Positions 1 through 64,000 of a stretch of DNA of 64,000 bases are shown one piece after another. Source of the DNA: Bacillota bacterium (GTDB lineage: Bacteria > Bacillota > SHA-98 > Ch115). The stretch is taken from NCBI GenBank assembly GCA_013178415.1, contig JABLXA010000004.1, positions 124,001 through 188,000 on the forward strand. Reading direction: 5' to 3'. The position numbers and the translations under genes are program-made. The notes below the pieces were generated by a model, which was given only the letters and a program-made list of their open reading frames with translations, made no database searches and was not told where the DNA came from. The stretch's first letter is position 1. Every line of letters begins with the position of its first letter.

Positions 1-149
1 CCTGATTTCTAGATCACGAAAATTGAGCATCTCAGATCGGTTTCATGCTGGGCAGGGAGTTCGGGGTAGTCCCCCATGCCGCCATGGCAGCATGGAAGTC
101 TATCCAAAAGTATGGGCTGGCGAAAATTCCATCACTTTCTGGGCAAACA

Positions 150-583
150 TGGCGAAATCCTCGCCAGCTCAAATCAGGGGTGGCGTGTTTTTAGGCAGGA
201 TCTGTGTGAAGATGGCGAGGATTTCGGCAGCCTCCTCTCAGAGGTGGCGAAATAGTCGTCAGGTCGGGGCGATTCTGGGAGATCTTGGGTAGATTTTACC
301 TACAGGTGGCTGAAATCTCGTCAGGTCTTGTCGAGAGGTGGCGGCAATGCCGCCAGTCTTCGTTCCCGGATGGCGAAATCTTCGCCACCTCATGTCCAAA
401 TTGGAAGATTCAAGGAGGTGATTATCCAGTATAATACAGTTTATGGTATATATTGGGCCAGGGTGACGATATTTCGATCAGGCTGAAGGCAAGACTGGCG
501 ATATTCTGGCCAGGATGAGGGCAGAGCTGGCGATGGTTTCGCCATTTGCCAGTCTGCGTTCAGGGGTGACGCCATATTCGTCA
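150..583. repeat. 32-bp-period array of 17-bp imperfect palindromes (family 1, first copy)
   Basis: About ten 17-bp units begin at 150, 181, 213, 245, 307, 339, 371, 464, 496, 528 and 567. Examples are TGGCGAAATCTTCGCCA (371), TGGCGGCAATGCCGCCA (339) and TGACGCCATATTCGTCA (567). Neighbours lie 31-32 bp apart or near multiples of that, so each repeat is a 17-bp palindrome plus a roughly 15-bp spacer that often begins GG. The arms stay complementary while changing (TGGCG/CGCCA, TGACG/CGTCA). The rest of 1-867 holds no convincing gene. A second array of the same family lies at 17756-18046. Function unknown. Confidence 0.85.
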
Positions 584-867
584 TCTATCTCGATGTTTTT
601 AAACTAGCTTCTGTGATAATCTTGTCGCACCAGGCGGCTAGCAGCGCGGCGCAAAGAAATATTTTACTAGTGAATTCATCTTCTCGGTCACAAAGAAGTT
701 ATGCGCCCAGAATCGCCTGGGACCCAGAATCGGCTGCGGCCTAGAATTGCCCCGGGCTCGGAATTGCCGTTGGCCCAGAATTGCCCTGGCATTGGACGCG
801 ATGCTATGGATTTGGTATAGTAAATACAGGTGATGGATGTCCATATAATGTGGCATGGCGCTGCACG

Positions 868-3786
868 ATGTGGAAATCCGGCAATAGTACGGGGGCGATT
901 TTGTTGGGAGATCATGAACACAGAGGCAAGGTTATCATAATCGATGGGAATTCTCTTCTTCATCGGGCCTTTTACGCTCTTCCCCCATTGACAACTTCCT
1001 CCGGAGAGCATACAAACGCAGTATTTGGCTTTACCAATATGCTCTTCCGGTTGCTGGACGAGGAAAGGCCGGATCTTCTGGCGGTTGCCTTTGATAGACC
1101 AGCACCCACATTCCGCCATGTCGCCTATGAGGATTATAAAGCCAATCGCAAGAAGATGCCTGACGAGCTGGCTTCCCAGGTGCCCCTCGCAAAGCAAGTA
1201 GTAGAGGCCCTCGGCGTCCCCATATTCGAAATCGATGGATACGAGGCTGACGATGTAATTGGGACCATCAGTAAGCTTGCCGAGGAGCAGGGCTATGATG
1301 TGATGATAGTAACAGGCGATCGCGATGCCTTTCAGCTCATTTCCCCCCATGTCAAAGTTATGATCACCAGGAAAGGCATAAAAGACATCGAGGTATTCGA
1401 TGAGGATCAGGTAAAGGAGAAATATGGCATCGCCCCATCCCAGGTGGTAGATATCAAATCACTGGCTGGGGATGCTTCTGACAATATTCCGGGAGTTCAT
1501 GGAATCGGCGAGAAGACAGCCCATGAGCTTATAGCGACATTCGGTTCTCTGGAGAATCTGCTTTCCAACCTGGATAAGGTCTCGAAGAAAAGGGTCAGGG
1601 AATTGCTTGAGCAGGGTAGTGATTCAGCGATTCTCTCCAAACAGCTGGCTACAATCGACCGCGAGGTCCCAATTAAGGTAGACTTATCTGCCTGCAAGAT
1701 TGGCACGCCGGACTCGACCCGGTTGGCGGAGCTTTTCAGACGATTGGAGTTCAAATCCTTGCTGCGGCGGATCGGCCCGACTCCGTTGCAGGAACAGGCC
1801 AAAGGCTCGGAGCATACTACTGCTGCAGCCGCCGGGAGTGCCCGGACCCAGGCTGAGGACATCTGGAGCCCTACTGAGGCCGCCCAGGGTCCGGCTGAGG
1901 TCGTTCAGGGCCCGGCTGAAGGTGCGCGGAGTTCGGCTTCCGCGGAAGATTTCCTTGAGCTTCCCTATGAGGCTGAATGTGTTGTAACCGGTGAGCAGCT
2001 CAAGAAGGTCATATGTGAGATCCTGTCTGCAGGAATATGCGCCTTCGAGGCCATCAGAGGGCGAGGGAAACCTGTCGAAGCTCCGTTCATCGGGATAGGC
2101 TTTGCCCTCCCAGATGGTCACACGTATTACGTACCTCTTGGCCATTACTATGAAGGCGCTCCCGGTCTTCCTGAGGGAGAGGCTCTCACGTTGTTGAAGC
2201 CTGTCCTTGAGAATCCTGAATGCAAGAAGATCGTTCATGATGGGAAGCCCGGCATCACCATGCTTCTCAGGCGCGGAGTCAAGGTGCGCGGTCTTCAGAT
2301 GGACGCCATGGTTGCGGCATATCTGCTAAATCCAGAGGCAGGGGAGATGAATCTCCAGGATCTATGCAGAAAATACTTGGGTTTTGAACTTCGGCCCCCA
2401 GATGCCCCATCTGGATCTTCGCAAAGCCGCCTTATCGACCTTGACCTGGGGATGTGCGGGGCGGACGAGATGGCAAAATCTGTTGGGCATCGGCTGGCAG
2501 CGCTCATGAAGCTATCCCATGAGTTGGAAAACCTGATTCATCACGATGGTATGGACACCCTTCTACGTGAGGTGGAAGTTCCCCTGGTGAGCGTATTGGC
2601 TGAGATGGAGGCTTCAGGGGTAAGCATCGACGAGAATGCGCTGAAGGATGTCTCATCTGAGTTGGGTCTGCGGATTTCGCAAATAGCCCAGGATATCTAT
2701 GACCTCGCGGGCGAGGAATTCAATATAAATTCCACGAAGCAGCTTGGCGCCATTCTATTTGATAAGCTCAAGTTGCCGCCGGTCCGTAAGACCAAGACAG
2801 GGTATTCTACCGACGCGGAGGTGCTGGAAGCGCTAGCTGAATATCATGTTATAGCTGCACGGATCCTGGAATATAGGGAACTCGTGAAGTTGAAGTCCAC
2901 TTATGCTGATGCCCTGTCTCACCTTGTGAATCCTGTAACAAAGAGGATTCATACAACGTTTCATCAGACTATTACTGCTACCGGGAGGCTGTCTAGCAGC
3001 GATCCGAACCTGCAGAACATCCCGGTTAGGAGTGAGGAAGGAAGGAGAATCCGTAGAGTTTTCGTTCCAGGGCGAGAGGGATGGAAGATCCTGAGCGCTG
3101 ATTATTCTCAGATCGAGTTGAGGATCCTGGCTCATTTCTCACAGGATGAGGAATTGATCCGCGCTTTCAATAATGACGAGGATATCCATACGGCCACTGC
3201 AGCAAGCGTATTCGGAGTGGACCCTGATTCAGTGACTTCCGCTATGCGTTCCAGGGCCAAGGCTGTCAATTTCGGAATCGTATACGGAATAACAGACTAT
3301 GGACTGGCCAGGGGGATCGGTCTTTCAAGGAAAGACGCGCGGGATTTCATCGACAGATACTTTGCCCATTATAAGGGCGTCAAGGAATATCTGGACAGGG
3401 CGATCGTTGATGCCAGGAGTCTAGGATATGTCACGACTTTGATGGGACGCAGGAGATATCTCCCCGATCTGAACAGCAGCCGTGCTCCGGTAAGAAGATT
3501 TGCGGAACGCACCGCGATGAATACCCCAATACAGGGAACTGCCGCTGATATCATCAAACTTGCGATGGTGAGGATAGCAAAGGAACTATCAAAGGGAAGA
3601 TTCAAGACCATGATGATCCTGCAAGTGCATGACGAACTGGTATTCGAGAGCCCGGATGAGGAAGTGCTGGAGATCGCGCGAATGGTGAAACGAATCATGG
3701 AGAATGTGGTGCCCCTTGCAGTGCCTCTCAAGGTGGATGTAAAGGCGGGTCCGAATTGGCTGGATACCGGCCCGGTCAACCTGTAA
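868..3786 (+). CDS. polA: DNA polymerase I
   Basis: About 972 residues, the usual length for full Pol I. It fills gaps and removes RNA primers in replication and repair. An N-terminal 5'-3' exonuclease/FEN domain (about residues 15-310, opening with IIIDGNSLLHRAFYALPPL) is followed by a low-complexity linker with GPAE repeats, a 3'-5' exonuclease-like domain and the polymerase domain. Polymerase motifs are A (DYSQIELRILAHF, about 745), B (RSRAKAVNFGIVYG, about 795) and C (VHDELVFE, about 920). The proofreading motif that is FDTET in E. coli reads FEAIR here, so proofreading is probably lost, as in Bacillus-type enzymes. The start is uncertain: ATG 868 and TTG 901/904 are in frame and none has a strong ribosome binding site; an upstream TTG at 781 lies in repeat-flanking DNA. 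Confidence 0.96.
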   Translation: MWKSGNSTGAILLGDHEHRGKVIIIDGNSLLHRAFYALPPLTTSSGEHTNAVFGFTNMLFRLLDEERPDLLAVAFDRPAPTFRHVAYEDYKANRKKMPDELASQVPLAKQVVEALGVPIFEIDGYEADDVIGTISKLAEEQGYDVMIVTGDRDAFQLISPHVKVMITRKGIKDIEVFDEDQVKEKYGIAPSQVVDIKSLAGDASDNIPGVHGIGEKTAHELIATFGSLENLLSNLDKVSKKRVRELLEQGSDSAILSKQLATIDREVPIKVDLSACKIGTPDSTRLAELFRRLEFKSLLRRIGPTPLQEQAKGSEHTTAAAAGSARTQAEDIWSPTEAAQGPAEVVQGPAEGARSSASAEDFLELPYEAECVVTGEQLKKVICEILSAGICAFEAIRGRGKPVEAPFIGIGFALPDGHTYYVPLGHYYEGAPGLPEGEALTLLKPVLENPECKKIVHDGKPGITMLLRRGVKVRGLQMDAMVAAYLLNPEAGEMNLQDLCRKYLGFELRPPDAPSGSSQSRLIDLDLGMCGADEMAKSVGHRLAALMKLSHELENLIHHDGMDTLLREVEVPLVSVLAEMEASGVSIDENALKDVSSELGLRISQIAQDIYDLAGEEFNINSTKQLGAILFDKLKLPPVRKTKTGYSTDAEVLEALAEYHVIAARILEYRELVKLKSTYADALSHLVNPVTKRIHTTFHQTITATGRLSSSDPNLQNIPVRSEEGRRIRRVFVPGREGWKILSADYSQIELRILAHFSQDEELIRAFNNDEDIHTATAASVFGVDPDSVTSAMRSRAKAVNFGIVYGITDYGLARGIGLSRKDARDFIDRYFAHYKGVKEYLDRAIVDARSLGYVTTLMGRRRYLPDLNSSRAPVRRFAERTAMNTPIQGTAADIIKLAMVRIAKELSKGRFKTMMILQVHDELVFESPDEEVLEIARMVKRIMENVVPLAVPLKVDVKAGPNWLDTGPVNL

Positions 3787-3959
3787 TTCCAATGGTGTGA
3801 GCTTCCTGTTCCGTTGATGCATATGACGCGATATGGGCGAGCCTCCTGGCATTCCTGTAAAAAAACGAGCTTTGTGGCGAAAAATTGCCAGAGAGTGCGT
3901 ATTGGTAAGATAATACGTTTCAATGGGGCTGGAACTTCTAGCGCAAGATTGATATAATT

Positions 3960-4163
3960 ACAATGTGTTTAGGCCTCATGCTTGCATATTCGGCATGGGC
4001 TGTAAGCTAAGCAGCGAGATGTTAAAATGGAGTCTCTGGAGCAGGCGATTGTTTGGGGCATCCACGCGAATCGGGAATGACTCAAGCAGTGGGGCCGGGC
4101 CTTGATGGCAGCGGATGAGCCCGCGGGACCAAGCGCTTTGACACTTGGTTCCCGGGCTTTTTT
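3960..4163 (+). promoter_or_regulatory. structured leader of the CDF transporter, candidate NiCo riboswitch
   Basis: Between polA and the transporter lies a GC-rich leader preceded by a TATAAT-like hexamer at 3953-3958. It contains GAGCAGGC, a CGATT/AATCG pairing, a TCAAG/CTTGA pairing around GGGGCCGGGC, then GCAGCGG and GGGAC. These elements resemble the conserved blocks of the NiCo (czcD) riboswitch, a class that controls cation-diffusion-facilitator genes. GGGAC lies inside the 5' strand of the terminator at 4118-4163, as expected for an attenuator. I could not draw a convincing P1 helix, so the class is tentative; a metal-responsive attenuator is the safer reading. Confidence 0.4.
4118..4163 (+). 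terminator. intrinsic terminator in the CDF leader
   Basis: AGCCCGCGGGACCAAG pairs with CTTGGTTCCCGGGCT (one bulge, one mismatch), followed by a run of six T. It ends 44 bp before the transporter start, so it can act as an attenuator, or as the polA terminator. Confidence 0.85.
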
Positions 4164-4207
4164 GTACTATAAGATGGGCTGCCGGGAACAATAGAGGGGG
4201 AACTCAT

Positions 4208-5182
4208 ATGAGCATTACTGGTTATCTTCTAAAGAAATTCATAGGTGGATTTGAGCCCGGCCGAGCCAATGATGGGAACCATGACATAGCCCAGGTACAC
4301 AGAGTGAGGGCGAAAGTGGCATTCCTTGAAGCGTGGGTCAGCATAATTGGGAATGTGTTGCTTGCCGCTTTCAAGATTACCTTCGGTATTCTGTTGAATA
4401 GTATTTCCTTGATGGCTGATGCGGTTCACACAGCCTCCGACGTGATCACATCCATCATTGTGCTGGTTGGGTTCAAGGCCGCTGAGGTTCCGGCTGATAA
4501 GGAACACCCATATGGGCATGGCAGGATTGAGCCGATAGCAACGCTCATCATCGCCGTGCTCCTGGCTATAGTAGGGATTGAGTTCATGGTAAGTTCGGTA
4601 GGGCGTCTCCTCAAGGGGGCTTTAGTGGAGGGAAGCTTAACCATCGCGGCCATCTTGCTGGTAACGGCTGTGTTCAAGGAGTGGATGGCCCGCTTTTCCG
4701 TTGGCCTTGGCAGGATGATCCAGGCCCCGGCCCTCATAGCTGACGCCTGGCATCACCGCACTGATGCCATCGCTACTGCCATGGTGGCTATCGCGATGAT
4801 TGGAAGCCTAGTGGGCTACCATCAAATCGATGCTTTTTTGGGGATAGCCGTTTCCCTTCTCATAATCTACACGGGATATGGTCTCGGCAGGTCAGCAGTG
4901 AGCACCCTGATCGGAGAGGCCCCGCCGCAGGAATTCATCGATGAGGTCTCCAAGATCGCTAAGTCAGTAAAGGGTGTCAAGAGTCTTCATAAGGTGAGTG
5001 TGCATGACTATGGGGCCGGGCGGAGGATAGTTTCTCTCCATATCCAGGTGGATGAGTCTATGTCTGTGGCCAAATCCCACGAGATCGCCAATAAGGTGGA
5101 AGAGTTGATAGCCAATGATCTCGCCGCCTCTGCCACTGTTCATGTAGAACCCCCGGTAGAATCAATTTCCGGCGCAGTTTGA
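4208..5182 (+). CDS. cation diffusion facilitator (CDF) metal efflux transporter
   Basis: 324 residues, typical of bacterial CDF proteins, which export divalent metals (Zn, Co, Ni, Fe, Mn or Cd) in exchange for protons. The ATG at 4208 has an AGGGGG ribosome binding site. Hydrophobic segments span about residues 40-210. The metal-site signatures SLMADAVHTASD (TM2), HPYGHGRIE (TM2-3 loop) and DAWHHRTDA (TM5) are visible, followed by the cytoplasmic ferredoxin-like domain (SLHIQVDESM... to VHVEPP). TM5 reads DxxHH rather than the HxxxD of zinc-type ZitB/YiiP, so specificity cannot be assigned with confidence. The upstream terminator-bearing leader suggests metal-dependent attenuation. Confidence 0.9.
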   Translation: MSITGYLLKKFIGGFEPGRANDGNHDIAQVHRVRAKVAFLEAWVSIIGNVLLAAFKITFGILLNSISLMADAVHTASDVITSIIVLVGFKAAEVPADKEHPYGHGRIEPIATLIIAVLLAIVGIEFMVSSVGRLLKGALVEGSLTIAAILLVTAVFKEWMARFSVGLGRMIQAPALIADAWHHRTDAIATAMVAIAMIGSLVGYHQIDAFLGIAVSLLIIYTGYGLGRSAVSTLIGEAPPQEFIDEVSKIAKSVKGVKSLHKVSVHDYGAGRRIVSLHIQVDESMSVAKSHEIANKVEELIANDLAASATVHVEPPVESISGAV

Positions 5183-5638
5183 ATATACTTTGCCATGGGG
5201 ACCTTTATGCCATGTGAACATTGATTATGGACTTGGGCATTGATTATCGAGAGGAATCTACCCTAATCGTGGCTTGCCAGGGAAACGCTGAATCGCATAA
5301 AATATTCCCTGGGTATGGAGGAAAATGCGGGGATGTGTAGAATAAATATCCACGTGATGGCTATGTAGTAAATAAAGGTAACCTTTGAGATTCCCTTTAG
5401 CCCTGTAGCGGGAAAGGAGGTGAAGACCCTGTAGGTCTACAGGAGCTAAGCTAAAAGATAGAACTACGGACCAGACTTCGATCTCTTTTCGTTGCATACG
5501 ATGCTGTAGTGAATCTGCAAAAGGGTGTCAACGCGGATTGAAGATCACGAGGAAACAAGGCGACTCGATGATGTCTTCTCCCGCAAGATGCCCACATTTA
5601 CCACAGGAATCAAAAATAAACCTTAAGGGGGAAGATCA
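5183..5638 (+). other. long leader of the barrel-protein gene, no gene seen
   Basis: 456 bp without a convincing gene. It contains an almost ideal Shine-Dalgarno sequence, AAAGGAGGTGA at 5413-5423, with no plausible open frame behind it (a GTG there reads only four codons before TAG). It is followed by the short inverted repeat CCTGTAG/CTACAGG at 5429-5443, probably part of a structured 5' untranslated region. The last 12 bp carry the AAGGGGGAAG binding site of the next gene. Confidence 0.5.
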
Positions 5639-7567
5639 ATGAGAAAACTGCTTGTAGTGCTTGCCAGCATGGCTCTCATCCTGGGGCTGGCGCTGCCGAC
5701 GATGGCGGCCTCGCTCAAGGTCAGCGGTACGTATGAATTTACTGCCGCGTATGAAAACGGAGAGTTGGAGACGGCCGATGGTACGAAAACCACCAACTTC
5801 TTCGATTTCTCAACTCTGAAGCTCACTCTGGACTATGGCGAAGGCGATTCACTCATGGTTGCGCATCTGCCGTTGAAGCTGACGGCGGCTACAGTAGTGG
5901 CGTCAGATGGTAGTAGCAGCAATCCTGTGAAGGTCGCCCTTGCGGACAAGTACTGGTTCGCGTTCAATGGCGATCCTCTGAAGCTCAGCCTGAGCAATGT
6001 GGATCCCAAGAGCGATTCACCCTATGCGTTCCAGAGCTTCGGCGATCCTCTGGGGCTCGTGAAGACCGTCGACGGCGCGACCCACACGTTCAAGGCCGTC
6101 GGGACGCCGTTTGGCGTTGGCGTGACGGGGTATGTGGTTGACTATAATAAGGATGATAGTACCACTCCCGATGATGCAGGGCAATATAAAGATGGGGCAG
6201 ATATCGAGTATGAGTTGCTTCGTCTGACCTATGGTCTGCCCGGCGGGTATACCCTGGGAGCTATCTATGGGCTAGAAGCGACAGCGAATAACCCTGTGGG
6301 CACCCGTGAGACTGGTAGCCAGCTTGCGGCTCAGGACGAGACTTATATTCGTAACCTCGCTCTCGATCTCACCGGTCCGCTGCCAGTGTCTGAGAAGGCT
6401 ACCTTGACGGCAGCCGCCGCGCGGAGCCAGAAGAAGATAACTGGCGGGGATTGGACTGACGACGCGAATGCCTTCCTGCTCAGCGTGAAGGATATCAACC
6501 TTGGCGCCTTCACGGTGGCTGGTGACATAAGGGCTGTTGACAAGCAATTCGAGGCGGTTGCTCCTGATGCTGATACCAGCGACGTGAAAACCTTCAGTGG
6601 TCAGAAGCAGTTCAAGGGCAGTGTCAGTACCCCGCTCAATCTGGGTGGCAAGGAAGTAACGCTGACAGTGACCGATGATTATCGGACCAACTATGATGTC
6701 AACTATCCGGCTATCGATCCTTCTAATCAGGTAACTGCCGAGGCGGTGTTTAAACCCACAGAGAAGGTTACAACCACGGTCGGTGGGTCATACAAGAGCT
6801 ATTTTGATGATGTCAATGCGATTCCTGACAATGACGAAGGAGACTATACTCGCAGTGTGTATGGCAAAGTCGAGTACAAGATGAGCGATGCCATAAAAGT
6901 CACTGGCGAAGCCAGGCATACTGGCGCGGAGAAACTTGCCGTGGAGGGCAGCGGCGTGAAGCTCTCGGGTTCCGTGGAGGCAACTCCTATACCAGGTGTG
7001 AAGGCGAACGCTGACGCATCATATGCCACAGGTGAATATGACTTTGCGAATTCGGTGCCGCTGGCTGAAACCCAGACGAGGACGACCGGCCATCTCTACG
7101 TTGAGGCAAAGCAGTCATTCCAGCCCGGCTCTGTCAAGGGCGTGGATGTGGTGCTTGCCTCCGGAGCCAGCCTTGATAGCACGCGCGGGCCATACATAGT
7201 CGGCTATGGTGAAGGCAAGGTCAATCTCGACGATCGTCTGTCAACAAAGACAGCCCTTCTCTATGGCAAGACTGAGGATCATACTGACTTGACCAAGATC
7301 CTATATACCGGAGTCGACTATAATCTCTCGACCAATAGCACAGTGTCAGTCGGGTATAGCAACAAGAACGACGTCGGCAATATTTACGCGGCATACAAGG
7401 TAAAACTCGGCGCGAGCACAATGACGGTGAGCTATGGTGAGACCCGACTCGGCGATCCTTGCACTGGTGACTATGATAAGGATAAGCCGTGGGCCTGGCT
7501 CTGCACCATCAGCGGTGAGGGAACTAGGTATGGCTTCTACAAGCTCTCCGTTAGCATCCCGTTCTAA
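5639..7567 (+). CDS. putative outer-membrane beta-barrel (porin-like) protein
   Basis: 642 residues. A clear signal peptide (MRKLLVVLASMALILGLALP, cleavage after TMAA, about residue 24) precedes a sequence rich in alternating polar/hydrophobic strands and Gly/Asp/Thr turns, without cysteines until the last strands. The protein ends YKLSVSIPF: a terminal phenylalanine at the end of an amphipathic strand is the recognition signal for beta-barrel assembly in outer membranes. No S-layer homology (SLH) motif is seen. The best reading is an outer-membrane channel of a diderm Firmicute; a secreted S-layer-type protein is the alternative. It is monocistronic, with a long leader and a strong terminator behind it. 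Confidence 0.65.
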   Translation: MRKLLVVLASMALILGLALPTMAASLKVSGTYEFTAAYENGELETADGTKTTNFFDFSTLKLTLDYGEGDSLMVAHLPLKLTAATVVASDGSSSNPVKVALADKYWFAFNGDPLKLSLSNVDPKSDSPYAFQSFGDPLGLVKTVDGATHTFKAVGTPFGVGVTGYVVDYNKDDSTTPDDAGQYKDGADIEYELLRLTYGLPGGYTLGAIYGLEATANNPVGTRETGSQLAAQDETYIRNLALDLTGPLPVSEKATLTAAAARSQKKITGGDWTDDANAFLLSVKDINLGAFTVAGDIRAVDKQFEAVAPDADTSDVKTFSGQKQFKGSVSTPLNLGGKEVTLTVTDDYRTNYDVNYPAIDPSNQVTAEAVFKPTEKVTTTVGGSYKSYFDDVNAIPDNDEGDYTRSVYGKVEYKMSDAIKVTGEARHTGAEKLAVEGSGVKLSGSVEATPIPGVKANADASYATGEYDFANSVPLAETQTRTTGHLYVEAKQSFQPGSVKGVDVVLASGASLDSTRGPYIVGYGEGKVNLDDRLSTKTALLYGKTEDHTDLTKILYTGVDYNLSTNSTVSVGYSNKNDVGNIYAAYKVKLGASTMTVSYGETRLGDPCTGDYDKDKPWAWLCTISGEGTRYGFYKLSVSIPF

Positions 7568-7650
7568 TAATGCTGATGCCTGATGGAGGGCCCGGCTGAT
7601 GGTATAGCGGCGACGCCGCCACCAGGAAGCCTGACTAGGAAGGATGAAGG

Positions 7651-7682
7651 AACCCGGGATTCGTTTGAGTCCCGGGTTTTCG
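7651..7682 (+). terminator. intrinsic terminator after the barrel-protein gene
   Basis: AACCCGGGA and TCCCGGGTTTT form a 9-bp stem with a 10-base loop, ending in T residues. Confidence 0.9.
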
Positions 7683-8309
7683 ATTTCCACCGTTCCACAT
7701 ATAACTCCAGAGATATGTTTTGCCCCTCGATGGCTAGCCGCTGGCCATTTGCCTGCAACGGGGCATCCCACCGGATATCCCATTCTTACATAGAAGAGTT
7801 GCTGATTGTCTATCTTTCATACAGATTTAGACAAGAGGTGTCGATCAAATGGATAGGCATCAGTTGGGTCTGTCTATTTAATGGACACCAATGCTACTGC
7901 AGCATGTGGTCCGTCCCGCAAAGAGCAGGTTGGTCTATGATATGGATAGGGCGTATTGCAACGATGGATGGTCGTATTGCCAAGAGACGCGGGTGTCTGG
8001 ACAGACCTCCATGCCGCTGCGCTGCGCCATCAGAAGGGCGAAAACCCCCGAGGGGGGCGCCGCTATTTTCTGGATAGCATCAGGCGCGCTGTGGCTGGCG
8101 GCGAATGTTCTTTACTGACCGTCCAATATGATGGAAACAGGGCGGCTATAGGGCTATCTATGGCCGGACAGTCATGTGGAGCTATTGAATTCTGACACGA
8201 GGAAGGAAACAGATCCCTGGGGGCCGAAATCATCTAAATGTGGGTCCATGGGGATCGGACCTGGCGCCGTGGTGGATCGAAATCCTACTCGGAAGGGAGC
8301 GGGAAACAG
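7683..8309. repeat. intergenic region with a short 32-bp-period array (family 5)
   Basis: No gene is supported here. Three units start at 7807, 7839 and 7871, exactly 32 bp apart, each opening TGTC(T/G)AT; the first is dyad-symmetric (GTCTA at 7808-7812, TAGAC at 7828-7832). Further degenerate units may continue to about 7990. From 8010 to 8075 an element shares CCATGCCGCTGCG and CCGCTATTTT with the hairpin at 40506-40541, suggesting a dispersed small repeat. Confidence 0.55.
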
Positions 8310-9692
8310 ATGAATACAGAGCAGGTCTATCAGGAGAGGCTCCGTCGTTATGTGACCGCGATGCGAAATGGGAAGCCTGACAGAATTCCTATTCGTCTCT
8401 TTGTCGCCGAATTTGTGGCCAAATTCGCTGGCTATACTTGTCAGGAAGTAACGCATGATTATGAGAAGGCCTTCGATGCGGTCCGCAAGTGTGCTGCGCA
8501 CTTTGACTGGGATGCCGTTGTCGGGAATATGGTCTATGTCTGGACCGGACTTACCCAGGCTATTGGCCTAAAGTATTATGCTGTTCCGGGGATCGACCTG
8601 CCTCCAGATACAGGCTTTCAATACCTTGAACCCCCGGAAGAACAGGCATTCATGAAAGCTGATGAGTATGACCAGCTCATCGAAGATCCGACGGGTTTCC
8701 TATTTAATGTCTGGCTGCCTCGTGTCTCGAGGGATGTTGTCCCCCCGGGCGCACCTGTCACATATCGCAACAACCTCTCGTTCCTTAAGGGTGGCATGGC
8801 CATGATGCTGTATTTCAGCGCCCTAGGCGAACAAGGGGCAAGATTGAGATCGGAATCGGGAACGGTTTCTGCGATTTCCGGGATATTGAAGGCGCCGTTT
8901 GATATTCTGGCGGACAAACTGCGGGGTTATGTAGGGCTGGCGATGGACATGATTGAGCGGCCGGACAAGGTGCGCGCCGCCTGCGAGGCGCTGATGCCTC
9001 ATCTGCTACATGTAGCCCTCAGTGGCGCAGATCCAGAAAAGAATGTCCCTATAGGCCTCTGGATGCATCGCGGATGTGCCCCATTCTTCTCTCCCGCGCA
9101 GTTTGACTCGCATTACTGGTCGACCTTGAAGCCGATAATTGAGGAGCTGTGGGCGCGCAGGCATCAGACCCTATTCTACGCTGAAGGGGATTGGAATCGC
9201 CATCTCGACCGGTTCGCCGAATTGTCGGATGGGAGCATCGTCTATCACGTAGATCGGGGTGACATTCTTGAGGTTCATAAGAAGCTCGGGCACAAGTTCT
9301 GCCTGAGCGGCGGCATACCGAATTTCCTTCTAGCCGCAGGATCTCCGGAGGAGGTCCGTGCCTATTGCAAAAAGATAATTCATGAAGTTGCGCAAGATGG
9401 AGGCTACATCCTCGATGCTAGCGCCATTATCCAAAATGATGCTAAAATCGAGAATATCGAGGCCATGACGGATTTCGTCAGGGAACATGGTGTTTATTCA
9501 ACCGGTTCTCTCCATGGAACTGTCGATGTCATTAGCAGTCAGGGAGAGCGGAGTATGGGTTACGTCCCGGACGATGCGATTCCCATATCCAAGAACCCAA
9601 AGGCCGCGCCCGGTGTCTGCATACCATGGGAAGAGAAGGCAAAGGATCTTCCTCATATTCAAGGAGATCCCGAGCTTGTGCGCCAGATCTAG
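8310..9692 (+). CDS. uroporphyrinogen decarboxylase (URO-D) family protein, probable methyltransferase
   Basis: 460 residues. The ATG at 8310 is preceded by GGAAGGGAGCGGG. The sequence follows the URO-D-like TIM barrel used by true heme decarboxylases and by many corrinoid or coenzyme-M-type methyltransferases: an N-terminal NGKPDRIPIRLF segment, a central helical part with GLAMDMIERPDKVRA, and C-terminal KFCLSGGIPNFLLAAGSPEEV and GGYILDAS. Length and lack of neighbouring heme genes argue against HemE. No corrinoid protein or activator is adjacent, so substrate and partner are unknown. A decayed relative lies at 22130-22432. Confidence 0.8.
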   Translation: MNTEQVYQERLRRYVTAMRNGKPDRIPIRLFVAEFVAKFAGYTCQEVTHDYEKAFDAVRKCAAHFDWDAVVGNMVYVWTGLTQAIGLKYYAVPGIDLPPDTGFQYLEPPEEQAFMKADEYDQLIEDPTGFLFNVWLPRVSRDVVPPGAPVTYRNNLSFLKGGMAMMLYFSALGEQGARLRSESGTVSAISGILKAPFDILADKLRGYVGLAMDMIERPDKVRAACEALMPHLLHVALSGADPEKNVPIGLWMHRGCAPFFSPAQFDSHYWSTLKPIIEELWARRHQTLFYAEGDWNRHLDRFAELSDGSIVYHVDRGDILEVHKKLGHKFCLSGGIPNFLLAAGSPEEVRAYCKKIIHEVAQDGGYILDASAIIQNDAKIENIEAMTDFVREHGVYSTGSLHGTVDVISSQGERSMGYVPDDAIPISKNPKAAPGVCIPWEEKAKDLPHIQGDPELVRQI

Positions 9693-9698
9693 GAGAAG

Positions 9699-10004
9699 GT
9701 GGACAACCTGGGCCACATGTATATCTGGCACTGTCTGGTGTCCTTGAAGATTCCCATGTCTCTCCCTATAGCAGATGTGACCCAGATTATCCAGGATTTT
9801 GGGAGCTGGCACATCCATAGACCAGGGATGGCAGATCTAGTGGAGGCGATTGGCATCCAGGAAACGAATCGGGTGTCCTTTTTAGATGCTTTGATCATCT
9901 GCAGTGCCAAGATGCTAGACTGTAAACTTATCTGGACCGAAGACTTGAGTGACGGCCAGATGTACAAGGGCGTACAAGCTCGCAATCCCTTTGTTGAGCA
10001 TTGA
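9699..10004 (+). pseudogene. truncated PIN-domain (VapC-like) toxin remnant
   Basis: An open frame from a GTG right after the URO-D gene matches the C-terminal two-thirds of a PIN nuclease: RVSFLDALIICSAKMLDCK followed by TEDLSDGQMYKGVQARNPF is the usual family ending. The N-terminal strand with the first catalytic aspartate (normally near residue 5, xxDTNVLV) is absent, and no antitoxin precedes it. I read it as the relic of a toxin whose antitoxin and first third were lost. Confidence 0.7.
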
Positions 10005-10134
10005 CTTCCACACTCCTGAGGTTATGCGAAGTGTCCGTAGTCTGCATCGTTCGCTGGTAATAGTGTAGGAGATTAGCATCGTCCGTCAGGGATGGTGTCC
10101 GTAATTAGAACTATCCATGCGGAATAGTTCGGTT
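9999..10134. repeat. 32-bp-period palindrome array (family 4)
   Basis: A recurring GTGTCCGTA-like block sits at 10031, 10063, 10095 and (degenerate) 10127, exactly 32 bp apart. Dyads between the blocks include ACACT/AGTGT (10010-10014 and 10030-10034) and GAACTAT/ATAGTTC (10108-10114 and 10124-10130). It overlaps the end of the PIN remnant and lies behind the ABC-F gene. Confidence 0.65.
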
Positions 10135-10164
10135 AGTTCAGGGAGGCGGAGGCCCGCCTCGGCG

Positions 10165-11943
10165 TTATGGACCCCGGCGCAGAGATCTCGCAATGGCAAA
10201 GAATTCGGCCTCCGTCGTCGAATATCGAGGGTCCTCTCTTGACATCCTGGCCAGCTCGGAATTCAGGCGGGCAAGCCTCATCTCGAGGATAAGCCGTTCG
10301 TCTGCCGATGCAGGCATCCTGGTCAGGGAGCCGTCAGCGCCAGGATATGCCTCCCCTTGCCCGGCGGCGGCCCTTTTTCGTTGATATTCCTCGAATCCGC
10401 CCAGATAGGTATTTATCCTTTGACCTTCTATGGCGAGGATTTTCGTGCAGACTCTCCTTAGAAGGTACCTATCATGAGACACCAGTAGAAGAGTCCCACC
10501 GTATGCCACCAAGGCCTCCTCGAGCTTCTCGCGGGACGGGAGGTCCAGATGTTCTGTGGGTTCGTCCATGACCAGCAGGTTGAATTCAGATAATAGTAGC
10601 TTTATCAACGCTATCCGTTTTCGTTCCCCTGTGCTCAGCACCTTGATGCGCTTTCCAATATCGTCCGGGGTAAAGAGGAAGCAGCTGAGAATGGTCCTGG
10701 CCGTCAGGGCGCGGCCCGATGTCTGCCTTTCGAAGACGCTAAGGACCTCTTCGAGGACAGTATTTTCGGCATTGAGGTCCGATAGTTCCTGGTCTAGGTA
10801 TCCGATCCTCACTCCTGGCGAAACCCATATGGTGCCGCCAGAAGGGGGTTCTTCGCTTGATATCATCCTCAAGAGAGTGGTCTTGCCGGCTCCATTAGGC
10901 CCCACTATCCCTACCTTTTCCCCCCGGGCAACACTGAAGCTGGAAGGGCCAAACAGGAGCCTGTCAAAGGATTTGCTGATTTCATCCGCCAGGATCACCC
11001 TGCGCCCGACGGCCCCCTCTTTGAAACTGCCAAGGGAGATGGTCTTCTCCGGCTCTGGTTTTTCGACGCTGACCTTCTTCATGGCCTCGAGCCTCTTGAT
11101 GGTGGACTTGGCCCTTCGCGCCATCCGCTTCGCCCTGGCTCTGTAAAACTCTTTGGCTCCCTTTCGAATGTCCGAGTCCTCACCCGCATGTCTGTGGCTC
11201 TTTTCAACCCACCTCATCTGCCGGTCAATGGCCGTCTCGATCCTTCGAATCTCCTTCTGTTCACTCTCATACCTCGCTGACTGGTCGGCGAACGCCTTTG
11301 CCTTTGCATCCCTGTAAGACGTATAATTGCCATAGTATTCTGTGGCACGATCTGGCGCGAGTTCGATGACCCTGGAGATCACGGTATCAAGGAAATACCT
11401 ATCATGTGACACTACCATGACCGTCCCCGGATAATCGCGCACAAATCTTTCAAGCCAGACGAGGCCGTCCTGGTCTAGATGATTCGTGGGTTCATCGAGC
11501 AGCAGAATGTCGGGGCGCTCCATCCACACGAGCGCCAAAGCCAGCCGGGTCTTTTGGCCCCCGCTCAGATTCGCTACACACAGATCTCCCTCGTCCCCGG
11601 CAAGACGGAAACGACTTAGGACCTCCTCAACGGATGACCTGGCCGCAGGTCCGAGTATGGCTTCTTTCTCGGTGAGTATCTCTCGTGACGTTTTCATCAG
11701 ATCGAATGCCGGATCCTGGGGCACATACCCCAAGGTCAGCTGTTCCTTGAACACATTGACTGAGCCAGAGGTCGGAGCCTCAATGCCGGCAAGGATCTTG
11801 AGCAAGGTAGATTTCCCCACCCCATTTGGCCCCACGAGGCCCACTTTTTCTTCTTCTCGCAGTATGAGATTGATCCCCTTTATAATCTCATGGAATCCAT
11901 AGGATTTGCATATATCAACCGCCTGGAGTATAGGTCTATTCAT
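10165..11943 (-). CDS. ABC-F family ATPase
   Basis: 592 residues with two ABC domains and no membrane segments, the architecture of ABC-F proteins that act on the ribosome (translation factors or antibiotic-resistance proteins). Domain 1 has GPNGVGKST, LSGGQKTRLALAL and DILLLDEPTNHLD; domain 2 has GPNGAGKTT, LSTGERKRIALIKLL and NLLVMDEPTEHLD. The charged helical linker (about residues 235-320) corresponds to the P-site tRNA interaction motif region, and a short helical C-terminal extension is present. The start at 11943 is chosen because AAGGGGG lies just upstream; an in-frame ATG at 11988 lies beyond a hairpin. Whether it is a housekeeping or resistance type cannot be decided from sequence. 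Confidence 0.9.
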   Translation of the reverse strand: MNRPILQAVDICKSYGFHEIIKGINLILREEEKVGLVGPNGVGKSTLLKILAGIEAPTSGSVNVFKEQLTLGYVPQDPAFDLMKTSREILTEKEAILGPAARSSVEEVLSRFRLAGDEGDLCVANLSGGQKTRLALALVWMERPDILLLDEPTNHLDQDGLVWLERFVRDYPGTVMVVSHDRYFLDTVISRVIELAPDRATEYYGNYTSYRDAKAKAFADQSARYESEQKEIRRIETAIDRQMRWVEKSHRHAGEDSDIRKGAKEFYRARAKRMARRAKSTIKRLEAMKKVSVEKPEPEKTISLGSFKEGAVGRRVILADEISKSFDRLLFGPSSFSVARGEKVGIVGPNGAGKTTLLRMISSEEPPSGGTIWVSPGVRIGYLDQELSDLNAENTVLEEVLSVFERQTSGRALTARTILSCFLFTPDDIGKRIKVLSTGERKRIALIKLLLSEFNLLVMDEPTEHLDLPSREKLEEALVAYGGTLLLVSHDRYLLRRVCTKILAIEGQRINTYLGGFEEYQRKRAAAGQGEAYPGADGSLTRMPASADERLILEMRLARLNSELARMSREDPRYSTTEAEFFAIARSLRRGP

Positions 11944-11945
11944 AG

Positions 11946-11974
11946 AAAAACCCCCTTGTCGAGAACATGGGGGT
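11946..11974 (-). promoter_or_regulatory. hairpin sequestering the ABC-F ribosome binding site
   Basis: On the minus strand ACCCCC and GGGGGT (6 bp, 13-base loop) pair and are followed by TTTTTC. The 3' arm is the Shine-Dalgarno sequence of the ABC-F gene. The hairpin could act as a weak terminator or as a translational lock, as in attenuated antibiotic-responsive ABC-F genes. Confidence 0.5.
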
Positions 11975-12014
11975 GAGACTGTCTTCAACCTTCAGTCGTC
12001 GCATTCCGGATGAT

Positions 12015-12244
12015 CAAATCATGTAGGTCTCTTGAATGCCTGTGTCAGGCTGGATCGGATGGCCGTTTATGCCGCGATGGCGATGTCTTTGTGTATCGCA
12101 GTTTGGTCCCGCCAAAATGCCCAGATTGAGATGCGCTACCGGGGGCCGATGACAAATGTAATGGTCGCTAATATGGCGATGGTGATATGCTGCATCGCTG
12201 AAAGCGGGCGATATATAAATCAGAAACGGCGACAGCTGTCGCCG
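12015..12244. repeat. degenerate 32-bp-period palindrome array (family 3) ending in an 18-bp perfect palindrome
   Basis: Blocks can be laid at 12047, 12079, 12111, 12143, 12175 and 12207. Best units are GCGATG...TATCGC near 12080-12099 and GCGATG...CATCGC at 12177-12198. The region ends in the perfect palindrome CGGCGACAGCTGTCGCCG at 12227-12244. No gene is supported. Confidence 0.5.
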
Positions 12245-12707
12245 CCGATATCCGTGCACCAGGACCAGCCCGGGACGTAGAATCAGGGCAGAATCGCGCC
12301 AGACGCTGCATAGCGCGGCCGCGCGCTTCCACCTGCGCTCCTCGCGAATCAGTCAGGCAACCTGCCAGTCTCACCCTATCATTATAAAACTGTGTGGGAA
12401 CCGGTGATCCAGGTTGCGGGTCTGATCCTCATGGCTGTCTCCTTTCGCATTCCTGCGCGGTATTTCGAGCTCAGGACTCTCCCAGCCGAAGCCGCCAGAT
12501 TCCGAAATCCTGTATCTCAAGGCTTTGCGTGATGTTTCACGCAAAAATGCACTTGAGAAGGGGATCGTTGATTCCTGAGCAAATCAAATATAACCTATGG
12601 AGGTTGGAAATGCAAGTATCACAGCATGATCGCATGATCGTATGGCCCGCCATAGCCCGGGCAAAGTCTCCTCCTTCATGGGGCCCGTACTGATATGGAA
12701 ATATGAA
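12245..12707. other. intergenic region with one hairpin
   Basis: No gene seen. A 9-bp stem, TTTGCGTGA/TCACGCAAA at about 12524-12545, is flanked by A residues and could terminate leftward transcription from the deacetylase gene, although weakly placed for that. Confidence 0.4.
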
Positions 12708-14327
12708 TCAGCGGAAAGAGACCCGCGGCAATCGTGGCAATCGCTGCTTCAATGCTGCGATCATCTTTTTTATGATCCCACGGCGAGCCGATCGCATATT
12801 CTCAACAATCATTTCGTCTACGGTCACAAACTGATATCCCCTTTCCTTCAAGCCTGTGATGATAATGGGAAGAGCCTTAATTGTGGCGGGGGTCGCATCG
12901 TGCATTAGCACAATATCTCCATTAGCTGCCCTTGACAATATGTGCGCGGCAATCGCCTGAGCATTCGAAAGGGTGACATCATCGGCATTTATGGTCCACA
13001 GGACAGTTATGAACCCAGCCTTAGCCGCTGTCCTAACAACTGTTTCATTGATCGCTCCCCCAGGCGGACGAAAAAGGCGAATCGTCTTGTTGGTGATTCC
13101 TCTGATCAGCATCCGCGTGTTTTGAAGTTCATTGAGGATGGCGTCATGTGATAATTGTGTAAGATCTTGATGAGAATAGGCATGATCGCCAATCACATGA
13201 CCACGGGAATTTATCTCCGCTACCAGTTCTGGATAACGTTCCGCCATGGTTCCGGTGAGGAAAAAAGTTGCCTTCACTCCATATTCGTCAAGGACATCCA
13301 GGAATAATTTCGTTATCCCGGGTTTTGGTCCATCATCAAATGTGAGAGCTATGGTTTTTCTGTTCGGATTGCCGCGAACTATAGAACTAGAATTGAAAAT
13401 GCTCGTGAGCCTTGATTCCTCCTTATTCCATCCAGGGGAACCAGGAAGCGGTCTCTGCGTAACCTTAGGCGGAGAGATAAGCGTCACCGGGTAATTCAGG
13501 CGCCGAACGAAATCACCAAGCGAATACGAGCCCATTATCCTGATGCGCTTCAGCATCAAGAGATCGGCGCAAGGAAAATCGCCAAATCCCTGGATCGTGG
13601 TCACCGCCGCCACGTATCCAGCCTGTTCGACGAACGATTTTATATCCCGATTGAACAGGCCGAAGGGGTAAGCGAAAACGATGACAGGCTTTCCGAGGTG
13701 GCGTTCAAGCGCTGCCCGGCTCTCGGAAATCTCTTCCTTAGCCTTGTAAGTTGGCAATTGCAGGAGATTGGGATGGCTGAGCGTATGCGAGCCAAACTCG
13801 ATGCCATATTCTGACATAATTCGGGCCTGCTCCCATGATAGGACCTTATATTTCCCTGGATAATCAAGCCAAGATGATACGAGGAATACAGTGGCGGTGA
13901 ATCCATATTTCCTTAAAATCGGAAATGCATACTGATAGACGTCATCATAACCATCATCGAAGGTTATGACGATTGGGCTATTGGGGATCTTTCCGCCTCC
14001 CCGAATATTTTTCACCAATTCCCCTAGGGTAATAGCATGATATCCATGTTCGGAAAGGTAACGCATCTGGGCGTCAAAGTCTGAAGGCCGAACTCTGAGG
14101 CCGAGGCCACAACCTATTGAAACTGGGCATACATGGTGGTACATGAGAATTGGGACATGATATCCATGGGACACTGTCTCTTGGATCATCGAGGGCATCC
14201 GGTATGAGGATCCCGGATCGTCTAGGGGGCGTGTAAACAAGCGACCAGTCATCAAGGCCATTGCAGCAAATACCACGATTAGAGAGATGATAGATTCCCG
14301 TTTCCGGTATCTATGATTTGATTGCAT
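12708..14327 (-). CDS. membrane-anchored polysaccharide deacetylase with two NodB domains
   Basis: 539 residues. The ATG at 14327 follows GGGAGGGGTGG. An uncleaved signal anchor (SIISLIVVFAAMALMTGRLF) places the enzyme outside the membrane. Domain 1 has ITFDDGYDD, FGSHTLSHPNLLQL and FAYPFG; domain 2 has LTFDDGPKPG, IGDHAYSHQDLTQLS, FRPPGG and VLMHDA. TFDDG and HxxxH supply the catalytic base and metal ligands of carbohydrate esterase family 4, which removes N-acetyl groups from peptidoglycan, chitin or exopolysaccharide. Domain 1 resembles PgaB/IcaB-type deacetylases and domain 2 the PdaA/NodB type. Two complete sites in one chain are uncommon. Monocistronic. Confidence 0.9.
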   Translation of the reverse strand: MQSNHRYRKRESIISLIVVFAAMALMTGRLFTRPLDDPGSSYRMPSMIQETVSHGYHVPILMYHHVCPVSIGCGLGLRVRPSDFDAQMRYLSEHGYHAITLGELVKNIRGGGKIPNSPIVITFDDGYDDVYQYAFPILRKYGFTATVFLVSSWLDYPGKYKVLSWEQARIMSEYGIEFGSHTLSHPNLLQLPTYKAKEEISESRAALERHLGKPVIVFAYPFGLFNRDIKSFVEQAGYVAAVTTIQGFGDFPCADLLMLKRIRIMGSYSLGDFVRRLNYPVTLISPPKVTQRPLPGSPGWNKEESRLTSIFNSSSIVRGNPNRKTIALTFDDGPKPGITKLFLDVLDEYGVKATFFLTGTMAERYPELVAEINSRGHVIGDHAYSHQDLTQLSHDAILNELQNTRMLIRGITNKTIRLFRPPGGAINETVVRTAAKAGFITVLWTINADDVTLSNAQAIAAHILSRAANGDIVLMHDATPATIKALPIIITGLKERGYQFVTVDEMIVENMRSARRGIIKKMIAALKQRLPRLPRVSFR

Positions 14328-14839
14328 TGCCACCCCTCCCCTTTTGCCACCCGACTTCATTACAGGACTACTGGAATGGATGCTGACCTATGGAATGCGA
14401 TACGCATCTATCTTGTATATGCCATTATATTTTACGTCATTTTCGCTTTTCCAAAGCATCTTCCTGTATACCGAGTATGAAGCCTCACTGGTTCCCCATT
14501 GGCGCGAATGTCTTGCGATCAGAAATCCTTGCTGTCTCAGAAGGGGTTTTTCTGAATGCAAAGGAATATCGTATCTATCAGAAGCGTAAACAGCGTGATG
14601 GCAAGGCCTGGTGACAAATGGCGACCTTGACCGAGAAATACCCCTCTGGTAATAAGTGAATCAAATCAGGCAGGAATAGGACCGCCATCTGTCTAATTGT
14701 TAGGATTATATTCGCGCTGAGTTGGGCGTCATGAATTTCTGCTACTCCACAATATGAGGTTTGGAGCGGTAAGATCTTTGAAGTCCAGCCTAATGATGCG
14801 ATAGGCCTTCCGAGCCGGAAAGGAGAAGTGAGAGGTCAG
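14328..14839. other. divergent promoter region, no gene seen
   Basis: About 510 bp between divergent deacetylase and transketolase genes. It is AT-richer than its neighbours, as expected for promoters; I could not fix a -35/-10 pair. AAAGGAG at 14818-14824 and GAGAGG at 14831-14836 precede the transketolase start. Confidence 0.4.
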
Positions 14840-17155
14840 ATGACAGCATTCCCAGACGTTTCTGTGCAATTGTTTGAAAAGGCCAAATCCAATATAAAAT
14901 ATTGGGAGAAACTCGGTGATGCGATCGATCAGTTCATTGATCTTATGCTCAACTACAGGCAGAGCGGGCATCCGGGCGGGTCGCGGTCTAAGATGCAGGC
15001 TATGGTAGCTACATTGTTGTCGGGTATAATGCGTTGGGACATACGCGAGCCCGAGAAGAGATTTGCTGACCGTTTCATCCTGGTCGGGGGACATACCATC
15101 CCGCTGGTGTATGCTTCGATGGCTGCTCTGTGTGAAGCGATGCGCGCCAAATACGAAAAGACCGGGGATAAGAGATATTTCATCTCTCCAGAAAGGGCTC
15201 TCTACGCTCGCGAACTCGTCGGGTTCAGGCACAGGGGCGGGCTTCCGGGACATGCCGAGGTAAATGAAAAGACCCTGATCCTCAAATTCAATACTGGACC
15301 TTCAGGACATGGCTCCTCTGCGGCAGTCGGCCAGGCTCTTGCACTGAAACGTGCCGGCGCCGGCGACGTGAAGGTTTTTGCCTTTGAAGGAGAAGGAGGG
15401 CATAGTGCCGGAATCTATCATGAGGTCAAGAACTCAGCGTGGGGGCTGGGGTTAGACAACCTTTTCTTTGTAATCGATTGGAACGACTATGGCATAGATG
15501 ATCATCCCATAAGTCGTGTCATCTATGGGACGCCCGAAACCTGGTTTGCTTCTTATGGCTGGCGGACTGTGGGCACTGAGCAGGGGAACGACTGGGAAAG
15601 CGTGGCCAGGACCTTGATAGAGATGAGATTTGGGCCTAACCCCGACAGGGTGCCAAGCATGGCATGGCTCAAGACCCAAAAAGGGCGCGGATACCTTGTT
15701 TACGACAACAAATCGCACGGGACTCCGCACAAGCTCAACAGCGACATATTCTGGGAAACCAAGAAACCATTCATGGACAAGTATGGGGTTACTTTTGAGG
15801 GGTATGGCAAATCTGCGCCGCCGGACCCAGACGCCCTCCAGCGCCAGTTCCTCTCAAACCTTGAGGTCGTGGCCGAAGTCATCCGCTCCGACCGGGAACT
15901 AGTCGATTACGTTTCCGAGACTTTGGTGGAATTAGGGGAAAGCGTGCCGCAGGATATCCCTGGCATGAAAGTGTCTTTCAGCGAGAACCCATTGCATGAC
16001 CCAGAATTGTATGATTTCAAAAAGTATCCCGAGAAGCTGTATGTCTCCGCAGGTTCGTCAGCCGCCAATCGTCAGGGCCTCGGCAATTGGGGCGCATGGG
16101 TCAATGCCTGGTGCCACAAAAAATATGGGAGACCGCTCTTCCTGGTGGCGTCTGCAGACCTTGCCGAATCAACTCTCATATCCGGTTTCGGAAAAGGGTG
16201 GGGTGATTTTCCGGGTTATGGTTGGTATGATCGTCATACCAATCCAGACGGTGTGATATTGCCTCAGGAGATCACGGAGTTTGTAAACTCTGGCATCATG
16301 GCCGGGCTTGCCACGACAAACTTTTCGGAAGAACAGCGCCGCGATTTCAATGGATTCTTGGGAGCATGCTCAACTTATGGGTCGTTCTCTTATCTGAAAT
16401 ATGGCATGATGAGGCTCTTGAGCCAGTTAGCCCAGGATTCCCCTATTAAAACGGGAAAAGTCCTGTGGGTTGTCGGCCATTCCGGGCCTGAGACCGCTGA
16501 TGATTCGAGGACCCATTTCGGGATCTTCGCGCCCGGGGTCACGCAGCTTTTCCCTGATGGCAAAATCATCAATGTCCATCCATGGGAGTATAATGAGGTC
16601 CCTGTTGTTCTTGCCAGGGCCCTTCAGGTGGCGGTTGAGGAAGACATTCCTATCATAGCGATACATCTTACCCGGCCACCTATCTCTATCCCCGACCGGG
16701 CGGCGCTGGGTATTCCATCCCACTTCGAAGCAGCCAGGGGAGCCTATGTCATGAGGGATTTCAGAGCAGATAAACCTAAGATGGGCACTGTCATTGTCCA
16801 GGGGACGAGCACTACCGAGGGCGTATGCAAGATTCTTCCCAGGCTCGATGAGGAGGGGCTGAACATAAAGGTGATAGCTGCCATCAGCTATGAGCTTTTC
16901 ACACGGCAGCCGGAGGATTACCGACAAATGGTGCTCCCAGAAGAAGATTGGGCGCATTCTATGTGCATAACCAACATGGCGAGGCGCCTGATGCACGACT
17001 GGATATATGATAAGAAAGCTGAGAGGTATACTCTCTCTTCTGACTGGGACAACAGATGGCGCACCGGCGGTACCGTGGGTGAAGTGCTTGACGAGGCCCA
17101 CCTTACACCTGAATGGATTCTCAAGGGGATCAAACGCTTCGTGTCAGAAGGATAG
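14840..17155 (+). CDS. transketolase family protein (divergent, single chain)
   Basis: 771 residues, longer than the usual 620-670. The N-terminal thiamine-diphosphate domain shows SGHPGGSRS, a GGHTIPLVYAS segment, GPSGHGSSAAVGQALA and the cofactor motif FEGEGGHSAG...FVIDWNDYGID (normally GDG...DNN). The pyrimidine domain follows (YVSAGSSAANRQ, LVASADLAESTLI, SGIMAGLATTNFSEEQ) and then the C-terminal domain. The REHAM-type catalytic glutamate is not evident in the corresponding SGIM stretch. It may interconvert sugar phosphates, but with altered chemistry. ATG 14840 is preferred over GTG 14828 on spacing. It stands alone, with no pentose-phosphate genes nearby. Confidence 0.75.
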   Translation: MTAFPDVSVQLFEKAKSNIKYWEKLGDAIDQFIDLMLNYRQSGHPGGSRSKMQAMVATLLSGIMRWDIREPEKRFADRFILVGGHTIPLVYASMAALCEAMRAKYEKTGDKRYFISPERALYARELVGFRHRGGLPGHAEVNEKTLILKFNTGPSGHGSSAAVGQALALKRAGAGDVKVFAFEGEGGHSAGIYHEVKNSAWGLGLDNLFFVIDWNDYGIDDHPISRVIYGTPETWFASYGWRTVGTEQGNDWESVARTLIEMRFGPNPDRVPSMAWLKTQKGRGYLVYDNKSHGTPHKLNSDIFWETKKPFMDKYGVTFEGYGKSAPPDPDALQRQFLSNLEVVAEVIRSDRELVDYVSETLVELGESVPQDIPGMKVSFSENPLHDPELYDFKKYPEKLYVSAGSSAANRQGLGNWGAWVNAWCHKKYGRPLFLVASADLAESTLISGFGKGWGDFPGYGWYDRHTNPDGVILPQEITEFVNSGIMAGLATTNFSEEQRRDFNGFLGACSTYGSFSYLKYGMMRLLSQLAQDSPIKTGKVLWVVGHSGPETADDSRTHFGIFAPGVTQLFPDGKIINVHPWEYNEVPVVLARALQVAVEEDIPIIAIHLTRPPISIPDRAALGIPSHFEAARGAYVMRDFRADKPKMGTVIVQGTSTTEGVCKILPRLDEEGLNIKVIAAISYELFTRQPEDYRQMVLPEEDWAHSMCITNMARRLMHDWIYDKKAERYTLSSDWDNRWRTGGTVGEVLDEAHLTPEWILKGIKRFVSEG

Positions 17156-17283
17156 ATTCGGCAAGTAAAGCTCCGCAAGGAAAAGCGCAGAGGACCGGGT
17201 GTCAGGCGAGCCTAGATTTTCAGCGGAAGATATCTTTTATCTTAGGGCATCATGGCAGCCGGTCCCATATTCCCAGGCCCCCA

Positions 17284-17316
17284 TTAGCCTCTACGTGTGT
17301 CCATGCGGCAGATCAT
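17284..17316 (-). pseudogene. vestigial start of a PIN toxin gene
   Basis: The antitoxin stop overlaps an ATG as TGATG, the usual antitoxin/toxin junction. The frame reads MICRMDTRRG then stops. The first seven residues fit the MIxYxDT opening of VapC-like toxins, but the rest of the gene is missing. Confidence 0.4.
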
Positions 17317-17585
17317 CACCGGTCCTCCGACACAAATGATGACAAGGTCTGCCGTCCCCTAAGATTATAGGGTTTGACTATTCCCTTAGGTTTACCCTCT
17401 TGCCATTTTGCCTGGCCGGATTGCAGAAGGTCTAGCGCCCTATCAGGGAGTCTCTCATGTTGGACAGATGTGAGCAATGCCACCGGTTTGCCGCGCTCCC
17501 TAATTATGAGGGCCTCTCCCCCTTTTACCCTATGTAGGTACTCGCTCAGATGAGTCTTAACCCTTCGTATTCTTGCCTGTTCCAT
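17316..17585 (-). CDS. orphan Phd/YefM-type antitoxin
   Basis: 89 residues. It has the Phd/YefM N-terminal DNA-binding fold: short strand, then TRVKTH-like helix (RIRRVKTHLSEYLHRV), KGGEALIIRERGKPVALL, with a C-terminal tail that would bind a toxin. The start at 17585 (three codons into the longest frame) follows GGGGTGAG. Such proteins repress their own operon and neutralise a partner toxin, usually PIN, Doc or RelE. Here only a ten-codon stub follows, so the antitoxin is orphaned. Confidence 0.8.
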   Translation of the reverse strand: MEQARIRRVKTHLSEYLHRVKGGEALIIRERGKPVALLTSVQHERLPDRALDLLQSGQAKWQEGKPKGIVKPYNLRGRQTLSSFVSEDR

Positions 17586-17755
17586 AGATCTCACCCCAAC
17601 AATTATATCGTAGTGTTAACGAGGTAATAGGTCAAGATTGTTGGTGTCATAGGGGCATATAGCTTCTTTGTGGCCCAAATGAGGAATCACATGGCAGCAT
17701 GAGATTGCCGCCGCAAGGTCAGACGACGAAAATGATGTAATCTTTGCGCCTCAAC

Positions 17756-18046
17756 TGACGAGTCTGTCTCCAGGTTTGCCTTTAATGTGGCGACGCCGCC
17801 GTCACCTGCCGGCAAAACCTGACGAGATTTATGCCACTTCTCAGCAAAATTGTCCTAAGATCTTCCAAAATGGATCCAGGTCCTTCCAAAATTTGCTCGC
17901 CCTGACGACCATGTCGCCAGTCTCGGAAAGAAACTGGCGAAATTCTCGTCAGATGCGCCCAGAACCTGACGAAAAATCTGCCACCATAGATCTAGGGTGA
18001 CCAGAAATCTGTCAGGTCTCCCGCCAAAGTGGCGAAATCTTCGTCA
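17756..18046. repeat. 32-bp-period array of 17-bp imperfect palindromes (family 1, second copy)
   Basis: 17-bp units start at 17756, 17788, 17820, 17851 (degenerate), 17903, 17935, 17967, 17998 and 18030. Examples are TGGCGAAATTCTCGTCA (17935) and TGGCGAAATCTTCGTCA (18030). Steps are 31-32 bp apart except around one missing unit. Sequence and period match the array at 150-583, about 17 kb away. No gene in this stretch. Confidence 0.85.
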
Positions 18047-18192
18047 GTTCCCATGTTGCACCTTAGGAAGCTAACCCAACTATTAGCATGTGTGGATGAT
18101 ACTTGGATTAACGGGTAGCAGATCTCAGCCTCCACAAGCTGAACATTTGCATATATCAAACAACGAATAGGGACTTTGGCGCCGCTTAGGGG

Positions 18193-18442
18193 AATAGTGT
18201 CAGTTATCGACATCGTCCAGCCAGAACAGTGACCATAGCTGACACTATCAGCCGGGGATAGTGTCAGTAGTTGCCACTATCCGTCTTGAACTGTAGCAGC
18301 AGACGCCCATATCCGCCAAAAACAGTGACAATATCTGCTACTGTCCTCAAAGGATAGTAGCAGAAAACGCTACTGTCCGCCGGAAACAGTAGCGACAGAT
18401 GATACTATCCTCGCCGGAATAACAGGGCCAGTTGGCACTATG
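18193..18442. repeat. exact 32-bp-period palindrome array (family 2)
   Basis: Eight units begin at 18193, 18225, 18257, 18289, 18321, 18353, 18385 and 18417, each exactly 32 bp after the last. A unit opens AACAGT or GATAGT and closes ACTATCC or ACTGTCC; the best has GATAGTAGC paired with GCTACTGTC around a 7-base loop. Short linkers resemble GCCGGA. The sequence is unrelated to the family 1 array that ends about 150 bp upstream, yet the period is identical. Confidence 0.88.
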
Positions 18443-18475
18443 TTTATGGGCGGGTCATCGCCCGCCCATCACCGG

Positions 18476-18925
18476 CTACTCTATATTGATCTGCGTGCCG
18501 CGCGGCCCGGCGCCTTTGACCTTCGGTAATGTCACCTCCAGGACTCCATCCTTGAAGGTGGCCTTGGCTCCTTCCTTCTGCACCGCCACCGGGAGCGGGA
18601 TCGTCCGCGTGAAGCTCCCATAGCTCCTTTCACGGCGATAATAATCCCGGTCCTTGATCTCTTCGTCACGCCGCGTCTCGCCACTGATGGTAAGGCCATC
18701 CTCAGTGAGCGTCAGGTTGATCTCATCCTTACTTACACCCGGGATTTCTGCCTTCACTACTATCGAATCCCCGCGGTCATATACGTCTACAGCGGGAGAC
18801 CATAAGCCTCCGGTAAACCAACCCTCTCCGCGCCGTCTGGGAAATCTTCGCGCCCAGAAATGCTCAAGGGCGTCCCGGAAATCTACAAGTTCTCTCCACG
18901 GATCCCATGGCACCAAATCAGGCAT
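18476..18925 (-). CDS. Hsp20/alpha-crystallin small heat-shock protein
   Basis: 149 residues, a usual length. The ATP-independent chaperone fold spans about residues 40-140: WSPAVDVYDRGDSIVVKAEIPGVSKDEI, LTISGETRR and the FKDGVLEVTLPK signature, ending with the I-x-I oligomerisation motif (INI). The N-terminal DPWRELVDFRDAL is typical of bacterial Hsp20. GGAGGG lies upstream of the ATG. No CIRCE element was seen upstream. Confidence 0.95.
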   Translation of the reverse strand: MPDLVPWDPWRELVDFRDALEHFWARRFPRRRGEGWFTGGLWSPAVDVYDRGDSIVVKAEIPGVSKDEINLTLTEDGLTISGETRRDEEIKDRDYYRRERSYGSFTRTIPLPVAVQKEGAKATFKDGVLEVTLPKVKGAGPRGTQINIE

Positions 18926-19183
18926 CTTTTCATCCCTCCATTTACTGGAATAATGTGATCATTTGAGCATTGTAGACTTGCTGGTGCTAACCACCTCCTG
19001 TGCCAATAATGAACCTGACAAGGCCCAAGAGATGATGGCCTGCCCACACGAATCTTTCGTCAGAAAGCTTCGGACTCGCGTTATATCGTCCGTCAGAAAG
19101 CTCCGGAAAGCTCTGAACTCGCATTTATGAACAACAATGATCACTCTATATTATCCCCGCAAATGGCCATGAAAAACTCCCAT
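18926..19183. repeat. upstream region of hsp20 with a two-copy direct repeat
   Basis: CGTCAGAAAGCT occurs at 19058 and 19091, 33 bp apart, each followed by CGGA and then ACTCGC. The pair lies upstream of hsp20 and behind the gene at 19184; it may be an operator pair or a small relative of the 32-bp arrays. Confidence 0.4.
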
Positions 19184-19762
19184 TTACTTTTCCGAAAGCC
19201 GGTTGATCTCCAGGGTGACTTGCTCGAGCTGGCGATTTAGTTCTCTCAGTTGGTTCTGAGCAACAGTGAGATAATAGTCGAGTTCCTTGCGTCTTTCGCC
19301 TGTGTCTGATTCCAGCAACCTCTTACATTCCCTGTAGATGTCTAGGGTCCTGTCCATTTCGGAACGGAGCTCCTTTGCCTTATCCTCCGCTGCCTCCTCT
19401 GCGCCCTTCACGTATGAGACGTCAGGAAGCAAGACTTCCTGATACCAGGGGGCATTCTCAGAATTCTCAAAGTTTAGAGAGACGCATATGGGGTCTTTCA
19501 TGTTGCTCACGGAAGCGGCGAAAGATAGCGGGTTTAGCACTATGAGTCCTGACACAGTGGCCCGAAATGGCTCAGCCGGCCAGACTGTAAGCCTGTCTTG
19601 GGATATCCTGACGGCGATTTCGGCTGAGGTCAGATCCTTGACAAAATGGACACGATCCACCTGCCCTGTCAGATATCCCATCAAGTATGTCAATGCCGGA
19701 TTGTTTGCTACCATCGCCGTGAAATTGTTGAGCGCCTCTATCTTCTTTTCCCTGCTTATCAT
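19184..19762 (-). CDS. hypothetical protein with C-terminal coiled coil
   Basis: 192 residues, not recognised. A GAGGGTGG binding site precedes the ATG. The N-terminal 115 residues look globular (ALTYLMGYLTGQVDRVHFVKD, then strands ending CVSLNFENS). From about residue 118 to the end a charged heptad-like helix runs with many Glu, Lys, Arg and Leu, predicting a coiled coil. No signal peptide or membrane segment. It is convergent with nothing and lies upstream of hsp20 on the same strand, possibly co-transcribed. Function unknown. Confidence 0.75.
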   Translation of the reverse strand: MISREKKIEALNNFTAMVANNPALTYLMGYLTGQVDRVHFVKDLTSAEIAVRISQDRLTVWPAEPFRATVSGLIVLNPLSFAASVSNMKDPICVSLNFENSENAPWYQEVLLPDVSYVKGAEEAAEDKAKELRSEMDRTLDIYRECKRLLESDTGERRKELDYYLTVAQNQLRELNRQLEQVTLEINRLSEK

Positions 19763-20080
19763 AGCCCACCCTCACAATGCGCCTTTGCAGAATCTGTTAT
19801 CATTCCCACTTATATTATATCGCAAAATCCCAATTTGAGGGCAGGGATGGCGCAGGATGAAATGGACTTTGCGGTTTCCCCCGCGTATTCGGGCCTGACT
19901 CGGGCGTATCCGCATCTGACCCATACACATTATAGGCATATATGTGGGCCGTACAGCACATCCTAAGCCATGGCATAGATCACCGACGAGTAGGCCATGC
20001 ATGCATGGATCATATACATACGAATCATACATGCGCGAATCATATTCGATGCGCCTGGCGGCGAAAGGAGCGATAGCCAC
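19763..20080. other. divergent promoter region with short dyads
   Basis: No gene. It holds CATGCATGCATG near 19997-20008 and the dyad CGAAT/ATTCG (20036-20040 and 20044-20048) flanked by GCGC, just upstream of the reductase. The dyad could be an operator. GAAAGGAG at 20062-20069 is the binding site of the next gene. Confidence 0.4.
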
Positions 20081-22009
20081 ATGGGAAGTTTCCAGCTACT
20101 GATGAGTCCAATCAAGATCGGGAATATGCAATTGCGAAATAGGATCGTCATGCCTCCGATGGTGACGAATTATGCATATGAAGACGGTTCTGTCACCGAT
20201 AGGTTGCGCGCCTATCATGTGGAGCGCGCGAAAGGCGGCGTGGGTCTCATAATAGTCGAGGCCTCGTATGTGCATTTGTCGGGACGAGGATTCCAAAATG
20301 AGGTGGGGATCTATTCAGACAGGCTTATTGCTAGTCTCAGAAGTCTGGTGGATGCCGTCCATACGCATGGCGCAAAGATAGCTATACAGCTTTATCATGG
20401 CGGCAGGCAAACGAAATCGAGTGTCACCGGTCAGCCCATAGTAGCCCCATCTCCGATCCCCGATCCAACTGAACCCGAGACACCCAAGGAATTGACAAAG
20501 GAAGAGATTGCAGAGCTTGTTAAGGCCTTTGGAGAGGCAGCCAGGCGAGCAAAGGCTGCTGGCTTCGATGCAGTGGAAGTTCATGGCGCGCATGGTTATC
20601 TCATTGATGAATTTCTGTCTCCTTATGCAAATAAACGCACCGATGAATATGGCGGCTCGCTGGAAAATCGGATGAGGTTTCCTCTGGAGGTAGTGCGGGC
20701 GGTAAGACAGGCGGTGGGGCCTGATTACCCGATCCTCTACCGGATGAGCGCTGATGAGAAAGTTCCTGGCGGGCTGAAACTAGATGAGACGAAGATCGTT
20801 GCGCAGCGGCTCGAACAGGAGGGTATCAATGCTCTTCATGTATCTGCTGGCGTGTATGAGTCGGCTGTGTGGATCATACAGCCCATGGCTATGCCCAGAG
20901 CATGTCTAGCCGATCTCGCCAAAGGGATCAAATCAGTTGTCAAGATCCCAGTGATTTCGGTCGGAAGGTACAATGATCCCGAGGTTGCCGAAAAGGTCCT
21001 GGAAGAAGGGAAGGCCGACCTTATAGCCTTTGGCCGCGAGCTTCTGACTGATCCTGAGATGCCGAAGAAGATCTCAGAGGGCCGGCTTGACGAGGTCCGG
21101 AAATGTATCGCATGTTGCCAAGGATGCATCGATGAATTGTTCCAAGACCATCCGATTGGTTGCACTGTCAACGCCCGCACAGGATTCGAGACGCAATTCA
21201 CGCTTGCCAAGGCTTCGCGCCCGCGCAGAGTCCTTGTGGTCGGAGGTGGCGCCGCTGGGATGGAGGCTGCCCGGGTGGCGGCATTGAGAGGTCATAATGT
21301 CACTCTCTGGGAAGAGACATCCAGTCTTGGGGGGCAACTGACCCTTGCCGCGACTCCTCCACAAAAGGGCGAGATCATGACCTTCAAGGATTTCCTCATG
21401 AACGAGATGAGGCGACTCAGGATAAACGTCCAGCTCAATAAAGAGGCAACGCTTGATGCGATTCGATCTGAACGGCCAGATGTTGTAGTGATCGCGACTG
21501 GCGCAGTTCCTGCCACAGTTGACGTGCCTGGCGTGAATGGCAAGAATGTAGCTATGTCGTGGGATGTCCTCTCTGGCAAAGCCAGCGTTGGCAGGAGGGT
21601 TGTAATTATCGGCGGAGGTCTTGTGGGATGTGAAACGGCGGAATTTCTGGCGGAGAAGGGGCATGAAGTAACCATTGTGGAAATGCTTCCTCGCATCGCT
21701 TCTGATGTAGGTCCGCTTGTGGGTGCGCTCCTACTCGACCGGCTTGGCAAGCAGGGGGTAAAGGTGATTACAGGCGCGAAGCTCACATCGATTGGAGAAC
21801 GGGATATAACTGTCGAAAGGGATGGAAATACTGAAACCCTGCCAAATTTCGACTCAGTCGTGATGGCTGTTGGGTCAAAATCAGAGGATACTCTCGCAAG
21901 ACAGCTCGAAGGCTCGGGCATAGACTACTATGTCATTGGTGATGCTTCAAGGCCCAGGAGAATAACCCATGCGGTCTTTGAGGCAATGAAGGTGGCTCAT
22001 GAGATATAG
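20081..22009 (+). CDS. NADH:flavin oxidoreductase of the 2,4-dienoyl-CoA reductase type
   Basis: 642 residues with the FadH/trimethylamine-dehydrogenase architecture. An FMN-binding old-yellow-enzyme barrel (residues 1-340, with VHGAHGYLIDEFLSPYANKR and RTDEYGGSLENRMRF) is followed by a 4Fe-4S cysteine cluster (CIACCQGC...GCTVN, about 342-365), an FAD site (VVGGGAAGMEAA, about 387) and an NAD(P) site (VIIGGGLVGCETAEF, about 510). The family reduces activated C=C bonds of enoyl-CoA esters, enoates or bile-acid-like substrates; the exact substrate is open. It stands alone. Confidence 0.9.
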   Translation: MGSFQLLMSPIKIGNMQLRNRIVMPPMVTNYAYEDGSVTDRLRAYHVERAKGGVGLIIVEASYVHLSGRGFQNEVGIYSDRLIASLRSLVDAVHTHGAKIAIQLYHGGRQTKSSVTGQPIVAPSPIPDPTEPETPKELTKEEIAELVKAFGEAARRAKAAGFDAVEVHGAHGYLIDEFLSPYANKRTDEYGGSLENRMRFPLEVVRAVRQAVGPDYPILYRMSADEKVPGGLKLDETKIVAQRLEQEGINALHVSAGVYESAVWIIQPMAMPRACLADLAKGIKSVVKIPVISVGRYNDPEVAEKVLEEGKADLIAFGRELLTDPEMPKKISEGRLDEVRKCIACCQGCIDELFQDHPIGCTVNARTGFETQFTLAKASRPRRVLVVGGGAAGMEAARVAALRGHNVTLWEETSSLGGQLTLAATPPQKGEIMTFKDFLMNEMRRLRINVQLNKEATLDAIRSERPDVVVIATGAVPATVDVPGVNGKNVAMSWDVLSGKASVGRRVVIIGGGLVGCETAEFLAEKGHEVTIVEMLPRIASDVGPLVGALLLDRLGKQGVKVITGAKLTSIGERDITVERDGNTETLPNFDSVVMAVGSKSEDTLARQLEGSGIDYYVIGDASRPRRITHAVFEAMKVAHEI

Positions 22010-22129
22010 GCACACCTCTGCCTCATGAACACATTTGGTGACAGCTTGTCCACTGTACTACGGGTGTCGATCAGGCCTGTCAATATAGACGACCCCCGGG
22101 GTCCAGAGCTTCTATCTCAAGAGCGCGTC

Positions 22130-22432
22130 TCAAAATCTCGACATGAGCGCTTCGGCATCATATTTCAGTGGCCCAAATCGCCGCCAATCTTCCTTCACAC
22201 AAGGTGCATACCATACTGTATCCCATGCGAAGTGAGGCTCTGACCCCAGGTATGTGGCCATAGAAACCGGACCGATATTAATTTCTACAGAAGGGAATGC
22301 TTCTGCCATGAATATATATGTCCGACAAAAGTTGCGCATCTCTTTCACGCGTCGTTCCACATCAAGGTGCAACGCCTCGGGGTCTTCAGGTAAATATCCT
22401 ATATATACAGTATAGACAGTGTCTGGCGTTTG
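22130..22432 (-). pseudogene. URO-D family gene fragment
   Basis: An open stretch without a start codon of its own reads ...GYLPEDPEALHLDVERRV, then FMAEAFPSVEINIGPVSMA, YLGSEPHFAWDTVWYAPCV and KYDAEALMSRF before a stop. This fits an internal part of URO-D-like proteins (the GPGxLAAxLG...TVWF segment). Both ends are missing and an in-frame TAA lies upstream. It is not a copy of the gene at 8310, which lacks these strings. The flanks 22010-22129 and 22433-22672 contain nothing I recognise. Confidence 0.6.
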
Positions 22433-22672
22433 TTAAGTCAGAAACATGCTGGCAGGTCAAAATCAATTTGCGGAATCCCTGGTAACGGCAGCACTTCACA
22501 CCGCAACGCTATGCTTTACATGACCACGCCGGTTTGGTATGATTATAGTGGAAAAGATTACTAAGATATCTCGAATTTCAATGAATCGCAGAGTGGTTGA
22601 TCGCAGCGGTCCTGGTGAAAGGGATTGCTAGGATTTTGGAGCCTCAATAGCCATTACTAAGGGGATAGCTCT

Positions 22673-22990
22673 ATGCAGCTTGCGCCCAAGCTTCGCGACG
22701 AAATAGCCAAGAAGATGTCAGCCTTGCCTGAAATCCGACGCGTGATCCTTTTTGGCTCTCGGGCTCGAGGAGATGCATGGTCGCGCTCTGATATTGACCT
22801 CGCTATTGACGCGCCTGCTGATTCGATCAGTCTCTGGGAGCGAGTCATGGAGATCAGAGATAGTCTCGAGACCTTACTCCCGGTAGATATAATATTTTTG
22901 GAGCAAGCCCCGCCTGGCTTGGCAGAGCGGATCAGAGCGGAGGGGGTGGCAATCTATGAACGAAATGCGGATCCGGCAAAGGCTCAATAA
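22673..22990 (+). CDS. MNT-type minimal nucleotidyltransferase antitoxin
   Basis: 105 residues. It has the nucleotidyltransferase core GSRARGDAWSRSDIDLAI (GSxxRG...SDxDL, with the two metal-binding aspartates) and a third acidic residue in LLPVDIIFL. AGGGGAT precedes the ATG. The gene overlaps the downstream HEPN gene by 35 bp, the standard arrangement of MNT/HEPN (type VII) modules, in which the MNT protein inactivates the HEPN toxin by AMPylation. The intact active site makes this mechanism likely here. Confidence 0.9.
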   Translation: MQLAPKLRDEIAKKMSALPEIRRVILFGSRARGDAWSRSDIDLAIDAPADSISLWERVMEIRDSLETLLPVDIIFLEQAPPGLAERIRAEGVAIYERNADPAKAQ

Positions 22991-23366
22991 CCTTGGAAAT
23001 GCGATCGCCCGACTCCAGGAAGCCTTGAGCGAGCCGCCAGAAAATCCTTTGTTCATCGATGGAACGATCCAACGATTTGAATTCACTTTTGAGCTCTTCT
23101 GGAAGACCTTCAAAGCCATCCTGGAGGCCGAAGGACTGGAGATTACTACGCCTAGGGAAGCTCTCCGCTATGCTTATCAGGCCGGTTGGATTACTGATGA
23201 ACAAGCCTGGCTTCGTATGTTGAGATCACGAAATGAGTCCTCCCACATCTATAACGAATCAGCTGCTCGCCGGATCTATGAGGAGATCAGACAGAACTTC
23301 CCGGCGCTGAAGATGGCGTTTAGTAAGATACAGGCATGGTCTACCCAGTCAACCACCCCGGACTGA
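22956..23366 (+). CDS. HEPN-domain protein, HI0074 family, probable toxin
   Basis: 136 residues, all helical, of the HI0074 or nucleotidyltransferase-substrate-binding family (FEFTFELFWKTFKAIL, TPREALRYAYQAGWI). The conserved R-x4-H motif of HEPN ribonucleases is present as RNESSH (about residues 88-93), followed by Y. Toxicity is inferred from the motif and from the overlap with the MNT gene. No other partner is nearby; a terminator hairpin follows. Confidence 0.88.
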   Translation: MNEMRIRQRLNNLGNAIARLQEALSEPPENPLFIDGTIQRFEFTFELFWKTFKAILEAEGLEITTPREALRYAYQAGWITDEQAWLRMLRSRNESSHIYNESAARRIYEEIRQNFPALKMAFSKIQAWSTQSTTPD

Positions 23367-23419
23367 AGTCCCAAGCTGGGGTGTACGGAAAGGTTGCGAT
23401 CTGATGGGAAGGAGGCGGA

Positions 23420-23464
23420 GGCGCATTCCCCCAGTGAATTGGGAGGAGGAATGCGCCAGATTTT
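23420..23464 (+). terminator. hairpin after the MNT/HEPN pair
   Basis: GGCGCATTCC and GGAATGCGCC form a perfect 10-bp stem with an inner CCCA/TGGG pairing, followed by AGATTTTG. A probable terminator with a short T tract. Confidence 0.65.
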
Positions 23465-23550
23465 GCGGATAAATGCTCCGGTCAAGGAAAAGAGATTGCA
23501 CCTGGAAAGAAACTGGAATCGGTTAGTTATAGGGATCCCAAGTAAGGGAT

Positions 23551-24882
23551 CTATTCCCAGCTTGGATATTGCTCTGGCGCTTCCCCCTTTTTACCTATGA
23601 TAACCGGCCTGTTGGGCGGCGTTTCGTCTTCCCGCACTTCCTCCACAAGAACATCAAACCGCCACTCATCACCGAAATCAAAGAGGTAGAGGAATTTCCG
23701 TCCTTCCCAAAGCTCCAACTGATCCAGTCTTACCTCATTGGCATAGGGAGGCTCCTCGCCTCTTGGGTCCCAGTAGGCCTTTTTCGACCAGGCTCGTCCG
23801 TCCATAAAGAAAGCATACAGGTGATCATTATCAAAATTGAAAGCGGATTGGATGGCATCATGCAGATCGTCGAGCGTATGAGCTGCCGATAGTTTGATGC
23901 GGCGCCAGCAATTCCGGTCTAAGGAAACCTTGAAAACATATGCCATGAGTTTCTTGGGTTGGTCATCCTCAGCCAAAAGCTCATCAATCGCGGCGGAGTT
24001 GATGGCATCTTCAGGGAAGAGAGGAAGAAACACTTCTTCGAAAGGCCTTATCAGCTCTTCTTCCGGAGATTCATCAGATTCATCTGGTATAATCCACCCA
24101 TTTTCCGGCGTAGAGAAGAAATTAGGAGCAGGTCTCACTTCGCCGCGCGCGTGCGCTGGTTCATTATATAAAGCATAAGGACGATTGCGGCAGGCGCGGG
24201 CCATGGCGAGACCAAATTCACTTGGAATAATTGATTTCACGAGAATGTCGGATTTCCGCTGGTATCTTTCTTGTGACTGTGTTTGCTCGTATTCCCAGAA
24301 ACCGAAGTCGCTCAAGCAATGGATCATACCGCCAGCGACATTAAAAAAGATTGTAAGGTAATGATCTATAATGTCATTCTGGCGCCCGCTAATACCCGGG
24401 GTGATTTTCTCTCCAGGGTGAGCGTTTTCGATAAATTGAAAAAGGAGGTCCGGAGCGTTCAAATAGATGGTTTGACCAGGATATGCATCAGGGTAGAGAT
24501 CCTCAGAATCCAACTTCGTCCAATAGATACGGAAAAGGAACATGTATTTCGTAAAGAGGTTGAGAGCCTCATATTTTTCTAGCTTTGCTGTAGGAACGAG
24601 GCAAGCTTTGTTGCCGCGCCCGGATGCATACGCAAAAAGGCCGCTGGTCATTGCGAGATAAAAGAATAAGTTGATAGTTGGATATTTAGCTTGGAGGTAA
24701 TACGGCCCTGATACGTCTACGGGCCGTGAAAGAAGCGAATTCAGTGAAAACAGATCGTTCTTGCCCAGTTGGGCGTGTCTTTTGGATAGTAGGGGCGTCT
24801 TTTCTTTAAGAAAGCTACAAAAGGTGGCGAAATCAGTGACAATTCGAGAGATGTCTTGTTCCGTGGCAACATATTGTCTCAT
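23551..24882 (-). CDS. protein with C-terminal plasmid pRiA4b ORF-3-like domain
   Basis: 443 residues. The C-terminal 170 residues (AYVFKVSLDRNCWRRIKLSA, TLDDLHDAIQSAFNFDNDHL and LYLFDFGDEWRFDV) match the pRiA4b ORF-3-like family, common on mobile elements and in accessory islands but without a settled function. The N-terminal 270 residues are not recognised; they are helical and aromatic-rich and resemble the unassigned leader of other such proteins. A charged linker (DESDESPEEEL) joins the parts. AAAGGATG precedes the ATG. It is convergent with the MNT/HEPN operon. Confidence 0.8.
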   Translation of the reverse strand: MRQYVATEQDISRIVTDFATFCSFLKEKTPLLSKRHAQLGKNDLFSLNSLLSRPVDVSGPYYLQAKYPTINLFFYLAMTSGLFAYASGRGNKACLVPTAKLEKYEALNLFTKYMFLFRIYWTKLDSEDLYPDAYPGQTIYLNAPDLLFQFIENAHPGEKITPGISGRQNDIIDHYLTIFFNVAGGMIHCLSDFGFWEYEQTQSQERYQRKSDILVKSIIPSEFGLAMARACRNRPYALYNEPAHARGEVRPAPNFFSTPENGWIIPDESDESPEEELIRPFEEVFLPLFPEDAINSAAIDELLAEDDQPKKLMAYVFKVSLDRNCWRRIKLSAAHTLDDLHDAIQSAFNFDNDHLYAFFMDGRAWSKKAYWDPRGEEPPYANEVRLDQLELWEGRKFLYLFDFGDEWRFDVLVEEVREDETPPNRPVIIGKKGEAPEQYPSWE

Positions 24883-25188
24883 TATGTGTCATCCTTTCGT
24901 CTATGTATGGAAATCTATATTTCCGCATCAAATTGTGTGCCAAATCAGCGAAACATATTAAAACTGCATGATCATCATCGGTTTCCGCCAGCCATTCAGG
25001 CTAGCCGCGATCTACTCTTGCTCTATTCTATCACATAGATCTTTGTAATGTCTTGAACTCTCTGAGATCCGAACCGAAAGAAGGCCCGACTCGGCCTGGA
25101 GGGCGGTCGCAAGGGAGCAGAGTGGGCGGCTGACTTTTCATCAAGATCTCTATTCAACCATGCAGGGAATTGCTTCTCAAGTGTCGTA
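24883..25188. other. intergenic, nothing recognised
   Basis: 306 bp between the pRiA4b-like gene and the dehydrogenase remnant. No open frame, hairpin or repeat that I can support. Confidence 0.4.
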
Positions 25189-25640
25189 TTGGAATGTCGT
25201 ACGTTGACCAATATTGGCATCCCAGAGAGGCTTCCAGGGCAAGTCCTGCTCCGGACTATCTGGGCAGGAATATGTGGATCTGACCTTCACGCCTTTAGAG
25301 GAAATCAGCCATCTCTTATATACCCAAGGGTTTTGGGACATGAGTTGGCACTTGAGGTTGTCGAGGGTAGATCCAGGAGAACGGAATCTTAAGCCCGGCG
25401 ATAGGGTCACTGTTGAGCCATATTATCGGATGCGGAAGATGTTATCCATGTTCCCGTGGGAGATACAATTGCTGTGAAGACCTTGAGGTCCTTGGGGTTC
25501 ATCGGGATGGAGGTTTTCAGGAATATATCACGATACCAAGGGAAAAGGTGTATAAGGCCCCGGAGACCATGGATGTCGAGGAATTAGCTTTGATTGAGAG
25601 CTTTCATGAGCCTTCATATAAGACCAGAATATATATCTAG
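25189..25640 (+). pseudogene. zinc-dependent alcohol dehydrogenase remnant
   Basis: Three successive frames spell one medium-chain dehydrogenase N-terminus. The first gives LPGQVLLRTIWAGICGSDLH and VLGHELALEVVEG; the second NLKPGDRVTVEPYY; the third CGRCYPCSRGRYNCC (structural zinc cysteines), LEVLGVHRDGGFQEYI and AETM-like APETMDVEELALIE. Two frameshifts separate them, and the nucleotide-binding half is absent. The catalytic zinc ligands Cys and His (CGSDLH, GHE) are still readable. It abuts the GHL6-like gene, so it may once have been part of a sugar-utilisation operon. Confidence 0.85.
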
Positions 25641-25652
25641 GGGGGACAATGC

Positions 25653-27671
25653 ATGGCTAGGACCGACCTCCGTTTCCGTCAGATTCACCTCGATTTCCAT
25701 ACCAGTGAGCATATCCCTGATGTAGGCTCGCAATTCGATGCAGAGGAGTTTGCCGAGACCCTTGAAAAGGCCCGGGTAGACTCAATCACCTGTTTTGCTC
25801 GCTGCCATCACGGCTGGCTTTACTATGATTCAAAGCGATTTCCCGAACGTATTCATCCGCATCTGGTAAACCGCGATCTTCTGAAAGAGCAAATTGAAGC
25901 TTGTCACAGACGAGGCATTCGTGTGCCAATCTACGTTACCGTGCAATGGGATTACTATACGGCACGCGAACATCCTGAATGGCGGATTATAACAGCTGAG
26001 GGGAAGCTGGCGGGCACCCCTCCCTATGAAGCTGGTTTCTACCAGGAACTCTGCGTGAATTCACCCTACAGGGATTTTCTGAAATCCCTTGTTCAAGAAA
26101 TCCTCGAGACACTGCCAGGTGATGGCCTTTTCTTTGACATCGTTGATGCGCGTGAATGTTCCTGCAGATACTGTATTGCCGGAATGAAAGCGAAAGGGCT
26201 CGATCCTGCCAGACGGGATGATAGGATGAAGTATGCCAAGATGTTGATAGATGAATTCAAGCTGGATATGAGTGGCTTCGTGAAGCAATTCAAACCAGAT
26301 ACGACTATATTCTATAATGCTGGCCATATCGGGCCATATGTACGCGAATCTCTGCCAGCCTATACGCATTTCGAGCTTGAATCCCTGCCTAGTGGGGGAT
26401 GGGGATATGTTCATTTCCCCTTGACGATTTGCTACGCCCGTAACCTCGGCATCGACTGCGTGGGACAGACGGGCAAGTTCCATACCTCATGGGGTGATTT
26501 TCATTCTTTCAAAAATAAAGCAGCCCTCCAGTTTGAATGTTTCCGGGCACTTGCACTCAATGCCAAATGTGGCATTGGAGATCAACTTCATCCTTCTGGA
26601 AAGATCAGTAAGCATGTATATGACCTTATAGGCTCAGTGTATTCCGAGGTTGAGAAAAAGGAACCCTGGTGCAAGGGCGCGAGGGCTATTACTGATATTG
26701 GCTTATTCACGCCGGAAGAATTTACTTGGGAACGCGTTCCTCCTGCGGCGGCCGGCGCTGTGCGCATGCTTCAGGAGGCGGGACACCAGTTTGATATATT
26801 GGATTCGCGAAGCGAACTGGCCCCCTATAAGCTCATCATTCTACCTGATGGAATCCTCATTTCGGATGAACTGGCCGCGAAACTCGAGGGCTATCTCGCC
26901 AGCGGAGGAAAATTGATCGCCTCAGGCGAGTCCGGATTGAACATGGATAAAAGCGCCTTTGCGCTCAAAGCGCTTGGCGTGAGGTTGAGGAATAACTGGT
27001 CATCTTACTGGGAGAAACAGGGCGCGGGCGCCAGGTTCGCGCATGCTGATTATATTCTTCCTAAGGGGGACATCGGCAAAGGGTTGCCTCCCACAGAACA
27101 TGTAATGTATATGAAGGCAATGGATGTTGAAGCGGAGAAGGGGACTGAAGTGCTTGCAGATGTTGTCCTTTCCTATTTTGATCGAACATGGGAGCATTTC
27201 TGTTCGCACCGCCAGACACCATCTTCGGGCAAGGTGGTGTCCCCCGCAATCACCCGCAGTGCCAATACGATCTATTTCGCGCACCCGATTTTCACTCTTT
27301 ATGACATGAATGCGCCAAGGTGGTGCAAGATGCTCCTCCTTAATGCCATTGATATGCTGCTTGGGGAGCCAGTGCTGCGGCATGATGGGCCATCCACCAT
27401 ACTCGCGACTGTGAATGAACAGGCGGACAAAAATAGGTGGGTAGTTCATCTATTACACTATATTCCAGAAAGGCGTTCTCAAGATATCGACATCATTGAA
27501 GACGTAATCCCGCTATATGATGTCAGAGCCTCGGTGAGAACCGGCCGGCCTGTGAAGACCGTGACTTGTGTGCCTGATGGGGAGGCATTGCCTTTCGAAT
27601 GGCGGAATTATCGCGTAAGTTTTGTCGTTCCCAAGATAGAAGGGCATCAAATGATTGAACTAACCTTCTGA
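25653..27671 (+). CDS. GHL6-like hypothetical glycoside hydrolase with beta-galactosidase trimerisation domain
   Basis: 672 residues. AGGGGGGAC precedes the ATG. The first 330 residues look like a TIM barrel of the putative glycoside hydrolase family 6 / alpha-fucosidase-like type (FRQIHLDFHTSEHIPDVG, GIRVPIYVTVQWDYYTAREH, GDGLFFDIVDARECSC). Residues about 350-560 fit the class I amidotransferase-like trimerisation domain of GH42 beta-galactosidases (YKLIILPDGILISDEL, LASGGKLIASGESGL). No signal peptide, so probably cytoplasmic. The neighbour is a GH172 protein; together they may degrade an imported oligosaccharide, but substrate and catalytic residues are unproven. Confidence 0.75.
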   Translation: MARTDLRFRQIHLDFHTSEHIPDVGSQFDAEEFAETLEKARVDSITCFARCHHGWLYYDSKRFPERIHPHLVNRDLLKEQIEACHRRGIRVPIYVTVQWDYYTAREHPEWRIITAEGKLAGTPPYEAGFYQELCVNSPYRDFLKSLVQEILETLPGDGLFFDIVDARECSCRYCIAGMKAKGLDPARRDDRMKYAKMLIDEFKLDMSGFVKQFKPDTTIFYNAGHIGPYVRESLPAYTHFELESLPSGGWGYVHFPLTICYARNLGIDCVGQTGKFHTSWGDFHSFKNKAALQFECFRALALNAKCGIGDQLHPSGKISKHVYDLIGSVYSEVEKKEPWCKGARAITDIGLFTPEEFTWERVPPAAAGAVRMLQEAGHQFDILDSRSELAPYKLIILPDGILISDELAAKLEGYLASGGKLIASGESGLNMDKSAFALKALGVRLRNNWSSYWEKQGAGARFAHADYILPKGDIGKGLPPTEHVMYMKAMDVEAEKGTEVLADVVLSYFDRTWEHFCSHRQTPSSGKVVSPAITRSANTIYFAHPIFTLYDMNAPRWCKMLLLNAIDMLLGEPVLRHDGPSTILATVNEQADKNRWVVHLLHYIPERRSQDIDIIEDVIPLYDVRASVRTGRPVKTVTCVPDGEALPFEWRNYRVSFVVPKIEGHQMIELTF

Positions 27672-27855
27672 CGACGTAGGATGCCTATAGCTGTGTCCAC
27701 GATATTCCTGGCTATGGATATGAGTTTCGGCCAATGATGAAGCGGCCAGGTCAAGGGTTGCAGAATCCCGCGACTTTAGTGTGGAGAGGTTCAAGTCATA
27801 GACTTGGAGATGCTCTGGGATCTTGAATATTTATACATGGAAGAGGGGGGCGTTC

Positions 27856-28956
27856 ATGTCTAATTCCCAACTTAGCGATAGTTTCAATGGATTGGTCCTG
27901 GGACTCGGTGCTCTGCCTGTATTATCGCGGGCGAAATCACGTTCTATCAGCGCTGAGAATTTCACTGGTGAAAAGGGCAAGGGCGGCATGGCGTTGGAGG
28001 GGACCGGCGCTGAATGCGCTCGTGAATTGGGCCAGGGATGGAAGATTTCCCCGTCCATCAGCATACAGCCACACAGCACATTCACACTGGCAGATATCGC
28101 TGGCCCAGGTGTCATCCATCACATATGGATGACATGTTTTCCTGGTGTCTGGCGAAGCCTTGTCCTCAGATTTTACTGGGATGGTGAGGAGAACCCATCG
28201 ATCGAAACACCATATGGGGATTTCTTCTGCAATGGCTGGTGCCAGCGCTGCAACATCAGCTCCTTGCCAGTTGTCGTGAATCCAGCCGGCGGGATGAATT
28301 CCTACTGGCCGATGCCTTTCCGCAGATCCGCCAGAATAACTATTGAAAATCTGGCGGATGAGGCAGTTATCCTCTACTATCAGATAGATTATAGCCTTAC
28401 CGATATACCGGAGAATGTGGCATACTTCCACGCAGAATGGAGAAGGGATAACCCTCTAAAGTACAAGGAGGTTCACACCATTCTCGATGGGGTAAAGGGG
28501 CAGGGTCATTATGTCGGGACTTATATCGCCTGGGGAGTCAATAACAACGGCTGGTGGGGCGAAGGGGAGGTCAAGTTCTACCTCGATGGTGACAAAGATT
28601 TCCCGACCATTTGCGGGACAGGGACTGAGGATTATTTCGGGGGCGCCTGGAACTTCGAGCATCCTAAAGGTGAATACGGTGTCTTCTCCACTAACTTCCT
28701 CGGCCTTCCTCAGGTGATCAAGCCGGATGGACTCTATCAGAGCCAGCAGAGATTCGGAATGTACAGATGGCATATCATGGACCCGATTCGATTTGAAGAG
28801 GACATCCGTGTGACCATTCAGGCATTGGGCTGGCGGTCGGGGCATCGTTATCTGCCGCTGCAGGACGATATCGCGTCTGTCGCTTTCTGGTATCAGGCTG
28901 AGCCGCACGTGCCGCATCCTCCGTTGCCAGGCAAGGATTGGCTCGAGGTGATCTGA
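27856..28956 (+). CDS. DUF2961 / GH172 family glycoside hydrolase
   Basis: 366 residues; the ATG at 27856 follows AGAGGGGGGC. The DUF2961 jelly-roll is clear: GPGVIHHIWMT, VLRFYWDGEENPSIETPYGDFF, then AEWRRDNP and CGTGTEDYFGGAWNF, which carry the acidic residues conserved across the family. Characterised GH172 members are alpha-D-fructofuranosidases/difructose-dianhydride synthases and D-arabinofuranosidases. No signal peptide. It follows the GHL6-like gene by about 185 bp and ends at a strong terminator. Confidence 0.88.
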   Translation: MSNSQLSDSFNGLVLGLGALPVLSRAKSRSISAENFTGEKGKGGMALEGTGAECARELGQGWKISPSISIQPHSTFTLADIAGPGVIHHIWMTCFPGVWRSLVLRFYWDGEENPSIETPYGDFFCNGWCQRCNISSLPVVVNPAGGMNSYWPMPFRRSARITIENLADEAVILYYQIDYSLTDIPENVAYFHAEWRRDNPLKYKEVHTILDGVKGQGHYVGTYIAWGVNNNGWWGEGEVKFYLDGDKDFPTICGTGTEDYFGGAWNFEHPKGEYGVFSTNFLGLPQVIKPDGLYQSQQRFGMYRWHIMDPIRFEEDIRVTIQALGWRSGHRYLPLQDDIASVAFWYQAEPHVPHPPLPGKDWLEVI

Positions 28957-28974
28957 ACAGCTCGGTTCAGAGAT

Positions 28975-29003
28975 AAGGAGCCGCCCAGTGCGGCTCCTTA
29001 AAA
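28975..29003 (+). terminator. intrinsic terminator after the GH172 gene
   Basis: AAGGAGCCGC and GCGGCTCCTT form a perfect 10-bp stem around CCAGT. The T tract is only two residues, so it may be partly bidirectional. Confidence 0.75.
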
Positions 29004-29388
29004 TGATTTCTCGGATGATAATTTTTGAAGAAGGATTTTAGGACCCAGTGCCGAATCATGTCGAATAGGGTTCTGGTATTCCAGATAACGGTCTGCGATA
29101 TTTGCCAGGGGTAATTTCTTGAGGTCCTCTCAATCGGCTGCCGGTCGCGTCCGCTCTATATCTGGGGCTGCATAGATTTCGTCTTCGCAGGCCCAGCGGC
29201 GCGAAATTGCCACACCTGCATTTCCCAGCCAGTCTGCCACGTCACCTTGGCGGTGCTGTCGCATTTCGCTTTGGTGGCGCCACCGATTGATTAAAACGAC
29301 GTCATCTGTTCTCCAGGCAGACTGCCTGGCTAGGGCCTTTGCGTGGGGCGCAATCATTGATATCTTATGGATCGGGAGAGATCTTTTC
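29004..29388. other. intergenic region upstream of the chemoreceptor
   Basis: 385 bp without a gene. It contains GGCGCGAAATTGCCA near 29198, reminiscent of family 1 units, and the 12-bp palindrome GGTGGCGCCACC at 29273-29284. I could not establish a period. GGGAGAG at 29374-29380 is the binding site of the chemoreceptor. Confidence 0.4.
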
Positions 29389-31584
29389 ATGAGGAAATTT
29401 TCGTTGGGCTCTGGCCTCGGACAGAAGCTGCTGGTATGGTTTTGTATCATGTCCCTGGCACCAGCCATTCTCATCGCTGTTGTTTCATATCAGAATAGCA
29501 GCAAGGCTCTGACTATGCAGCTGGAGAAGGACCTTACAGGACAAGCCAGGATCCTTGGTCTCCAGGTTGATAGATATATTAACGAAAAGTTGCATGAGCT
29601 AATGACGCTATCGCGTCGGGCAGTGTTTACATCAGAAGATCGTCCCCTCGATGAAAAAGCGGCGGCCTTATATGAAGCGGTGGGCGATGAAATCGCCTGT
29701 GCTTATATCGTAGATGCCGCGGGCAGTGTTCTGGCATCGGCAGGCGGGCTGGATCCCGGCAGTGTGGCGGGCGAGGCGTGGTTCAGCGCCATTCAGTCCG
29801 GGGACCTCTATTTTGGAGATTGCGCGATGAGCGAATCTGCCGGTAGGCCTACCATCAAGATAGCGGCGCCGATAATGTCACCTGATGGTCGATTCCTTGG
29901 CGTCATCGTTGAAGAAGTGGATATGGGGCCGATACGGGGCATGATGGATGAGGTGGAAAAGACTCAGAAGGGTATCATCCAGTCCGGGTACGCCTTCCTA
30001 GTCAACAAAGATGGCTTGATAATCGATCATCCGGATAAGACTAAGATATTCAAGGAAAAGCCTGCGGAGCTTGGCATTCCGGGGCTTACGGAGGCAATCA
30101 GGAACGTGCTGGCCGGTAAAGAAGGAATGTCAAGATATATCTATGGAGGTGTGCAAAATCTCATTGTTTACGCTCCGCTCTCAGGCTATGGGGATTATAA
30201 GGGCAGCGGCTGGGGCATTGGAATCGCGGTACCGGCAATTGAACTATTTAGACCAATTACGGGCTTGAGAGATATTTCGGTCGTGGCAATCCTGGCGGTT
30301 GGTCTCGTGGCGGTTTTCATTGCAGTGATCCTCTCCCGTGGTATCGCTCGGCCCCTCCGCCGTATAGCGGATGTCGCGGAGGCTGTGGCTGAAGGGAATC
30401 TCGCAGTTGCCGTGCCTGAGGTTCGTACACGGGATGAGGTTGGTGTTCTAACAAAGGCATTCTCTCGGATGCTATCGGGGCTCCGTAATCTGGTCGGGGA
30501 GTTGCATTCCTCTGCCGAGCAGGTATTTTCCACAAGCGAGCAGCTATCCGCAAGCTCCGGGGAGTCTGCGAAGTCCATCCAGCAGATCTCAGAGGCCTTA
30601 CAGCAGGTGTCGTCTGGGGCTCAGGAACAGAGCGCGACCATCGCAAACGGCGCGTCTTCCGTCAATCAGCTCACGCAGGCTATAGGCCAGGTGGCAAAGG
30701 GCGCAGAGGCGCAGGTTGAAAGCATTCAGTCAGCTTCTAAAATCATGCGGGAGACAGATAAATCCCTCGACGAGGTTCTTGGTATGCTGGAAAAGGTGGG
30801 CAGCGTCTCCAGCGAGAATGCTAAGGCGGCGGCCAAGGGCAGTGAATCTGTCAAGAATGTAGTCACCAGCATGGATAGGATAAGGTCTACCACCGAAGAT
30901 GTCGCGGAGAGCATAAGGGAGCTGGATAACCATTCCCGCGAGATCGGGAGGATCCTGGAGGTCATAGATGAGATAGCGGAGCAGACCAACCTTCTGGCCC
31001 TGAACGCGGCGATAGAGGCGGCGAGGGCTGGGGAGCATGGGAGAGGCTTCGCGGTGGTTGCAGATGAAGTAAGGAAGCTTGCCGAACGTTCTTCCAGAGA
31101 GACAAAGGCCATCGCAGATCTCATAGGCAGCGTGAGACAAGCTACGGAGAAGGCTGTCTCCGCTATAGATTCGGGCACGAAAGAGGTTGAAGCCGGGAGT
31201 CTCATAGCTCAGGAAGCAGGCAGCGCGCTAGATGCAATATACTCAGGGGCAAGCGGCGCTGAGCAGCTTCTCAAGAATCTCCTATCTTCTGCCAGGACCT
31301 TGAAAGATGCGGCCCTCAATGTGGGGAAATCCATAAATGAGATCGTGAGTATAGCTGAGGAGAATACCGCGGCAGCTGAAGAGATGGCTGCGGGCGCAGA
31401 AGAGGTCAAAAAGGCGATCGAAAATGCCGTAGCTGTATCTGAGGAAAGCGCGGCTGCAGTGGAAGAAGTCTCAGCCTCTACAGAAGAGGTGAATGCCTCG
31501 ATCCAGGAGATGTCCGCATCGGCGGAGTCTCTTGCCGAGATGGCCCAGAGGCTTCAGAATCTCGTTACAAGATTCAAACTATGA
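29389..31584 (+). CDS. methyl-accepting chemotaxis protein (dCache type)
   Basis: 731 residues. ATG 29389 is chosen for its GGGAGAG site; the longer frame would add 34 unlikely residues. TM1 is about residues 14-36, followed by a periplasm-facing or external double-Cache sensor (with [16 protein letters not shown]). TM2 is near 299-320, then HAMP ([20 protein letters not shown]) and a long signalling coiled coil whose tip ([40 protein letters not shown]) binds CheA/CheW. It has no C-terminal CheR/CheB tether. Cache sensors usually bind small organic ligands; the ligand is not evident. Monocistronic, with a terminator at 31593. Confidence 0.95.
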
Positions 31585-31592
31585 TGACCCTT

Positions 31593-31645
31593 GGGGCTCC
31601 GAACAGATTCCCCGCCCCACCCCCACAGTTTGGAGCCCCTTTTCA
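31593..31645 (+). terminator. intrinsic terminator after the chemoreceptor
   Basis: GGGGCTCC (31593-31600) pairs with GGAGCCCC (31632-31639), extended by AAC/GTT on the loop side, and is followed by TTTTC. Confidence 0.85.
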
Positions 31646-31728
31646 CTTTGCGGACAGGGAAAAATTGCGGATGTGGTAGTCGTGTTTCTTGACGAACCGC
31701 CTGCCTGACTTGTTTTTATTTTATTCAT

Positions 31729-32490
31729 TTATCTATCCAAAGTTATTACACGAGCACGCCCCATCTTATCAGACAGCATGCCTGCTGGCACAGATAGAAG
31801 CGCATAGAAGAGGTTGAACAATGCGATTATGACTGGGATAATGGTGGTCTTAATTCCAACGTTTTGTGCCCGCAGGATAAGAAAAGCATCGCTGGAATTG
31901 CCAAGGGTAAATATCAACATAACGATAAAGAATAGCAGAAATTTCCCTTTGAGTAGGGAAAGATCCAAGATAAACCTGCCAGAGTTCCTTCCGGCATTAG
32001 GGCGTTCTTTAACGTAGAGGCCTGTCAATAATATCGTGGCAAAGGCGATGATGCCGGAGATCACGAAGATTGTTTTGAATCTAGTGCTATCCAGACGTCC
32101 CATCAGGACCCTGAGTAGGGCGAAGGTTATCAGTGGGCCCAAGAAGGACCCCAGGGTATCCAGCATACGCTGATAACCAAAGGAAAACCCCATCCTCCTT
32201 ACTAACGATGACCTGGCTACTAGAGCGTCCCTCGGGGCATCCTTCATTCCTTTACCGACGGCATCTACCAACCTGAATCCCAAAGCCTACCACCCCTGCG
32301 TGGTGATCGACAGAAATAGTCGACCTATCGCCGAAAGCAAGTAACCGATAAAAACCAGGCTCTTTCTCTTGCCAATGCTATCTGAAATGATACCCGATAG
32401 TATCTTGAAGATGCTTACTGCGGTGGTTACACTACCCTCGATCAGGCCGATTAATTCTTTATTAAGACCCAGTATCTGGGAGTAATTCGA
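31729..32490 (-). pseudogene. decayed MFS transporter
   Basis: Read on the minus strand, NYSQILGLNKELIGLIEGS and IFKILSGIISDSIGKRKSLV are followed by a frameshift, then GYLLSAIGRLFLSITTQGW, an in-frame TAG, and FRLVDAVGKGMKDAPRDAL onward. This is a major-facilitator efflux pump of the type with IGLIEG, SDxxGxRK and GKGxRxxPRDAL motifs. The first helix and the last four helices are missing. It lies at the downstream end of the fluoride-response gene set on the same strand, so it may be a lost member of that operon. Confidence 0.85.
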
Positions 32491-32596
32491 ATACCCCTAA
32501 TCCCACGAAGCATGACCTGATTGCAGATCAATCGCTCGACCGAGTTCGCGATTCCATCACATGGTTCACCAATAAAAACAGCGATAATTCTATTTT

Positions 32597-32998
32597 TTAT
32601 GAACCATCCAGATTTTCTTTTGCCGAGTTTCCCAGGCCTTTTTTCAAGACTGCATCTGCTATTCTGCGTACAACTGCAAATCGGTGTTTCTGGGCGCTTA
32701 TTACGGCACGAATCGCGTCGGTTGAACCTATTCTCGCCAGAGCAATCACTGCCTCAGCGGCGACATATGCATCACCATTGTCCAGTCGCTCGATTAAAGC
32801 TGGCACTGCCTGGGGGTTTCCGATCCGCCCAAGCGGCCACGCAGCCCGCCGGGCAGTAGCGCCATCAGGGGAAACGAGCGCAAGGATTAGTCTCTCCACA
32901 TATGTGCTCGGCTTATCGAATGCCCAGCCGCAGTATGGGCAGACTCTATCATTCTCAGAGACGGTCTTCCAACAATTGGTGCAAAAATGGGTGACCAT
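32597..32998 (-). CDS. zinc-ribbon and HEAT-repeat protein
   Basis: 133 residues from ATG 32998 (GAGGTA upstream); a longer frame from 33064 overlaps the GTPase gene by 22 bp and is also possible. The N-terminal zinc ribbon is HFCTNCWKTV...CPYCGWAF. Two or more HEAT/PBS-lyase-like repeats follow (ARRAAWPLGRIGNPQAVPAL, AAEAVIALARIGSTDAIRAV). HEAT repeats bind proteins. It is the last intact gene behind the antiporter, UspA and dynamin-like genes. Function unknown; an adaptor for the GTPase is a guess from position. Confidence 0.75.
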   Translation of the reverse strand: MVTHFCTNCWKTVSENDRVCPYCGWAFDKPSTYVERLILALVSPDGATARRAAWPLGRIGNPQAVPALIERLDNGDAYVAAEAVIALARIGSTDAIRAVISAQKHRFAVVRRIADAVLKKGLGNSAKENLDGS

Positions 32999-33042
32999 GA
33001 CGCAGCTTACCTCTTCTACGGCAGGTTGCTCTGTAAGAGCGC

Positions 33043-34815
33043 CTAGATCCCTGAGGATGCCCATTCCTCAATTGACAGAAAGGACTTTCTGCACTCCTCT
33101 ACCTGTCTATACTGATCTTCTAACTCTACAAGCACCCGCTTTACTTCTTCTTCGCTTTTATCCTTTTTGGAAAGGGCGTATTCGAGAGCCCGGCGAATTG
33201 CCTGAACTGTAGTCTCTATTTTCTCTTCAAAGGAGTACCTGAAGCTAAGAAAGCTCTTATTGCTGCGTTCCTGGAAATCCCAACGCACACGACCGCAGTT
33301 TCGGTCTACCTCCTCTCGGACGTCTTTCAATGCCCTATCAATAACTAGCCTGCGGCCAATATATCCGGGGAGAAGAGATAAAAGGGATGATGGCGCTATG
33401 GCAAGAAGCATATGGTCCTTGCCAAACTTATAATAGAAATTGCTTTCTGTTGTGAGGGATTCGACCTCCACAAACCCCTCCAGCTTGATATCAAAGAGTC
33501 CGGCAGATAATTCCCGTATACGCGCGATTACCTCATTGACCTGTGTAGTAAATCTCCGGAGGATCTTCTCAAAGAGGGCAGCTATCTTCACCTCTTCTTG
33601 CATTCGCCAAGCGTCAAAAGCGCCGGTAAGGGTTTCAACAACGAATGTCTCGATTTCTTTCACGAGCGCCCTCGCCGGAAGGTTCATCTTATCCTTTGCA
33701 AAGGCCGGAATCTTCTCTCTGAGCAAAGATACTTGGGCAATCTTAAAGGATTCAAGATCCTGCTCGACCGTCTGGATCAATCGATCCATCTCGCCTTTGA
33801 GGATGTGCAGGGCGTCTTCTTTATCTTGTAGTATTTGAACTAGATTATTTTCGAATGCCTCGATTTTATCCTGAAGCTCCATTACCGACATTTCGGCAGC
33901 CTTTCGTTCAAGCGCTAATAACCCTTTGAGCTCTGACGCCGCGTCCTTCCCGCGCCGTGCGGCAGCAGCAAGCGCAATCCTGCCTCTGCCTCCGGTCAGG
34001 AATTCAGAGAGCTCTTTTTCCAATTGCGGGAGTCCGCTTCTTTGTAGTGCATCAACATTCTCTGTCAGCTTTGCCTCAAGGGCGAGCCTGGCTGCGAGAG
34101 GGTAGAGCCTTATTTCATTTTTGCCGAGGGCTGTTTCGATGGAACGCCGTGAAAAAGCAAGGGATTCTTCTCTATCGCTGCCGTTCAGATAATCTACTTT
34201 GTTTAACACGAAGAAAATCTTGGGGACATATTCCTTGATCTCCTTGAGGTATTGCTCCTCAGCCTCGGTTAAGGGAGGGTCAACTGCCAATACAAAGATC
34301 GCGGCATCGGCGCTCGGCAGGAAGTTATATGCGACTTCAGTGTTGTGGCGATATAAGGATCCCACTCCCGGAGTGTCTACAAGGACTACGCCATCGGCAA
34401 GGTAAGGGGAAGGATGGACTATTTCTACATACTTAACCTCTTTTGTATTATTGGGGTTTTCTCGTTCTGTGATATAGAGAGATAATTCATCCAATGCGAT
34501 ATTCTTGGTTTTTCCATCATTGAAAAAGACTGTAGCCCCGAAATTCCGGCCATAGCGGATCATAGTAATTATTGAAGTCAATGGGACTACTGCGGTGGGT
34601 AGAAGATCTGCCCCTAAGAGGGCGTTAATGAGAGTAGTCTTACCCCGTTTGAATTGTCCCAAAACCACCAGATGGAACCGGTTTGACTCAAGTCTTTCCT
34701 TAACCTTTAATGCCCGGTCCTCGATCTCTGGATTTCCTTTTTCACGCGCGAGGGAGGCTATTATCTTTAGATTGTCAAGTGTGGACTTTCTCATTTCGGC
34801 ATAGGTCGCGAGCAT
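33043..34815 (-). CDS. dynamin-family GTPase
   Basis: 590 residues. The GTPase domain shows the P-loop GQFKRGKTT (residues 53-61), switch II DTPGVGS (about 147) and the G4 motif NKVD (about 206), followed by long helices with coiled-coil character, as in bacterial dynamin-like proteins that remodel or protect membranes. A hydrophobic stretch near residue 455 (MLLAIAPSSLLSLLPGYIG) may be the membrane paddle. GGTGGTG precedes the ATG, 16 bp after uspA. Co-transcription with a fluoride-riboswitch-controlled antiporter suggests a membrane-stress role. Confidence 0.88.
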   Translation of the reverse strand: MLATYAEMRKSTLDNLKIIASLAREKGNPEIEDRALKVKERLESNRFHLVVLGQFKRGKTTLINALLGADLLPTAVVPLTSIITMIRYGRNFGATVFFNDGKTKNIALDELSLYITERENPNNTKEVKYVEIVHPSPYLADGVVLVDTPGVGSLYRHNTEVAYNFLPSADAAIFVLAVDPPLTEAEEQYLKEIKEYVPKIFFVLNKVDYLNGSDREESLAFSRRSIETALGKNEIRLYPLAARLALEAKLTENVDALQRSGLPQLEKELSEFLTGGRGRIALAAAARRGKDAASELKGLLALERKAAEMSVMELQDKIEAFENNLVQILQDKEDALHILKGEMDRLIQTVEQDLESFKIAQVSLLREKIPAFAKDKMNLPARALVKEIETFVVETLTGAFDAWRMQEEVKIAALFEKILRRFTTQVNEVIARIRELSAGLFDIKLEGFVEVESLTTESNFYYKFGKDHMLLAIAPSSLLSLLPGYIGRRLVIDRALKDVREEVDRNCGRVRWDFQERSNKSFLSFRYSFEEKIETTVQAIRRALEYALSKKDKSEEEVKRVLVELEDQYRQVEECRKSFLSIEEWASSGI

Positions 34816-34831
34816 TTAATTCACCACCGGA

Positions 34832-35272
34832 TCAGTCTCCTTGGAGTGATTTATCCTTGATAACCAGCACTGAACAGGGGGCATACCTGACAATTGCCTC
34901 TGAGGCGCTACCAAGAATGTACCGTGCGATCCCACTCCGGCCCCGCGCCCCGACAATTATCAGGTCACAGCCTTCTTCTTCGGCAAAACGAGCCAGGGCG
35001 TCTGCCGGATGGCCTGGAATCACCCGAGTTTCGAGTTTAACACCTTTTCCCAGGGCCATCTCTCTGGCTTCGCTGAGCATCCTGTCATAGAAGTTGCGCG
35101 CATCCTCCAGCGCTCCATTTACCTCGTCACGAGTATCGGCAAATTCCGGGACATGGGCTACTGATACCGCGTAGACCCTGGCATCGTACTTTTGAGCCAG
35201 ATCCAGGGCGAAAGCCAGAGCCCCCCTGGCATGTTGTGAGCCATCATAGGCCAGTAGGATTTTTGTGAACAT
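34832..35272 (-). CDS. universal stress protein UspA family
   Basis: 146 residues. The Rossmann-like Usp fold is complete: KILLAYDGSQHARGAL at the start, CDLIIVGARGRSGIARYILGS (ATP-binding GxxGxxxxxxGS) and ending APCSVLVIK. The ATP motif predicts an ATP-binding Usp. ATG 35272 is chosen for the GGAGG site 9 bp upstream. It follows the antiporter by 17 bp, and its small size and position fit a regulatory partner of the transporter. UspA genes are among those known behind fluoride riboswitches. Confidence 0.93.
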   Translation of the reverse strand: MFTKILLAYDGSQHARGALAFALDLAQKYDARVYAVSVAHVPEFADTRDEVNGALEDARNFYDRMLSEAREMALGKGVKLETRVIPGHPADALARFAEEEGCDLIIVGARGRSGIARYILGSASEAIVRYAPCSVLVIKDKSLQGD

Positions 35273-35289
35273 AGATGCAAACCTCCATC

Positions 35290-36450
35290 TCATTTATCGA
35301 GATTTGTCTCCGGAGCCCCTTCAGTCACATATAGTTCCAGATCGGGCCTGAAGAATGCCTGAGCGATCATTGTCGGCACCACTGCGCTCAGGATGACGAC
35401 CGTTACAAGAATGGTATATTGGTTCCTGGTTATTATTCCATGCGTTAGCCCAAAGAGTGATGAAATCGTGCCAAAGGTGAGCCCGGTGGACATGAGCAGC
35501 GTAGTGTACATGCCCTCTCTAGGCACAAACTTGAAAAATCTGGTTGTGGGCCATACCCCAATGAATTTGGTGATTATCTTTACAAGCAGGGCCACTATGA
35601 TAACCCCTATGGCAGCGGCAACCTCTGGGAGCGAAACGAAAAGCCCGGCCTTCAAGAAGTAGAATGGGGTAAAAAAGGCAAACGCCATGCTACGCATACG
35701 AAAGAGCAAATTCCTTTCCCGGAGGAAAAACCCGGCGACGCCTAGGCCCAGAAGATAGGCCGGCAGCACAGCTTCGCTGTTGGCCATATTGGCAAGTCCG
35801 CCAAGAAGGAAGAGCAGCAGGAAGAGGTATTTGACCTCGAGCTGGCTGACCCTGTTGCCATAGACCTTGAAAAACCATCGTGTGAAGCGGGGGAGGAAAG
35901 CCAGGACCAGGGCAGTAACTCCAGCAAACAGGAGCATCCAGACGTTGAAATTCGCAAAAAGCAATCCAAGGGCTACAACTGTGCCCAGGTCATTAATGAA
36001 GCAGGCAGCCAGGATGATCTTGCCGATCTCGCTCTCGTTGAGCCCGGTCTCCACCATCACCGCATAGACCACGGCAACCGAGGTGGTGGATAGGGCTATG
36101 CCAGCTATCTCGGCCGCCTGGAGTGTCCATCCAAGTATGTAATACGCATAGGCAAAGGCTCCGAGGAACGGGAGGATAAAGGCGATTATCCCGATAGCCA
36201 TGCTCTCCTTAAATTTAGACCTGAGTACCCTTGGGTCTACTTCAGCCCCTGCCAGAAAGGTAAGAAGGATGCTGCCAAAACCTGCAAGGAAATCAACCCA
36301 GGGAGTCGTTGCAAGGCCCAGGAAGTTGCCGCCGATTACCCCTACCACGATCTCCACCAGTGATATGGATATGCCGGTCCACCCGGCAGCAAGGCCGCCG
36401 ACCAGAGCAAGCCCGAGCCACAAACTCGCCGTAAGCCAGGTGTTCACCAT
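35290..36450 (-). CDS. CPA2-type cation:proton antiporter under fluoride riboswitch control
   Basis: 386 residues with about 12 membrane helices, of the NapA/Kef membrane-domain type, without the C-terminal TrkA domains of Kef proteins. The ion site region reads ACFINDLGTVVALGL, an ND pair; in related families ND goes with electroneutral exchange and DD with electrogenic. ATG 36450 follows GGAGGG; the longest frame would run back into the riboswitch. The upstream aptamer (36566-36620) is a fluoride riboswitch, so the protein probably helps export fluoride or restores ion balance during fluoride stress. CrcB/Fluc and CLC-F are not encoded nearby. Confidence 0.88.
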   Translation of the reverse strand: MVNTWLTASLWLGLALVGGLAAGWTGISISLVEIVVGVIGGNFLGLATTPWVDFLAGFGSILLTFLAGAEVDPRVLRSKFKESMAIGIIAFILPFLGAFAYAYYILGWTLQAAEIAGIALSTTSVAVVYAVMVETGLNESEIGKIILAACFINDLGTVVALGLLFANFNVWMLLFAGVTALVLAFLPRFTRWFFKVYGNRVSQLEVKYLFLLLFLLGGLANMANSEAVLPAYLLGLGVAGFFLRERNLLFRMRSMAFAFFTPFYFLKAGLFVSLPEVAAAIGVIIVALLVKIITKFIGVWPTTRFFKFVPREGMYTTLLMSTGLTFGTISSLFGLTHGIITRNQYTILVTVVILSAVVPTMIAQAFFRPDLELYVTEGAPETNLDK

Positions 36451-36521
36451 AAATGATTTAGCCCTCCGTTTCGTTCTCCCAGGGAACTTAAGGCCGCAAC
36501 CTTGCGGTCTTGGGGGCAAAC

Positions 36522-36576
36522 CAAAAGCCCCTACCGCTCTCCCTGAAATCTCATCATGGTAGTCATGGTAGGAGCT
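36522..36576 (-). terminator. riboswitch-controlled terminator before the antiporter
   Basis: On the minus strand AGCTCCTACC, the 3' strand of the aptamer, can pair with GGTAGGGGCT (one G-T pair), followed by TTTTGGTTT. Aptamer folding and this terminator are mutually exclusive, so fluoride should allow read-through. Confidence 0.75.
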
Positions 36577-36620
36577 ATCAGCCTCGATATCAGGCATTAG
36601 GCGAGCTCCATCGCCGGTCG
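36566..36620 (-). ncRNA. fluoride riboswitch (crcB motif) upstream of the antiporter
   Basis: The minus strand reads GGCGATGGAGCTCGCC, a small hairpin GCCT...AGGC, then CTGATAGCTCCTACC. This matches the known fluoride aptamer layout (GGCGATGAGGCCCGCC, hairpin, CTGATGGCCTCTAC) with stem positions changed in a complementary way. It begins five bases after the stop codon of the DUF6062-like gene. Confidence 0.9.
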
Positions 36621-37304
36621 TTAAAGTTTTATTCCTCGGAGCCCAACGAGTTTTTGTATCGCACGCGCTACCGAGTCTTCAGTGCCATTCCATGGCGCAT
36701 CCGCAAAACGATAATCATGCTTCTTGATAAACCACTCTAGTTCTCCAGATAACCGTTCCAGGTTGGCACGAAGGAGGTCGAACGCGAGAGTCACTATTTC
36801 TTTGCTACGGTCCGACCGTGGTCCATCCTTAACGCTCTCTGCAAGGGCGAAGGTATGAGGGATACAGAATCCTTTTGAACGCGCGAACGCGTCTCTAAAC
36901 TCCTTGTCATCGCGGTACATCCGGATGATGAGTTCGCAGTGCTGTCGAATAAAACCAGCAATATGCTCGCAGGCAAGACATTGAAAGCATTGACCGACTC
37001 GTTGCGCTTTATCTGGCAGAGCAGCATTCATGGCGCCTAAATCCGAGGAGATGATGCCCGAAAGGATGCTTTCAAGCGTTAACGCCAGTCCCAGCTTATC
37101 TCGCCGGTTCAATAGCTTATATAGGTGATCGTTACAAAACCCATTCTGGACTACCTTCTTCCGGTATTGAGAATCCATCACTAGCTCCTCAAGGTAACTT
37201 GTGAGGAAAGAATCCTCTATCTGTTGCGTGAGAACACAGAGCGGGCATTCTGTATTCTCCTGAAAGGCGTCCCAGATAGGTATAGTCTCGATTGCCTGCT
37301 TCAT
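36621..37304 (-). CDS. DUF6062-like protein under fluoride riboswitch control
   Basis: 227 residues; AAAGGAGGG precedes the ATG. The opening ETIPIWDAFQENTECPLCVL and the second cysteine cluster CFQCLACEHI match what I recall as DUF6062, a family common in anaerobic Firmicutes with no assigned function. CPLC, CFQC/CLAC and a C-terminal FCIPH cysteine/histidine could bind a metal or iron-sulfur centre. No membrane segments. The gene is flanked by two fluoride riboswitches: one in its own leader and one directly behind it. A role in protecting a metal-dependent process from fluoride is inferred. Confidence 0.8.
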   Translation of the reverse strand: MKQAIETIPIWDAFQENTECPLCVLTQQIEDSFLTSYLEELVMDSQYRKKVVQNGFCNDHLYKLLNRRDKLGLALTLESILSGIISSDLGAMNAALPDKAQRVGQCFQCLACEHIAGFIRQHCELIIRMYRDDKEFRDAFARSKGFCIPHTFALAESVKDGPRSDRSKEIVTLAFDLLRANLERLSGELEWFIKKHDYRFADAPWNGTEDSVARAIQKLVGLRGIKL

Positions 37305-37324
37305 ATCTTCCCTCCTTTCCCATC

Positions 37325-37366
37325 AAAAAAGCTCCTACTCAAGGACATCGCCTTGGTAGGAGCTAT
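37325..37366 (-). terminator. riboswitch-controlled terminator before the DUF6062-like gene
   Basis: On the minus strand TAGCTCCTAC pairs with GTAGGAGCTTTTTTG, with an inner AAGG/CCTT pairing. The stem uses the aptamer's 3' strand and ends in six T, a textbook switch. Confidence 0.88.
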
Positions 37367-37405
37367 TAGCTGCCATGCAGCGCGAAATGCGAGCTCCATC
37401 GCGAA
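37354..37405 (-). ncRNA. fluoride riboswitch (crcB motif) upstream of the DUF6062-like gene
   Basis: The minus strand reads GCGATGGAGCTCGC, a small hairpin GCTGC...GCAGC, then TAATAGCTCCTACC, the fluoride aptamer consensus (GCTAAT variant). The terminator immediately downstream overlaps its 3' end. It is about 75 bases upstream of the gene start. Confidence 0.9.
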
Positions 37406-37947
37406 CCTCATGCATATATTTATCATCGGGATCGCAAATAGAATCCACAAAACCATCTAGCTAAAGTCAATATAGCATAGGATTGGCTCAATAACAAGGT
37501 CCCATAATAGGCGATATGGGGCGTCACAGCGCGATTTCTCTCAAGGATATGCTTTAATGCCCCGCCATTGGGGCATATATGCTGATAGATGCCAATTATC
37601 GGGCCTAATCTATTCCATATTTCATTCATCGGGCCCAATGTGTAGCATATCTCAGCTATTCAACTTCGTCGCCCGCTGACTCAGCGGTGAGATAGGGGAT
37701 AGGGATCCCAAAGGGGCATGGGTTTCGGCATGAACTTTGGCACGTACCTTATACAAATGGCGAAAAGCGTATGTTACAATATAGGCAACAGAGCATATCG
37801 AGGCTTACCTTGTCTGCCAAGCATAGATTTCCCATGCCGCGTATTTCATATTGCGCAGCAGTCGGTTATTCAGGACGTCGCCTGACACCATCGAAAGGAT
37901 AAAAGTGGTAGCAGCTCATTTTGGGGTAGATTTCGGGAGGCATGATC
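37406..37947. repeat. intergenic region with a degenerate dyad repeat
   Basis: No gene in about 540 bp. At 37557-37576 ATGCCCC/GGGGCAT forms a 7-bp stem; ATGCC recurs 32 bp later at 37589 and ATCGGGCC occurs at 37599 and 37629. A short, worn array with a 30-32 bp step is possible. The remainder is unremarkable; GGGAGG at 37935-37940 serves the next gene. Confidence 0.4.
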
Positions 37948-38169
37948 ATGGCAATGAGGAAGAAAAGGATCTTGAAGGAAGATGGTCGTTACCTGATTTA
38001 CTATTGTTTCAAGGACGACTCCGCATGTCCCGGGGAGGGAGTACAACACCAGCAACCGCATGAGCGTGCATGTGGCGCTGAGAGTCTGAATACAGCCCGA
38101 CGCTCTGGATCAGATCAAAGCTGCTATAGCAAACACAAGGATAATAGCATTAAGAAGGGGTCTTGCTAG
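37948..38169 (+). CDS. small protein upstream of galT
   Basis: 73 residues starting MAMRKKRILKEDGRYLIYY. The ATG has a good CGGGAGG site 7 bp upstream, and the gene ends three bases before galT, so it is probably the first gene of the galTK operon. The N-terminal basic LEDGRxLIYYxF pattern recalls a widespread family of short uncharacterised Firmicute proteins; the C-terminal half is polar with four cysteines and looks disordered. No function can be given. The tail may have drifted, as family members are usually about 60 residues. Confidence 0.6.
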   Translation: MAMRKKRILKEDGRYLIYYCFKDDSACPGEGVQHQQPHERACGAESLNTARRSGSDQSCYSKHKDNSIKKGSC

Positions 38170-38172
38170 ATT

Positions 38173-39165
38173 ATGTCAGAACTCAGATGGAATCCTGTTT
38201 TGGAGGAATGGGTAGTCACTGCAACTCACCGGCAGGAGAGGACATATAAGCCGCCAGAGAATTTCTGTCCTCTTTGCCCTACAAGGGATCCTTCTTTTCC
38301 GACAGAAGTGCCGGCCGAGGACTATGAGATCGTTGTCTTCGAAAACAAGTTCCCATCTTTCAAACCAAATCCACCTTCCCCAGCGGTTGAGGCCACACCT
38401 CTCTATGGGGTTGACCTGTCAAGAGGCGTCTGTGAGGTAGTGCTTTATACCTCGGAGCATAACACGACGCTGACCCAGCAGAACGTCGAGAAAATAACAG
38501 ACCTGGTGGAGGTATGGATAGACAGGTACCGGGAGCTGGGGAGCCTCGACTATATAAAATACGTCATGATCTTCGAGAATAAGGGCGATGTGATCGGGGT
38601 TACTCTCCATCATCCTCACGGGCAGATCTATGCCTTCCCCTTTATCCCGCCTCGTCCTGCCAAGGAGCTTGAATCGGCCAGGAAATATATGGACAGGACG
38701 GGGAAGTGCCTCTTTTGTGATATCCTGAATGAGGAATTCAGGGACGGGAGGCGTCTCGTAGCTGAGAATGATGGGTTTGTCGCATTTATTCCGTTTTTCG
38801 CTCGCTATCCCTATGAGGTTCATATCTTCCCCAAACGGCACCTCGCAAGTTTCCTGGAATTTCAGGATGCAGACAAGAGGGCCTTCGCCGAGATCTTGAA
38901 GGTAGTGATGGTGGGATATGACAATTTGTTTGGCTTTTCCTTGCCATATATGATGATAATGCACCAGGCTCCAACTGATGGTGGCTCCTATGATCATTAC
39001 CATTTCCATGTGGAATTCTACCCACCCAACAGGACGGCGACGAAGTTGAAATATCTGGCTGGGTGTGAGTCAGGCGCTGGCACATTTATCAATGATACTC
39101 TGCCGGAGGAAAAGGCTGTGGAATTGAGAAAGGCCTGCGCGCTTCAGCACCCCAAGGGAGAGTGA
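38173..39165 (+). CDS. galT: galactose-1-phosphate uridylyltransferase
   Basis: 330 residues, a standard bacterial GalT of the HIT superfamily. It transfers UMP between UDP-glucose and galactose-1-phosphate in the Leloir pathway. The nucleophile motif HPHGQ is present (VTLHHPHGQIYAF, about residue 144), as are zinc-type cysteine pairs (FCPLCP and CLFCDIL) and the second HIT half ending DHYHFHVEFYPP. It begins three bases after the small upstream gene and is followed by galK after four bases. No galE is seen in the window. Confidence 0.96.
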   Translation: MSELRWNPVLEEWVVTATHRQERTYKPPENFCPLCPTRDPSFPTEVPAEDYEIVVFENKFPSFKPNPPSPAVEATPLYGVDLSRGVCEVVLYTSEHNTTLTQQNVEKITDLVEVWIDRYRELGSLDYIKYVMIFENKGDVIGVTLHHPHGQIYAFPFIPPRPAKELESARKYMDRTGKCLFCDILNEEFRDGRRLVAENDGFVAFIPFFARYPYEVHIFPKRHLASFLEFQDADKRAFAEILKVVMVGYDNLFGFSLPYMMIMHQAPTDGGSYDHYHFHVEFYPPNRTATKLKYLAGCESGAGTFINDTLPEEKAVELRKACALQHPKGE

Positions 39166-39169
39166 TTAT

Positions 39170-40411
39170 GTGTCCATCGACAGAAATGAGGTAGAGGAAA
39201 TATTCGCGAGGGCTTTCGGAGATGCCCGTGAAATGAAGTTCGAGAAGGCGCCGGGCCGTGTCAACCTTATAGGCGAGCATACAGACTATAACGAAGGGTT
39301 TGTCCTGCCTATGGCCATAGATCGGGACATCGCCATCGGATTTCGGCTTCGCGACGACAATGTTGTGAGGCTTTATTCGGCCGACTACGGCCAGTATGCG
39401 GAGTTTTCCCTCGATGCCATCGAATATGACGATAAATGTAAATGGAGCAATTACTTCAGGGGAGTCGCCCATGTTTTCCAGAAACATGGGCTCCCTCAAA
39501 AATATGGAGTCGTTCTTCCCGGAATTGACGCGGTGGTGCATGGCGATGTGCCAAAGGGTTCGGGCCTTAGCTCCTCTGCGGCATTCGAGGTTGCCACTGC
39601 TCGGGTTCTCATTGCAGCATCAGGGATTGGGCCAATTGACCCCGTAGAGATTGCCAAATTGTGTCAGGAAGCGGAGAATGACTTCGTTGGGGTCAGATGT
39701 GGCATAATGGACCAGATGGCATCCGTACTTGGGCGCCCTGGCCATGCTGTATTTCTAGATTGCCGGGACTATTCATATGAACTGGTAAGCCTCCCATTTC
39801 AGGGGCTTGCTCTGGCGATCTGTGATACAGGAGTGAGGCGGGGTCTTGCCCAGTCAGAATATAACCGCCGCAGGCAGGAATGCGAGACCGGGGTGGGCAT
39901 GATAAGGGAAATGATAGGGCAGCGAGATCCGAGACGGAAAGAGAGCATTCGCGCCTTGCGGGATGTCTCACCCTTGGAATTTGAGGAAGTGAAAGGCGCA
40001 CTGCCGCCTGTCATAGCCAATCGCTGCTGGCATGTCATAAGCGAAAATGAACGGGTTCTAGCCAACGTCCAGGCGCTAAAAAATGGGGATATTGAGAGAT
40101 TCGGGGTCCTCATGAACGAATCCCATGAGAGCCTGCGGAAGTTTTATGAGGTGAGCTGCGAAGCATTGGATGTTATGGTAGAGCTCGCCAGACAGGTAAA
40201 TGGCGTATTCGGCGCCAGGATGACCGGCGCTGGATTTGGCGGATGCGCGATAAGCCTTATGAATGCTGAATCTGTGGAGCCTTTTATTGACCATGTGATT
40301 CCTCAATATAGGGAAAAAATGATCGCGGCTCTTGAGAACGCAGACTCACAGCCTAGTTTCACAGTAGAAGAAATTCAGGAATCTCAGGTATTCATAGTGA
40401 GATTCCCATGA
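39170..40411 (+). CDS. galK: galactokinase
   Basis: 413 residues from GTG 39170, with AAGGGAGAG upstream. GHMP-kinase features are complete: the galactose-binding signature GRVNLIGEHTDYNEGFVLP, the ATP loop PKGSGLSSSAAFEVA, the catalytic aspartate region GIMDQMAS, and the C-terminal GARMTGAGFGGCAISL. It phosphorylates galactose at C1, feeding galT four bases upstream. Operon membership is clear from spacing. Confidence 0.97.
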   Translation: MSIDRNEVEEIFARAFGDAREMKFEKAPGRVNLIGEHTDYNEGFVLPMAIDRDIAIGFRLRDDNVVRLYSADYGQYAEFSLDAIEYDDKCKWSNYFRGVAHVFQKHGLPQKYGVVLPGIDAVVHGDVPKGSGLSSSAAFEVATARVLIAASGIGPIDPVEIAKLCQEAENDFVGVRCGIMDQMASVLGRPGHAVFLDCRDYSYELVSLPFQGLALAICDTGVRRGLAQSEYNRRRQECETGVGMIREMIGQRDPRRKESIRALRDVSPLEFEEVKGALPPVIANRCWHVISENERVLANVQALKNGDIERFGVLMNESHESLRKFYEVSCEALDVMVELARQVNGVFGARMTGAGFGGCAISLMNAESVEPFIDHVIPQYREKMIAALENADSQPSFTVEEIQESQVFIVRFP

Positions 40412-40482
40412 TCCCATTTTATTATGGCCAGTTCTATTTTTGGGTAGTCCGCCATGCAGCTAAGGCGGTGCCAACGAAGGAT

Positions 40483-40541
40483 GAAAATGGCAGCGGACCA
40501 TTTTCAAAATAGACCCCCATGCCGCTGCGGCGGCTATTTTA
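40483..40541. repeat. two adjacent palindromes after galK
   Basis: GAAAATGG/CCATTTTC at about 40484-40505 is followed at once by AAAATAG...CTATTTT (40506-40541) enclosing GCCG/CGGC. The second shares CCATGCCGCTGCG and GGCTATTTT with the element at 8010-8075. Either may end galTK transcripts. Confidence 0.6.
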
Positions 40542-40552
40542 AGGTGGGTTAG

Positions 40553-41446
40553 ATGGACACAAAGTGCTATCTTTGCCCCCGCAGATGCGGCGCTGACCGC
40601 TCTGCAGGGGAAAAGGGATTTTGCAGAGCAAGTTTATCTGTCAAGGTTGCCCGGGCAGCAAAACATCATTGGGAAGAACCCTGCATTTCTGGAACCAGGG
40701 GATCGGGCGCGGTGTTTTTTTCACACTGCAACCTCAGGTGCGTTTTTTGCCAGAATTATGATATAAGTCACCAGGGATTTGGAAAAGAAATAAGCGCTGA
40801 GGAACTGGCGTGCATTTTCCTGCGGCTTCAAGCAGATGGGGCGCATAATATCAATCTGGTGTCCCCAACCCAGTATATCACTCAAGTGAAGTGCGCCTTG
40901 ATCGCAGCCAAAGAGAATGGGCTCACGATCCCGGTTGTGTATAATAGCAATGCTTACGAGGAGCCCGATGCCCTGGCTTCCTTGACCGACCTTGTCGATG
41001 TCTATTTGCCGGACCTCAAATACTATCATGACGAGGTGGCCATTAGATATTCCAGCGCGCCCCATTACTTTAGGCACGCAACTAGCGCTATCCTGGAGAT
41101 GGCGAGACAGGTTGGCACCCCAATCTTAGACTCTGACGGGCTCATAAGGAAAGGATTGATCGTGCGGCACCTGGTCCTACCTGGCATGGTCGAGGAGTCC
41201 AAGCGGGTGCTAGATTGGATCAAAGCCAATCTGCCATCGGGCGTTTATATAAGCCTTATGTCCCAGTATGTTCCAATGTACCGGGCGAGCGAGCATCCTG
41301 AAATCAACCGAAAGCTGTCCAAGGCCGAATATGACGAGGTAGTCGACTACGCGCTAGCCATCGGGCTCGATAATGGGTATATCCAAGAGGAATCTGCCTC
41401 AGATGAAAGCTTTATCCCGGCATTTGATTTGACTGGGGTGGAATAG
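40553..41446 (+). CDS. radical SAM protein, PflA-like
   Basis: 297 residues; AAGGTGGG precedes the ATG. The radical SAM cluster motif is CNLRCVFCQNYDIS (C-x3-C-x2-C, about residue 62). An N-terminal cysteine motif CYLCPRRC..., typical of YgiQ-independent AmmeMemoRadiSam/PflA-like proteins, may hold an extra cluster. Downstream SAM-binding elements (GAHNINLVSPTQY, VDVYLPDLKYY) fit the pyruvate formate-lyase-activating-enzyme-related subgroup. No glycyl-radical enzyme is in the window, so the target is unknown. It follows galK by 140 bp. Confidence 0.88.
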   Translation: MDTKCYLCPRRCGADRSAGEKGFCRASLSVKVARAAKHHWEEPCISGTRGSGAVFFSHCNLRCVFCQNYDISHQGFGKEISAEELACIFLRLQADGAHNINLVSPTQYITQVKCALIAAKENGLTIPVVYNSNAYEEPDALASLTDLVDVYLPDLKYYHDEVAIRYSSAPHYFRHATSAILEMARQVGTPILDSDGLIRKGLIVRHLVLPGMVEESKRVLDWIKANLPSGVYISLMSQYVPMYRASEHPEINRKLSKAEYDEVVDYALAIGLDNGYIQEESASDESFIPAFDLTGVE

Positions 41447-41512
41447 CCAGGATATTGTTCCTGGCCTCCCGTCCAGATGATCTGCCATAGTCCCTTGACG
41501 TTCCGCAAAGCT

Positions 41513-42121
41513 CTAAAGGAGTCGCTGGCGAACCAGGATGCCGCGAACGCTGACGCTCAAGACCGTGGCGATCAAGAGCTTGGCAATATCAAGCGGAATG
41601 AATGGCAAAACCCCGATCACCAAGGCTCTCATGAGACCTATTCCCACTACGATAGCCAATTGAATCGTCCCTATGAGATAAACTATGGCAAGACAGGCCA
41701 ACATGCCCAAGGCGGTGCTGATGTAGGCCACTTTCCTTGCCCCGGGAGTGTCACCGGTGGGCGAACAGCGTTTCACAATGGAGCCGAGCACATATGATCC
41801 TAGTATGAAACCCCATATGTAACCGCCTGTAGGTCCGACCAAGACGGTGATTCCTCCATGCGCTCCCGCGAATACTGGCAGGCCTATTGCGCCGAGGAGG
41901 ACATAGATCAGCAGAGATAAAGATCCGAGCCTTGAGCCCAGGATGCCTCCGGCCAGAAATACTCCGAGCATCTGCCCCGTGATGGGCACCGGTGAAACTG
42001 GTATTGCGACAGAGATTTGCGATAAGACCACGATCACCGCAGCGAATAGCGCCGCTATTATCATTTCGCGGACACGATCATTTGATGGTTTATGTTTGCC
42101 CTTTGGCTCTGTCTCTCCCAA
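41513..42121 (-). CDS. bioY: biotin transporter BioY
   Basis: 202 residues with six membrane helices, the S-component of an ECF-type biotin transporter. The signature PITGQMLGVFLAGGILG and LLGAIGLPVFAGAHGG, GPTGGYIWGFILGSY are diagnostic. The TTG start at 42121 has GGGGAGG 8 bp upstream and lies one base after the birA stop. ECF energising subunits are not nearby, as is common. Coupling with birA makes a biotin uptake/attachment unit. Confidence 0.95.
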   Translation of the reverse strand: MGETEPKGKHKPSNDRVREMIIAALFAAVIVVLSQISVAIPVSPVPITGQMLGVFLAGGILGSRLGSLSLLIYVLLGAIGLPVFAGAHGGITVLVGPTGGYIWGFILGSYVLGSIVKRCSPTGDTPGARKVAYISTALGMLACLAIVYLIGTIQLAIVVGIGLMRALVIGVLPFIPLDIAKLLIATVLSVSVRGILVRQRLL

Positions 42122-42122
42122 T

Positions 42123-42896
42123 TTATGGTCCTCCCCTCAGGCTTACCTCGCCGTACCTGAACCTGCGGATGCTGCCATCCCCCATTTTGATCAATAATGC
42201 GCCCTCATGATCAACGTCAAAGGCCTCCCCAATGATCTCTTCCTTTTTGTCTATTAGCTTGACGGTCTTCCCAAGCAGAGGGCACATAATCTTCCATTCT
42301 CGATGAATCGGCGAAAATCCTCTTTCTTGCCAGATATCGTACCAGGTTTCCAGTCTGGTCAGTATGCTCTGAAGTACCGAGATCCTGTCAAAAGGATGCC
42401 CTGCCGCCATGAGCAAGGACCCGGCGCTTTCTTTTAGATCGGGAGGGAAATCGTCACCGTCCTGGTTGACGTTGACGCCTATGCCCAGCACGATGAATTC
42501 AATAGATCCAGTTCCATTCCTTGTCTCCGCCAGGATACCACATATCTTGCGGCCATATAGCATGATGTCATTGGGCCATTTGATCTCCGCCGGAAGGCAT
42601 AGCTCCCCTCGTAAGGCACTGGCGACTGAGATTGCGGCAAGCATTGGTATCTGATGGCTCACCCTGGCATCTATCTGAGGACGAAGGATCACGGAGAACC
42701 ACAAACCTTTCCCGTTAGGTGATACCCACTTCCTTCCATATCTCCCTCTGCCTGCGGTCTGAGCATCCGCCAGCACCACAGCGCCGTGCGGCGCGCCGCG
42801 ACTTGCCATCTCGGAAGCGATCTGGTTTGTGGACGTGACACTATCAAAATATGCGAGATCCTTCCCCAGCCATCTTGTGGTGAGGGTTATCGACAT
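42123..42896 (-). CDS. birA: biotin--protein ligase (no DNA-binding domain)
   Basis: 257 residues. The catalytic motif GRGRYGRKWVSPNGKGLWFS, KWPNDIML and the GIGVNVNQ segment are present, with a C-terminal SH3-like domain. It attaches biotin to carboxylases. The N-terminal helix-turn-helix of the repressor-type BirA is absent, so this is the monofunctional class. Paired with bioY. Confidence 0.95.
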   Translation of the reverse strand: MSITLTTRWLGKDLAYFDSVTSTNQIASEMASRGAPHGAVVLADAQTAGRGRYGRKWVSPNGKGLWFSVILRPQIDARVSHQIPMLAAISVASALRGELCLPAEIKWPNDIMLYGRKICGILAETRNGTGSIEFIVLGIGVNVNQDGDDFPPDLKESAGSLLMAAGHPFDRISVLQSILTRLETWYDIWQERGFSPIHREWKIMCPLLGKTVKLIDKKEEIIGEAFDVDHEGALLIKMGDGSIRRFRYGEVSLRGGP

Positions 42897-43081
42897 GGTT
42901 TTCTCCTCAAAAATGGGATATCACTCCTTTATGCGGCGCCAGGCGCTGCGGTCTTCAAAGCTGGGAAGGAAGCGCCGCCCCCTTATGGCGCCAGGCTGGG
43001 TGGAGATGTATAAGGAACCTAAGGAACGATACGTGCCCCAGCAATATGGCATAGCGCGGCCCAGCAATAGGTGTGTATGAC

Positions 43082-43513
43082 TTAACGTATGGAGACCGGG
43101 AATACCTTGAAACCCATTTGCCCGAAGTGAGAATCGAATGTGAACGCCTTGTCGCATCCGATCCTGGACATCACGGCAAAACTCAGGCAGTCGACGAAAC
43201 TAAAATCCTTGTCATGGTATCTCTTGGCTATTTGCCATGCGGCCTCTTCGTCGGCCGGTTCCGCGCGAAGATAATGAAGAATCCTGCTCCCCCTAATATA
43301 TTCGCCTACCGCTATAGCATCAGTATGATTTCTGCAAAAATAGGAATATACCTCGGCGAAGACGAAGTTCGTGGTTATCAAGCGGACCCCGAGACTCCTG
43401 ATCTGTTCAGGGGTAAAAAAGCCCTTTGCGGCTTCATGATAGCGATCGCCCGCGTCATGCAGGGCGATAAATGCCGATGTATCAATAAACAACCAGTCCA
43501 TAGTACGTTTCAT
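43082..43513 (-). CDS. PIN-domain toxin (VapC-like)
   Basis: 143 residues. The PIN nuclease acidic residues are visible: WLFIDTSAFIAL (first Asp), NFVFAEVYSYF (Glu), FVDCLSFAVMSR (Asp) and FTFDSHFGQMGF (Asp). The ATG at 43513 overlaps the antitoxin stop as ATGA. VapC-type toxins cleave tRNA or rRNA. The intact active site suggests a functional toxin, in contrast with the remnant at 9699. Confidence 0.9.
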   Translation of the reverse strand: MKRTMDWLFIDTSAFIALHDAGDRYHEAAKGFFTPEQIRSLGVRLITTNFVFAEVYSYFCRNHTDAIAVGEYIRGSRILHYLRAEPADEEAAWQIAKRYHDKDFSFVDCLSFAVMSRIGCDKAFTFDSHFGQMGFKVFPVSIR

Positions 43514-43803
43514 CTGTCTGAGTCTCCATTCTGCACTAGGCTGCACCGATCAGGCTTTCCGGACCGGTAGATATACCGATCGTGCTCGGTAGATCCATCA
43601 ATGCGGCCAGTCTTTACGGCAGTGGAGGCGAGATGAAACAACGGGTCTTTTTCTGCAACTGCATCCTCGGCCCCCATTTCCCTATCAATGAGAGTCCTAA
43701 CTACCTCTGCAATACTTTTGCCATATTTCGCTGCGCTCTCCTTGAGAAATAAGTATTGGGCTTCATCAAGATAAAGCTGAGTTCTATATTTGTATTTCTC
43801 CAT
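43510..43803 (-). CDS. ribbon-helix-helix antitoxin
   Basis: 97 residues; GAGGTGG precedes the ATG. The N-terminal RTQLYLDEAQYLFLKESAAK and SIAEVVRTLID form a ribbon-helix-helix DNA-binding domain, followed by a charged C-terminal tail that would cover the toxin. The four-base overlap with the PIN gene defines a vapBC-like operon that should be autorepressed. Confidence 0.87.
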   Translation of the reverse strand: MEKYKYRTQLYLDEAQYLFLKESAAKYGKSIAEVVRTLIDREMGAEDAVAEKDPLFHLASTAVKTGRIDGSTEHDRYIYRSGKPDRCSLVQNGDSDR

Positions 43804-44172
43804 ATTCTCCACCTCGTTTACATCATACTGTATTACAGCATGAACGTCAAGAACGTCGATATCAGATCTCGATATCGGATGTCGATATCAGCCCTTTTGC
43901 CTATCCGCATCTCAAATCCTGAGTCTACCCATCATCTCCATCATCAACGATTATTGTATGGAAAGTATACGCTGCGACGGGGATATGCGTCATAATATAT
44001 ATAAACTACTGAAATTCAGCTCAGGGTATTATGCCAAATACTGAAGCATATAACTTGCGCGAGTCTTCCCAGGCAGAAGGAAATCAGGATTTTTAAGCGA
44101 ATAACCATTCTGAAGTAGGGGAAATTGATTTACAGATGCCTGGTAGTTTGGGTGGAAGGCGGAAGTCTGTTT
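43804..44172. repeat. intergenic region with a GATATC repeat
   Basis: TCGATATC occurs at 43857, 43870 and 43883, 13 bp apart, in the promoter region of the antitoxin-toxin operon; it may be its operator. The rest of the region has nothing recognised except the binding site of the next gene. Confidence 0.45.
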
Positions 44173-46314
44173 ATGGGCGAAAACAAGATAGTCAGATTTC
44201 CCGTGCCGGCCTCAGGACCGCCGGCCAGCGGGGAGGACTCAAAACACGGAAACAAAAGCGGAGAGAGTCATCCAGACAAGGGGCATGAGCCGGTAAATGT
44301 GGTTTCAATCCGCGCCTCGTCGGGATTAGGGCGTTTCTATAAAGCATACGCTTCTCAGACCCGAGAAGATGGGTTTGTGACTCTATTTCTCGCATGGGAG
44401 AAATCCGCGGAAAGGCTCAGTGTCGTGTCACTTCAGTTGGAGTACATGTATTGGCTAGGGGCGACCGGGATCATTGATTTTGCCCAACTCCCCGTCATGT
44501 CCAAGAAGGAGTTTGAGGATTCTCTTTCAGGGGATGGGGAGATGGCGGAGGGAAGTGGCATCAAAGAGATCTCCCTCGAGGAGGCTCTTTATCTCATTCA
44601 GTCTGCCGCAAGACTGGGGAATCACCCCGGGGAGGCCGTCAGTAACCGGGAATTCCGGCGGTTTGCCTGGCTTCTCACTGAACCAGTTGATTTTTCGCCG
44701 GCCCAAATAGCAAAGCTCCTGAGGAGTCTAATTGGGGATACGATGGGCCCTGTAGATGTGGCCCTGATCTTTGATCGTGCATTGTTCACAGGTGACTTCC
44801 ATTTAGCATTCCACCTTATGAGCGCTCAAGCCAGGTCAAAGGTCGGTTCGATTCAGGAGTTCATAGCCAAATTGAAGGAAACTCCTCAGGATATGAGGGC
44901 AACCCCTGAGGACAATGATCTGCTCTTTGACGAGGAAGATGGACCGTCGGCTATCAGGATTGAGGCTGCCCGACTGCCTGCCGCGGTCAGTCAAATAGTC
45001 GCCAGCGCTGGGGGGTCAGATGAGACAGGAAGTCCTGGCGTGAAAAATCGGCAGGGCAGGTCAGGTGGGCGAAGGTCCGAGACAGTGCTGGTAAGAAGGT
45101 GGCTGGCCAGAAAGGGCCAGGTTATCGAGCTGGCCCAACGATTTGAATTAATTAAGGAAAAGGGCTTCTTTGCCGTCGATAGTCCAGAGCCAAAGCGCAT
45201 ATCGGTTGAGGAATTTGAAAGAGTTGCAAGGCAAGCTATCCTCATAGATGGGGATATGGCAGGGAGATCGCCCCGGGAGATAGCTGAATGGGGCAACTAT
45301 GTGATGAAAGAGGGCAATTATCCGCAAGCCATCCGTATCCTTGACGCGGCGCTGGAGATGGAACCCCGGCTCCTTGGGGCACGCCTGCAAGTCGCTGACG
45401 CCTATGTGAGGATAGATAGGGCCGATAAGGCGGCGAAGCACCTTAAAAGACTCCTGGAGGTTGCGCCACCCGGATCAGTCTATTCTGATAAAGCCAAGAG
45501 AATGCTTCGCATATATGAGGTACTCGATCAGCATTCCGGGGAATTTCCTGAGGAACCCCTTGCCAACCCCGATCATTGGTTTGATCCTGTAGAGAGGGCG
45601 ATCATTTCCATCTCAGGTTTGATCAAGCCAGGAGTAGATGTATTTCGCGAAACGATGACGTTATGGAATCTTTTCTTGAGATATTGCGATATTCCGCTGC
45701 CATTGATAGAAAATCCAATCACATGGGCCGTGGCATCCCTTTATGATGTGGCGCGCCTTCGCGGCGGCGATCTTACAAAGGGGGACCTCGGAAGCTTTCT
45801 TCCCGTCGTCATGGGCATACCATGGCACAAATTGAGGAAGATGGCTGATTTTATATGGGATGTCATTGAACTTTACGATGACGCTGACAGGGCATGGTTT
45901 GCCGATGAGGTAAGGGTCTTTTTCCTGGATGGGGCAGGCTATTCTCATATTTTCAGCCATCCCTCCGGGGAACCGCACTTGATCCTTTGCAATATCAAGC
46001 TTAAGGGCAAGCGGAGTCCCAAGACTCTTATGGAATATTTGTCAGCCCAGAGAGGAGTCAGCGCGAAGAGATCCGCCACGGGCGGCGTCTTCAATTGGGA
46101 GCTTTCTTCATATTCAAAGGCTAGCGGCAAGGGCGGAGGCCCAATTGCCGCCAGAAATGTTCAGATTGCAGTGGATTCAAGTGGTGTGCATCTTTCCGCC
46201 CTAGATGACGAATCCCTATCAAAGGTGGTTTCGCGGCTCAAACGAGACCTTCCTGATTATCTCGTAATGCCAGGGGATGTGGTCAAGCTAGATTTGAAAA
46301 TACATTATTCGTGA
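44173..46314 (+). CDS. TPR-containing protein of unknown function
   Basis: 713 residues, cytoplasmic (no signal peptide or membrane helices). ATG 44173 follows GGCGGAAG; a start 16 codons earlier is possible. A low-complexity N-terminus (PASGPPASGEDSKHGNKSG) precedes an unassigned helical region. Near residue 190-235 a segment (FDRALFTGDFHLAFHLMSAQ) resembles the helical start of NTF2-like domains. Tetratricopeptide-like repeats lie around residues 375-445 (GNYVMKEGNYPQAIRILDAA, RIDRADKAAKHLKRLLEVAP). The C-terminal third is unrecognised. TPRs mediate protein contacts. Nothing nearby explains its role. Confidence 0.8.
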   Translation: MGENKIVRFPVPASGPPASGEDSKHGNKSGESHPDKGHEPVNVVSIRASSGLGRFYKAYASQTREDGFVTLFLAWEKSAERLSVVSLQLEYMYWLGATGIIDFAQLPVMSKKEFEDSLSGDGEMAEGSGIKEISLEEALYLIQSAARLGNHPGEAVSNREFRRFAWLLTEPVDFSPAQIAKLLRSLIGDTMGPVDVALIFDRALFTGDFHLAFHLMSAQARSKVGSIQEFIAKLKETPQDMRATPEDNDLLFDEEDGPSAIRIEAARLPAAVSQIVASAGGSDETGSPGVKNRQGRSGGRRSETVLVRRWLARKGQVIELAQRFELIKEKGFFAVDSPEPKRISVEEFERVARQAILIDGDMAGRSPREIAEWGNYVMKEGNYPQAIRILDAALEMEPRLLGARLQVADAYVRIDRADKAAKHLKRLLEVAPPGSVYSDKAKRMLRIYEVLDQHSGEFPEEPLANPDHWFDPVERAIISISGLIKPGVDVFRETMTLWNLFLRYCDIPLPLIENPITWAVASLYDVARLRGGDLTKGDLGSFLPVVMGIPWHKLRKMADFIWDVIELYDDADRAWFADEVRVFFLDGAGYSHIFSHPSGEPHLILCNIKLKGKRSPKTLMEYLSAQRGVSAKRSATGGVFNWELSSYSKASGKGGGPIAARNVQIAVDSSGVHLSALDDESLSKVVSRLKRDLPDYLVMPGDVVKLDLKIHYS

Positions 46315-46334
46315 TTGATGAATAACGGCATCAT

Positions 46335-46535
46335 ATCGGGGTGGGCGACCAGGGAATAGGCAGCAGGAGCAACCTGTAAGCCAGCGGTCCCGCCACTGTA
46401 TCCGGGGAGCCTTTCTGCCGTCACTTCTTTTGACTATGAGGGAAGACGGGGAAGGTGGATCCTCCAATGATGATCCAGGCGATGATCCGGGAGCCAGGAG
46501 ACCTGCCCATCTCGTTTGCCAGATAACCTTCGGTG
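46335..46535 (+). ncRNA. cobalamin riboswitch
   Basis: The leader of the btu operon has the class-defining blocks AATAGGCAGC, AACCTGTAAGCCAGCGGTCC-like core with CCCGCCACTGT, GGAAGACGGGGAAGG, and the B12 box GCCAGGAGACCTGCC at about 46492-46506. The terminator at 46594-46632 follows. Adenosyl- or methylcobalamin should switch the downstream uptake genes off. Confidence 0.95.
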
Positions 46536-46593
46536 GAAAGGGGGTGGCAGTGAGGCGCCGGTGATTTGACCGAGCGCGTTAAGGCCGCATGTC

Positions 46594-46632
46594 AAGTCCT
46601 CTGATCTTCAACGAAGGTCAGAGGACTTTCTT
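46594..46632 (+). terminator. expression-platform terminator of the cobalamin riboswitch
   Basis: AAGTCCTCTGA pairs with TCAGAGGACTT, followed by a T-rich tail TTCTTGTT, about 45 bp before btuF. Confidence 0.88.
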
Positions 46633-46676
46633 GTTAGACCAGCTCCGGCGTCTCGTTTGAGACTGGGGGGAGAAAC

Positions 46677-47717
46677 ATGGCAGGCTGTCGTTTTCTGATC
46701 AACTTGAGTAGTGTAGTGAAAAAGAAAGGGTGTGAAGCTTCAATGCGTCGTTTTATGAAGCACGGATTTGGAGATATTCATGCGGACAGATTTACACTAA
46801 AGCTATTGTGGTTCGCTTTGATATTGATTTTGGCGATTGTCCCCGTGATTTGGTCCATCCAAGGTGTACAGGCTATTGCAGATTCGGAACCACAGTCTTT
46901 TCCATGTACCATAACGGATGATTTAGGGCGTAAAGTCAAGATCTCCGCTCCACCAAAAAGAATCGTCTCTATCGCCCCGAGTAATACTGAAATTCTGTAC
47001 GCGCTAGGGGTTTCAGATAAAATTGTGGGGGTTACTACAGCATGCGATTATCCTTCTCAGGCAAAGCAAAAGGAGAAGGTGGGCGGCGCTGAGCTCAATT
47101 TCGAAAAGATTGTAGCCCTATCACCGGATGTGGTATTTGCTGTAGCGAGCCTGCAAAAAACTGCCATTGAAAAGCTCGAGCGGCTTGGAATCACGGTAGT
47201 CGCTGTGGATCCCCAGACCCTCGATGATGTCGCAAGGGCGATGGAGCTTATCGGCCGAGCTTCCGGGGCCGATCCGAACAAGGTGAAGGAAGTTGTTGAT
47301 ACATTTCGCCAAAGGAAGAATCGGGTTGAATCTTCAGTCTCAAAACAGGCCAGGTCCAAGAAGGTCAGGGTCTTTGTGGAAATCTGGAATAAACCCCTTA
47401 TGACCGCCGGGCCCGGGACTTTCATCGATGAAATCATCCGTCTCGCTGGCGGGGAGAATATTGCATTTGATGCTAAGAACCCGTGGCCTCAATTCAGTGA
47501 GGAATTGGTGATACAGCGGGACCCGGAAGTCATCTTGCTTACAGGCAACAACCTCGAGGAAGTCATGGGAAGGGCGACCTGGAGGAACATTTCTGCGGTG
47601 AAGAATCGCAGGGTATATGAGATCAACCCTGACATCCTGGTAAGACCGGGTCCAAGGCTGGTGGATGGCCTTGAGGAGGTAGCTAGATGCCTGAGAGATA
47701 TCCGAGCGTCACAGTAA
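46677..47717 (+). CDS. btuF: cobalamin ABC transporter substrate-binding protein
   Basis: 346 residues. GGGGGGAG precedes the ATG. An unusually long N-terminus (about 40 residues) precedes the hydrophobic segment LLWFALILILAIVPVIWSIQ, which serves as signal peptide or membrane anchor; no lipobox cysteine is visible after it. The class III binding-protein fold follows: RIVSIAPSNTEILYALGVSD, LSPDVVFA, RLGITVVAVDP and the C-terminal WRNISAVKNRRVYEI. The riboswitch upstream fixes the ligand as a corrinoid. It overlaps btuC by 31 bp. Confidence 0.93.
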   Translation: MAGCRFLINLSSVVKKKGCEASMRRFMKHGFGDIHADRFTLKLLWFALILILAIVPVIWSIQGVQAIADSEPQSFPCTITDDLGRKVKISAPPKRIVSIAPSNTEILYALGVSDKIVGVTTACDYPSQAKQKEKVGGAELNFEKIVALSPDVVFAVASLQKTAIEKLERLGITVVAVDPQTLDDVARAMELIGRASGADPNKVKEVVDTFRQRKNRVESSVSKQARSKKVRVFVEIWNKPLMTAGPGTFIDEIIRLAGGENIAFDAKNPWPQFSEELVIQRDPEVILLTGNNLEEVMGRATWRNISAVKNRRVYEINPDILVRPGPRLVDGLEEVARCLRDIRASQ

Positions 47718-48763
47718 AGCTGCTGTTTGTCACAATCATTCTCGGCGCCTGTCTTTTTGCTGCCGGGCTTGTTTCAATCGTGACCGGGTCGGTCATGATC
47801 CCTCCGAAAACGGTGATATCATTGCTTGTCTCGAAGATACTGGGGCATGGGACCAGTCCCGTGCCCCTCGCCTGGCAGACAATCATTATAGAGGTGCGGC
47901 TGCCACGTACAGCGCTCGGGGCTATTGTAGGCGCATCCTTATCAGCGGCAGGGGTGACATTTCAAGGCCTGCTTAGAAATCCCCTGGCAGATCCATATAT
48001 TACAGGAGTATCCAGCGGCGCCGCATTGGGCGCAGTGCTGGCTATTATTACGGGTTTGCCGGTTCTCCTATTAAAGGCCGGGGTGGCCAGGGTCATGAGC
48101 GGGGCTATAATACCTATTTTCGCCTTTTTTGGCGGAATGGCTGCAGTATATACGGTCTTAGCTTTGTCCAGGGCGAGGGGCCATATTCCAACAGATACCT
48201 TTCTCTTGGCGGGCGTGGTGGTTGGTTCATTCTTCTGGGCAGTGGTCTCTTTCCTCATGACAGTGGCGGGAAGGGCTCTTCATGAAATGATATTCTGGTT
48301 GATGGGAAGTCTCTCAAGCAGGACTTGGGGAGATGTGTATATGGTCTTGCCCTGGGCATTAACAGGTTTCGGAATCATGTGGTTCTTTTCCAGAGATCTC
48401 AACGTGCTGGCCCTGGGGGAGGAGAGTGCTCTGCAGCTCGGCCTTGACACAGAATTTTTGAAAAAGGTGCTGATCATAGTTGCCTCCATGGTTACGGCGG
48501 CTGCGGTAGCGGCAAGCGGAATCATCGGCTTCGTTGGTCTTGTGGTCCCGCATGTGATGAGGCTGCTAATAGGGCCGGATCACAGGGTGTTATTGCCTGG
48601 CTCGATCCTAGCAGGCGCAGCCTTTCTTGTGCTGGCGGACACGCTGGCCAGGGTTCTGATCGCGCCGACAGAGATACCGGTAGGCATAATAACCTCCATG
48701 GCCGGAGGCCCATTCTTTCTCTATTTGTTGCGGAGGCGAAAAGCCAATGTTACTTACGGTTGA
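47687..48763 (+). CDS. btuC: cobalamin ABC transporter permease
   Basis: 358 residues with about ten membrane helices, FecCD/BtuC family. Signatures are [20 protein letters not shown] and [20 protein letters not shown], and the coupling-helix region [27 protein letters not shown] lies inside the end of btuF just before the ATG. Two copies would form the membrane channel with BtuD. Confidence 0.96.
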
Positions 48764-49544
48764 TGGTATTGAATGCACTTACGACGAGCACCCAGCCTTG
48801 ATGGACGTTTCCCTGTCTATCAAGTCTCATACAGTTACAGGTATAATCGGCCCGAATGGTTCAGGGAAGTCGACCTTGCTCCGTGCGATGAGCCGGGCTC
48901 TACGACCGAAGGTGGGGACCTGTCTTCTTGATGGCAAAGATCTTTACAAGATGCCTGGAAATCGCGTTGCCAGGTCTATTTCGGTCGTGCCCCAAAACGG
49001 CGCCCCGTCATTCCCTTTTACAGTGATGGAAATGGTGCTTATGGGGAGGACTCCTTATCTTCGTCGGCTGGAATTTGAGCGGCCTGAGGATATCGAGATT
49101 TCAATGCGCGCTATGCGCCGAACAGGCGTCCTTGATTATGCGAATAGGCCGGTGACCACCCTCAGCAGCGGAGAAAGACAGCGGGTCCTGATTGCCCGGG
49201 CGCTGGCCCAGGAACCTCGAGTTTTCCTGCTGGATGAACCGACATCTCATCTGGATATGAAATACCAGGTAGAGATCATGGATCTGATTTCCCAGTTAGC
49301 GCGCCAGGATGGGCTCGCGTGCGGTGTCGTGCTCCACGATATCAATCTTGCAGCCAGGTATTGTGACGAACTGATCATGTTGGAAAGCGGAAGAGTATAC
49401 CGGTCTGGGACGCCATGGGAGGTCCTTACACCAGATAATATCAGAGAGGTATATGGCGTCGAGGCCTTAGTGATGAAGCATCCGGTGTTTGACTGCCCTT
49501 TGGTTATAGCAGTTGGCGCCGGCGGTGATAAAGAGGGTCGGTAA
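48747..49544 (+). CDS. btuD: cobalamin ABC transporter ATP-binding protein
   Basis: 265 residues. Walker A GPNGSGKST, signature LSSGERQRVLIARAL, Walker B VFLLDEPTSHLD and the switch histidine VLHDIN are all intact. It overlaps btuC by 17 bp and closes the btuFCD operon. No cobalamin-biosynthesis gene follows within the window. Confidence 0.96.
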   Translation: MLLTVDGIECTYDEHPALMDVSLSIKSHTVTGIIGPNGSGKSTLLRAMSRALRPKVGTCLLDGKDLYKMPGNRVARSISVVPQNGAPSFPFTVMEMVLMGRTPYLRRLEFERPEDIEISMRAMRRTGVLDYANRPVTTLSSGERQRVLIARALAQEPRVFLLDEPTSHLDMKYQVEIMDLISQLARQDGLACGVVLHDINLAARYCDELIMLESGRVYRSGTPWEVLTPDNIREVYGVEALVMKHPVFDCPLVIAVGAGGDKEGR

Positions 49545-49956
49545 TGACCTTTGCTCCGGCTACTGCAGATCCCTGCATAGCCCACAGCAACCTTTCGGCT
49601 ACTATGGACCATTACGGAACCTGCAATAACCTTGACTCGACTGTCATGAGTCCCTTAGAAGCCCGTGACAATCTCTCGACTGCCACGAACCTCCAGTTAA
49701 AGAATTCTAAGGACTCATAGAACTCAAGAACCTGCGGAACCCATGACAATCTTAGCCCGACCACTGCGCATCTCTTTTGAGCCTGCGACAATCTCAAAAG
49801 CCTTCAACTGCCGCAGACCCTTACAAGACAGGCAGTGATCTGCGCGCCGGCTGCCACAGACCGTATAGTGTTGGCCTGTGACAACCTTTGCTCGACCATC
49901 ACAAGCCCCGATCCGACGGAGCCTGTGATGATCTTCGCTCGGCCATTACCGACCCT
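49541..49956. repeat. tandem hairpin array with conserved core and co-varying arms
   Basis: About eight degenerate units follow btuD with a 37-48 bp step. A shared core GACAATCTT...CTCGACTGCC recurs at about 49546, 49586, 49623, 49667, 49745, 49787, 49880 and 49927. Four units have clear arms that differ but stay complementary: CGTG/CACG (49664, 49684), CTGCG/CGCAG (49783, 49812), TGTGA/TCACA (49877, 49899) and GTGAT/ATTAC (49925, 49945). Longer period than the 32-bp arrays. It fills the gap before tldD. Confidence 0.65.
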
Positions 49957-50068
49957 GCGTTATTATAGTTGCCACTCTTGCAGGATCATATTCATGAGAT
50001 GTCGTAAGTAAGATATGGAAACAATAGATCTGCATGGCATGGTAAAAAGCATTGAGGGGGTAAAATTT

Positions 50069-51478
50069 ATGAAGAATGAGCCAAGGGACGAAGGCGCGGT
50101 CTTGGCAAAAATCGACGAAGCATTGAAGGCAGCTCGCGCGGATTTCGTCGAAATTCGTTTGGAAGAGAGTGAGACGACTCGTATATCGTTTCGCGGACAG
50201 CTGCTGGACGAGATTGGCGCCCTTTCTTCGTTTGGCGGTTGCGTCCGCGCCCTGGTAAGAGGAGGCTGGGGATTTGTCTCCTTTGACGGACTAGACGATC
50301 TCGCGGAAAGGGTGCGGGACGCCTGCAATTACGCTCGGCTCGTGAACGGGGAAAGAGTAGACCTTGCGCCTGTGGAGCCTGTGGTGGATAATGTCAAGTT
50401 GAATCTCACATCCGATCCCAGGGCTGTGTCTCTCTCTGAGAAAAAGAGGCTCTTATCAGACTATAACCAGATCATGATCGAGTTCAGCCCCGAGATTCAG
50501 ACGACCATGGTCGCGTATCTGGATTCCTACAAGAAGAAATACTATGCTACTTCTGAGGGATCCAGAATTATCCAAGAAAGTAGCAATATGGGCGCCAACT
50601 TCGTCGCTATTGCGAGAAGGCAAGACACTGTTCAGCAATGTTTCGCGACGGCAGGTGGCATCACGGGATTTGATTCCATGCGAGGTCTCGAATCCAGAGC
50701 CGAAGATGTGGCCCGCAGGGCTGTGGAGATGTTGGATGCGAGGCCTGTAACTGGAGGCAAGTATACAGTGGTCATTGATCCGGGCCTGGCCGGGGTTTTC
50801 ATCCATGAAGCATTCGGCCACTTGAGCGAATCTGATTTCCTATATGAGAACGAGAGATTGAAGGGGATTATGACGCTTGGAAGGCGCTTTGGATCGGATA
50901 TTCTAAATGTATTCGATGGCGCTGCCATCCCCGGGCATCGTGGTTCGTACAAGTATGACGATGAAGGGGTCGCGGCACAGAAGACTTATCTCATAAAGGA
51001 TGGCATTTTGGTAGGTCGCCTTCATTCAAGGGAAACGGCAGGAAAGATGGGAGAGCGTCCCACTGGAAACGCCAGGGCCATAAACTACCGCCACCGGCCC
51101 ATTGTCCGTATGACAAACACTGCCATCGAGGGTGGAACCACGAGCTTTCATGACATGATATCGGATATAAAGGAAGGTATATATGCCATAGAAGCTTATG
51201 GAGGCCAGACGGCAGCGGAGATGTTCACCTTCAGCGCCATGGAGGCATTTATGATCCGGGATGGAAAGATCGCGGAGAGAGTAAGAGATGTGGTCCTTAC
51301 TGGGAATGTCTTTGAGACTCTGAAGAATATTGAATGCATAGGCAATGACTTCGCCTGGAAAGATGGCGGCGTCGGAGGATGTGGCAAAGGTGGGCAATTT
51401 CCGCTCCCTGTCGCAGATGGAGGACCCCATGTCAGAATTCGAGATGTAGTAGTTGGAGGTGGACAAAAGAATGGATAA
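50069..51478 (+). CDS. tldD: metalloprotease TldD
   Basis: 469 residues from ATG 50069 (GAGGGGG upstream; the longer frame starts in repeat-flanking DNA). The zinc motif HEAFGH (HExxxH, in VFIHEAFGHLSESD) is intact. TldD and TldE/PmbA form a heterodimeric protease that trims unfolded peptides, matures microcins and degrades CcdA. The stop overlaps the pmbA start by 8 bp, so translation is coupled. Confidence 0.95.
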   Translation: MKNEPRDEGAVLAKIDEALKAARADFVEIRLEESETTRISFRGQLLDEIGALSSFGGCVRALVRGGWGFVSFDGLDDLAERVRDACNYARLVNGERVDLAPVEPVVDNVKLNLTSDPRAVSLSEKKRLLSDYNQIMIEFSPEIQTTMVAYLDSYKKKYYATSEGSRIIQESSNMGANFVAIARRQDTVQQCFATAGGITGFDSMRGLESRAEDVARRAVEMLDARPVTGGKYTVVIDPGLAGVFIHEAFGHLSESDFLYENERLKGIMTLGRRFGSDILNVFDGAAIPGHRGSYKYDDEGVAAQKTYLIKDGILVGRLHSRETAGKMGERPTGNARAINYRHRPIVRMTNTAIEGGTTSFHDMISDIKEGIYAIEAYGGQTAAEMFTFSAMEAFMIRDGKIAERVRDVVLTGNVFETLKNIECIGNDFAWKDGGVGGCGKGGQFPLPVADGGPHVRIRDVVVGGGQKNG

Positions 51479-52796
51479 GATCCTGCAAATGGCTCTTAAG
51501 GAAGCAGATGCGGCCGAGGTCTTTTTCATCGATAGAATCATGGAGCCAGTCATCTTTGAGTCAAATCGCGTGAAGGCCGTGGAAAGAAAGCAGGTGCGGG
51601 GCTTGGGTTTGCGGGTGATCCGCGAAGGGAGGATCGGGTTTTCGTCTACGAGTCGTTTAGATGACCCCGAAAAAGTCGTAAAAGATGCGGTCGCGGCGAG
51701 TGAGTTTTCCGACCCGACGAATCTCGAGTTTGGTCTCGCTAAGCCCCCGGCATCGTCTCCGAAGGTCGAGGACTCTGAAATCCAGAATCTCACTGTTGAG
51801 GATCTAGTCTCTGAAGGGCAGAAGATGATAAAGATGGTCCTCGGCGATTTCCCCGAGGCCAAATGCGATGGAGAATTCAGCAAGGAGATAACCAGGATAT
51901 CGCACATGAATTCTGCCGGGATGAGCTTTTCGTATTTAAAAACCGAAATCTCGGGCGGGCTGGAGGTTACTTTGGCTTCTGAGGGGGATATTTTGAATGT
52001 CTATAATTTCAACGCATCAGCCAGGCGTGATGTACCTTTTGAGGATATGGCTGGCGACATTGTAAAGCGCCTCCATATGTCTCAGAGAATAGCTGCCATG
52101 AAGACTGGTCATTTTCCTGTGATCTTTACGCCGCGGGCCATTGTCTTCCTCCTTGCCAGCCTGAATCCCGCATTCAATGGCAAGATTGTACTCCAGGGGG
52201 CATCTCCCCTCCGTGATAAATTGGGGAAGAAGGTATTCGATGAACAGCTGACAGTATATGATGATGGCACCCTGGATTATGGATCGGGCAGTTATCCTGT
52301 GGATGATGAGGGCGTCCCGACGAACCGGACCCCTTTGATAGAGAGGGGGGTTGTGTGTAATTTCATTTATGACCTTAAGACAGCTAGCCTCGCGGGAACT
52401 AGGAGCACTGGAAATGGCTTCAGGATATCGCGCAATGGAGGATGGTCCTTTGAAAGCCAACCTTCTCCTTCATCGACCAATTTGGTGATAGAGCCTGGTG
52501 ATGCTTCTCTTGAGGAGATGATATCATGGGTCGAGGAGGGCCTCTTAGTGGATCAGGTCCTCGGCGCAGGCCAGGGGAATGTTCTCTCAGGCGCTTTCTC
52601 AATGAACGTGCATCTTGGTTTCAAAATCGATCATGGGAAGATCTCCGGTCGAGTCAAGAACACCATGATCTCGGGCAATTTGCTGGAGTCGCTGCAAAGG
52701 ATCGAGGCGATCTCTGATGCATCAGAATGGGCTATGGGGCCATATAAGGTTCCTGCAATAATGCTCGGGAATGTGGGGGTGGCAACGGGAGCATAG
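51471..52796 (+). CDS. pmbA: TldD partner protein PmbA/TldE
   Basis: 441 residues. It has the TldD/PmbA fold without the HExxxH motif, as expected for the non-catalytic subunit: VKAVERKQVRGLGLRVI, FTPRAIVFLLASLNPAFNG, LTVYDDGTLDYGSGSYPVDD and the ending MLGNVGVATGA. ATG 51471 is chosen over earlier TTG/GTG codons because GGAGGTGG lies 7-9 bp upstream. Co-translated with tldD. Confidence 0.94.
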   Translation: MDKILQMALKEADAAEVFFIDRIMEPVIFESNRVKAVERKQVRGLGLRVIREGRIGFSSTSRLDDPEKVVKDAVAASEFSDPTNLEFGLAKPPASSPKVEDSEIQNLTVEDLVSEGQKMIKMVLGDFPEAKCDGEFSKEITRISHMNSAGMSFSYLKTEISGGLEVTLASEGDILNVYNFNASARRDVPFEDMAGDIVKRLHMSQRIAAMKTGHFPVIFTPRAIVFLLASLNPAFNGKIVLQGASPLRDKLGKKVFDEQLTVYDDGTLDYGSGSYPVDDEGVPTNRTPLIERGVVCNFIYDLKTASLAGTRSTGNGFRISRNGGWSFESQPSPSSTNLVIEPGDASLEEMISWVEEGLLVDQVLGAGQGNVLSGAFSMNVHLGFKIDHGKISGRVKNTMISGNLLESLQRIEAISDASEWAMGPYKVPAIMLGNVGVATGA

Positions 52797-53114
52797 CCGG
52801 GTGACGACGGGAGTGTAGCAGGGGATGGTGATGCTGTTCCATCGGATGCAGCCTGGCGGCAATGGGTTGCGACGGTATCCCTTCCGCTGGACGCGGCCTT
52901 GCTGAGAGGCCGCTCAGTGATCCGAGGCCCCCGGGTAGTAAGGCCTCGGATCAATGCCAGCTTCAGGGATACCGTCGCTCCCCTGGCCTCCAAGTGTCGG
53001 ATCAATGGCCCTGGGACGGTATCACCCACCCCCCGGATGACCGGTCCCTCGGTTGCAGGATGGCCTGGGGCCAATACCGCCGCGAGGAGTATCCCGCTCA
53101 CCGTGCCGTCATAT
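52797..53114. other. GC-rich convergent spacer with nested inverted repeats
   Basis: Between convergent pmbA and degV. Outer arms GCGACGGTATCCCT (52869-52882) and AGGGATACCGTCGC (52965-52978) are a perfect 14-bp match. They enclose two hairpins, GCGGCC/GGCCGC (52893, 52908) and TGATCCGAGGCC/GGCCTCGGATCA (52918-52929, 52942-52953). The whole can fold as a three-way junction on either strand. GACGGTATC recurs at about 53016. No gene supported. Confidence 0.8.
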
Positions 53115-53966
53115 TCAATTTGGGTCTGTGTAAAATTGGATCCCCAGCACTCCCGGACCTGTATGGGTGCAAATCACGGGCCCGAGTTCATAGAGATCAT
53201 AATGGAGATCCGGGAGACGGCCCTTGAGTGTCTCTACCAGGGCCTGCGCCTTCTCATAGGCGTCTCCAAAAACGATGGCAACAGGGCTGACTTTACGGCC
53301 TGCAATTTCACTAGCTATCTTTTCAATGATATGATCCAGTGCCCTGCGTTCGGTACGAACTTTCTCGAGCACGTCAATCCTTCCATCCCTGAATGTCAGG
53401 ATGGGTTTGATCTGGAGTGCAGATCCGATCAGGGCCTGAGCTCCACCGATTCTGCCTCCCTTGTACAGATACATCAAATCGGAGACGAGGAAGTAAGTCC
53501 TGGAGGTGGCGATGATGTGTTCTAGCCTCGAAAGGGCCTCCTCCTTGCTGGCTTCACGCTCAGCCATGCTCTGCAATTCCATCACCATTTGGCCAAGGCC
53601 AAGGCCCGTTGTTCTAGCATCTACCACCGTGATATCAAGGTCTGGCAGCATGGACTTTGCCTGGATGGCTGAGTTGACAGTGCCACTTATCCCACCAGAA
53701 ATATGAACCGAGATGATCGGAAGTCCCTGCTTGCCCATCTCCTGATAGATTTCCCTGAACTCTCCGGATGAAGGCTGCGAAGTTGTCGGCAATATCGGTG
53801 ACTCTCTTAGATATTTGAAGAATTCCTTGTTGTCTGTATCCACTATTTCCTTGGCTATCTTGCCGCCCATATTAACAAGCAGGGGAACCATGCCTATTCC
53901 GTGATCAGAAAGCCATTTGGGGTCTAGATAGCAGGTACTATCGGTAACAATCTTGAATCTCGCCAT
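53115..53966 (-). CDS. DegV family fatty-acid-binding protein
   Basis: 283 residues. The DegV fold is clear: KIVTDSTCYLDP, PLLVNMGGK, PTTSQPSSGEF, SVHISGGISGTVNSA, VDARTTGLGLGQMV, YLYKGGRIGGAQAL and THTGPGVLGI. These proteins present fatty acids to FakA for phosphorylation. No fakA is adjacent. ATG 53966 is preferred to the GTG three codons earlier on spacing from AAGGA. Confidence 0.95.
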   Translation of the reverse strand: MARFKIVTDSTCYLDPKWLSDHGIGMVPLLVNMGGKIAKEIVDTDNKEFFKYLRESPILPTTSQPSSGEFREIYQEMGKQGLPIISVHISGGISGTVNSAIQAKSMLPDLDITVVDARTTGLGLGQMVMELQSMAEREASKEEALSRLEHIIATSRTYFLVSDLMYLYKGGRIGGAQALIGSALQIKPILTFRDGRIDVLEKVRTERRALDHIIEKIASEIAGRKVSPVAIVFGDAYEKAQALVETLKGRLPDLHYDLYELGPVICTHTGPGVLGIQFYTDPN

Positions 53967-54239
53967 TATGAGCACATTCCTTCCTGCCCTCGAATATACC
54001 GCGGGCGTAATCTCGATGCTGCTGTTATCTGAGTCAATTCTCTCTCACCTGCAAGATTCCTTCATTTAGATCCTCACCAATTTCCAAGGGATCTATGAGA
54101 ACCGGAATATCCCATCGAGCCTTTAAGCATATGCAGGCGATAATAGCAGACAAATGCATTTCATGGTCGAATCCGCCTAAATTTGGTCTTAAATGGGGGA
54201 TGCATAACTATTGCTTGATAGTATTATAATAGAGTTGAA

Positions 54240-54256
54240 GGTCAGGGAAGGTCAAA
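54240..54256 (+). promoter_or_regulatory. CtsR operator
   Basis: GGTCAGG-GAA-GGTCAAA fits the CtsR heptad direct repeat (GGTCAAA-N3-GGTCAAA) with two changes in the first half. It lies just downstream of TATAAT (54225-54230) and 10 bp before ctsR, so CtsR should repress its own operon and release on heat or protein stress. Confidence 0.85.
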
Positions 54257-54266
54257 CTTTCAGGAC

Positions 54267-54737
54267 GTGATAGGTTTGGGAAGTCTCGCAGATTATATCG
54301 AAGGCTATCTTAAGCAGCTCTTTGAGGAAACTGCCGGTAATGTCATAGAAATACAAAGATCTGAATTGGCCAGGAAATTCGGATGTGCGCCGTCGCAGAT
54401 CAACTATGTCCTCAGCACGCGTTTTACCATCCAGGACGGATACATAGTAGAAAGCCGTCGCGGTGGAGGCGGTTACATCCGCGTGTTCAAAGTCAGGCAG
54501 GATATCATGGCTGATTCGGTGGCGTGGGTCCAGGAGAGGCTGGGAGATGAGATCACGCCGGAGGCTGCCGATCGGATTCTCGAACAATTGCAGAGCCTCG
54601 GATTGCTAAACGAAATGGAAAAGCTCTGCATTAAATCGGTTCTTGCACACGAGACCAATGGCATCCCCAGGGAACTCTCTGACGTGTTCCGGGCCAAGCT
54701 TCTCAAGGGCCTTCTAATTGTTGTCCTGACGCGATGA
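54267..54737 (+). CDS. ctsR: transcriptional repressor CtsR
   Basis: 156 residues from GTG 54267 (TTG 54276 also possible). The winged helix-turn-helix (ELARKFGCAPSQINYVLSTR), the glycine-rich wing (VESRRGGGGYIRV) with the arginine that senses heat and is phosphorylated by McsB, and the C-terminal four-helix domain are present. First gene of the clp stress operon. Confidence 0.96.
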   Translation: MIGLGSLADYIEGYLKQLFEETAGNVIEIQRSELARKFGCAPSQINYVLSTRFTIQDGYIVESRRGGGGYIRVFKVRQDIMADSVAWVQERLGDEITPEAADRILEQLQSLGLLNEMEKLCIKSVLAHETNGIPRELSDVFRAKLLKGLLIVVLTR

Positions 54738-54770
54738 TCGTCTAAAGGATGAGATTTGGGGGTGAATGCG

Positions 54771-55313
54771 ATGTTGTGTGACCGCTGCAAACAACGTCCC
54801 GCCAATGTACATGTGACCAAGGTGATCGACGGTCGGAAGACCGAAATGCACCTATGTGAGGGCTGTGCCCGGGAGACAGGGCAATTCCAATTCTTCACGA
54901 TGCCTGAATTTTCATTTCATAATGTGCTGGCAGGACTCTTTGATCCCGAGAGCACATCGGGGTCGATGCCGCCGGTTTCGTCGGCACCGGTGGCGCGGAA
55001 GTGCCCTACTTGCGGCACAGACTTTGGAGATTTTAAGAGAACCGGTTTCCTCGGCTGCAGCGACTGTTACCAGCAGTTCCAGAACCGTCTCGAGCCCATT
55101 TTGAGGAGGGTTCATGGAAGCACTCGTCACGTGGGCAAGGTGCCTGCCAGGACAGGTGGGGCAGTGAGAATCAAGAAAGAGATAGAGAGCCTGCGAAAAC
55201 AATTGGAAGCTGCCATAGCACGGGAGGAGTATGAGAAGGCGGCTGAGATCCGAGATAAGATCAGGGAGCTTGATAGAAAGATCGATGGGCGGTCACGGGA
55301 GGCGGGGATATGA
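54771..55313 (+). CDS. mcsA: McsA, activator of the arginine kinase McsB
   Basis: 180 residues; GGGGGTG precedes ATG 54771. Four CxxC pairs (CDRC, CEGC, CPTC, CSDC) form two zinc-binding sites, and a C-terminal UVR domain (QLEAAIAREEYEKAAEIRDK) contacts ClpC. It activates McsB and links to ClpC. The last four bases overlap mcsB (ATGA). Confidence 0.95.
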   Translation: MLCDRCKQRPANVHVTKVIDGRKTEMHLCEGCARETGQFQFFTMPEFSFHNVLAGLFDPESTSGSMPPVSSAPVARKCPTCGTDFGDFKRTGFLGCSDCYQQFQNRLEPILRRVHGSTRHVGKVPARTGGAVRIKKEIESLRKQLEAAIAREEYEKAAEIRDKIRELDRKIDGRSREAGI

Positions 55314-56377
55314 CCTCGAGAGATTTCATAGAAAAGATACTCAGCGGCTGGATAAAGGGAACCGGCCCGCAATCAGATGTGGTCTTGAGTTCCCGTGTGC
55401 GGATCGCTCGCAACCTGGTGGGTATCCCTTTCCCGCACGTGGCGTCAGAGTCCGACCTTGGAAGAGTCCTGGATCAGGTTCGAAGAGCGGTAAAAGAGTC
55501 CGGGAAACTAAAAGAATTTGGGATATTGATCTTGTCGGAGATTCCGAATCTCGACCGCCAGGTGTTGGTAGAAAAGCATCTTGTGAGCCCCCAACATATT
55601 TTAGAAGGGCGCAATAGGGCTGTCATTTTGAGCCCGGATGAGACAGTAAGCATCATGGTCAATGAAGAGGACCATCTGAGGATTCAAACACTTTATAGCG
55701 GCTTTGAGTTAGATAAGTCCTGGCAAAATGCCAGTGAGATCGATGATATCCTTGAATCCAGGCTGGAGTATGCCTTTGATGAGAAAATTGGATATCTCAC
55801 CGCATGCCCGACCAATGTTGGCACAGGAATGCGATCGTCTGTGATGGTTCATCTGCCCGCCCTGGCGGCGACAGGCCAGGTAGGGAGGGTACTGTCGACC
55901 ATATCCCATGTGGGTATAGCGGTTAGAGGGCTCTATGGGGAAGGAACCGAATCCTCAGGCAATATATATCAGCTCTCTAATCAGGTCACTCTCGGCCGGT
56001 CTGAGGAAGACATAATTGAAAACCTCAGGGGCATAACGAGACAAGTTATTGAACAGGAACGCACGGCCAGGAATTTTCTCTTGAGAGAACGCCAGAAAAC
56101 TCTTGAGGATAGGGTATGGCGCGCATACGGTATCCTGGAGAATGCCAGGCTCCTGACATCAGATGAGGTCTTGAAACTCATCTCGGATGTACGGCTTGGC
56201 GTGGATACAGGCATAATAACGGTGATTCCACCTCGAATGCTAAATGAGCTTATGGTCCTTACCAGGCCTGCTTATCTGCAGAAACTAGTTGGTGCAGAAT
56301 TAGGGCCTGAAGAACGTGATATTCAGAGGGCGGCCTTGGTAAGGGATCGAGTTAAATCTGCCAGGGAAGGAAAGTGA
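55310..56377 (+). CDS. mcsB: protein arginine kinase McsB
   Basis: 355 residues. The phosphagen-kinase fold is evident: [60 protein letters not shown] and the [20 protein letters not shown] loop. It phosphorylates arginines on CtsR and on misfolded proteins, marking them for ClpCP. Overlaps mcsA by 4 bp and abuts clpC. Confidence 0.97.
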
Positions 56378-56382
56378 TTATA

Positions 56383-58827
56383 ATGTTTGGTGGGCTGACT
56401 GAAAGGGCACAAAGAGTGTTACAGCTTTCCCAGGAAGAGGCTCGAAGGCTTGGCCACGATGTGGTCGGAACCGAGCATATATTGTTGGGGCTTGTGGGAG
56501 AAGGTCAAGGTGTGGCGGCGCGTGCGCTTCAGAATCTAGGCATTAGTCTAGAAAAAGTCAGGAGTGAGGTTGAAAAGCTGGTCGGCAGAGGCGACCCGGA
56601 GAAGGTGACCGTGCTTTCGTTGACTCCAAGAGCAAAAAGGGTTTTGGAGTTGGCGATGGACGAGGCCCGGCGGCTCGGACATGGTTACATTGGAACAGAG
56701 CACATACTCTTGGGGTTGATCCGTGAGGGTGAAGGCGTCGCCGCTCAGGTATTGCTCAACCTCGGGGCTGACCTTGAAAAGGTCCGGAAAGAGGTGACCT
56801 CCCTACTTGGGACTACGCCAGGTCAGCCTGGCCCGGCCAAATCCGCGGGGAAGACACCCACTTTGGATCAATTCGGAAGAGATCTCACGGCGATGGCGCG
56901 CGACGGCAAGCTTGACCCGGTGATCGGGCGCGAAAAAGAGATAGAACGGGTGATCCAGGTATTGAGCCGCCGGACCAAGAACAATCCGGTATTGATAGGT
57001 GATCCCGGAGTCGGAAAGACCGCTATTGCAGAGGGCCTGGCGCAAAAGATCGTCAAGGGAGATGTTCCTGAGGTACTTGCCAATAAAAGGGTTGTCACCC
57101 TCGACATGGGGGGAATCGTGGCGGGTACGAAATTCCGCGGAGAATTTGAAGAACGCCTAAAGAGGATCATCGATGAGATCCGGGCTTCGAATGACATCAT
57201 CCTGTTCATCGATGAGATGCATACCATAGTTGGAGCGGGCGCGGCAGAGGGCGCAATAGATGCCTCGAACATTCTGAAGCCGGCCCTGGCGAGAGGGGAG
57301 CTTCAGTGCATTGGAGCGACCACTCTAGATGAATACCGTAAACATGTGGAAAAGGATGCAGCTCTGGAACGAAGGTTCCAGCCGATCCAGGTTGGGGAGC
57401 CTACGGTGGAGGAAACCATCGCTATACTAAAGGGACTGAGGGATAGATATGAGGCTCACCATAGGGTGAAGATCACTGATGAGGCTATTGATGCCGCTGC
57501 AAAGCTCTCTGATAGGTACATCACAGATCGATACCTTCCTGATAAGGCTATCGATCTCATAGACGAGGCTTCTTCACGCGTGCGGCTCCAGGCTCAGACT
57601 GCGCCTCCGGACCTCAAACAGCTCGAGGATGAGGTAAACAAGATAAGGGCTGAGAAGGAGTCCGCCATCCAGAACGAGGAATTCGAGAAGGCTGCCAAGT
57701 TGCGTGATAAGGAGCAGAAGCTTCGTGACGAGATCGAGGACCGGAAGGCTGCCTGGCAGAAGATGCGTGGTCGTACTGAATCTAATGTGACTGCTGACGA
57801 CATTGCCCAGGTAGTATCGGCCTGGACGGGAATCCCCGTGCTGAAGCTTGCCAGGGAGGAGTCTGAACGCTTGCTGCATCTTGAAGAAGTGCTCCACAGC
57901 AGAGTCATAGGCCAGGATGAGGCGGTCAAGGCAGTATCTATGGCCGTGCGGCGGGCAAGGGCAGGGCTCAAAGATCCGAAGCGTCCGATAGGATCATTCA
58001 TCTTCCTCGGACCGACTGGGGTTGGCAAGACGGAGCTTGCCAGGGCTCTTGCCGAAGCTCTCTTCGGCGACGAAGATGCAATGATCACGCTTGATATGTC
58101 AGAGTATATGGAAAGGCATACCGTGTCTCGTCTCATAGGCGCTCCTCCTGGATACGTGGGGTATGAGGAAGCAGGTCAGCTTACGGAACGAGTGCGAAGA
58201 CGTCCTTACTCAGTGGTCTTGTTCGATGAGATAGAAAAGGCTCATCCTGAAGTCTTCAATGTCCTTCTTCAAGTTTTGGACGATGGGCGTTTGACTGATG
58301 GCAAGGGACGCACTGTAGATTTCAAGAACACGGTCATCATAATGACAAGTAATGTAGGCGCAAACTTGATACAGAGAGACACGACCCTAGGCTTTAGGCT
58401 CGAAAAAGATGAAGACGCAGAGGGGATTTCATATGAGCGGATGAAGGAGAAGGTCCTGGGTGAACTGAAGAGGACGTTCAGGCCGGAATTCCTCAATCGA
58501 GTCGACGAAGTGATCGTCTTCCATGCTCTTACCCAGGGCGATATTAGAAAGATCGTGGATCTCCAGGTCAACGAGCTGGCAAAGCGCTTGAAGGAACATG
58601 AAATCTCCATCGAGGTCACCGATTCGGCGAAGGATTTGATCGCTAAAGAGGGATTTAGCGTGGAATTTGGCGCAAGGCCCTTGAAACGGGCTATTCAGCG
58701 GCTTATCGAGGATCGCCTGTCAGAGGAGATGTTGGAGGGCAAGGTAAAAGATGGAGATTCTATCCGTATAGACGCTAAAGACGGCAAGATCGTAGTTGAA
58801 CCAAAAGTCGCGGCAGAATCACAGTGA
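56383..58827 (+). CDS. clpC: ATP-dependent Clp protease ATP-binding subunit ClpC
   Basis: 814 residues. Two Clp-N repeats ([20 protein letters not shown] and [20 protein letters not shown], residues 1-140) that bind phosphoarginine, AAA1 with GDPGVGKTA (about 207), a middle domain with a UVR motif ([17 protein letters not shown], about 430), and AAA2 with GPTGVGKTE (about 544). ATG 56383 lies 5 bp after the mcsB stop. With ClpP (not in the window) it unfolds and degrades tagged proteins. Confidence 0.97.
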
Positions 58828-58863
58828 CCGTGTACGATATGCGCAGGTAGGATGAGGACGGGC

Positions 58864-59952
58864 CTACATGAGGCCGGATTTCTGCAAAAACAGGACGGTC
58901 TCAAAGTAGGCCCCTCTTATTGCTTCTTGTTTGACGATGCCCCCTTCATAGGTTTGAGGAGACAAAGACCTCTCATCGCCGAGGAGATAGTAATCCTTCC
59001 TGCCTAGCTCGATGGGGGGCATAGTAAGCCCCTTGCGTTCTCTCACGTATGGTTCGGAGATTCGCCTTCCATTTACGATAACTTCGCCATCTACGACCTC
59101 TACAATCTCCCCCGGCAAGCCTACGATTCTTGCAAGACCCAATTCCCCGTTCTTTCCCTTCTCGAACACGACGATATCTCCGCGATGCGGAGGCCGATGG
59201 AGAATTCTCATCTCTATACTTACATCCAGCTTCCAGGTTCCCTCGCCATGGCTGCACAATTTGAAGATCCTCGCAAGATTTTCCTGGCGAGTCCCCATCT
59301 TTCTTGCCAATTCTCCGCTCATGCCGGAAAATATCGATGGGTCGTTGAACTCTGTTCTTTCTAAGAGGAGGGAATGAATAGAGCTACTTAAAACTCCGGA
59401 TGCTATTAAGACTATTGTCCCTATGAGCGCAAGGCGCCAGATGCTGACCTTGTGGACTACCCTTAAAGCAAGCGCTTTGAGGAATACGTCCCAGAAGGCG
59501 AGGCATATGATGGCCGCCAGCGTTGACACCAGCATGGTCATCATTGGAGTTCCATCTGCCGGGTATGGACTTCTGCCCGGCCTATATATAAGCAAGTGAA
59601 ATAATAAAAGGATGAAGGCCCCGCCCAATATTCCCGGCAAGTAAGTATATCCAAAGACCTTGAGTGTATCGGTTGCCGTGCCTTTCCCGCCCAATAGAAG
59701 ACATACTAGGTTTATAAGGAGCGAAATCAAGATGAAATAGGCTACTGCAGCGAGGATGGCCAAAATCAAGTATATGAATGGGTTCCTTATCCGTGGCCAG
59801 AGAAGTTCAGGCCACAGGATCACTTCCGGGTAGAGGGCGATGGAACCTATAACAAGGGACCAAAGGATCTGCCCACGCGATAGGGCATCTTCAAAGAAGA
59901 TCCTCGGCCTGATCAAGAATGATCTTGCAGTGAGTATGAAAGACGACCACAC
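58864..59952 (-). CDS. Yip1-like membrane protein fused to a degenerate signal-peptidase-I domain
   Basis: 362 residues from GTG 59952 (AAGGAAGGG upstream). Residues about 1-200 have five hydrophobic helices of the Yip1 type (RPRIFFEDALSRGQILWSLV, ILAAVAYFILISLLINLVCL). The C-terminal part follows the S26 fold: HRGDIVVFEK, ARIVGLPGEIVEVVDGEVIV, NGRRISEPYV and YYLLGDERSLSPQTYEGG. The catalytic serine motif SMxPT is not seen, and the lysine of KRxxGLPGD reads LARIVGLPGE, so both catalytic residues appear lost. It lies behind the anti-sigma gene in the same operon. Confidence 0.8.
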   Translation of the reverse strand: MWSSFILTARSFLIRPRIFFEDALSRGQILWSLVIGSIALYPEVILWPELLWPRIRNPFIYLILAILAAVAYFILISLLINLVCLLLGGKGTATDTLKVFGYTYLPGILGGAFILLLFHLLIYRPGRSPYPADGTPMMTMLVSTLAAIICLAFWDVFLKALALRVVHKVSIWRLALIGTIVLIASGVLSSSIHSLLLERTEFNDPSIFSGMSGELARKMGTRQENLARIFKLCSHGEGTWKLDVSIEMRILHRPPHRGDIVVFEKGKNGELGLARIVGLPGEIVEVVDGEVIVNGRRISEPYVRERKGLTMPPIELGRKDYYLLGDERSLSPQTYEGGIVKQEAIRGAYFETVLFLQKSGLM

Positions 59953-60036
59953 AAAAGCGCCCTTCCTTCATCGAAGATCAATGACAGATGGCTTCAAGAT
60001 CCATGGCATTCAGCGATTCATCGACCAACTAACCGA

Positions 60037-60531
60037 TCAACCCAAAAGGTAGCCATGCCTCAAGACCCCGGCCAGGACCAAGAGAAGAGGCTTCAAAATC
60101 TCCCTAAGAAATGGTAGGCCGGATAGCTGCGACATAGCGACGCAAAACGCGGCTGCAGCCGGGACCAACACCTGCAGCGGTGATTCGAGCATGACGGAAG
60201 CCACCCTATCAAATTCATTGAACATATCCCTGATGTAATTGATGTGCTTCGGCATGAAGATGCCGTCTCGTGCTTGCTCTCCGACCTTCCGGGCTAATCG
60301 GGCATCAAGCTGCCGCCAAAATTCCTCTTCACTGGGAGTGAGAGATATGTCGAACGCAGTGGAATGTATGAGTTTATCAAGATCTTGATAATACTTGAGT
60401 TCTGAAGCACATTTCGCGCATTCCTTGACATGCCGCCATATATGCTCCGCCAGTCTTCCCTTCACATCTCCCGAGATATAAGCAGGAAGCATCTTTTGAA
60501 TCTTACGGCACGCAAGATAGGGGCTCCTCAT
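60037..60531 (-). CDS. zinc-finger anti-sigma factor
   Basis: 164 residues; GAGGG precedes ATG 60531. The zf-HC2/ASD motif (CRKIQKMLPAYISGD then HIWRHVKECAKC, H-x3-C-x2-C) would bind the sigma factor. One hydrophobic segment near the C-terminus (VLVPAAAAFCVAM... LLLVLAGVL) probably anchors it in the membrane. It lies 45 bp behind the ECF sigma gene, the standard cognate arrangement. Confidence 0.88.
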   Translation of the reverse strand: MRSPYLACRKIQKMLPAYISGDVKGRLAEHIWRHVKECAKCASELKYYQDLDKLIHSTAFDISLTPSEEEFWRQLDARLARKVGEQARDGIFMPKHINYIRDMFNEFDRVASVMLESPLQVLVPAAAAFCVAMSQLSGLPFLREILKPLLLVLAGVLRHGYLLG

Positions 60532-60576
60532 AGATAAATCCCTCACCCTCCTCGTAAAGTGCCAGACCATCAGGCA

Positions 60577-61185
60577 CTATTCCGTTTCCATTAACCAGCC
60601 CAGCATCTCTTTAAGCCGCCTCTTGGCATGATATAATCGTGACATCACCGTTCCCACGGGCACCTCTGCGATCTGGCTGATCTCTCTGTAGGAAAGTCCA
60701 TAGATCTCCTTGAGGATCAGACATTGCTTATGATGGAAAGGCAATTTTCCGATCGCGTCTCTGATGGCCTTTGAGATCTCACGATTTTCCGCTCCTTCCT
60801 CGGGATCTCCCATACGGCTCGCTATACCGGATATGACCTCCCTTTTTGTCGTTGATTCTCCATCCTGGGAATGACCAGGGTCTTCGTCCAATGATATGGT
60901 TTGGATATAATTGCGCCTTCTCATCACATCGGCGCAATAGTTGACTGTGATCCTATAAATCCAGGTGTAAGGCTTGGATTCACCACGGAATTTCGATAAC
61001 TGCCTAAACACCCGGCAAAATACTTCCTGGCATGCATCATCGGCATCATCTTTGTTTTGGAGCATCTGGTACGCCAGAAACCATACCTTTGCGCGATATT
61101 CCTCCACGAGGCTGACGAAAAGCGTGTCATATTGAGCACGTGGATCCGTTTTGTCTGGCTGGTTTCCCGTACCGGACACCCCCAA
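60577..61185 (-). CDS. ECF-type RNA polymerase sigma factor
   Basis: About 202 residues. Region 2 (QEVFCRVFRQLSKFRGESKP, YTWIYRITVNYCADVMRRR) and region 4 (AIGKLPFHHKQCLILKEIYG, LSYREISQIAEVPVGTVMSR) are clear, joined by a linker with acidic residues. The start is uncertain: TTG 61185 or GTG 61179, neither with a clear binding site. Likely released by the downstream anti-sigma factor in response to an envelope signal. Confidence 0.93.
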   Translation of the reverse strand: MGVSGTGNQPDKTDPRAQYDTLFVSLVEEYRAKVWFLAYQMLQNKDDADDACQEVFCRVFRQLSKFRGESKPYTWIYRITVNYCADVMRRRNYIQTISLDEDPGHSQDGESTTKREVISGIASRMGDPEEGAENREISKAIRDAIGKLPFHHKQCLILKEIYGLSYREISQIAEVPVGTVMSRLYHAKRRLKEMLGWLMETE

Positions 61186-61363
61186 TCTTTAAGACGATCG
61201 AAAGGCTCATATATTCATTCCCAAACTCTCATTGATGATGGTATAATACGAGGAAGCCGCCACATAGGAGAACCCGGCCGGAGACGATTGAACATCGATT
61301 TTACTATTATACCATAAGTTGGTAGAAATGCAACAACACCAATAGGCAAAGAGGTGATGGTCC
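61186..61363. other. divergent promoter region between the sigma gene and hom
   Basis: 178 bp, AT-rich. No motif fixed. GAGGTGATGG at 61352-61361 is the binding site of hom. Confidence 0.4.
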
Positions 61364-62671
61364 ATGGACGCAGGGGTCGATATTGCTCTTGCAGGTTGTG
61401 GTGTCGTTGGCAGTGGGGTCATGAAAGTGTTGAGTGAGAATAGAGACATTATAGAGGGGAAGCTCGGGTTTCCAATCCGCGTGAAGCGCATTCTGGTACG
61501 CAACCTTTCAAAAAGCAGGCCGGAGTATGTATCTCCGGATTTGCTAACAGATGATTTCAACACGATCCTTTCTGACGAAGATATTAAGATCGTTCTTGAA
61601 CTGATGGGAGGAGTAACTCCAGCAAAGGATTACATATTCGAACTCCTTAGGCGCGGTAAGCATGTGGTGACGGCTAACAAGGAGGTCCTGGCAAAACATG
61701 GGTCTGGCCTACTCAGGCAGGCCGCAGAACAAGGAGTAAGCCTGCGGTTTGAGGGGAGTGTGGCAGGAGGAATTCCTATCATCAAACCCCTTGCTGAATG
61801 CCTGGCCGGAAATCGCATCTCAGAGATCGTTGGGATAATCAATGGGACCACCAACTATATTCTCACGAAGATGTCTAGTGAAGGGCGTGAGTTTGGAGAT
61901 GTTCTAAAGGAGGCCCAGGAGATGGGATATGCCGAGAGCGATCCCCGCGCCGATATAGATGGGCAGGATGCGGCCTATAAACTGGCCATTCTCAGCAGCA
62001 TCGCCTTCGGAGCGGAAATCGGGCCTGACCGGATTTATACGGAGGGCATTCGTGAGATCACTCCTCTAGATTTGAATTACGCCAGGGAACTAGGTTTCGT
62101 GGTGAAACTCCTGGCCATCGCCAAGGAGGTAAATGGCAATGTAGAAGTGCGGGTTCATCCTTCATTCATCCCCTGCACCCATCCATTGGCTTCCGTTGTC
62201 GGCGTATATAATGCCATTTTCATAAAAGGAAATGCGGTGGGGCAGTTGATGTTCTATGGAAGGGGCGCGGGCAGTCTCCCAACGGCAAGCGCCGTGGTGG
62301 GTGATCTGATGGAGACCGCAGAGGATGTGGTGAAGGGGAGGGCCGCTACTCGGCTGGTCCCCATGTTTAGAAGATGGAATGGGAATTTTCACCTCACATC
62401 GATTGAGGACGTCATGACTAGATACTATATCCACATCCTTGTTGTAGATCGTCCTGGTGTGCTTGCCTCGATTGCCCGGTGCTTTGGTGAGGCCGGGGTA
62501 AGCCTCGAATCCGTGATCCAAAAAGGCCGCGGCAAAGAGCCTGTGGGGCTCGTGTTTGTGACCCACAAGGTGCGAGAGAGAAATGTGAGGCAGGCGTTAA
62601 AGGAAATCAAACAGCTGCCAACGGTTGTAAACCTGGCGAATGTCATCAGGGTAGAGGGCGAGGAGGCATAA
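61364..62671 (+). CDS. hom: homoserine dehydrogenase
   Basis: 435 residues. NAD(P)-binding GCGVVGSGV, the catalytic region [13 protein letters not shown]-like [28 protein letters not shown] and a C-terminal ACT domain ([20 protein letters not shown]) for threonine feedback. It reduces aspartate semialdehyde to homoserine. First gene of hom-thrC-thrB. Confidence 0.97.
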
Positions 62672-62673
62672 GA

Positions 62674-63735
62674 ATGCATAAGGCAGGTATCATAGTTCGT
62701 TACATGAAATATCTTCCCGTGACAGATAAGACACCAGTCGTCACTCTAAATGAAGGCAGCACCCCGCTCATTTACGCGCGCTACATCTCGGAAATGACGG
62801 GGCTGGAAGTATATCTGAAATATGAAGGGCTCAATCCCACCGGTTCCTTTAAGGATCGAGGGATGACCATGGCGATAAGCAAGGCATGTGAAGAGGGCGC
62901 TAAGGCGGTCATGTGCGCGTCAACCGGCAACACTTCGGCATCTGCCGCAGCCTATGCTGCGAGGTCGGGCCTCAAATGTATCGTGATCATTCCTGAAGGG
63001 GCCATCGCCCTTGGCAAACTCTCGCAGGCTTTGATGCACGGGGCAATCGTAATAGCTATCAAAGGGAATTTCGATGATGCCCTGAAGATCGTCCGGGCCA
63101 TGACGCAACAATATCCTATCACCTTGGTGAATTCCATAAACCCATACCGTATCGAGGGGCAAAAGACAGCTGCGTTTGAGATATGTGATGCCCTTGAAGG
63201 GGCGCCGGATTACCTTGCAATTCCCGTAGGTAACGCAGGGAATATCACGGCTTACTGGAAGGGATTCAAGGAATATCATTCAGCTGGTCTGGTATCCAGG
63301 CTCCCAAAGATGCTGGGGTTCCAGGCAGCCGGAGCAGCGCCCATAGTAGAAGGGCGACCGATACCTGACCCGAAGACCATCGCAACGGCAATAAAGATAG
63401 GAAACCCGGCTAGCTGGCAACGGGCAGTGGAGGCACGTGACGAATCCGGCGGGGTGATCGATAAGGTGAGTGATGATGAGATCCTCGACGCTTACAGGCT
63501 GCTCGCGGGGAGGGAGGGCGTCTTTTGTGAACCTGCATCGGCCGCCTCAGTGGCAGGGCTTCTCAAACTATGGAAGCAGAGTTACTTCCCAGCGCATGCA
63601 AAGGTTGTTGCGGTTTTGACCGGCCACGGTTTGAAAGATCCTGATCGCGCCATCGCAACGGGGGGGAAGCCCCAAATAGTTGAGAATAGTGTAAAATTGG
63701 TTAAGGAGATCCTGCAGCGAGAGGGGATTATTTGA
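62674..63735 (+). CDS. thrC: threonine synthase
   Basis: 353 residues. The PLP lysine motif [11 protein letters not shown], the phosphate loop [13 protein letters not shown] and [16 protein letters not shown] are those of the short-form threonine synthase. It makes threonine from O-phosphohomoserine. Starts two bases after hom with GGAGGCATAAG as binding site. Confidence 0.97.
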
Positions 63736-63737
63736 CA

Positions 63738-64000
63738 ATGATGGTGAGGGTGAGTGCCCCTGCTACTGTAGCCAATTTGGGCCCCGGGTTTGATGCTATG
63801 GGGATGGCTGTTGGGGTACATTGTATTTTCGAAGCCAGGTCATCGGGTAACGGTGACGGTATAACCATATGCGCTCATGGCGTAGATGGGGAGAAGATCC
63901 TGGATGGTCAGGACAATCTTGTAGTAAAGGCTATGAGAGCGGTGGAATCTGGATCAGGACATTCCTTGCCGCCGATTACTATTGATATTCTGAATCAGAT
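63738..64000 (+). CDS. thrB: homoserine kinase, cut by the window end
   Basis: The frame from ATG 63738 is open to the window end (87 codons) and begins MMVRVSAPATVANLGPGFDA, the N-terminal GHMP signature of ThrB, followed by LGMAVGVH-like MGMAVGVHCIFEA. It phosphorylates homoserine for threonine synthase. It starts two bases after thrC. The catalytic GLGSS motif would lie beyond the edge. Confidence 0.95.
   Translation, partial: MMVRVSAPATVANLGPGFDAMGMAVGVHCIFEARSSGNGDGITICAHGVDGEKILDGQDNLVVKAMRAVESGSGHSLPPITIDILNQ

Follow-up and report, generated by a model that had tools for sequence, protein, structure and literature searches.

REP, BIME and REPIN sequences and their RAYT (TnpA-REP) genes, as defined previously (PMC2817692, PMC3116915), are short imperfect extragenic palindromes, dispersed and partly ordered in regular clusters, with a DNA-processing gene beside the founder copy and several independent gene–repeat pairs per genome. 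All these features recur in the palindromes described here. However, the gene in our case encodes a winged helix-turn-helix (wHTH) domain joined to a homing-type nuclease instead of a Y1 HUH transposase, no RAYT was found, and the units follow one another head to tail at an exact 32-bp pitch with little covariation of their arms. TIGR-Tas systems, defined by effectors with a Nop domain (PMC12045711), are also similar in having tandem arrays of 5–15 units beside a nuclease-type gene, but our arrays have no spacers, the core columns of every unit are constrained, and the Nop domain is missing. Homing endonucleases of phages belonging to the EDxHD/Vsr-like type, such as I-Bth0305I (for the nuclease class, see PMC3943268), are modular, with a nuclease and a DNA-binding region, and have long targets. 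The nuclease domain found here matches PHROG families of phage homing and HNH endonucleases, while the genes differ in being chromosomal, multi-copy and free-standing, with a winged-HTH N-terminus and palindrome arrays upstream. Finally, MITEs are short, carry no genes and have inverted ends, and they lie at sites unrelated to one another, which also holds for some copies in two related genomes (G002 and G003), although the interior of these copies is a palindrome array of variable unit number, related to the arrays at nuclease genes. No nuclease–array pairing of this kind was found in the open-access subset of the literature, and the association between a nuclease and repeat arrays of its own looks undescribed.

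The window, that is, the whole 64,000-nucleotide stretch of DNA analysed here, contains the following features relevant to the array, which belongs to a family designated F2.

18192..18443, no strand: F2 array, eight 27-bp imperfect palindromes starting at 18192+32n, with 5-bp linkers
18353..18377, no strand: the clearest single unit, GATAGTAGC-AGAAAAC-GCTACTGTC
18446..18469, no strand: GC-rich inverted repeat ATGGGCGGG-TCATCG-CCCGCCCAT, just past the hsp20 stop and outside the array; by its sequence, probably the hsp20 terminator
18476..18925, minus strand: hsp20 gene, its 3' end facing the F2 array
17740..18050 (about), no strand: array of another family, F1 ("family 1"), with CTGACGA/TCGCCAG palindromes at a 32-bp pitch
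17316..17594, minus strand: Phd/YefM-like antitoxin gene beyond the F1 array, its match just under the Pfam cut-off
10026..10116, no strand: second F2 array, three units
72..672 (limits approximate), no strand: F1-type element in which two blocks of palindromes enclose a conserved A+T-rich centre (locus L133, C4:122772-125845)

Eight palindromic units at 32-bp steps had been proposed in the initial annotation, and this arrangement was borne out, since the column score of the array was reached by none of 5000 shuffles. Self-identity of the array was 0.51 at a lag of 32 and 0.55 at a lag of 64, compared with about 0.2–0.3 at most other lags, where the maximum was 0.36. A periodic-palindrome scan of the whole window had its maximum, a score of 32, at the array, and five shuffled windows peaked at 28–30. 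The phase is regular, as claimed; the last unit fits best 2 bp out of phase, and the first and the last units are the most decayed. The arms quoted previously, GATAGTAGC and GCTACTGTC, are present at 18353–18377, and no other copy of this unit was found in the genome with three mismatches allowed. A GCCGG-like linker was described as well; linkers such as CGCCGGA do occur, but linkers vary. The separate family 1 array beside the eight units is real, and the 3' end of hsp20 does point towards the latter. Tandem Repeats Finder, run on the window, missed the array because its units are only about 50% identical, and no Rfam match to the array was obtained. Elsewhere in the window, cobalamin and fluoride riboswitches were detected over the Rfam cut-offs at 46326-46524 and 36562-36624, respectively.

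A search of the whole host genome (G000, 3.57 Mb) with the window array, and then with its better relatives, revealed that F2 is a dispersed family of about 14 arrays and more than 80 units. According to a position weight matrix with chaining, the arrays consist of 2 to 11 units with a step of 32 bp, rarely 31 or 33, and the consensus unit is GGATAGTGCTAACCATTAGCACTATCC with the linker CCGGC. Units were collected with the matrix, extended by period at a low cut-off, with all eight window units forced in, and sequence selection in this set is limited, but not nil. The window array is one of the dispersed copies, without a nuclease gene of its own. Such copies share no common gene function or position, their neighbours being hsp20 (at its 3' end), hsdR, a GH38 mannosidase gene, SLH genes and glycosyltransferase genes.

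Some of these neighbours are themselves repeated. Besides the hsp20 gene of the window, at 18476-18925 next to the F2 array, a paralogue at 2593-3042 of locus L163 (contig C26) lies about 2 kb from another one; hsp20 loci of other genomes were too distant to inform on a link between hsp20 and F2. Two paralogues of the type I restriction protein HsdR share 94.5% identity (L163, 5413-8562; L169, 2240-5389), and each has F2 units within about 2 kb. Homologous ATPase_2 genes of the host (L166, 2294-4126) and G003 (L242, 3886-5754) are both followed by an F2 array, at distances of about 0.9 kb and 0.1 kb, respectively.

On contigs C3 and C43, two paralogous genes with 86% identical DNA are preceded by F2 arrays at distances of about 220 and 270 bp, and no further similarity of the two loci was found beyond the genes and arrays. 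The encoded protein had no match above threshold in Pfam, NCBIfam or PDB. An alignment of seven homologues revealed an N-terminal winged HTH, with matches to MarR, IclR, TrmB and HTH_36, all weak, and a C-terminal domain marked by E102, E137-Y-D139 and E150-x-N-G-x-Q-H-Y, the invariant residues being E102, E137, D139, E150, N152, Q155 and H156. We tentatively read these E/D/N/Q/H residues as a putative EDxHD motif and the protein as a probable nuclease of the EDxHD/Vsr type. All seven aligned proteins match the phage homing/HNH endonuclease families phrog_559 and phrog_9084 over residues ~133–208 (best 9e-11), and some of the phage relatives are annotated as homing endonucleases. Collections of plasmid, phage and viral sequences contained distant relatives of the nuclease domain only, and PADLOC reported nothing beyond weak HTH matches. 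The linked protein looks like an undescribed combination of a winged HTH with a homing-endonuclease-like nuclease domain.

The nature of this gene bears on two known types of systems. REP/BIME elements spread by a RAYT (Y1 HUH) transposase would likewise be expected to appear as extragenic palindromes that are dispersed and arranged in ordered arrays, the cognate gene lying next to a founder copy (PMC2817692, PMC3116915). Nevertheless, the Y1_Tnp domain (PF01797) was found in none of the four genomes G000–G003, whereas 5 of 14 control genomes were positive, and the linked gene encodes a wHTH nuclease of another fold class; a RAYT-based system was therefore rejected, and we regard its probability as negligible. 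An array of guide RNAs that serves a nuclease effector, as in CRISPR or TIGR systems, is just as improbable. The tandem units do adjoin a nuclease gene, with a period near that of the 36-nt tigRNA, but variable spacers are absent, the core columns being constrained across units to purine or pyrimidine, and no match to the Nop domain, which TIGR effectors have (PMC12045711), was seen in the linked protein family.

Homologues of the linked protein were collected by protein sequence alone and their surroundings were examined afterwards, which yielded 61 homologues from 28 of 398 genomes. Tandem arrays were scored in 1-kb regions, the significance of autocorrelation being determined for each region by 100 local shuffles. 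For all homologues, significant arrays were present in 25 of 59 upstream regions, 14 of 58 downstream regions and 14 of 201 control segments. In the same class, with the C3/C43 discovery pair left out, 13 of 15 upstream regions carried an array; the proportion was 14 of 201 in controls (p=7e-12) and, on the downstream side, 2 of 14 (p=1.5e-4), and in the other genomes of the class the upstream array was present in 9 of 11 cases. Outside the class there was no upstream excess (10/42 upstream versus 12/42 downstream). The commonest period was 32 (13 of 25 arrays); dyad symmetry of the column profile was significant in 12 of the 25 homologue arrays, and some of them are plain tandem repeats in which a dyad is unclear.

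The arrays at different homologues differ in sequence. Within the host genome, the homologue on contig C2 is preceded by an F1-type array, with half-sites enriched about ninefold and matches to F1 copies dispersed in the genome at E-values as low as 6e-26; the best match, L159, had entered as a presumed control, yet is itself a weak F1 match. The homologue on contig C1 has upstream a 34-bp array of a third family, F3, copies of which occur elsewhere in the genome. Thus all three families, F1, F2 and F3, are represented by a home copy immediately in front of paralogous nuclease genes, and four gene–array pairs (C3, C43, C2 and C1) are present in one genome. Both homologues in G003 have upstream arrays of their own sequence, with 33- and 35-bp periods, and an F2-cognate gene was not found in that genome. 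Further unrelated sequences at a 32-bp pitch were found upstream of homologues in G006 (TGGTCCCCAGGGGACCA), G012 (GTGGTCGAAAAACAACCAC) and G186 (ACCGACA...TGTCGGT). Three distant homologues (L308 in G351, L283 in G092 and L295 in G160) are preceded by near-perfect tandem repeats of 37, 16/32 and 30 bp, respectively, which are unlike the degenerate palindrome arrays in kind.

An operator for autoregulation would be expected where the arrays are found, upstream of the start codon of the nuclease gene. One could suppose, accordingly, that they are operators only, through which the wHTH protein or another regulator represses its own and nearby genes, the dispersed arrays representing its regulon and having no role in mobility. 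The HTH matches to regulator families agree with such a role, as does the placement on one face per three helical turns, which suits cooperative binding. We nevertheless consider this explanation rather unlikely, since the dispersed arrays lack a common gene function or position, the flanks differ between copies in sister genomes (see below), and the conserved nuclease domain would be left unexplained.

Variation among the units is strongly patterned. In the set of 83 F2 units of the host genome, 83–100% of units agree in class, purine or pyrimidine, at most of the 27 core columns; transitions in the core columns are near saturation (pairwise 0.3–0.5) and transversions are few, columns 3, 7, 20, 21 and 25 being nearly invariant. 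The linker columns of these units, as oriented, look close to random. G003, with 34 units, shows the same pattern, most core columns being free of transversions; the G003 linkers, oriented array by array, give a hint of partial constraint. As neutral controls in the host genome we used dispersed copies of F1, together with the fourfold sites of paralogues that included hsdR and hsp20; the transition-to-transversion ratio was about 1.3–2.7 for the F1 copies and 3.0 at the fourfold sites of the closest paralogue pair. At control ratios of mostly about 1.3–3, transitions could not reach saturation while transversions stayed almost absent, so that neutral divergence under transition-biased mutation was rejected and the purine/pyrimidine pattern of F2 is not simply a mutation bias.

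The arms of the palindromes do not covary within arrays, with 796 Watson–Crick cells versus 788 expected (p=0.24), nor in the window array alone (p=0.51). A weak excess appears across arrays, its score being reached by 8 of 500 shuffles, and relatedness can produce such an excess. Pairing of the right arm with the left arm of the next unit gave no signal over all arrays (690 versus 708) and was marginal in the window array alone (p 0.03–0.06). Mispairs of the A.C type are nearly as common on the same strand as those of the G.T type (170 versus 226), and the slight strand asymmetry of G.T versus A.C tracks column composition. Because the arms barely covary, a symmetric protein-binding site fits the data better than an RNA hairpin. 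Consistent with this, the inner half-sites of the window array are changed alike, AGTAGC...GCTACT replacing AGTGCTA...TAGCACT, which may reflect a symmetric protein site with drifting specificity.

Of the two interpretations in the initial annotation, a protein footprint on DNA is therefore the better one, while a hairpin small-RNA array is poorly supported. Transcription of the arrays into small or structured RNAs appears very unlikely to us: both strands of the array fold better than shuffled sequences (z about -6.3 each), as any palindrome array does, and the excess of covariation across arrays is set against its absence within them, the frequent A.C mispairs and the lack of an Rfam match.

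Among the relatives of the host, F2 arrays occur at five loci of G003, which belongs to a different family within the order, and a single small copy is present in its congener G002; no F2 array was found in G001, which belongs to the same family as the host. Beyond the order, a search of 398 genomes of the phylum with strict filters returned none except one weak single match (G367). Thus the F2 family does occur in close relatives, to which the initial annotation had looked for conservation of the array, but it occupies different loci there. At both ends, the copy in G002 and that on contig C6 of G003 are 97–98% identical; they have unrelated flanks and contain 2–3 and 8–9 internal units, respectively. 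The ends are inverted repeats of about 20 bp, TTGCCACGCATAAGG...TTATGCGTGCTAA. In G002, the copy is bordered on either side by GACTTGTT, a possible 8-bp duplication; other copies show no clear one. Since such ends adjoin unrelated flanks in the two sister genomes, the arrays are mobile or else subject to gain and loss, and this comparison shows F2 arrays that have evidently moved between loci within short inverted-repeat elements.

The inverted ends and the possible duplication point to an ordinary transposase rather than homing and count against spreading by the nuclease. In the extreme case, the arrays would be passive passengers of MITE-like elements moved by an ordinary transposase acting on terminal inverted repeats, and the gene link would result from autoregulation or shared hot spots. 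This appears unlikely, given that such ends were not seen around the inspected arrays of the host genome, the window array included, that arrays of unrelated sequence but comparable pitch are found again and again before members of this one gene family, and that a purine/pyrimidine constraint on every unit is unexpected for passenger DNA.

The explanation we favour, with somewhat better than even confidence, is that the array offers a cognate wHTH nuclease a phased platform of binding sites and is dispersed as non-autonomous elements; binding, cutting and spreading by the protein are inferred. Besides the inverted ends, this explanation has against it the lack of an upstream excess outside the class, the homologue arrays without a clear dyad, and the fact that G003 has F2 arrays although an F2-cognate gene was not found in it. 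The window array would be a solo, gene-less F2 copy, the home copies being those upstream of wHTH-nuclease genes. Each 27-bp unit would be the site for one dimer of the nuclease, and the 32-bp pitch, about three helical turns, would align eight dimers along a single face of the double helix. Upstream of the nuclease gene, the array may serve for autoregulation, as a donor, or both, and cutting followed by repair, or transposition of the surrounding inverted-repeat element, could bring arrays to other intergenic sites.

More tentatively, and with the balance somewhat against it, one could propose a previously undescribed class of elements, in which a wHTH homing-type nuclease is accompanied upstream by fast-diverging but geometrically similar palindromes, most often at a 32-bp pitch, the array and the DNA-binding domain co-evolve, the nuclease delivers copies of the arrays, and occasionally of the gene, to further loci, and several orthogonal pairs coexist in a genome. 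If true, a symbiosis of a chromosomal enzyme with dispersed palindromes in the style of REP/RAYT would have evolved a second time with an unrelated nuclease. The arrays, diverging in sequence while keeping a similar pitch, would offer a natural series for winged-HTH recognition by purine/pyrimidine pattern, and a kind of intergenic repeat that Tandem Repeats Finder and Rfam did not report here would be explained.

The F1 family, dispersed in the host genome with the same 32-bp pitch as F2, is found next to F2 once more on contig C17 near 112 kb. In F1 elements (e.g., L131, L133, L134, L139 and window ~72-672), the arrays flank a conserved A+T-rich centre, CCAATATATACCATAA...GGATAATTATATCC...TTCCAATTTGG, which lies outside the palindromes and is possibly a promoter or crossover region. 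Near-identical long F1-type elements with different left flanks are present at C8:181351 and C4:68389 of the host genome (L135 and L136), which suggests a recent duplication or transposition.

What the first reader, a model, noticed from the sequence alone, without database searches (positions are those of the whole stretch)
32597..36450. Dynamin-like GTPase and HEAT protein in a fluoride-response operon
Antiporter, UspA, dynamin-like GTPase and zinc-ribbon/HEAT protein are on one strand with gaps of 17 and 16 bp and a short space or overlap, with no terminator between them. Antiporters and UspA are known behind fluoride riboswitches; a membrane-remodelling GTPase would be new. It hints that fluoride stress harms the envelope or that the antiporter needs membrane organisation.
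Basis: inference. Interest (0 to 1): 0.68.

Follow-up and report, generated by a model that had tools for sequence, protein, structure and literature searches.

The report
Fluoride-switched dynamin-like GTPase clade

Summary
On the minus strand, a fluoride riboswitch (36624-36562, 44.6 bits) precedes a CPA2 antiporter, a Usp, a dynamin-like GTPase and a zinc-ribbon/HEAT protein with 16-44 bp gaps.

The GTPase is not a passenger. Among 37 relatives in 36 genomes of the phylum, 17 lie within 400 bp behind a fluoride aptamer and 13 more lie downstream within 6 kb. Among 44 named loci, mostly of other phyla, 24 are direct and 9 are in an operon. In a tree, all 56 aptamer-linked dynamins fall in one clade (SH-aLRT 97); 13 dynamins outside it have no linked aptamer. 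Chance is about 2e-4 per genome.

So this is a dynamin clade dedicated to fluoride response, often without the antiporter, which weakens the 'antiporter organiser' idea. The predicted fold resembles IniA and BDLP. The best-supported mechanism is fluoride-induced protection of the cytoplasmic membrane, by analogy with DynA and IniA. The mechanism is inferred; the regulatory linkage is comparative, not experimental. The held literature does not mention it.

The parts
37469..37497 (-). promoter-like site TTGTTA-17-TATATT with extended -10, just upstream of aptamer 2
   Evidence: consensus match only (8 found, 6.9 expected in shuffles); position fits
37350..37411 (-). second fluoride aptamer (RS2), sub-threshold
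   Evidence: RF01734 20.3 bits, E 0.018; counterparts at the same place in G001 (28.7 bits) and G302 (25.4 bits)
37321..37364 (-). expression platform of RS2: terminator AGCTCCTACC...GTAGGAGCTTTTTT overlapping the aptamer 3' end
   Evidence: fold; sequence
36621..37304 (-). DUF6062 protein, 227 aa, two C-x2-C / C-x2-H modules, all-helical model
   Evidence: PF19538 199 bits; alignment; model pLDDT 84; no PDB fold match
36562..36624 (-). first fluoride aptamer (RS1)
   Evidence: RF01734 44.6 bits against cut-off 34
36516..36577 (-). expression platform of RS1: AGCTCCTACC pairs with GGTAGGGGCT, followed by a short T-rich stretch
   Evidence: fold
35290..36450 (-). CPA2-type cation:proton antiporter, 386 aa
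   Evidence: PF00999 132.6 bits; TIGR00932 97.2 bits, below its cut-off
34832..35272 (-). universal stress protein, 146 aa
   Evidence: PF00582 121.5 bits
33043..34815 (-). dynamin-like GTPase, 590 aa, member of the fluoride-linked clade
   Evidence: PF00350 100 bits; tree; model pLDDT 83.8; Foldseek IniA/BDLP
32597..32998 (-). zinc-ribbon (C-x2-CW ... C-x2-CG) plus HEAT-repeat protein, 133 aa
   Evidence: PF13646, PF03130; conserved small family in fluoride gene clusters
31738..32484 (-). decayed MFS transporter gene (in-frame stop, both ends missing), former last gene of the operon
   Evidence: 89% identical to residues 43-291 of the intact 399-aa MFS behind the HEAT gene in genome G302

Best explanation
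This is a fluoride-induced resistance operon: RS2 - DUF6062 - RS1 - antiporter - Usp - dynamin-like GTPase - zinc-ribbon/HEAT - (decayed MFS). The GTPase belongs to a clade of bacterial dynamins specialised for the fluoride response. Steps inferred from known riboswitch behaviour: F- binds the aptamers, the overlapping terminators fail to form, and the genes are transcribed. Steps inferred for the GTPase: it assembles on the inner face of the cytoplasmic membrane through its helical stalk and a weakly hydrophobic tip (residues about 442-487). Using GTP, it tethers, seals or remodels membrane that is stressed by HF influx and loss of the proton-motive force, and so helps keep the barrier against HF and ion leak while exporters and the antiporter restore F- and pH. 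Shown here: clade-wide linkage to fluoride aptamers and a dynamin fold in the model. Not shown: induction, GTP hydrolysis, membrane binding, any fluoride phenotype. My estimate is 0.95 for membership of the fluoride regulon and about 0.5 for the membrane-protection mechanism.
For: 17 of 37 relatives in 36 phylum genomes are 17-166 bp behind a fluoride aptamer and 13 more are within 6 kb downstream. Among 44 named loci, 24 are direct and 9 in an operon: Planctomycetota, Myxococcota, Nitrospirota, Calditrichota, Bacteroidota, Campylobacterota and two archaeal bins. All 56 linked dynamins lie in one clade (SH-aLRT 97); 13 dynamins outside have none. Genome co-occurrence is 34/36 against 122/362, Fisher p 4e-13; chance of a direct aptamer is about 2e-4 per genome. 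Neighbours are known fluoride genes: enolase, CrcB, MutS-like, Na+/H+ antiporter (PMC2864571, PMC11139923). Fold: IniA (E 2e-22) and BDLP. DynA acts in membrane surveillance (PMC8844932), IniA is drug-induced and mediates membrane fission (PMC6715688), and fluoride stress alters membrane structure and integrity (PMC11139923).
Against: No experiment. The tip is only modestly hydrophobic in the window protein and less so in several relatives, with no transmembrane segment. Recurrent partners (zinc-ribbon/HEAT, DUF6062) are not obviously membrane proteins. Ten clade members have no linked aptamer, among them three Scalindua genomes (anammox bacteria) that lack any detected fluoride aptamer.
Confidence: 0.55

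Rival explanations
1. The GTPase organises or assembles the antiporter or exporters in the membrane.
For: Same operon here, and the DUF6062-antiporter-Usp-dynamin order recurs in distant genomes (L093, L096, L097). In G001 the Usp gene is reduced to its last codons while the antiporter and GTPase stay together.
Against: The antiporter lies within 5 kb of only 12 of 66 dynamin genes; in most other loci the GTPase has its own aptamer and no transporter partner is constant.
Confidence: 0.12
2. It is a soluble, fluoride-related GTPase machine that works with the zinc-ribbon/HEAT and DUF6062 proteins on a fluoride-poisoned cytosolic target, not on membranes.
For: The HEAT protein (18 of 66 loci) and DUF6062 (16 of 66) are its commonest neighbours within 5 kb, ahead of any transporter. 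No transmembrane segment.
Against: Full-length resemblance to membrane-acting bacterial dynamins.
Confidence: 0.22
3. It is a dynamin whose assembly is itself triggered or jammed by fluoride: GDP with AlF4- or MgF3- mimics the transition state of GTP hydrolysis, so F- would act on the protein as well as on its RNA switch.
For: Established knowledge of dynamin-family GTPases: GDP-AlF4- traps the transition state. All GTPase motifs are intact.
Against: No direct evidence. IniA stays monomeric with GDP-AlF4- (PMC6715688). Such trapping would apply to most GTPases.
Confidence: 0.06
4. A phage-defence dynamin (LeoA/DynA-like) that hitch-hikes in an accessory island next to fluoride genes.
For: PADLOC LeoA and LeoBC profiles match at superfamily level (68 and 50 bits).
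Against: Direct aptamers in front of the gene across many families and phyla and a single aptamer-linked clade; no LeoB/C partner genes in this operon.
Confidence: 0.05

Closest known systems
IniA of Mycobacterium (isoniazid-inducible dynamin-like protein, PDB 6j72)
   Same: Best Foldseek match of the model over about 600 columns; similar length; stress-induced; G domain plus long helical bundle
   Different: 19% identity in the structural alignment; in the iniBAC operon induced by cell-wall drugs (PMC6715688); no fluoride aptamer link known
Nostoc BDLP1 (2j68/2j69)
   Same: Best sequence match in the PDB, E 1.6e-26 over residues 30-437; same architecture
   Different: BDLP is longer (about 695 aa) with a strongly hydrophobic paddle (from established knowledge); the tip here is only modestly hydrophobic
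Bacillus subtilis DynA
   Same: Bacterial dynamin with a membrane-surveillance role under stress (PMC8844932)
   Different: DynA is a tandem fusion of about 1190 aa; NCBIfam DynA model at 77 bits is far below its cut-off of 1600
Fluoride riboswitch (crcB motif) regulon
   Same: Exporters, antiporters, enolase, Usp, MutS-like and NADH dehydrogenase-like genes behind RF01734 (PMC2864571, PMC5533749, PMC11139923); several lie beside these dynamins
   Different: No dynamin-like GTPase, DUF6062 or zinc-ribbon/HEAT protein is listed in the papers that could be read

Membership tests
Bacterial dynamin-like proteins (dynamin superfamily) | Dynamin-type GTPase domain with P-loop, switch and NKxD motifs | tested here: met
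   Dynamin_N 100 bits against cut-off 27; GQFKRGKT, PLTS, DTPGVGS and NKVDYL present; G53, G58, K59, T80, D147, P149, G150, K206, D208 invariant in 42 relatives
Bacterial dynamin-like proteins (dynamin superfamily) | Long helical neck/trunk bundles after the G domain | tested here: met
   AlphaFold2 model pLDDT 83.8, helices 277-375, 381-441, 484-587; Foldseek to IniA, BDLP, CjDLP
Bacterial dynamin-like proteins (dynamin superfamily) | Membrane-interacting tip or paddle | tested here: inconclusive
   Low-confidence tip 442-483; segment MLLAIAPSSLLSLLPGYIG mean hydropathy 1.56, lower in many relatives
Bacterial dynamin-like proteins (dynamin superfamily) | GTP hydrolysis and membrane remodelling | not testable with these tools
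   needs purified protein
Fluoride riboswitch RF01734 | RS1 reaches the Rfam gathering score | tested here: met
   44.6 bits against 34
Fluoride riboswitch RF01734 | RS2 reaches the Rfam gathering score | tested here: not met
   20.3 bits against 34. Conserved position in G001 and G302 and an overlapping terminator still make it a likely degenerate or variant copy
Fluoride regulon | Recurrent placement behind fluoride aptamers beyond one genome | tested here: met
   56 of 71 clade members linked; 13 of 13 outsiders unlinked
Fluoride regulon | Transcript induced by fluoride | not testable with these tools
   needs RT-qPCR or RNA-seq
LeoABC anti-phage dynamin system | LeoB/LeoC partner genes next to LeoA | tested here: not met
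   One dynamin only in this operon; neighbours are antiporter, Usp, HEAT and DUF6062 proteins

The most novel reading that the evidence does not exclude
A dedicated fluoride-stress dynamin, found across many bacterial phyla and possibly some archaea, whose job is to keep the membrane intact during fluoride attack, together with a new zinc-ribbon/HEAT partner and DUF6062. Membrane remodelling would then be a third arm of fluoride resistance beside export and target replacement. In its strongest form the GTPase is also gated directly by GDP-fluorometallate complexes.
Probability: 0.4. Interest if true: 0.85.

Novelty: new variant of a known kind. Interest (0 to 1): 0.72.

Why it matters
Known fluoride resistance rests on export, pH balance and replacement of poisoned enzymes. 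A dynamin clade tied to fluoride aptamers across many phyla says that membrane remodelling may be part of the response, and it gives a natural inducer (fluoride) for studying what a bacterial dynamin is for, a question still open for most of them. It also assigns two uncharacterised families (part of DUF6062 and a small zinc-ribbon/HEAT family) to the fluoride response, which bears on organofluorine degradation, where fluoride release limits cells (PMC11139923).

Tried and rejected
Passenger or hitch-hiker reading: rejected by direct aptamers across families and phyla and by the clade test. Antiporter-organiser reading: weakened, because the antiporter is near only 12 of 66 dynamins. LeoA-type defence: superfamily-level match only, partner genes absent. 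An own covariance model of the aptamer was not built: the alignment held one sequence in the wrong orientation, so all aptamer calls rest on Rfam's model. A regular expression for the aptamer recovered only 42 of 62 Rfam hits and was not used. DUF6062 fold search gave nothing. Baker et al. 2012 is not in the held library, so its full gene list could not be checked for dynamins.
Full report
CHECK OF THE OBSERVATION. On the minus strand the window carries, in order, an antiporter (36450-35290), a Usp (35272-34832), a dynamin-like GTPase (34815-33043) and a zinc-ribbon/HEAT protein (32998-32597). The gaps are 17, 16 and about 44 bp. The HEAT start at 32998 is preferred because an SD-like GAGGT precedes it and relatives start with the same residues. 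A fluoride aptamer (RF01734, 44.6 bits, cut-off 34) lies at 36624-36562. Promoter-like and terminator-like sites are at background level over the region, and none of the promoter-like sites lies on this strand inside the gene run.

A second fluoride aptamer, below the Rfam cut-off (20.3 bits, E 0.018 in a search of 3.2 kb), lies at 37411-37350, followed by a strong terminator AGCTCCTACC...GTAGGAGCTTTTTT. It precedes a DUF6062 gene (37304-36621, PF19538 199 bits). The same second aptamer is found in front of DUF6062 in the sister family (28.7 bits) and in a genome of the same order (25.4 bits). A promoter-like site lies at 37497-37469; it is a consensus match only. Downstream of the HEAT gene, 31738-32484 is a broken MFS gene that is 89% identical to part of the intact MFS gene in the same place in genome G302, so the operon once ended with a transporter. 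Elsewhere in the genome, a stronger fluoride aptamer (53.7 bits) lies in front of a CrcB-cluster gene (Pfam of a cluster member), so this operon is one of two fluoride units.

IS THE DYNAMIN REALLY FLUORIDE-LINKED? The 590-aa protein was searched in 398 genomes of its phylum; 48 have a match at E 1e-20 or better. For the 36 genomes with the better matches, fluoride aptamers were located and compared with the 37 dynamin genes. 17 dynamins have an aptamer on the same strand within 400 bp upstream (17-166 bp, many above 50 bits), 13 have one within 6 kb upstream, and 7 have none. Of the 7, G002, G169 and G244 lie at contig ends, and G370 has an aptamer on the opposite strand in the same intergenic stretch. 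The sequence-based scan of genome contigs, which was not selected on aptamers, gave 46 named loci. Of the 44 examined, 24 are direct, 9 in an operon, 2 have an aptamer only downstream, 2 are cut off and 7 have none. They include Planctomycetota, Myxococcota, Nitrospirota, Calditrichota, Bacteroidota, Campylobacterota and two archaeal metagenome bins. The archaeal ones could be mis-binned.

CONTROLS. Genome level: 34 of 36 dynamin-clade genomes have a fluoride aptamer against 122 of 362 others, Fisher p 4e-13. Position: with about 2.4 aptamers per 2.7 Mb genome, chance of one within 400 bp upstream on the same strand is about 2e-4 per genome. Related genomes are not independent, but the linked cases span many family codes of the phylum plus other phyla. 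Specificity: a tree of 84 dynamins (quick search, LG+G4) puts all 56 linked ones in one 71-member branch (SH-aLRT 97), with 10 unlinked and 5 at contig edges; all 13 dynamins outside it, from the same phylum, are unlinked. The tree has long branches and the quick method overstates support, so the clade boundary is approximate; the separation of linked from unlinked does not depend on fine branching.

NEIGHBOURS. Gene maps show fluoride gene clusters with several aptamers. Representative proteins match enolase, CrcB, DUF190, MutS domain V, MFS and NADH dehydrogenase; MutS, transporters and formate hydrogenlyase were already listed behind the crcB motif (PMC2864571), and enolase and Usp are in a tested fluoride operon of Enterobacter cloacae (PMC5533749). 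Within 5 kb of 66 dynamin genes: HEAT protein 18, DUF6062 16, DUF190 13, antiporter 12, MFS 11, CrcB 10, enolase 10, Usp 7, MutS-like 7. No partner is constant. In the sister family Usp is reduced to its last codons while the antiporter-GTPase order stays. Several Planctomycetota have two dynamins, each with its own aptamer (L045, L049, L052). DUF6062 is directly behind aptamers in about 20 phylum loci by coordinates but has unlinked paralogues.

PROTEINS. The GTPase has intact motifs (GQFKRGKT, DTPGVGS, NKVDYL) and 26 invariant positions in 42 relatives. The model (pLDDT 83.8) shows a G domain, long helical bundles and an uncertain tip at 442-483. Foldseek puts IniA (E 2.3e-22), BDLP, the Campylobacter pair and mitofusins first; BDLP is first by sequence. 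The tip is modestly hydrophobic in the window protein and less so in several relatives; there is no transmembrane helix. The HEAT protein is a small family with an N-terminal C-x2-C ... C-x2-C ribbon. DUF6062 has two C-x2-C / C-x2-H modules and no PDB fold match.

MECHANISM. Shown: comparative linkage to fluoride aptamers, and dynamin fold by prediction. Follows from established riboswitch knowledge: F- stabilises the aptamer and prevents the overlapping terminator. Inferred: the GTPase protects or reseals the membrane under HF stress. Support is by analogy: DynA clusters upon addition of the pore-forming antibiotic nisin (PMC8844932), IniA is drug-induced and mediates fission (PMC6715688), HF enters across the membrane and fluoride changes membrane integrity (PMC11139923). 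A cytosolic role with the HEAT and DUF6062 proteins is the main rival (0.22).

NOVELTY. No held paper combines fluoride riboswitch and dynamin; papers with 'fluoride' and 'bacterial dynamin' are by title unrelated to fluoride response, but were not read. A 2024 review of microbial fluoride responses has no mention of GTP in its text. Baker et al. 2012 could not be read, so an entry in its supplementary table is possible. The kind (riboswitch-controlled fluoride operon) is known; a dynamin clade as a recurrent member is new as far as could be checked.

Noticed in passing
L079 8106-8190 (genome G001): Only the last codons of Usp remain between the antiporter and dynamin genes, so Usp was lost while the GTPase was kept.
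   Followed up: partly
window 31738-32484 (-): Decayed MFS transporter gene, the former last gene of the operon; intact in genome G302.
   Followed up: yes
L114 10994-10933 (-) (own genome, contig C29): A separate, stronger fluoride aptamer (53.7 bits) in front of a CrcB gene: a second fluoride unit.
   Followed up: partly
L045, L049, L052: Planctomycetota with two dynamins, each behind its own fluoride aptamer, perhaps a heterotypic pair as in Campylobacter.
   Followed up: no
L061, L062, L068: Bacteroidota clusters with four fluoride aptamers in a row: dynamin; a second CxxC protein, DUF6062, a helical protein and HEAT; CrcB plus DUF190; NADH dehydrogenase-like genes.
   Followed up: partly
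L102, L106, L107, L082, L088, L089, L090, L044: A tandem pair of about 500-aa MutS-domain-V proteins recurs behind fluoride aptamers.
   Followed up: no
L054, L059, L060: Candidatus Scalindua (anammox) genomes keep the dynamin but have no detectable fluoride aptamer anywhere in the genome.
   Followed up: partly
window 46326-46524 (+): Cobalamin riboswitch, 56.9 bits.
   Followed up: no
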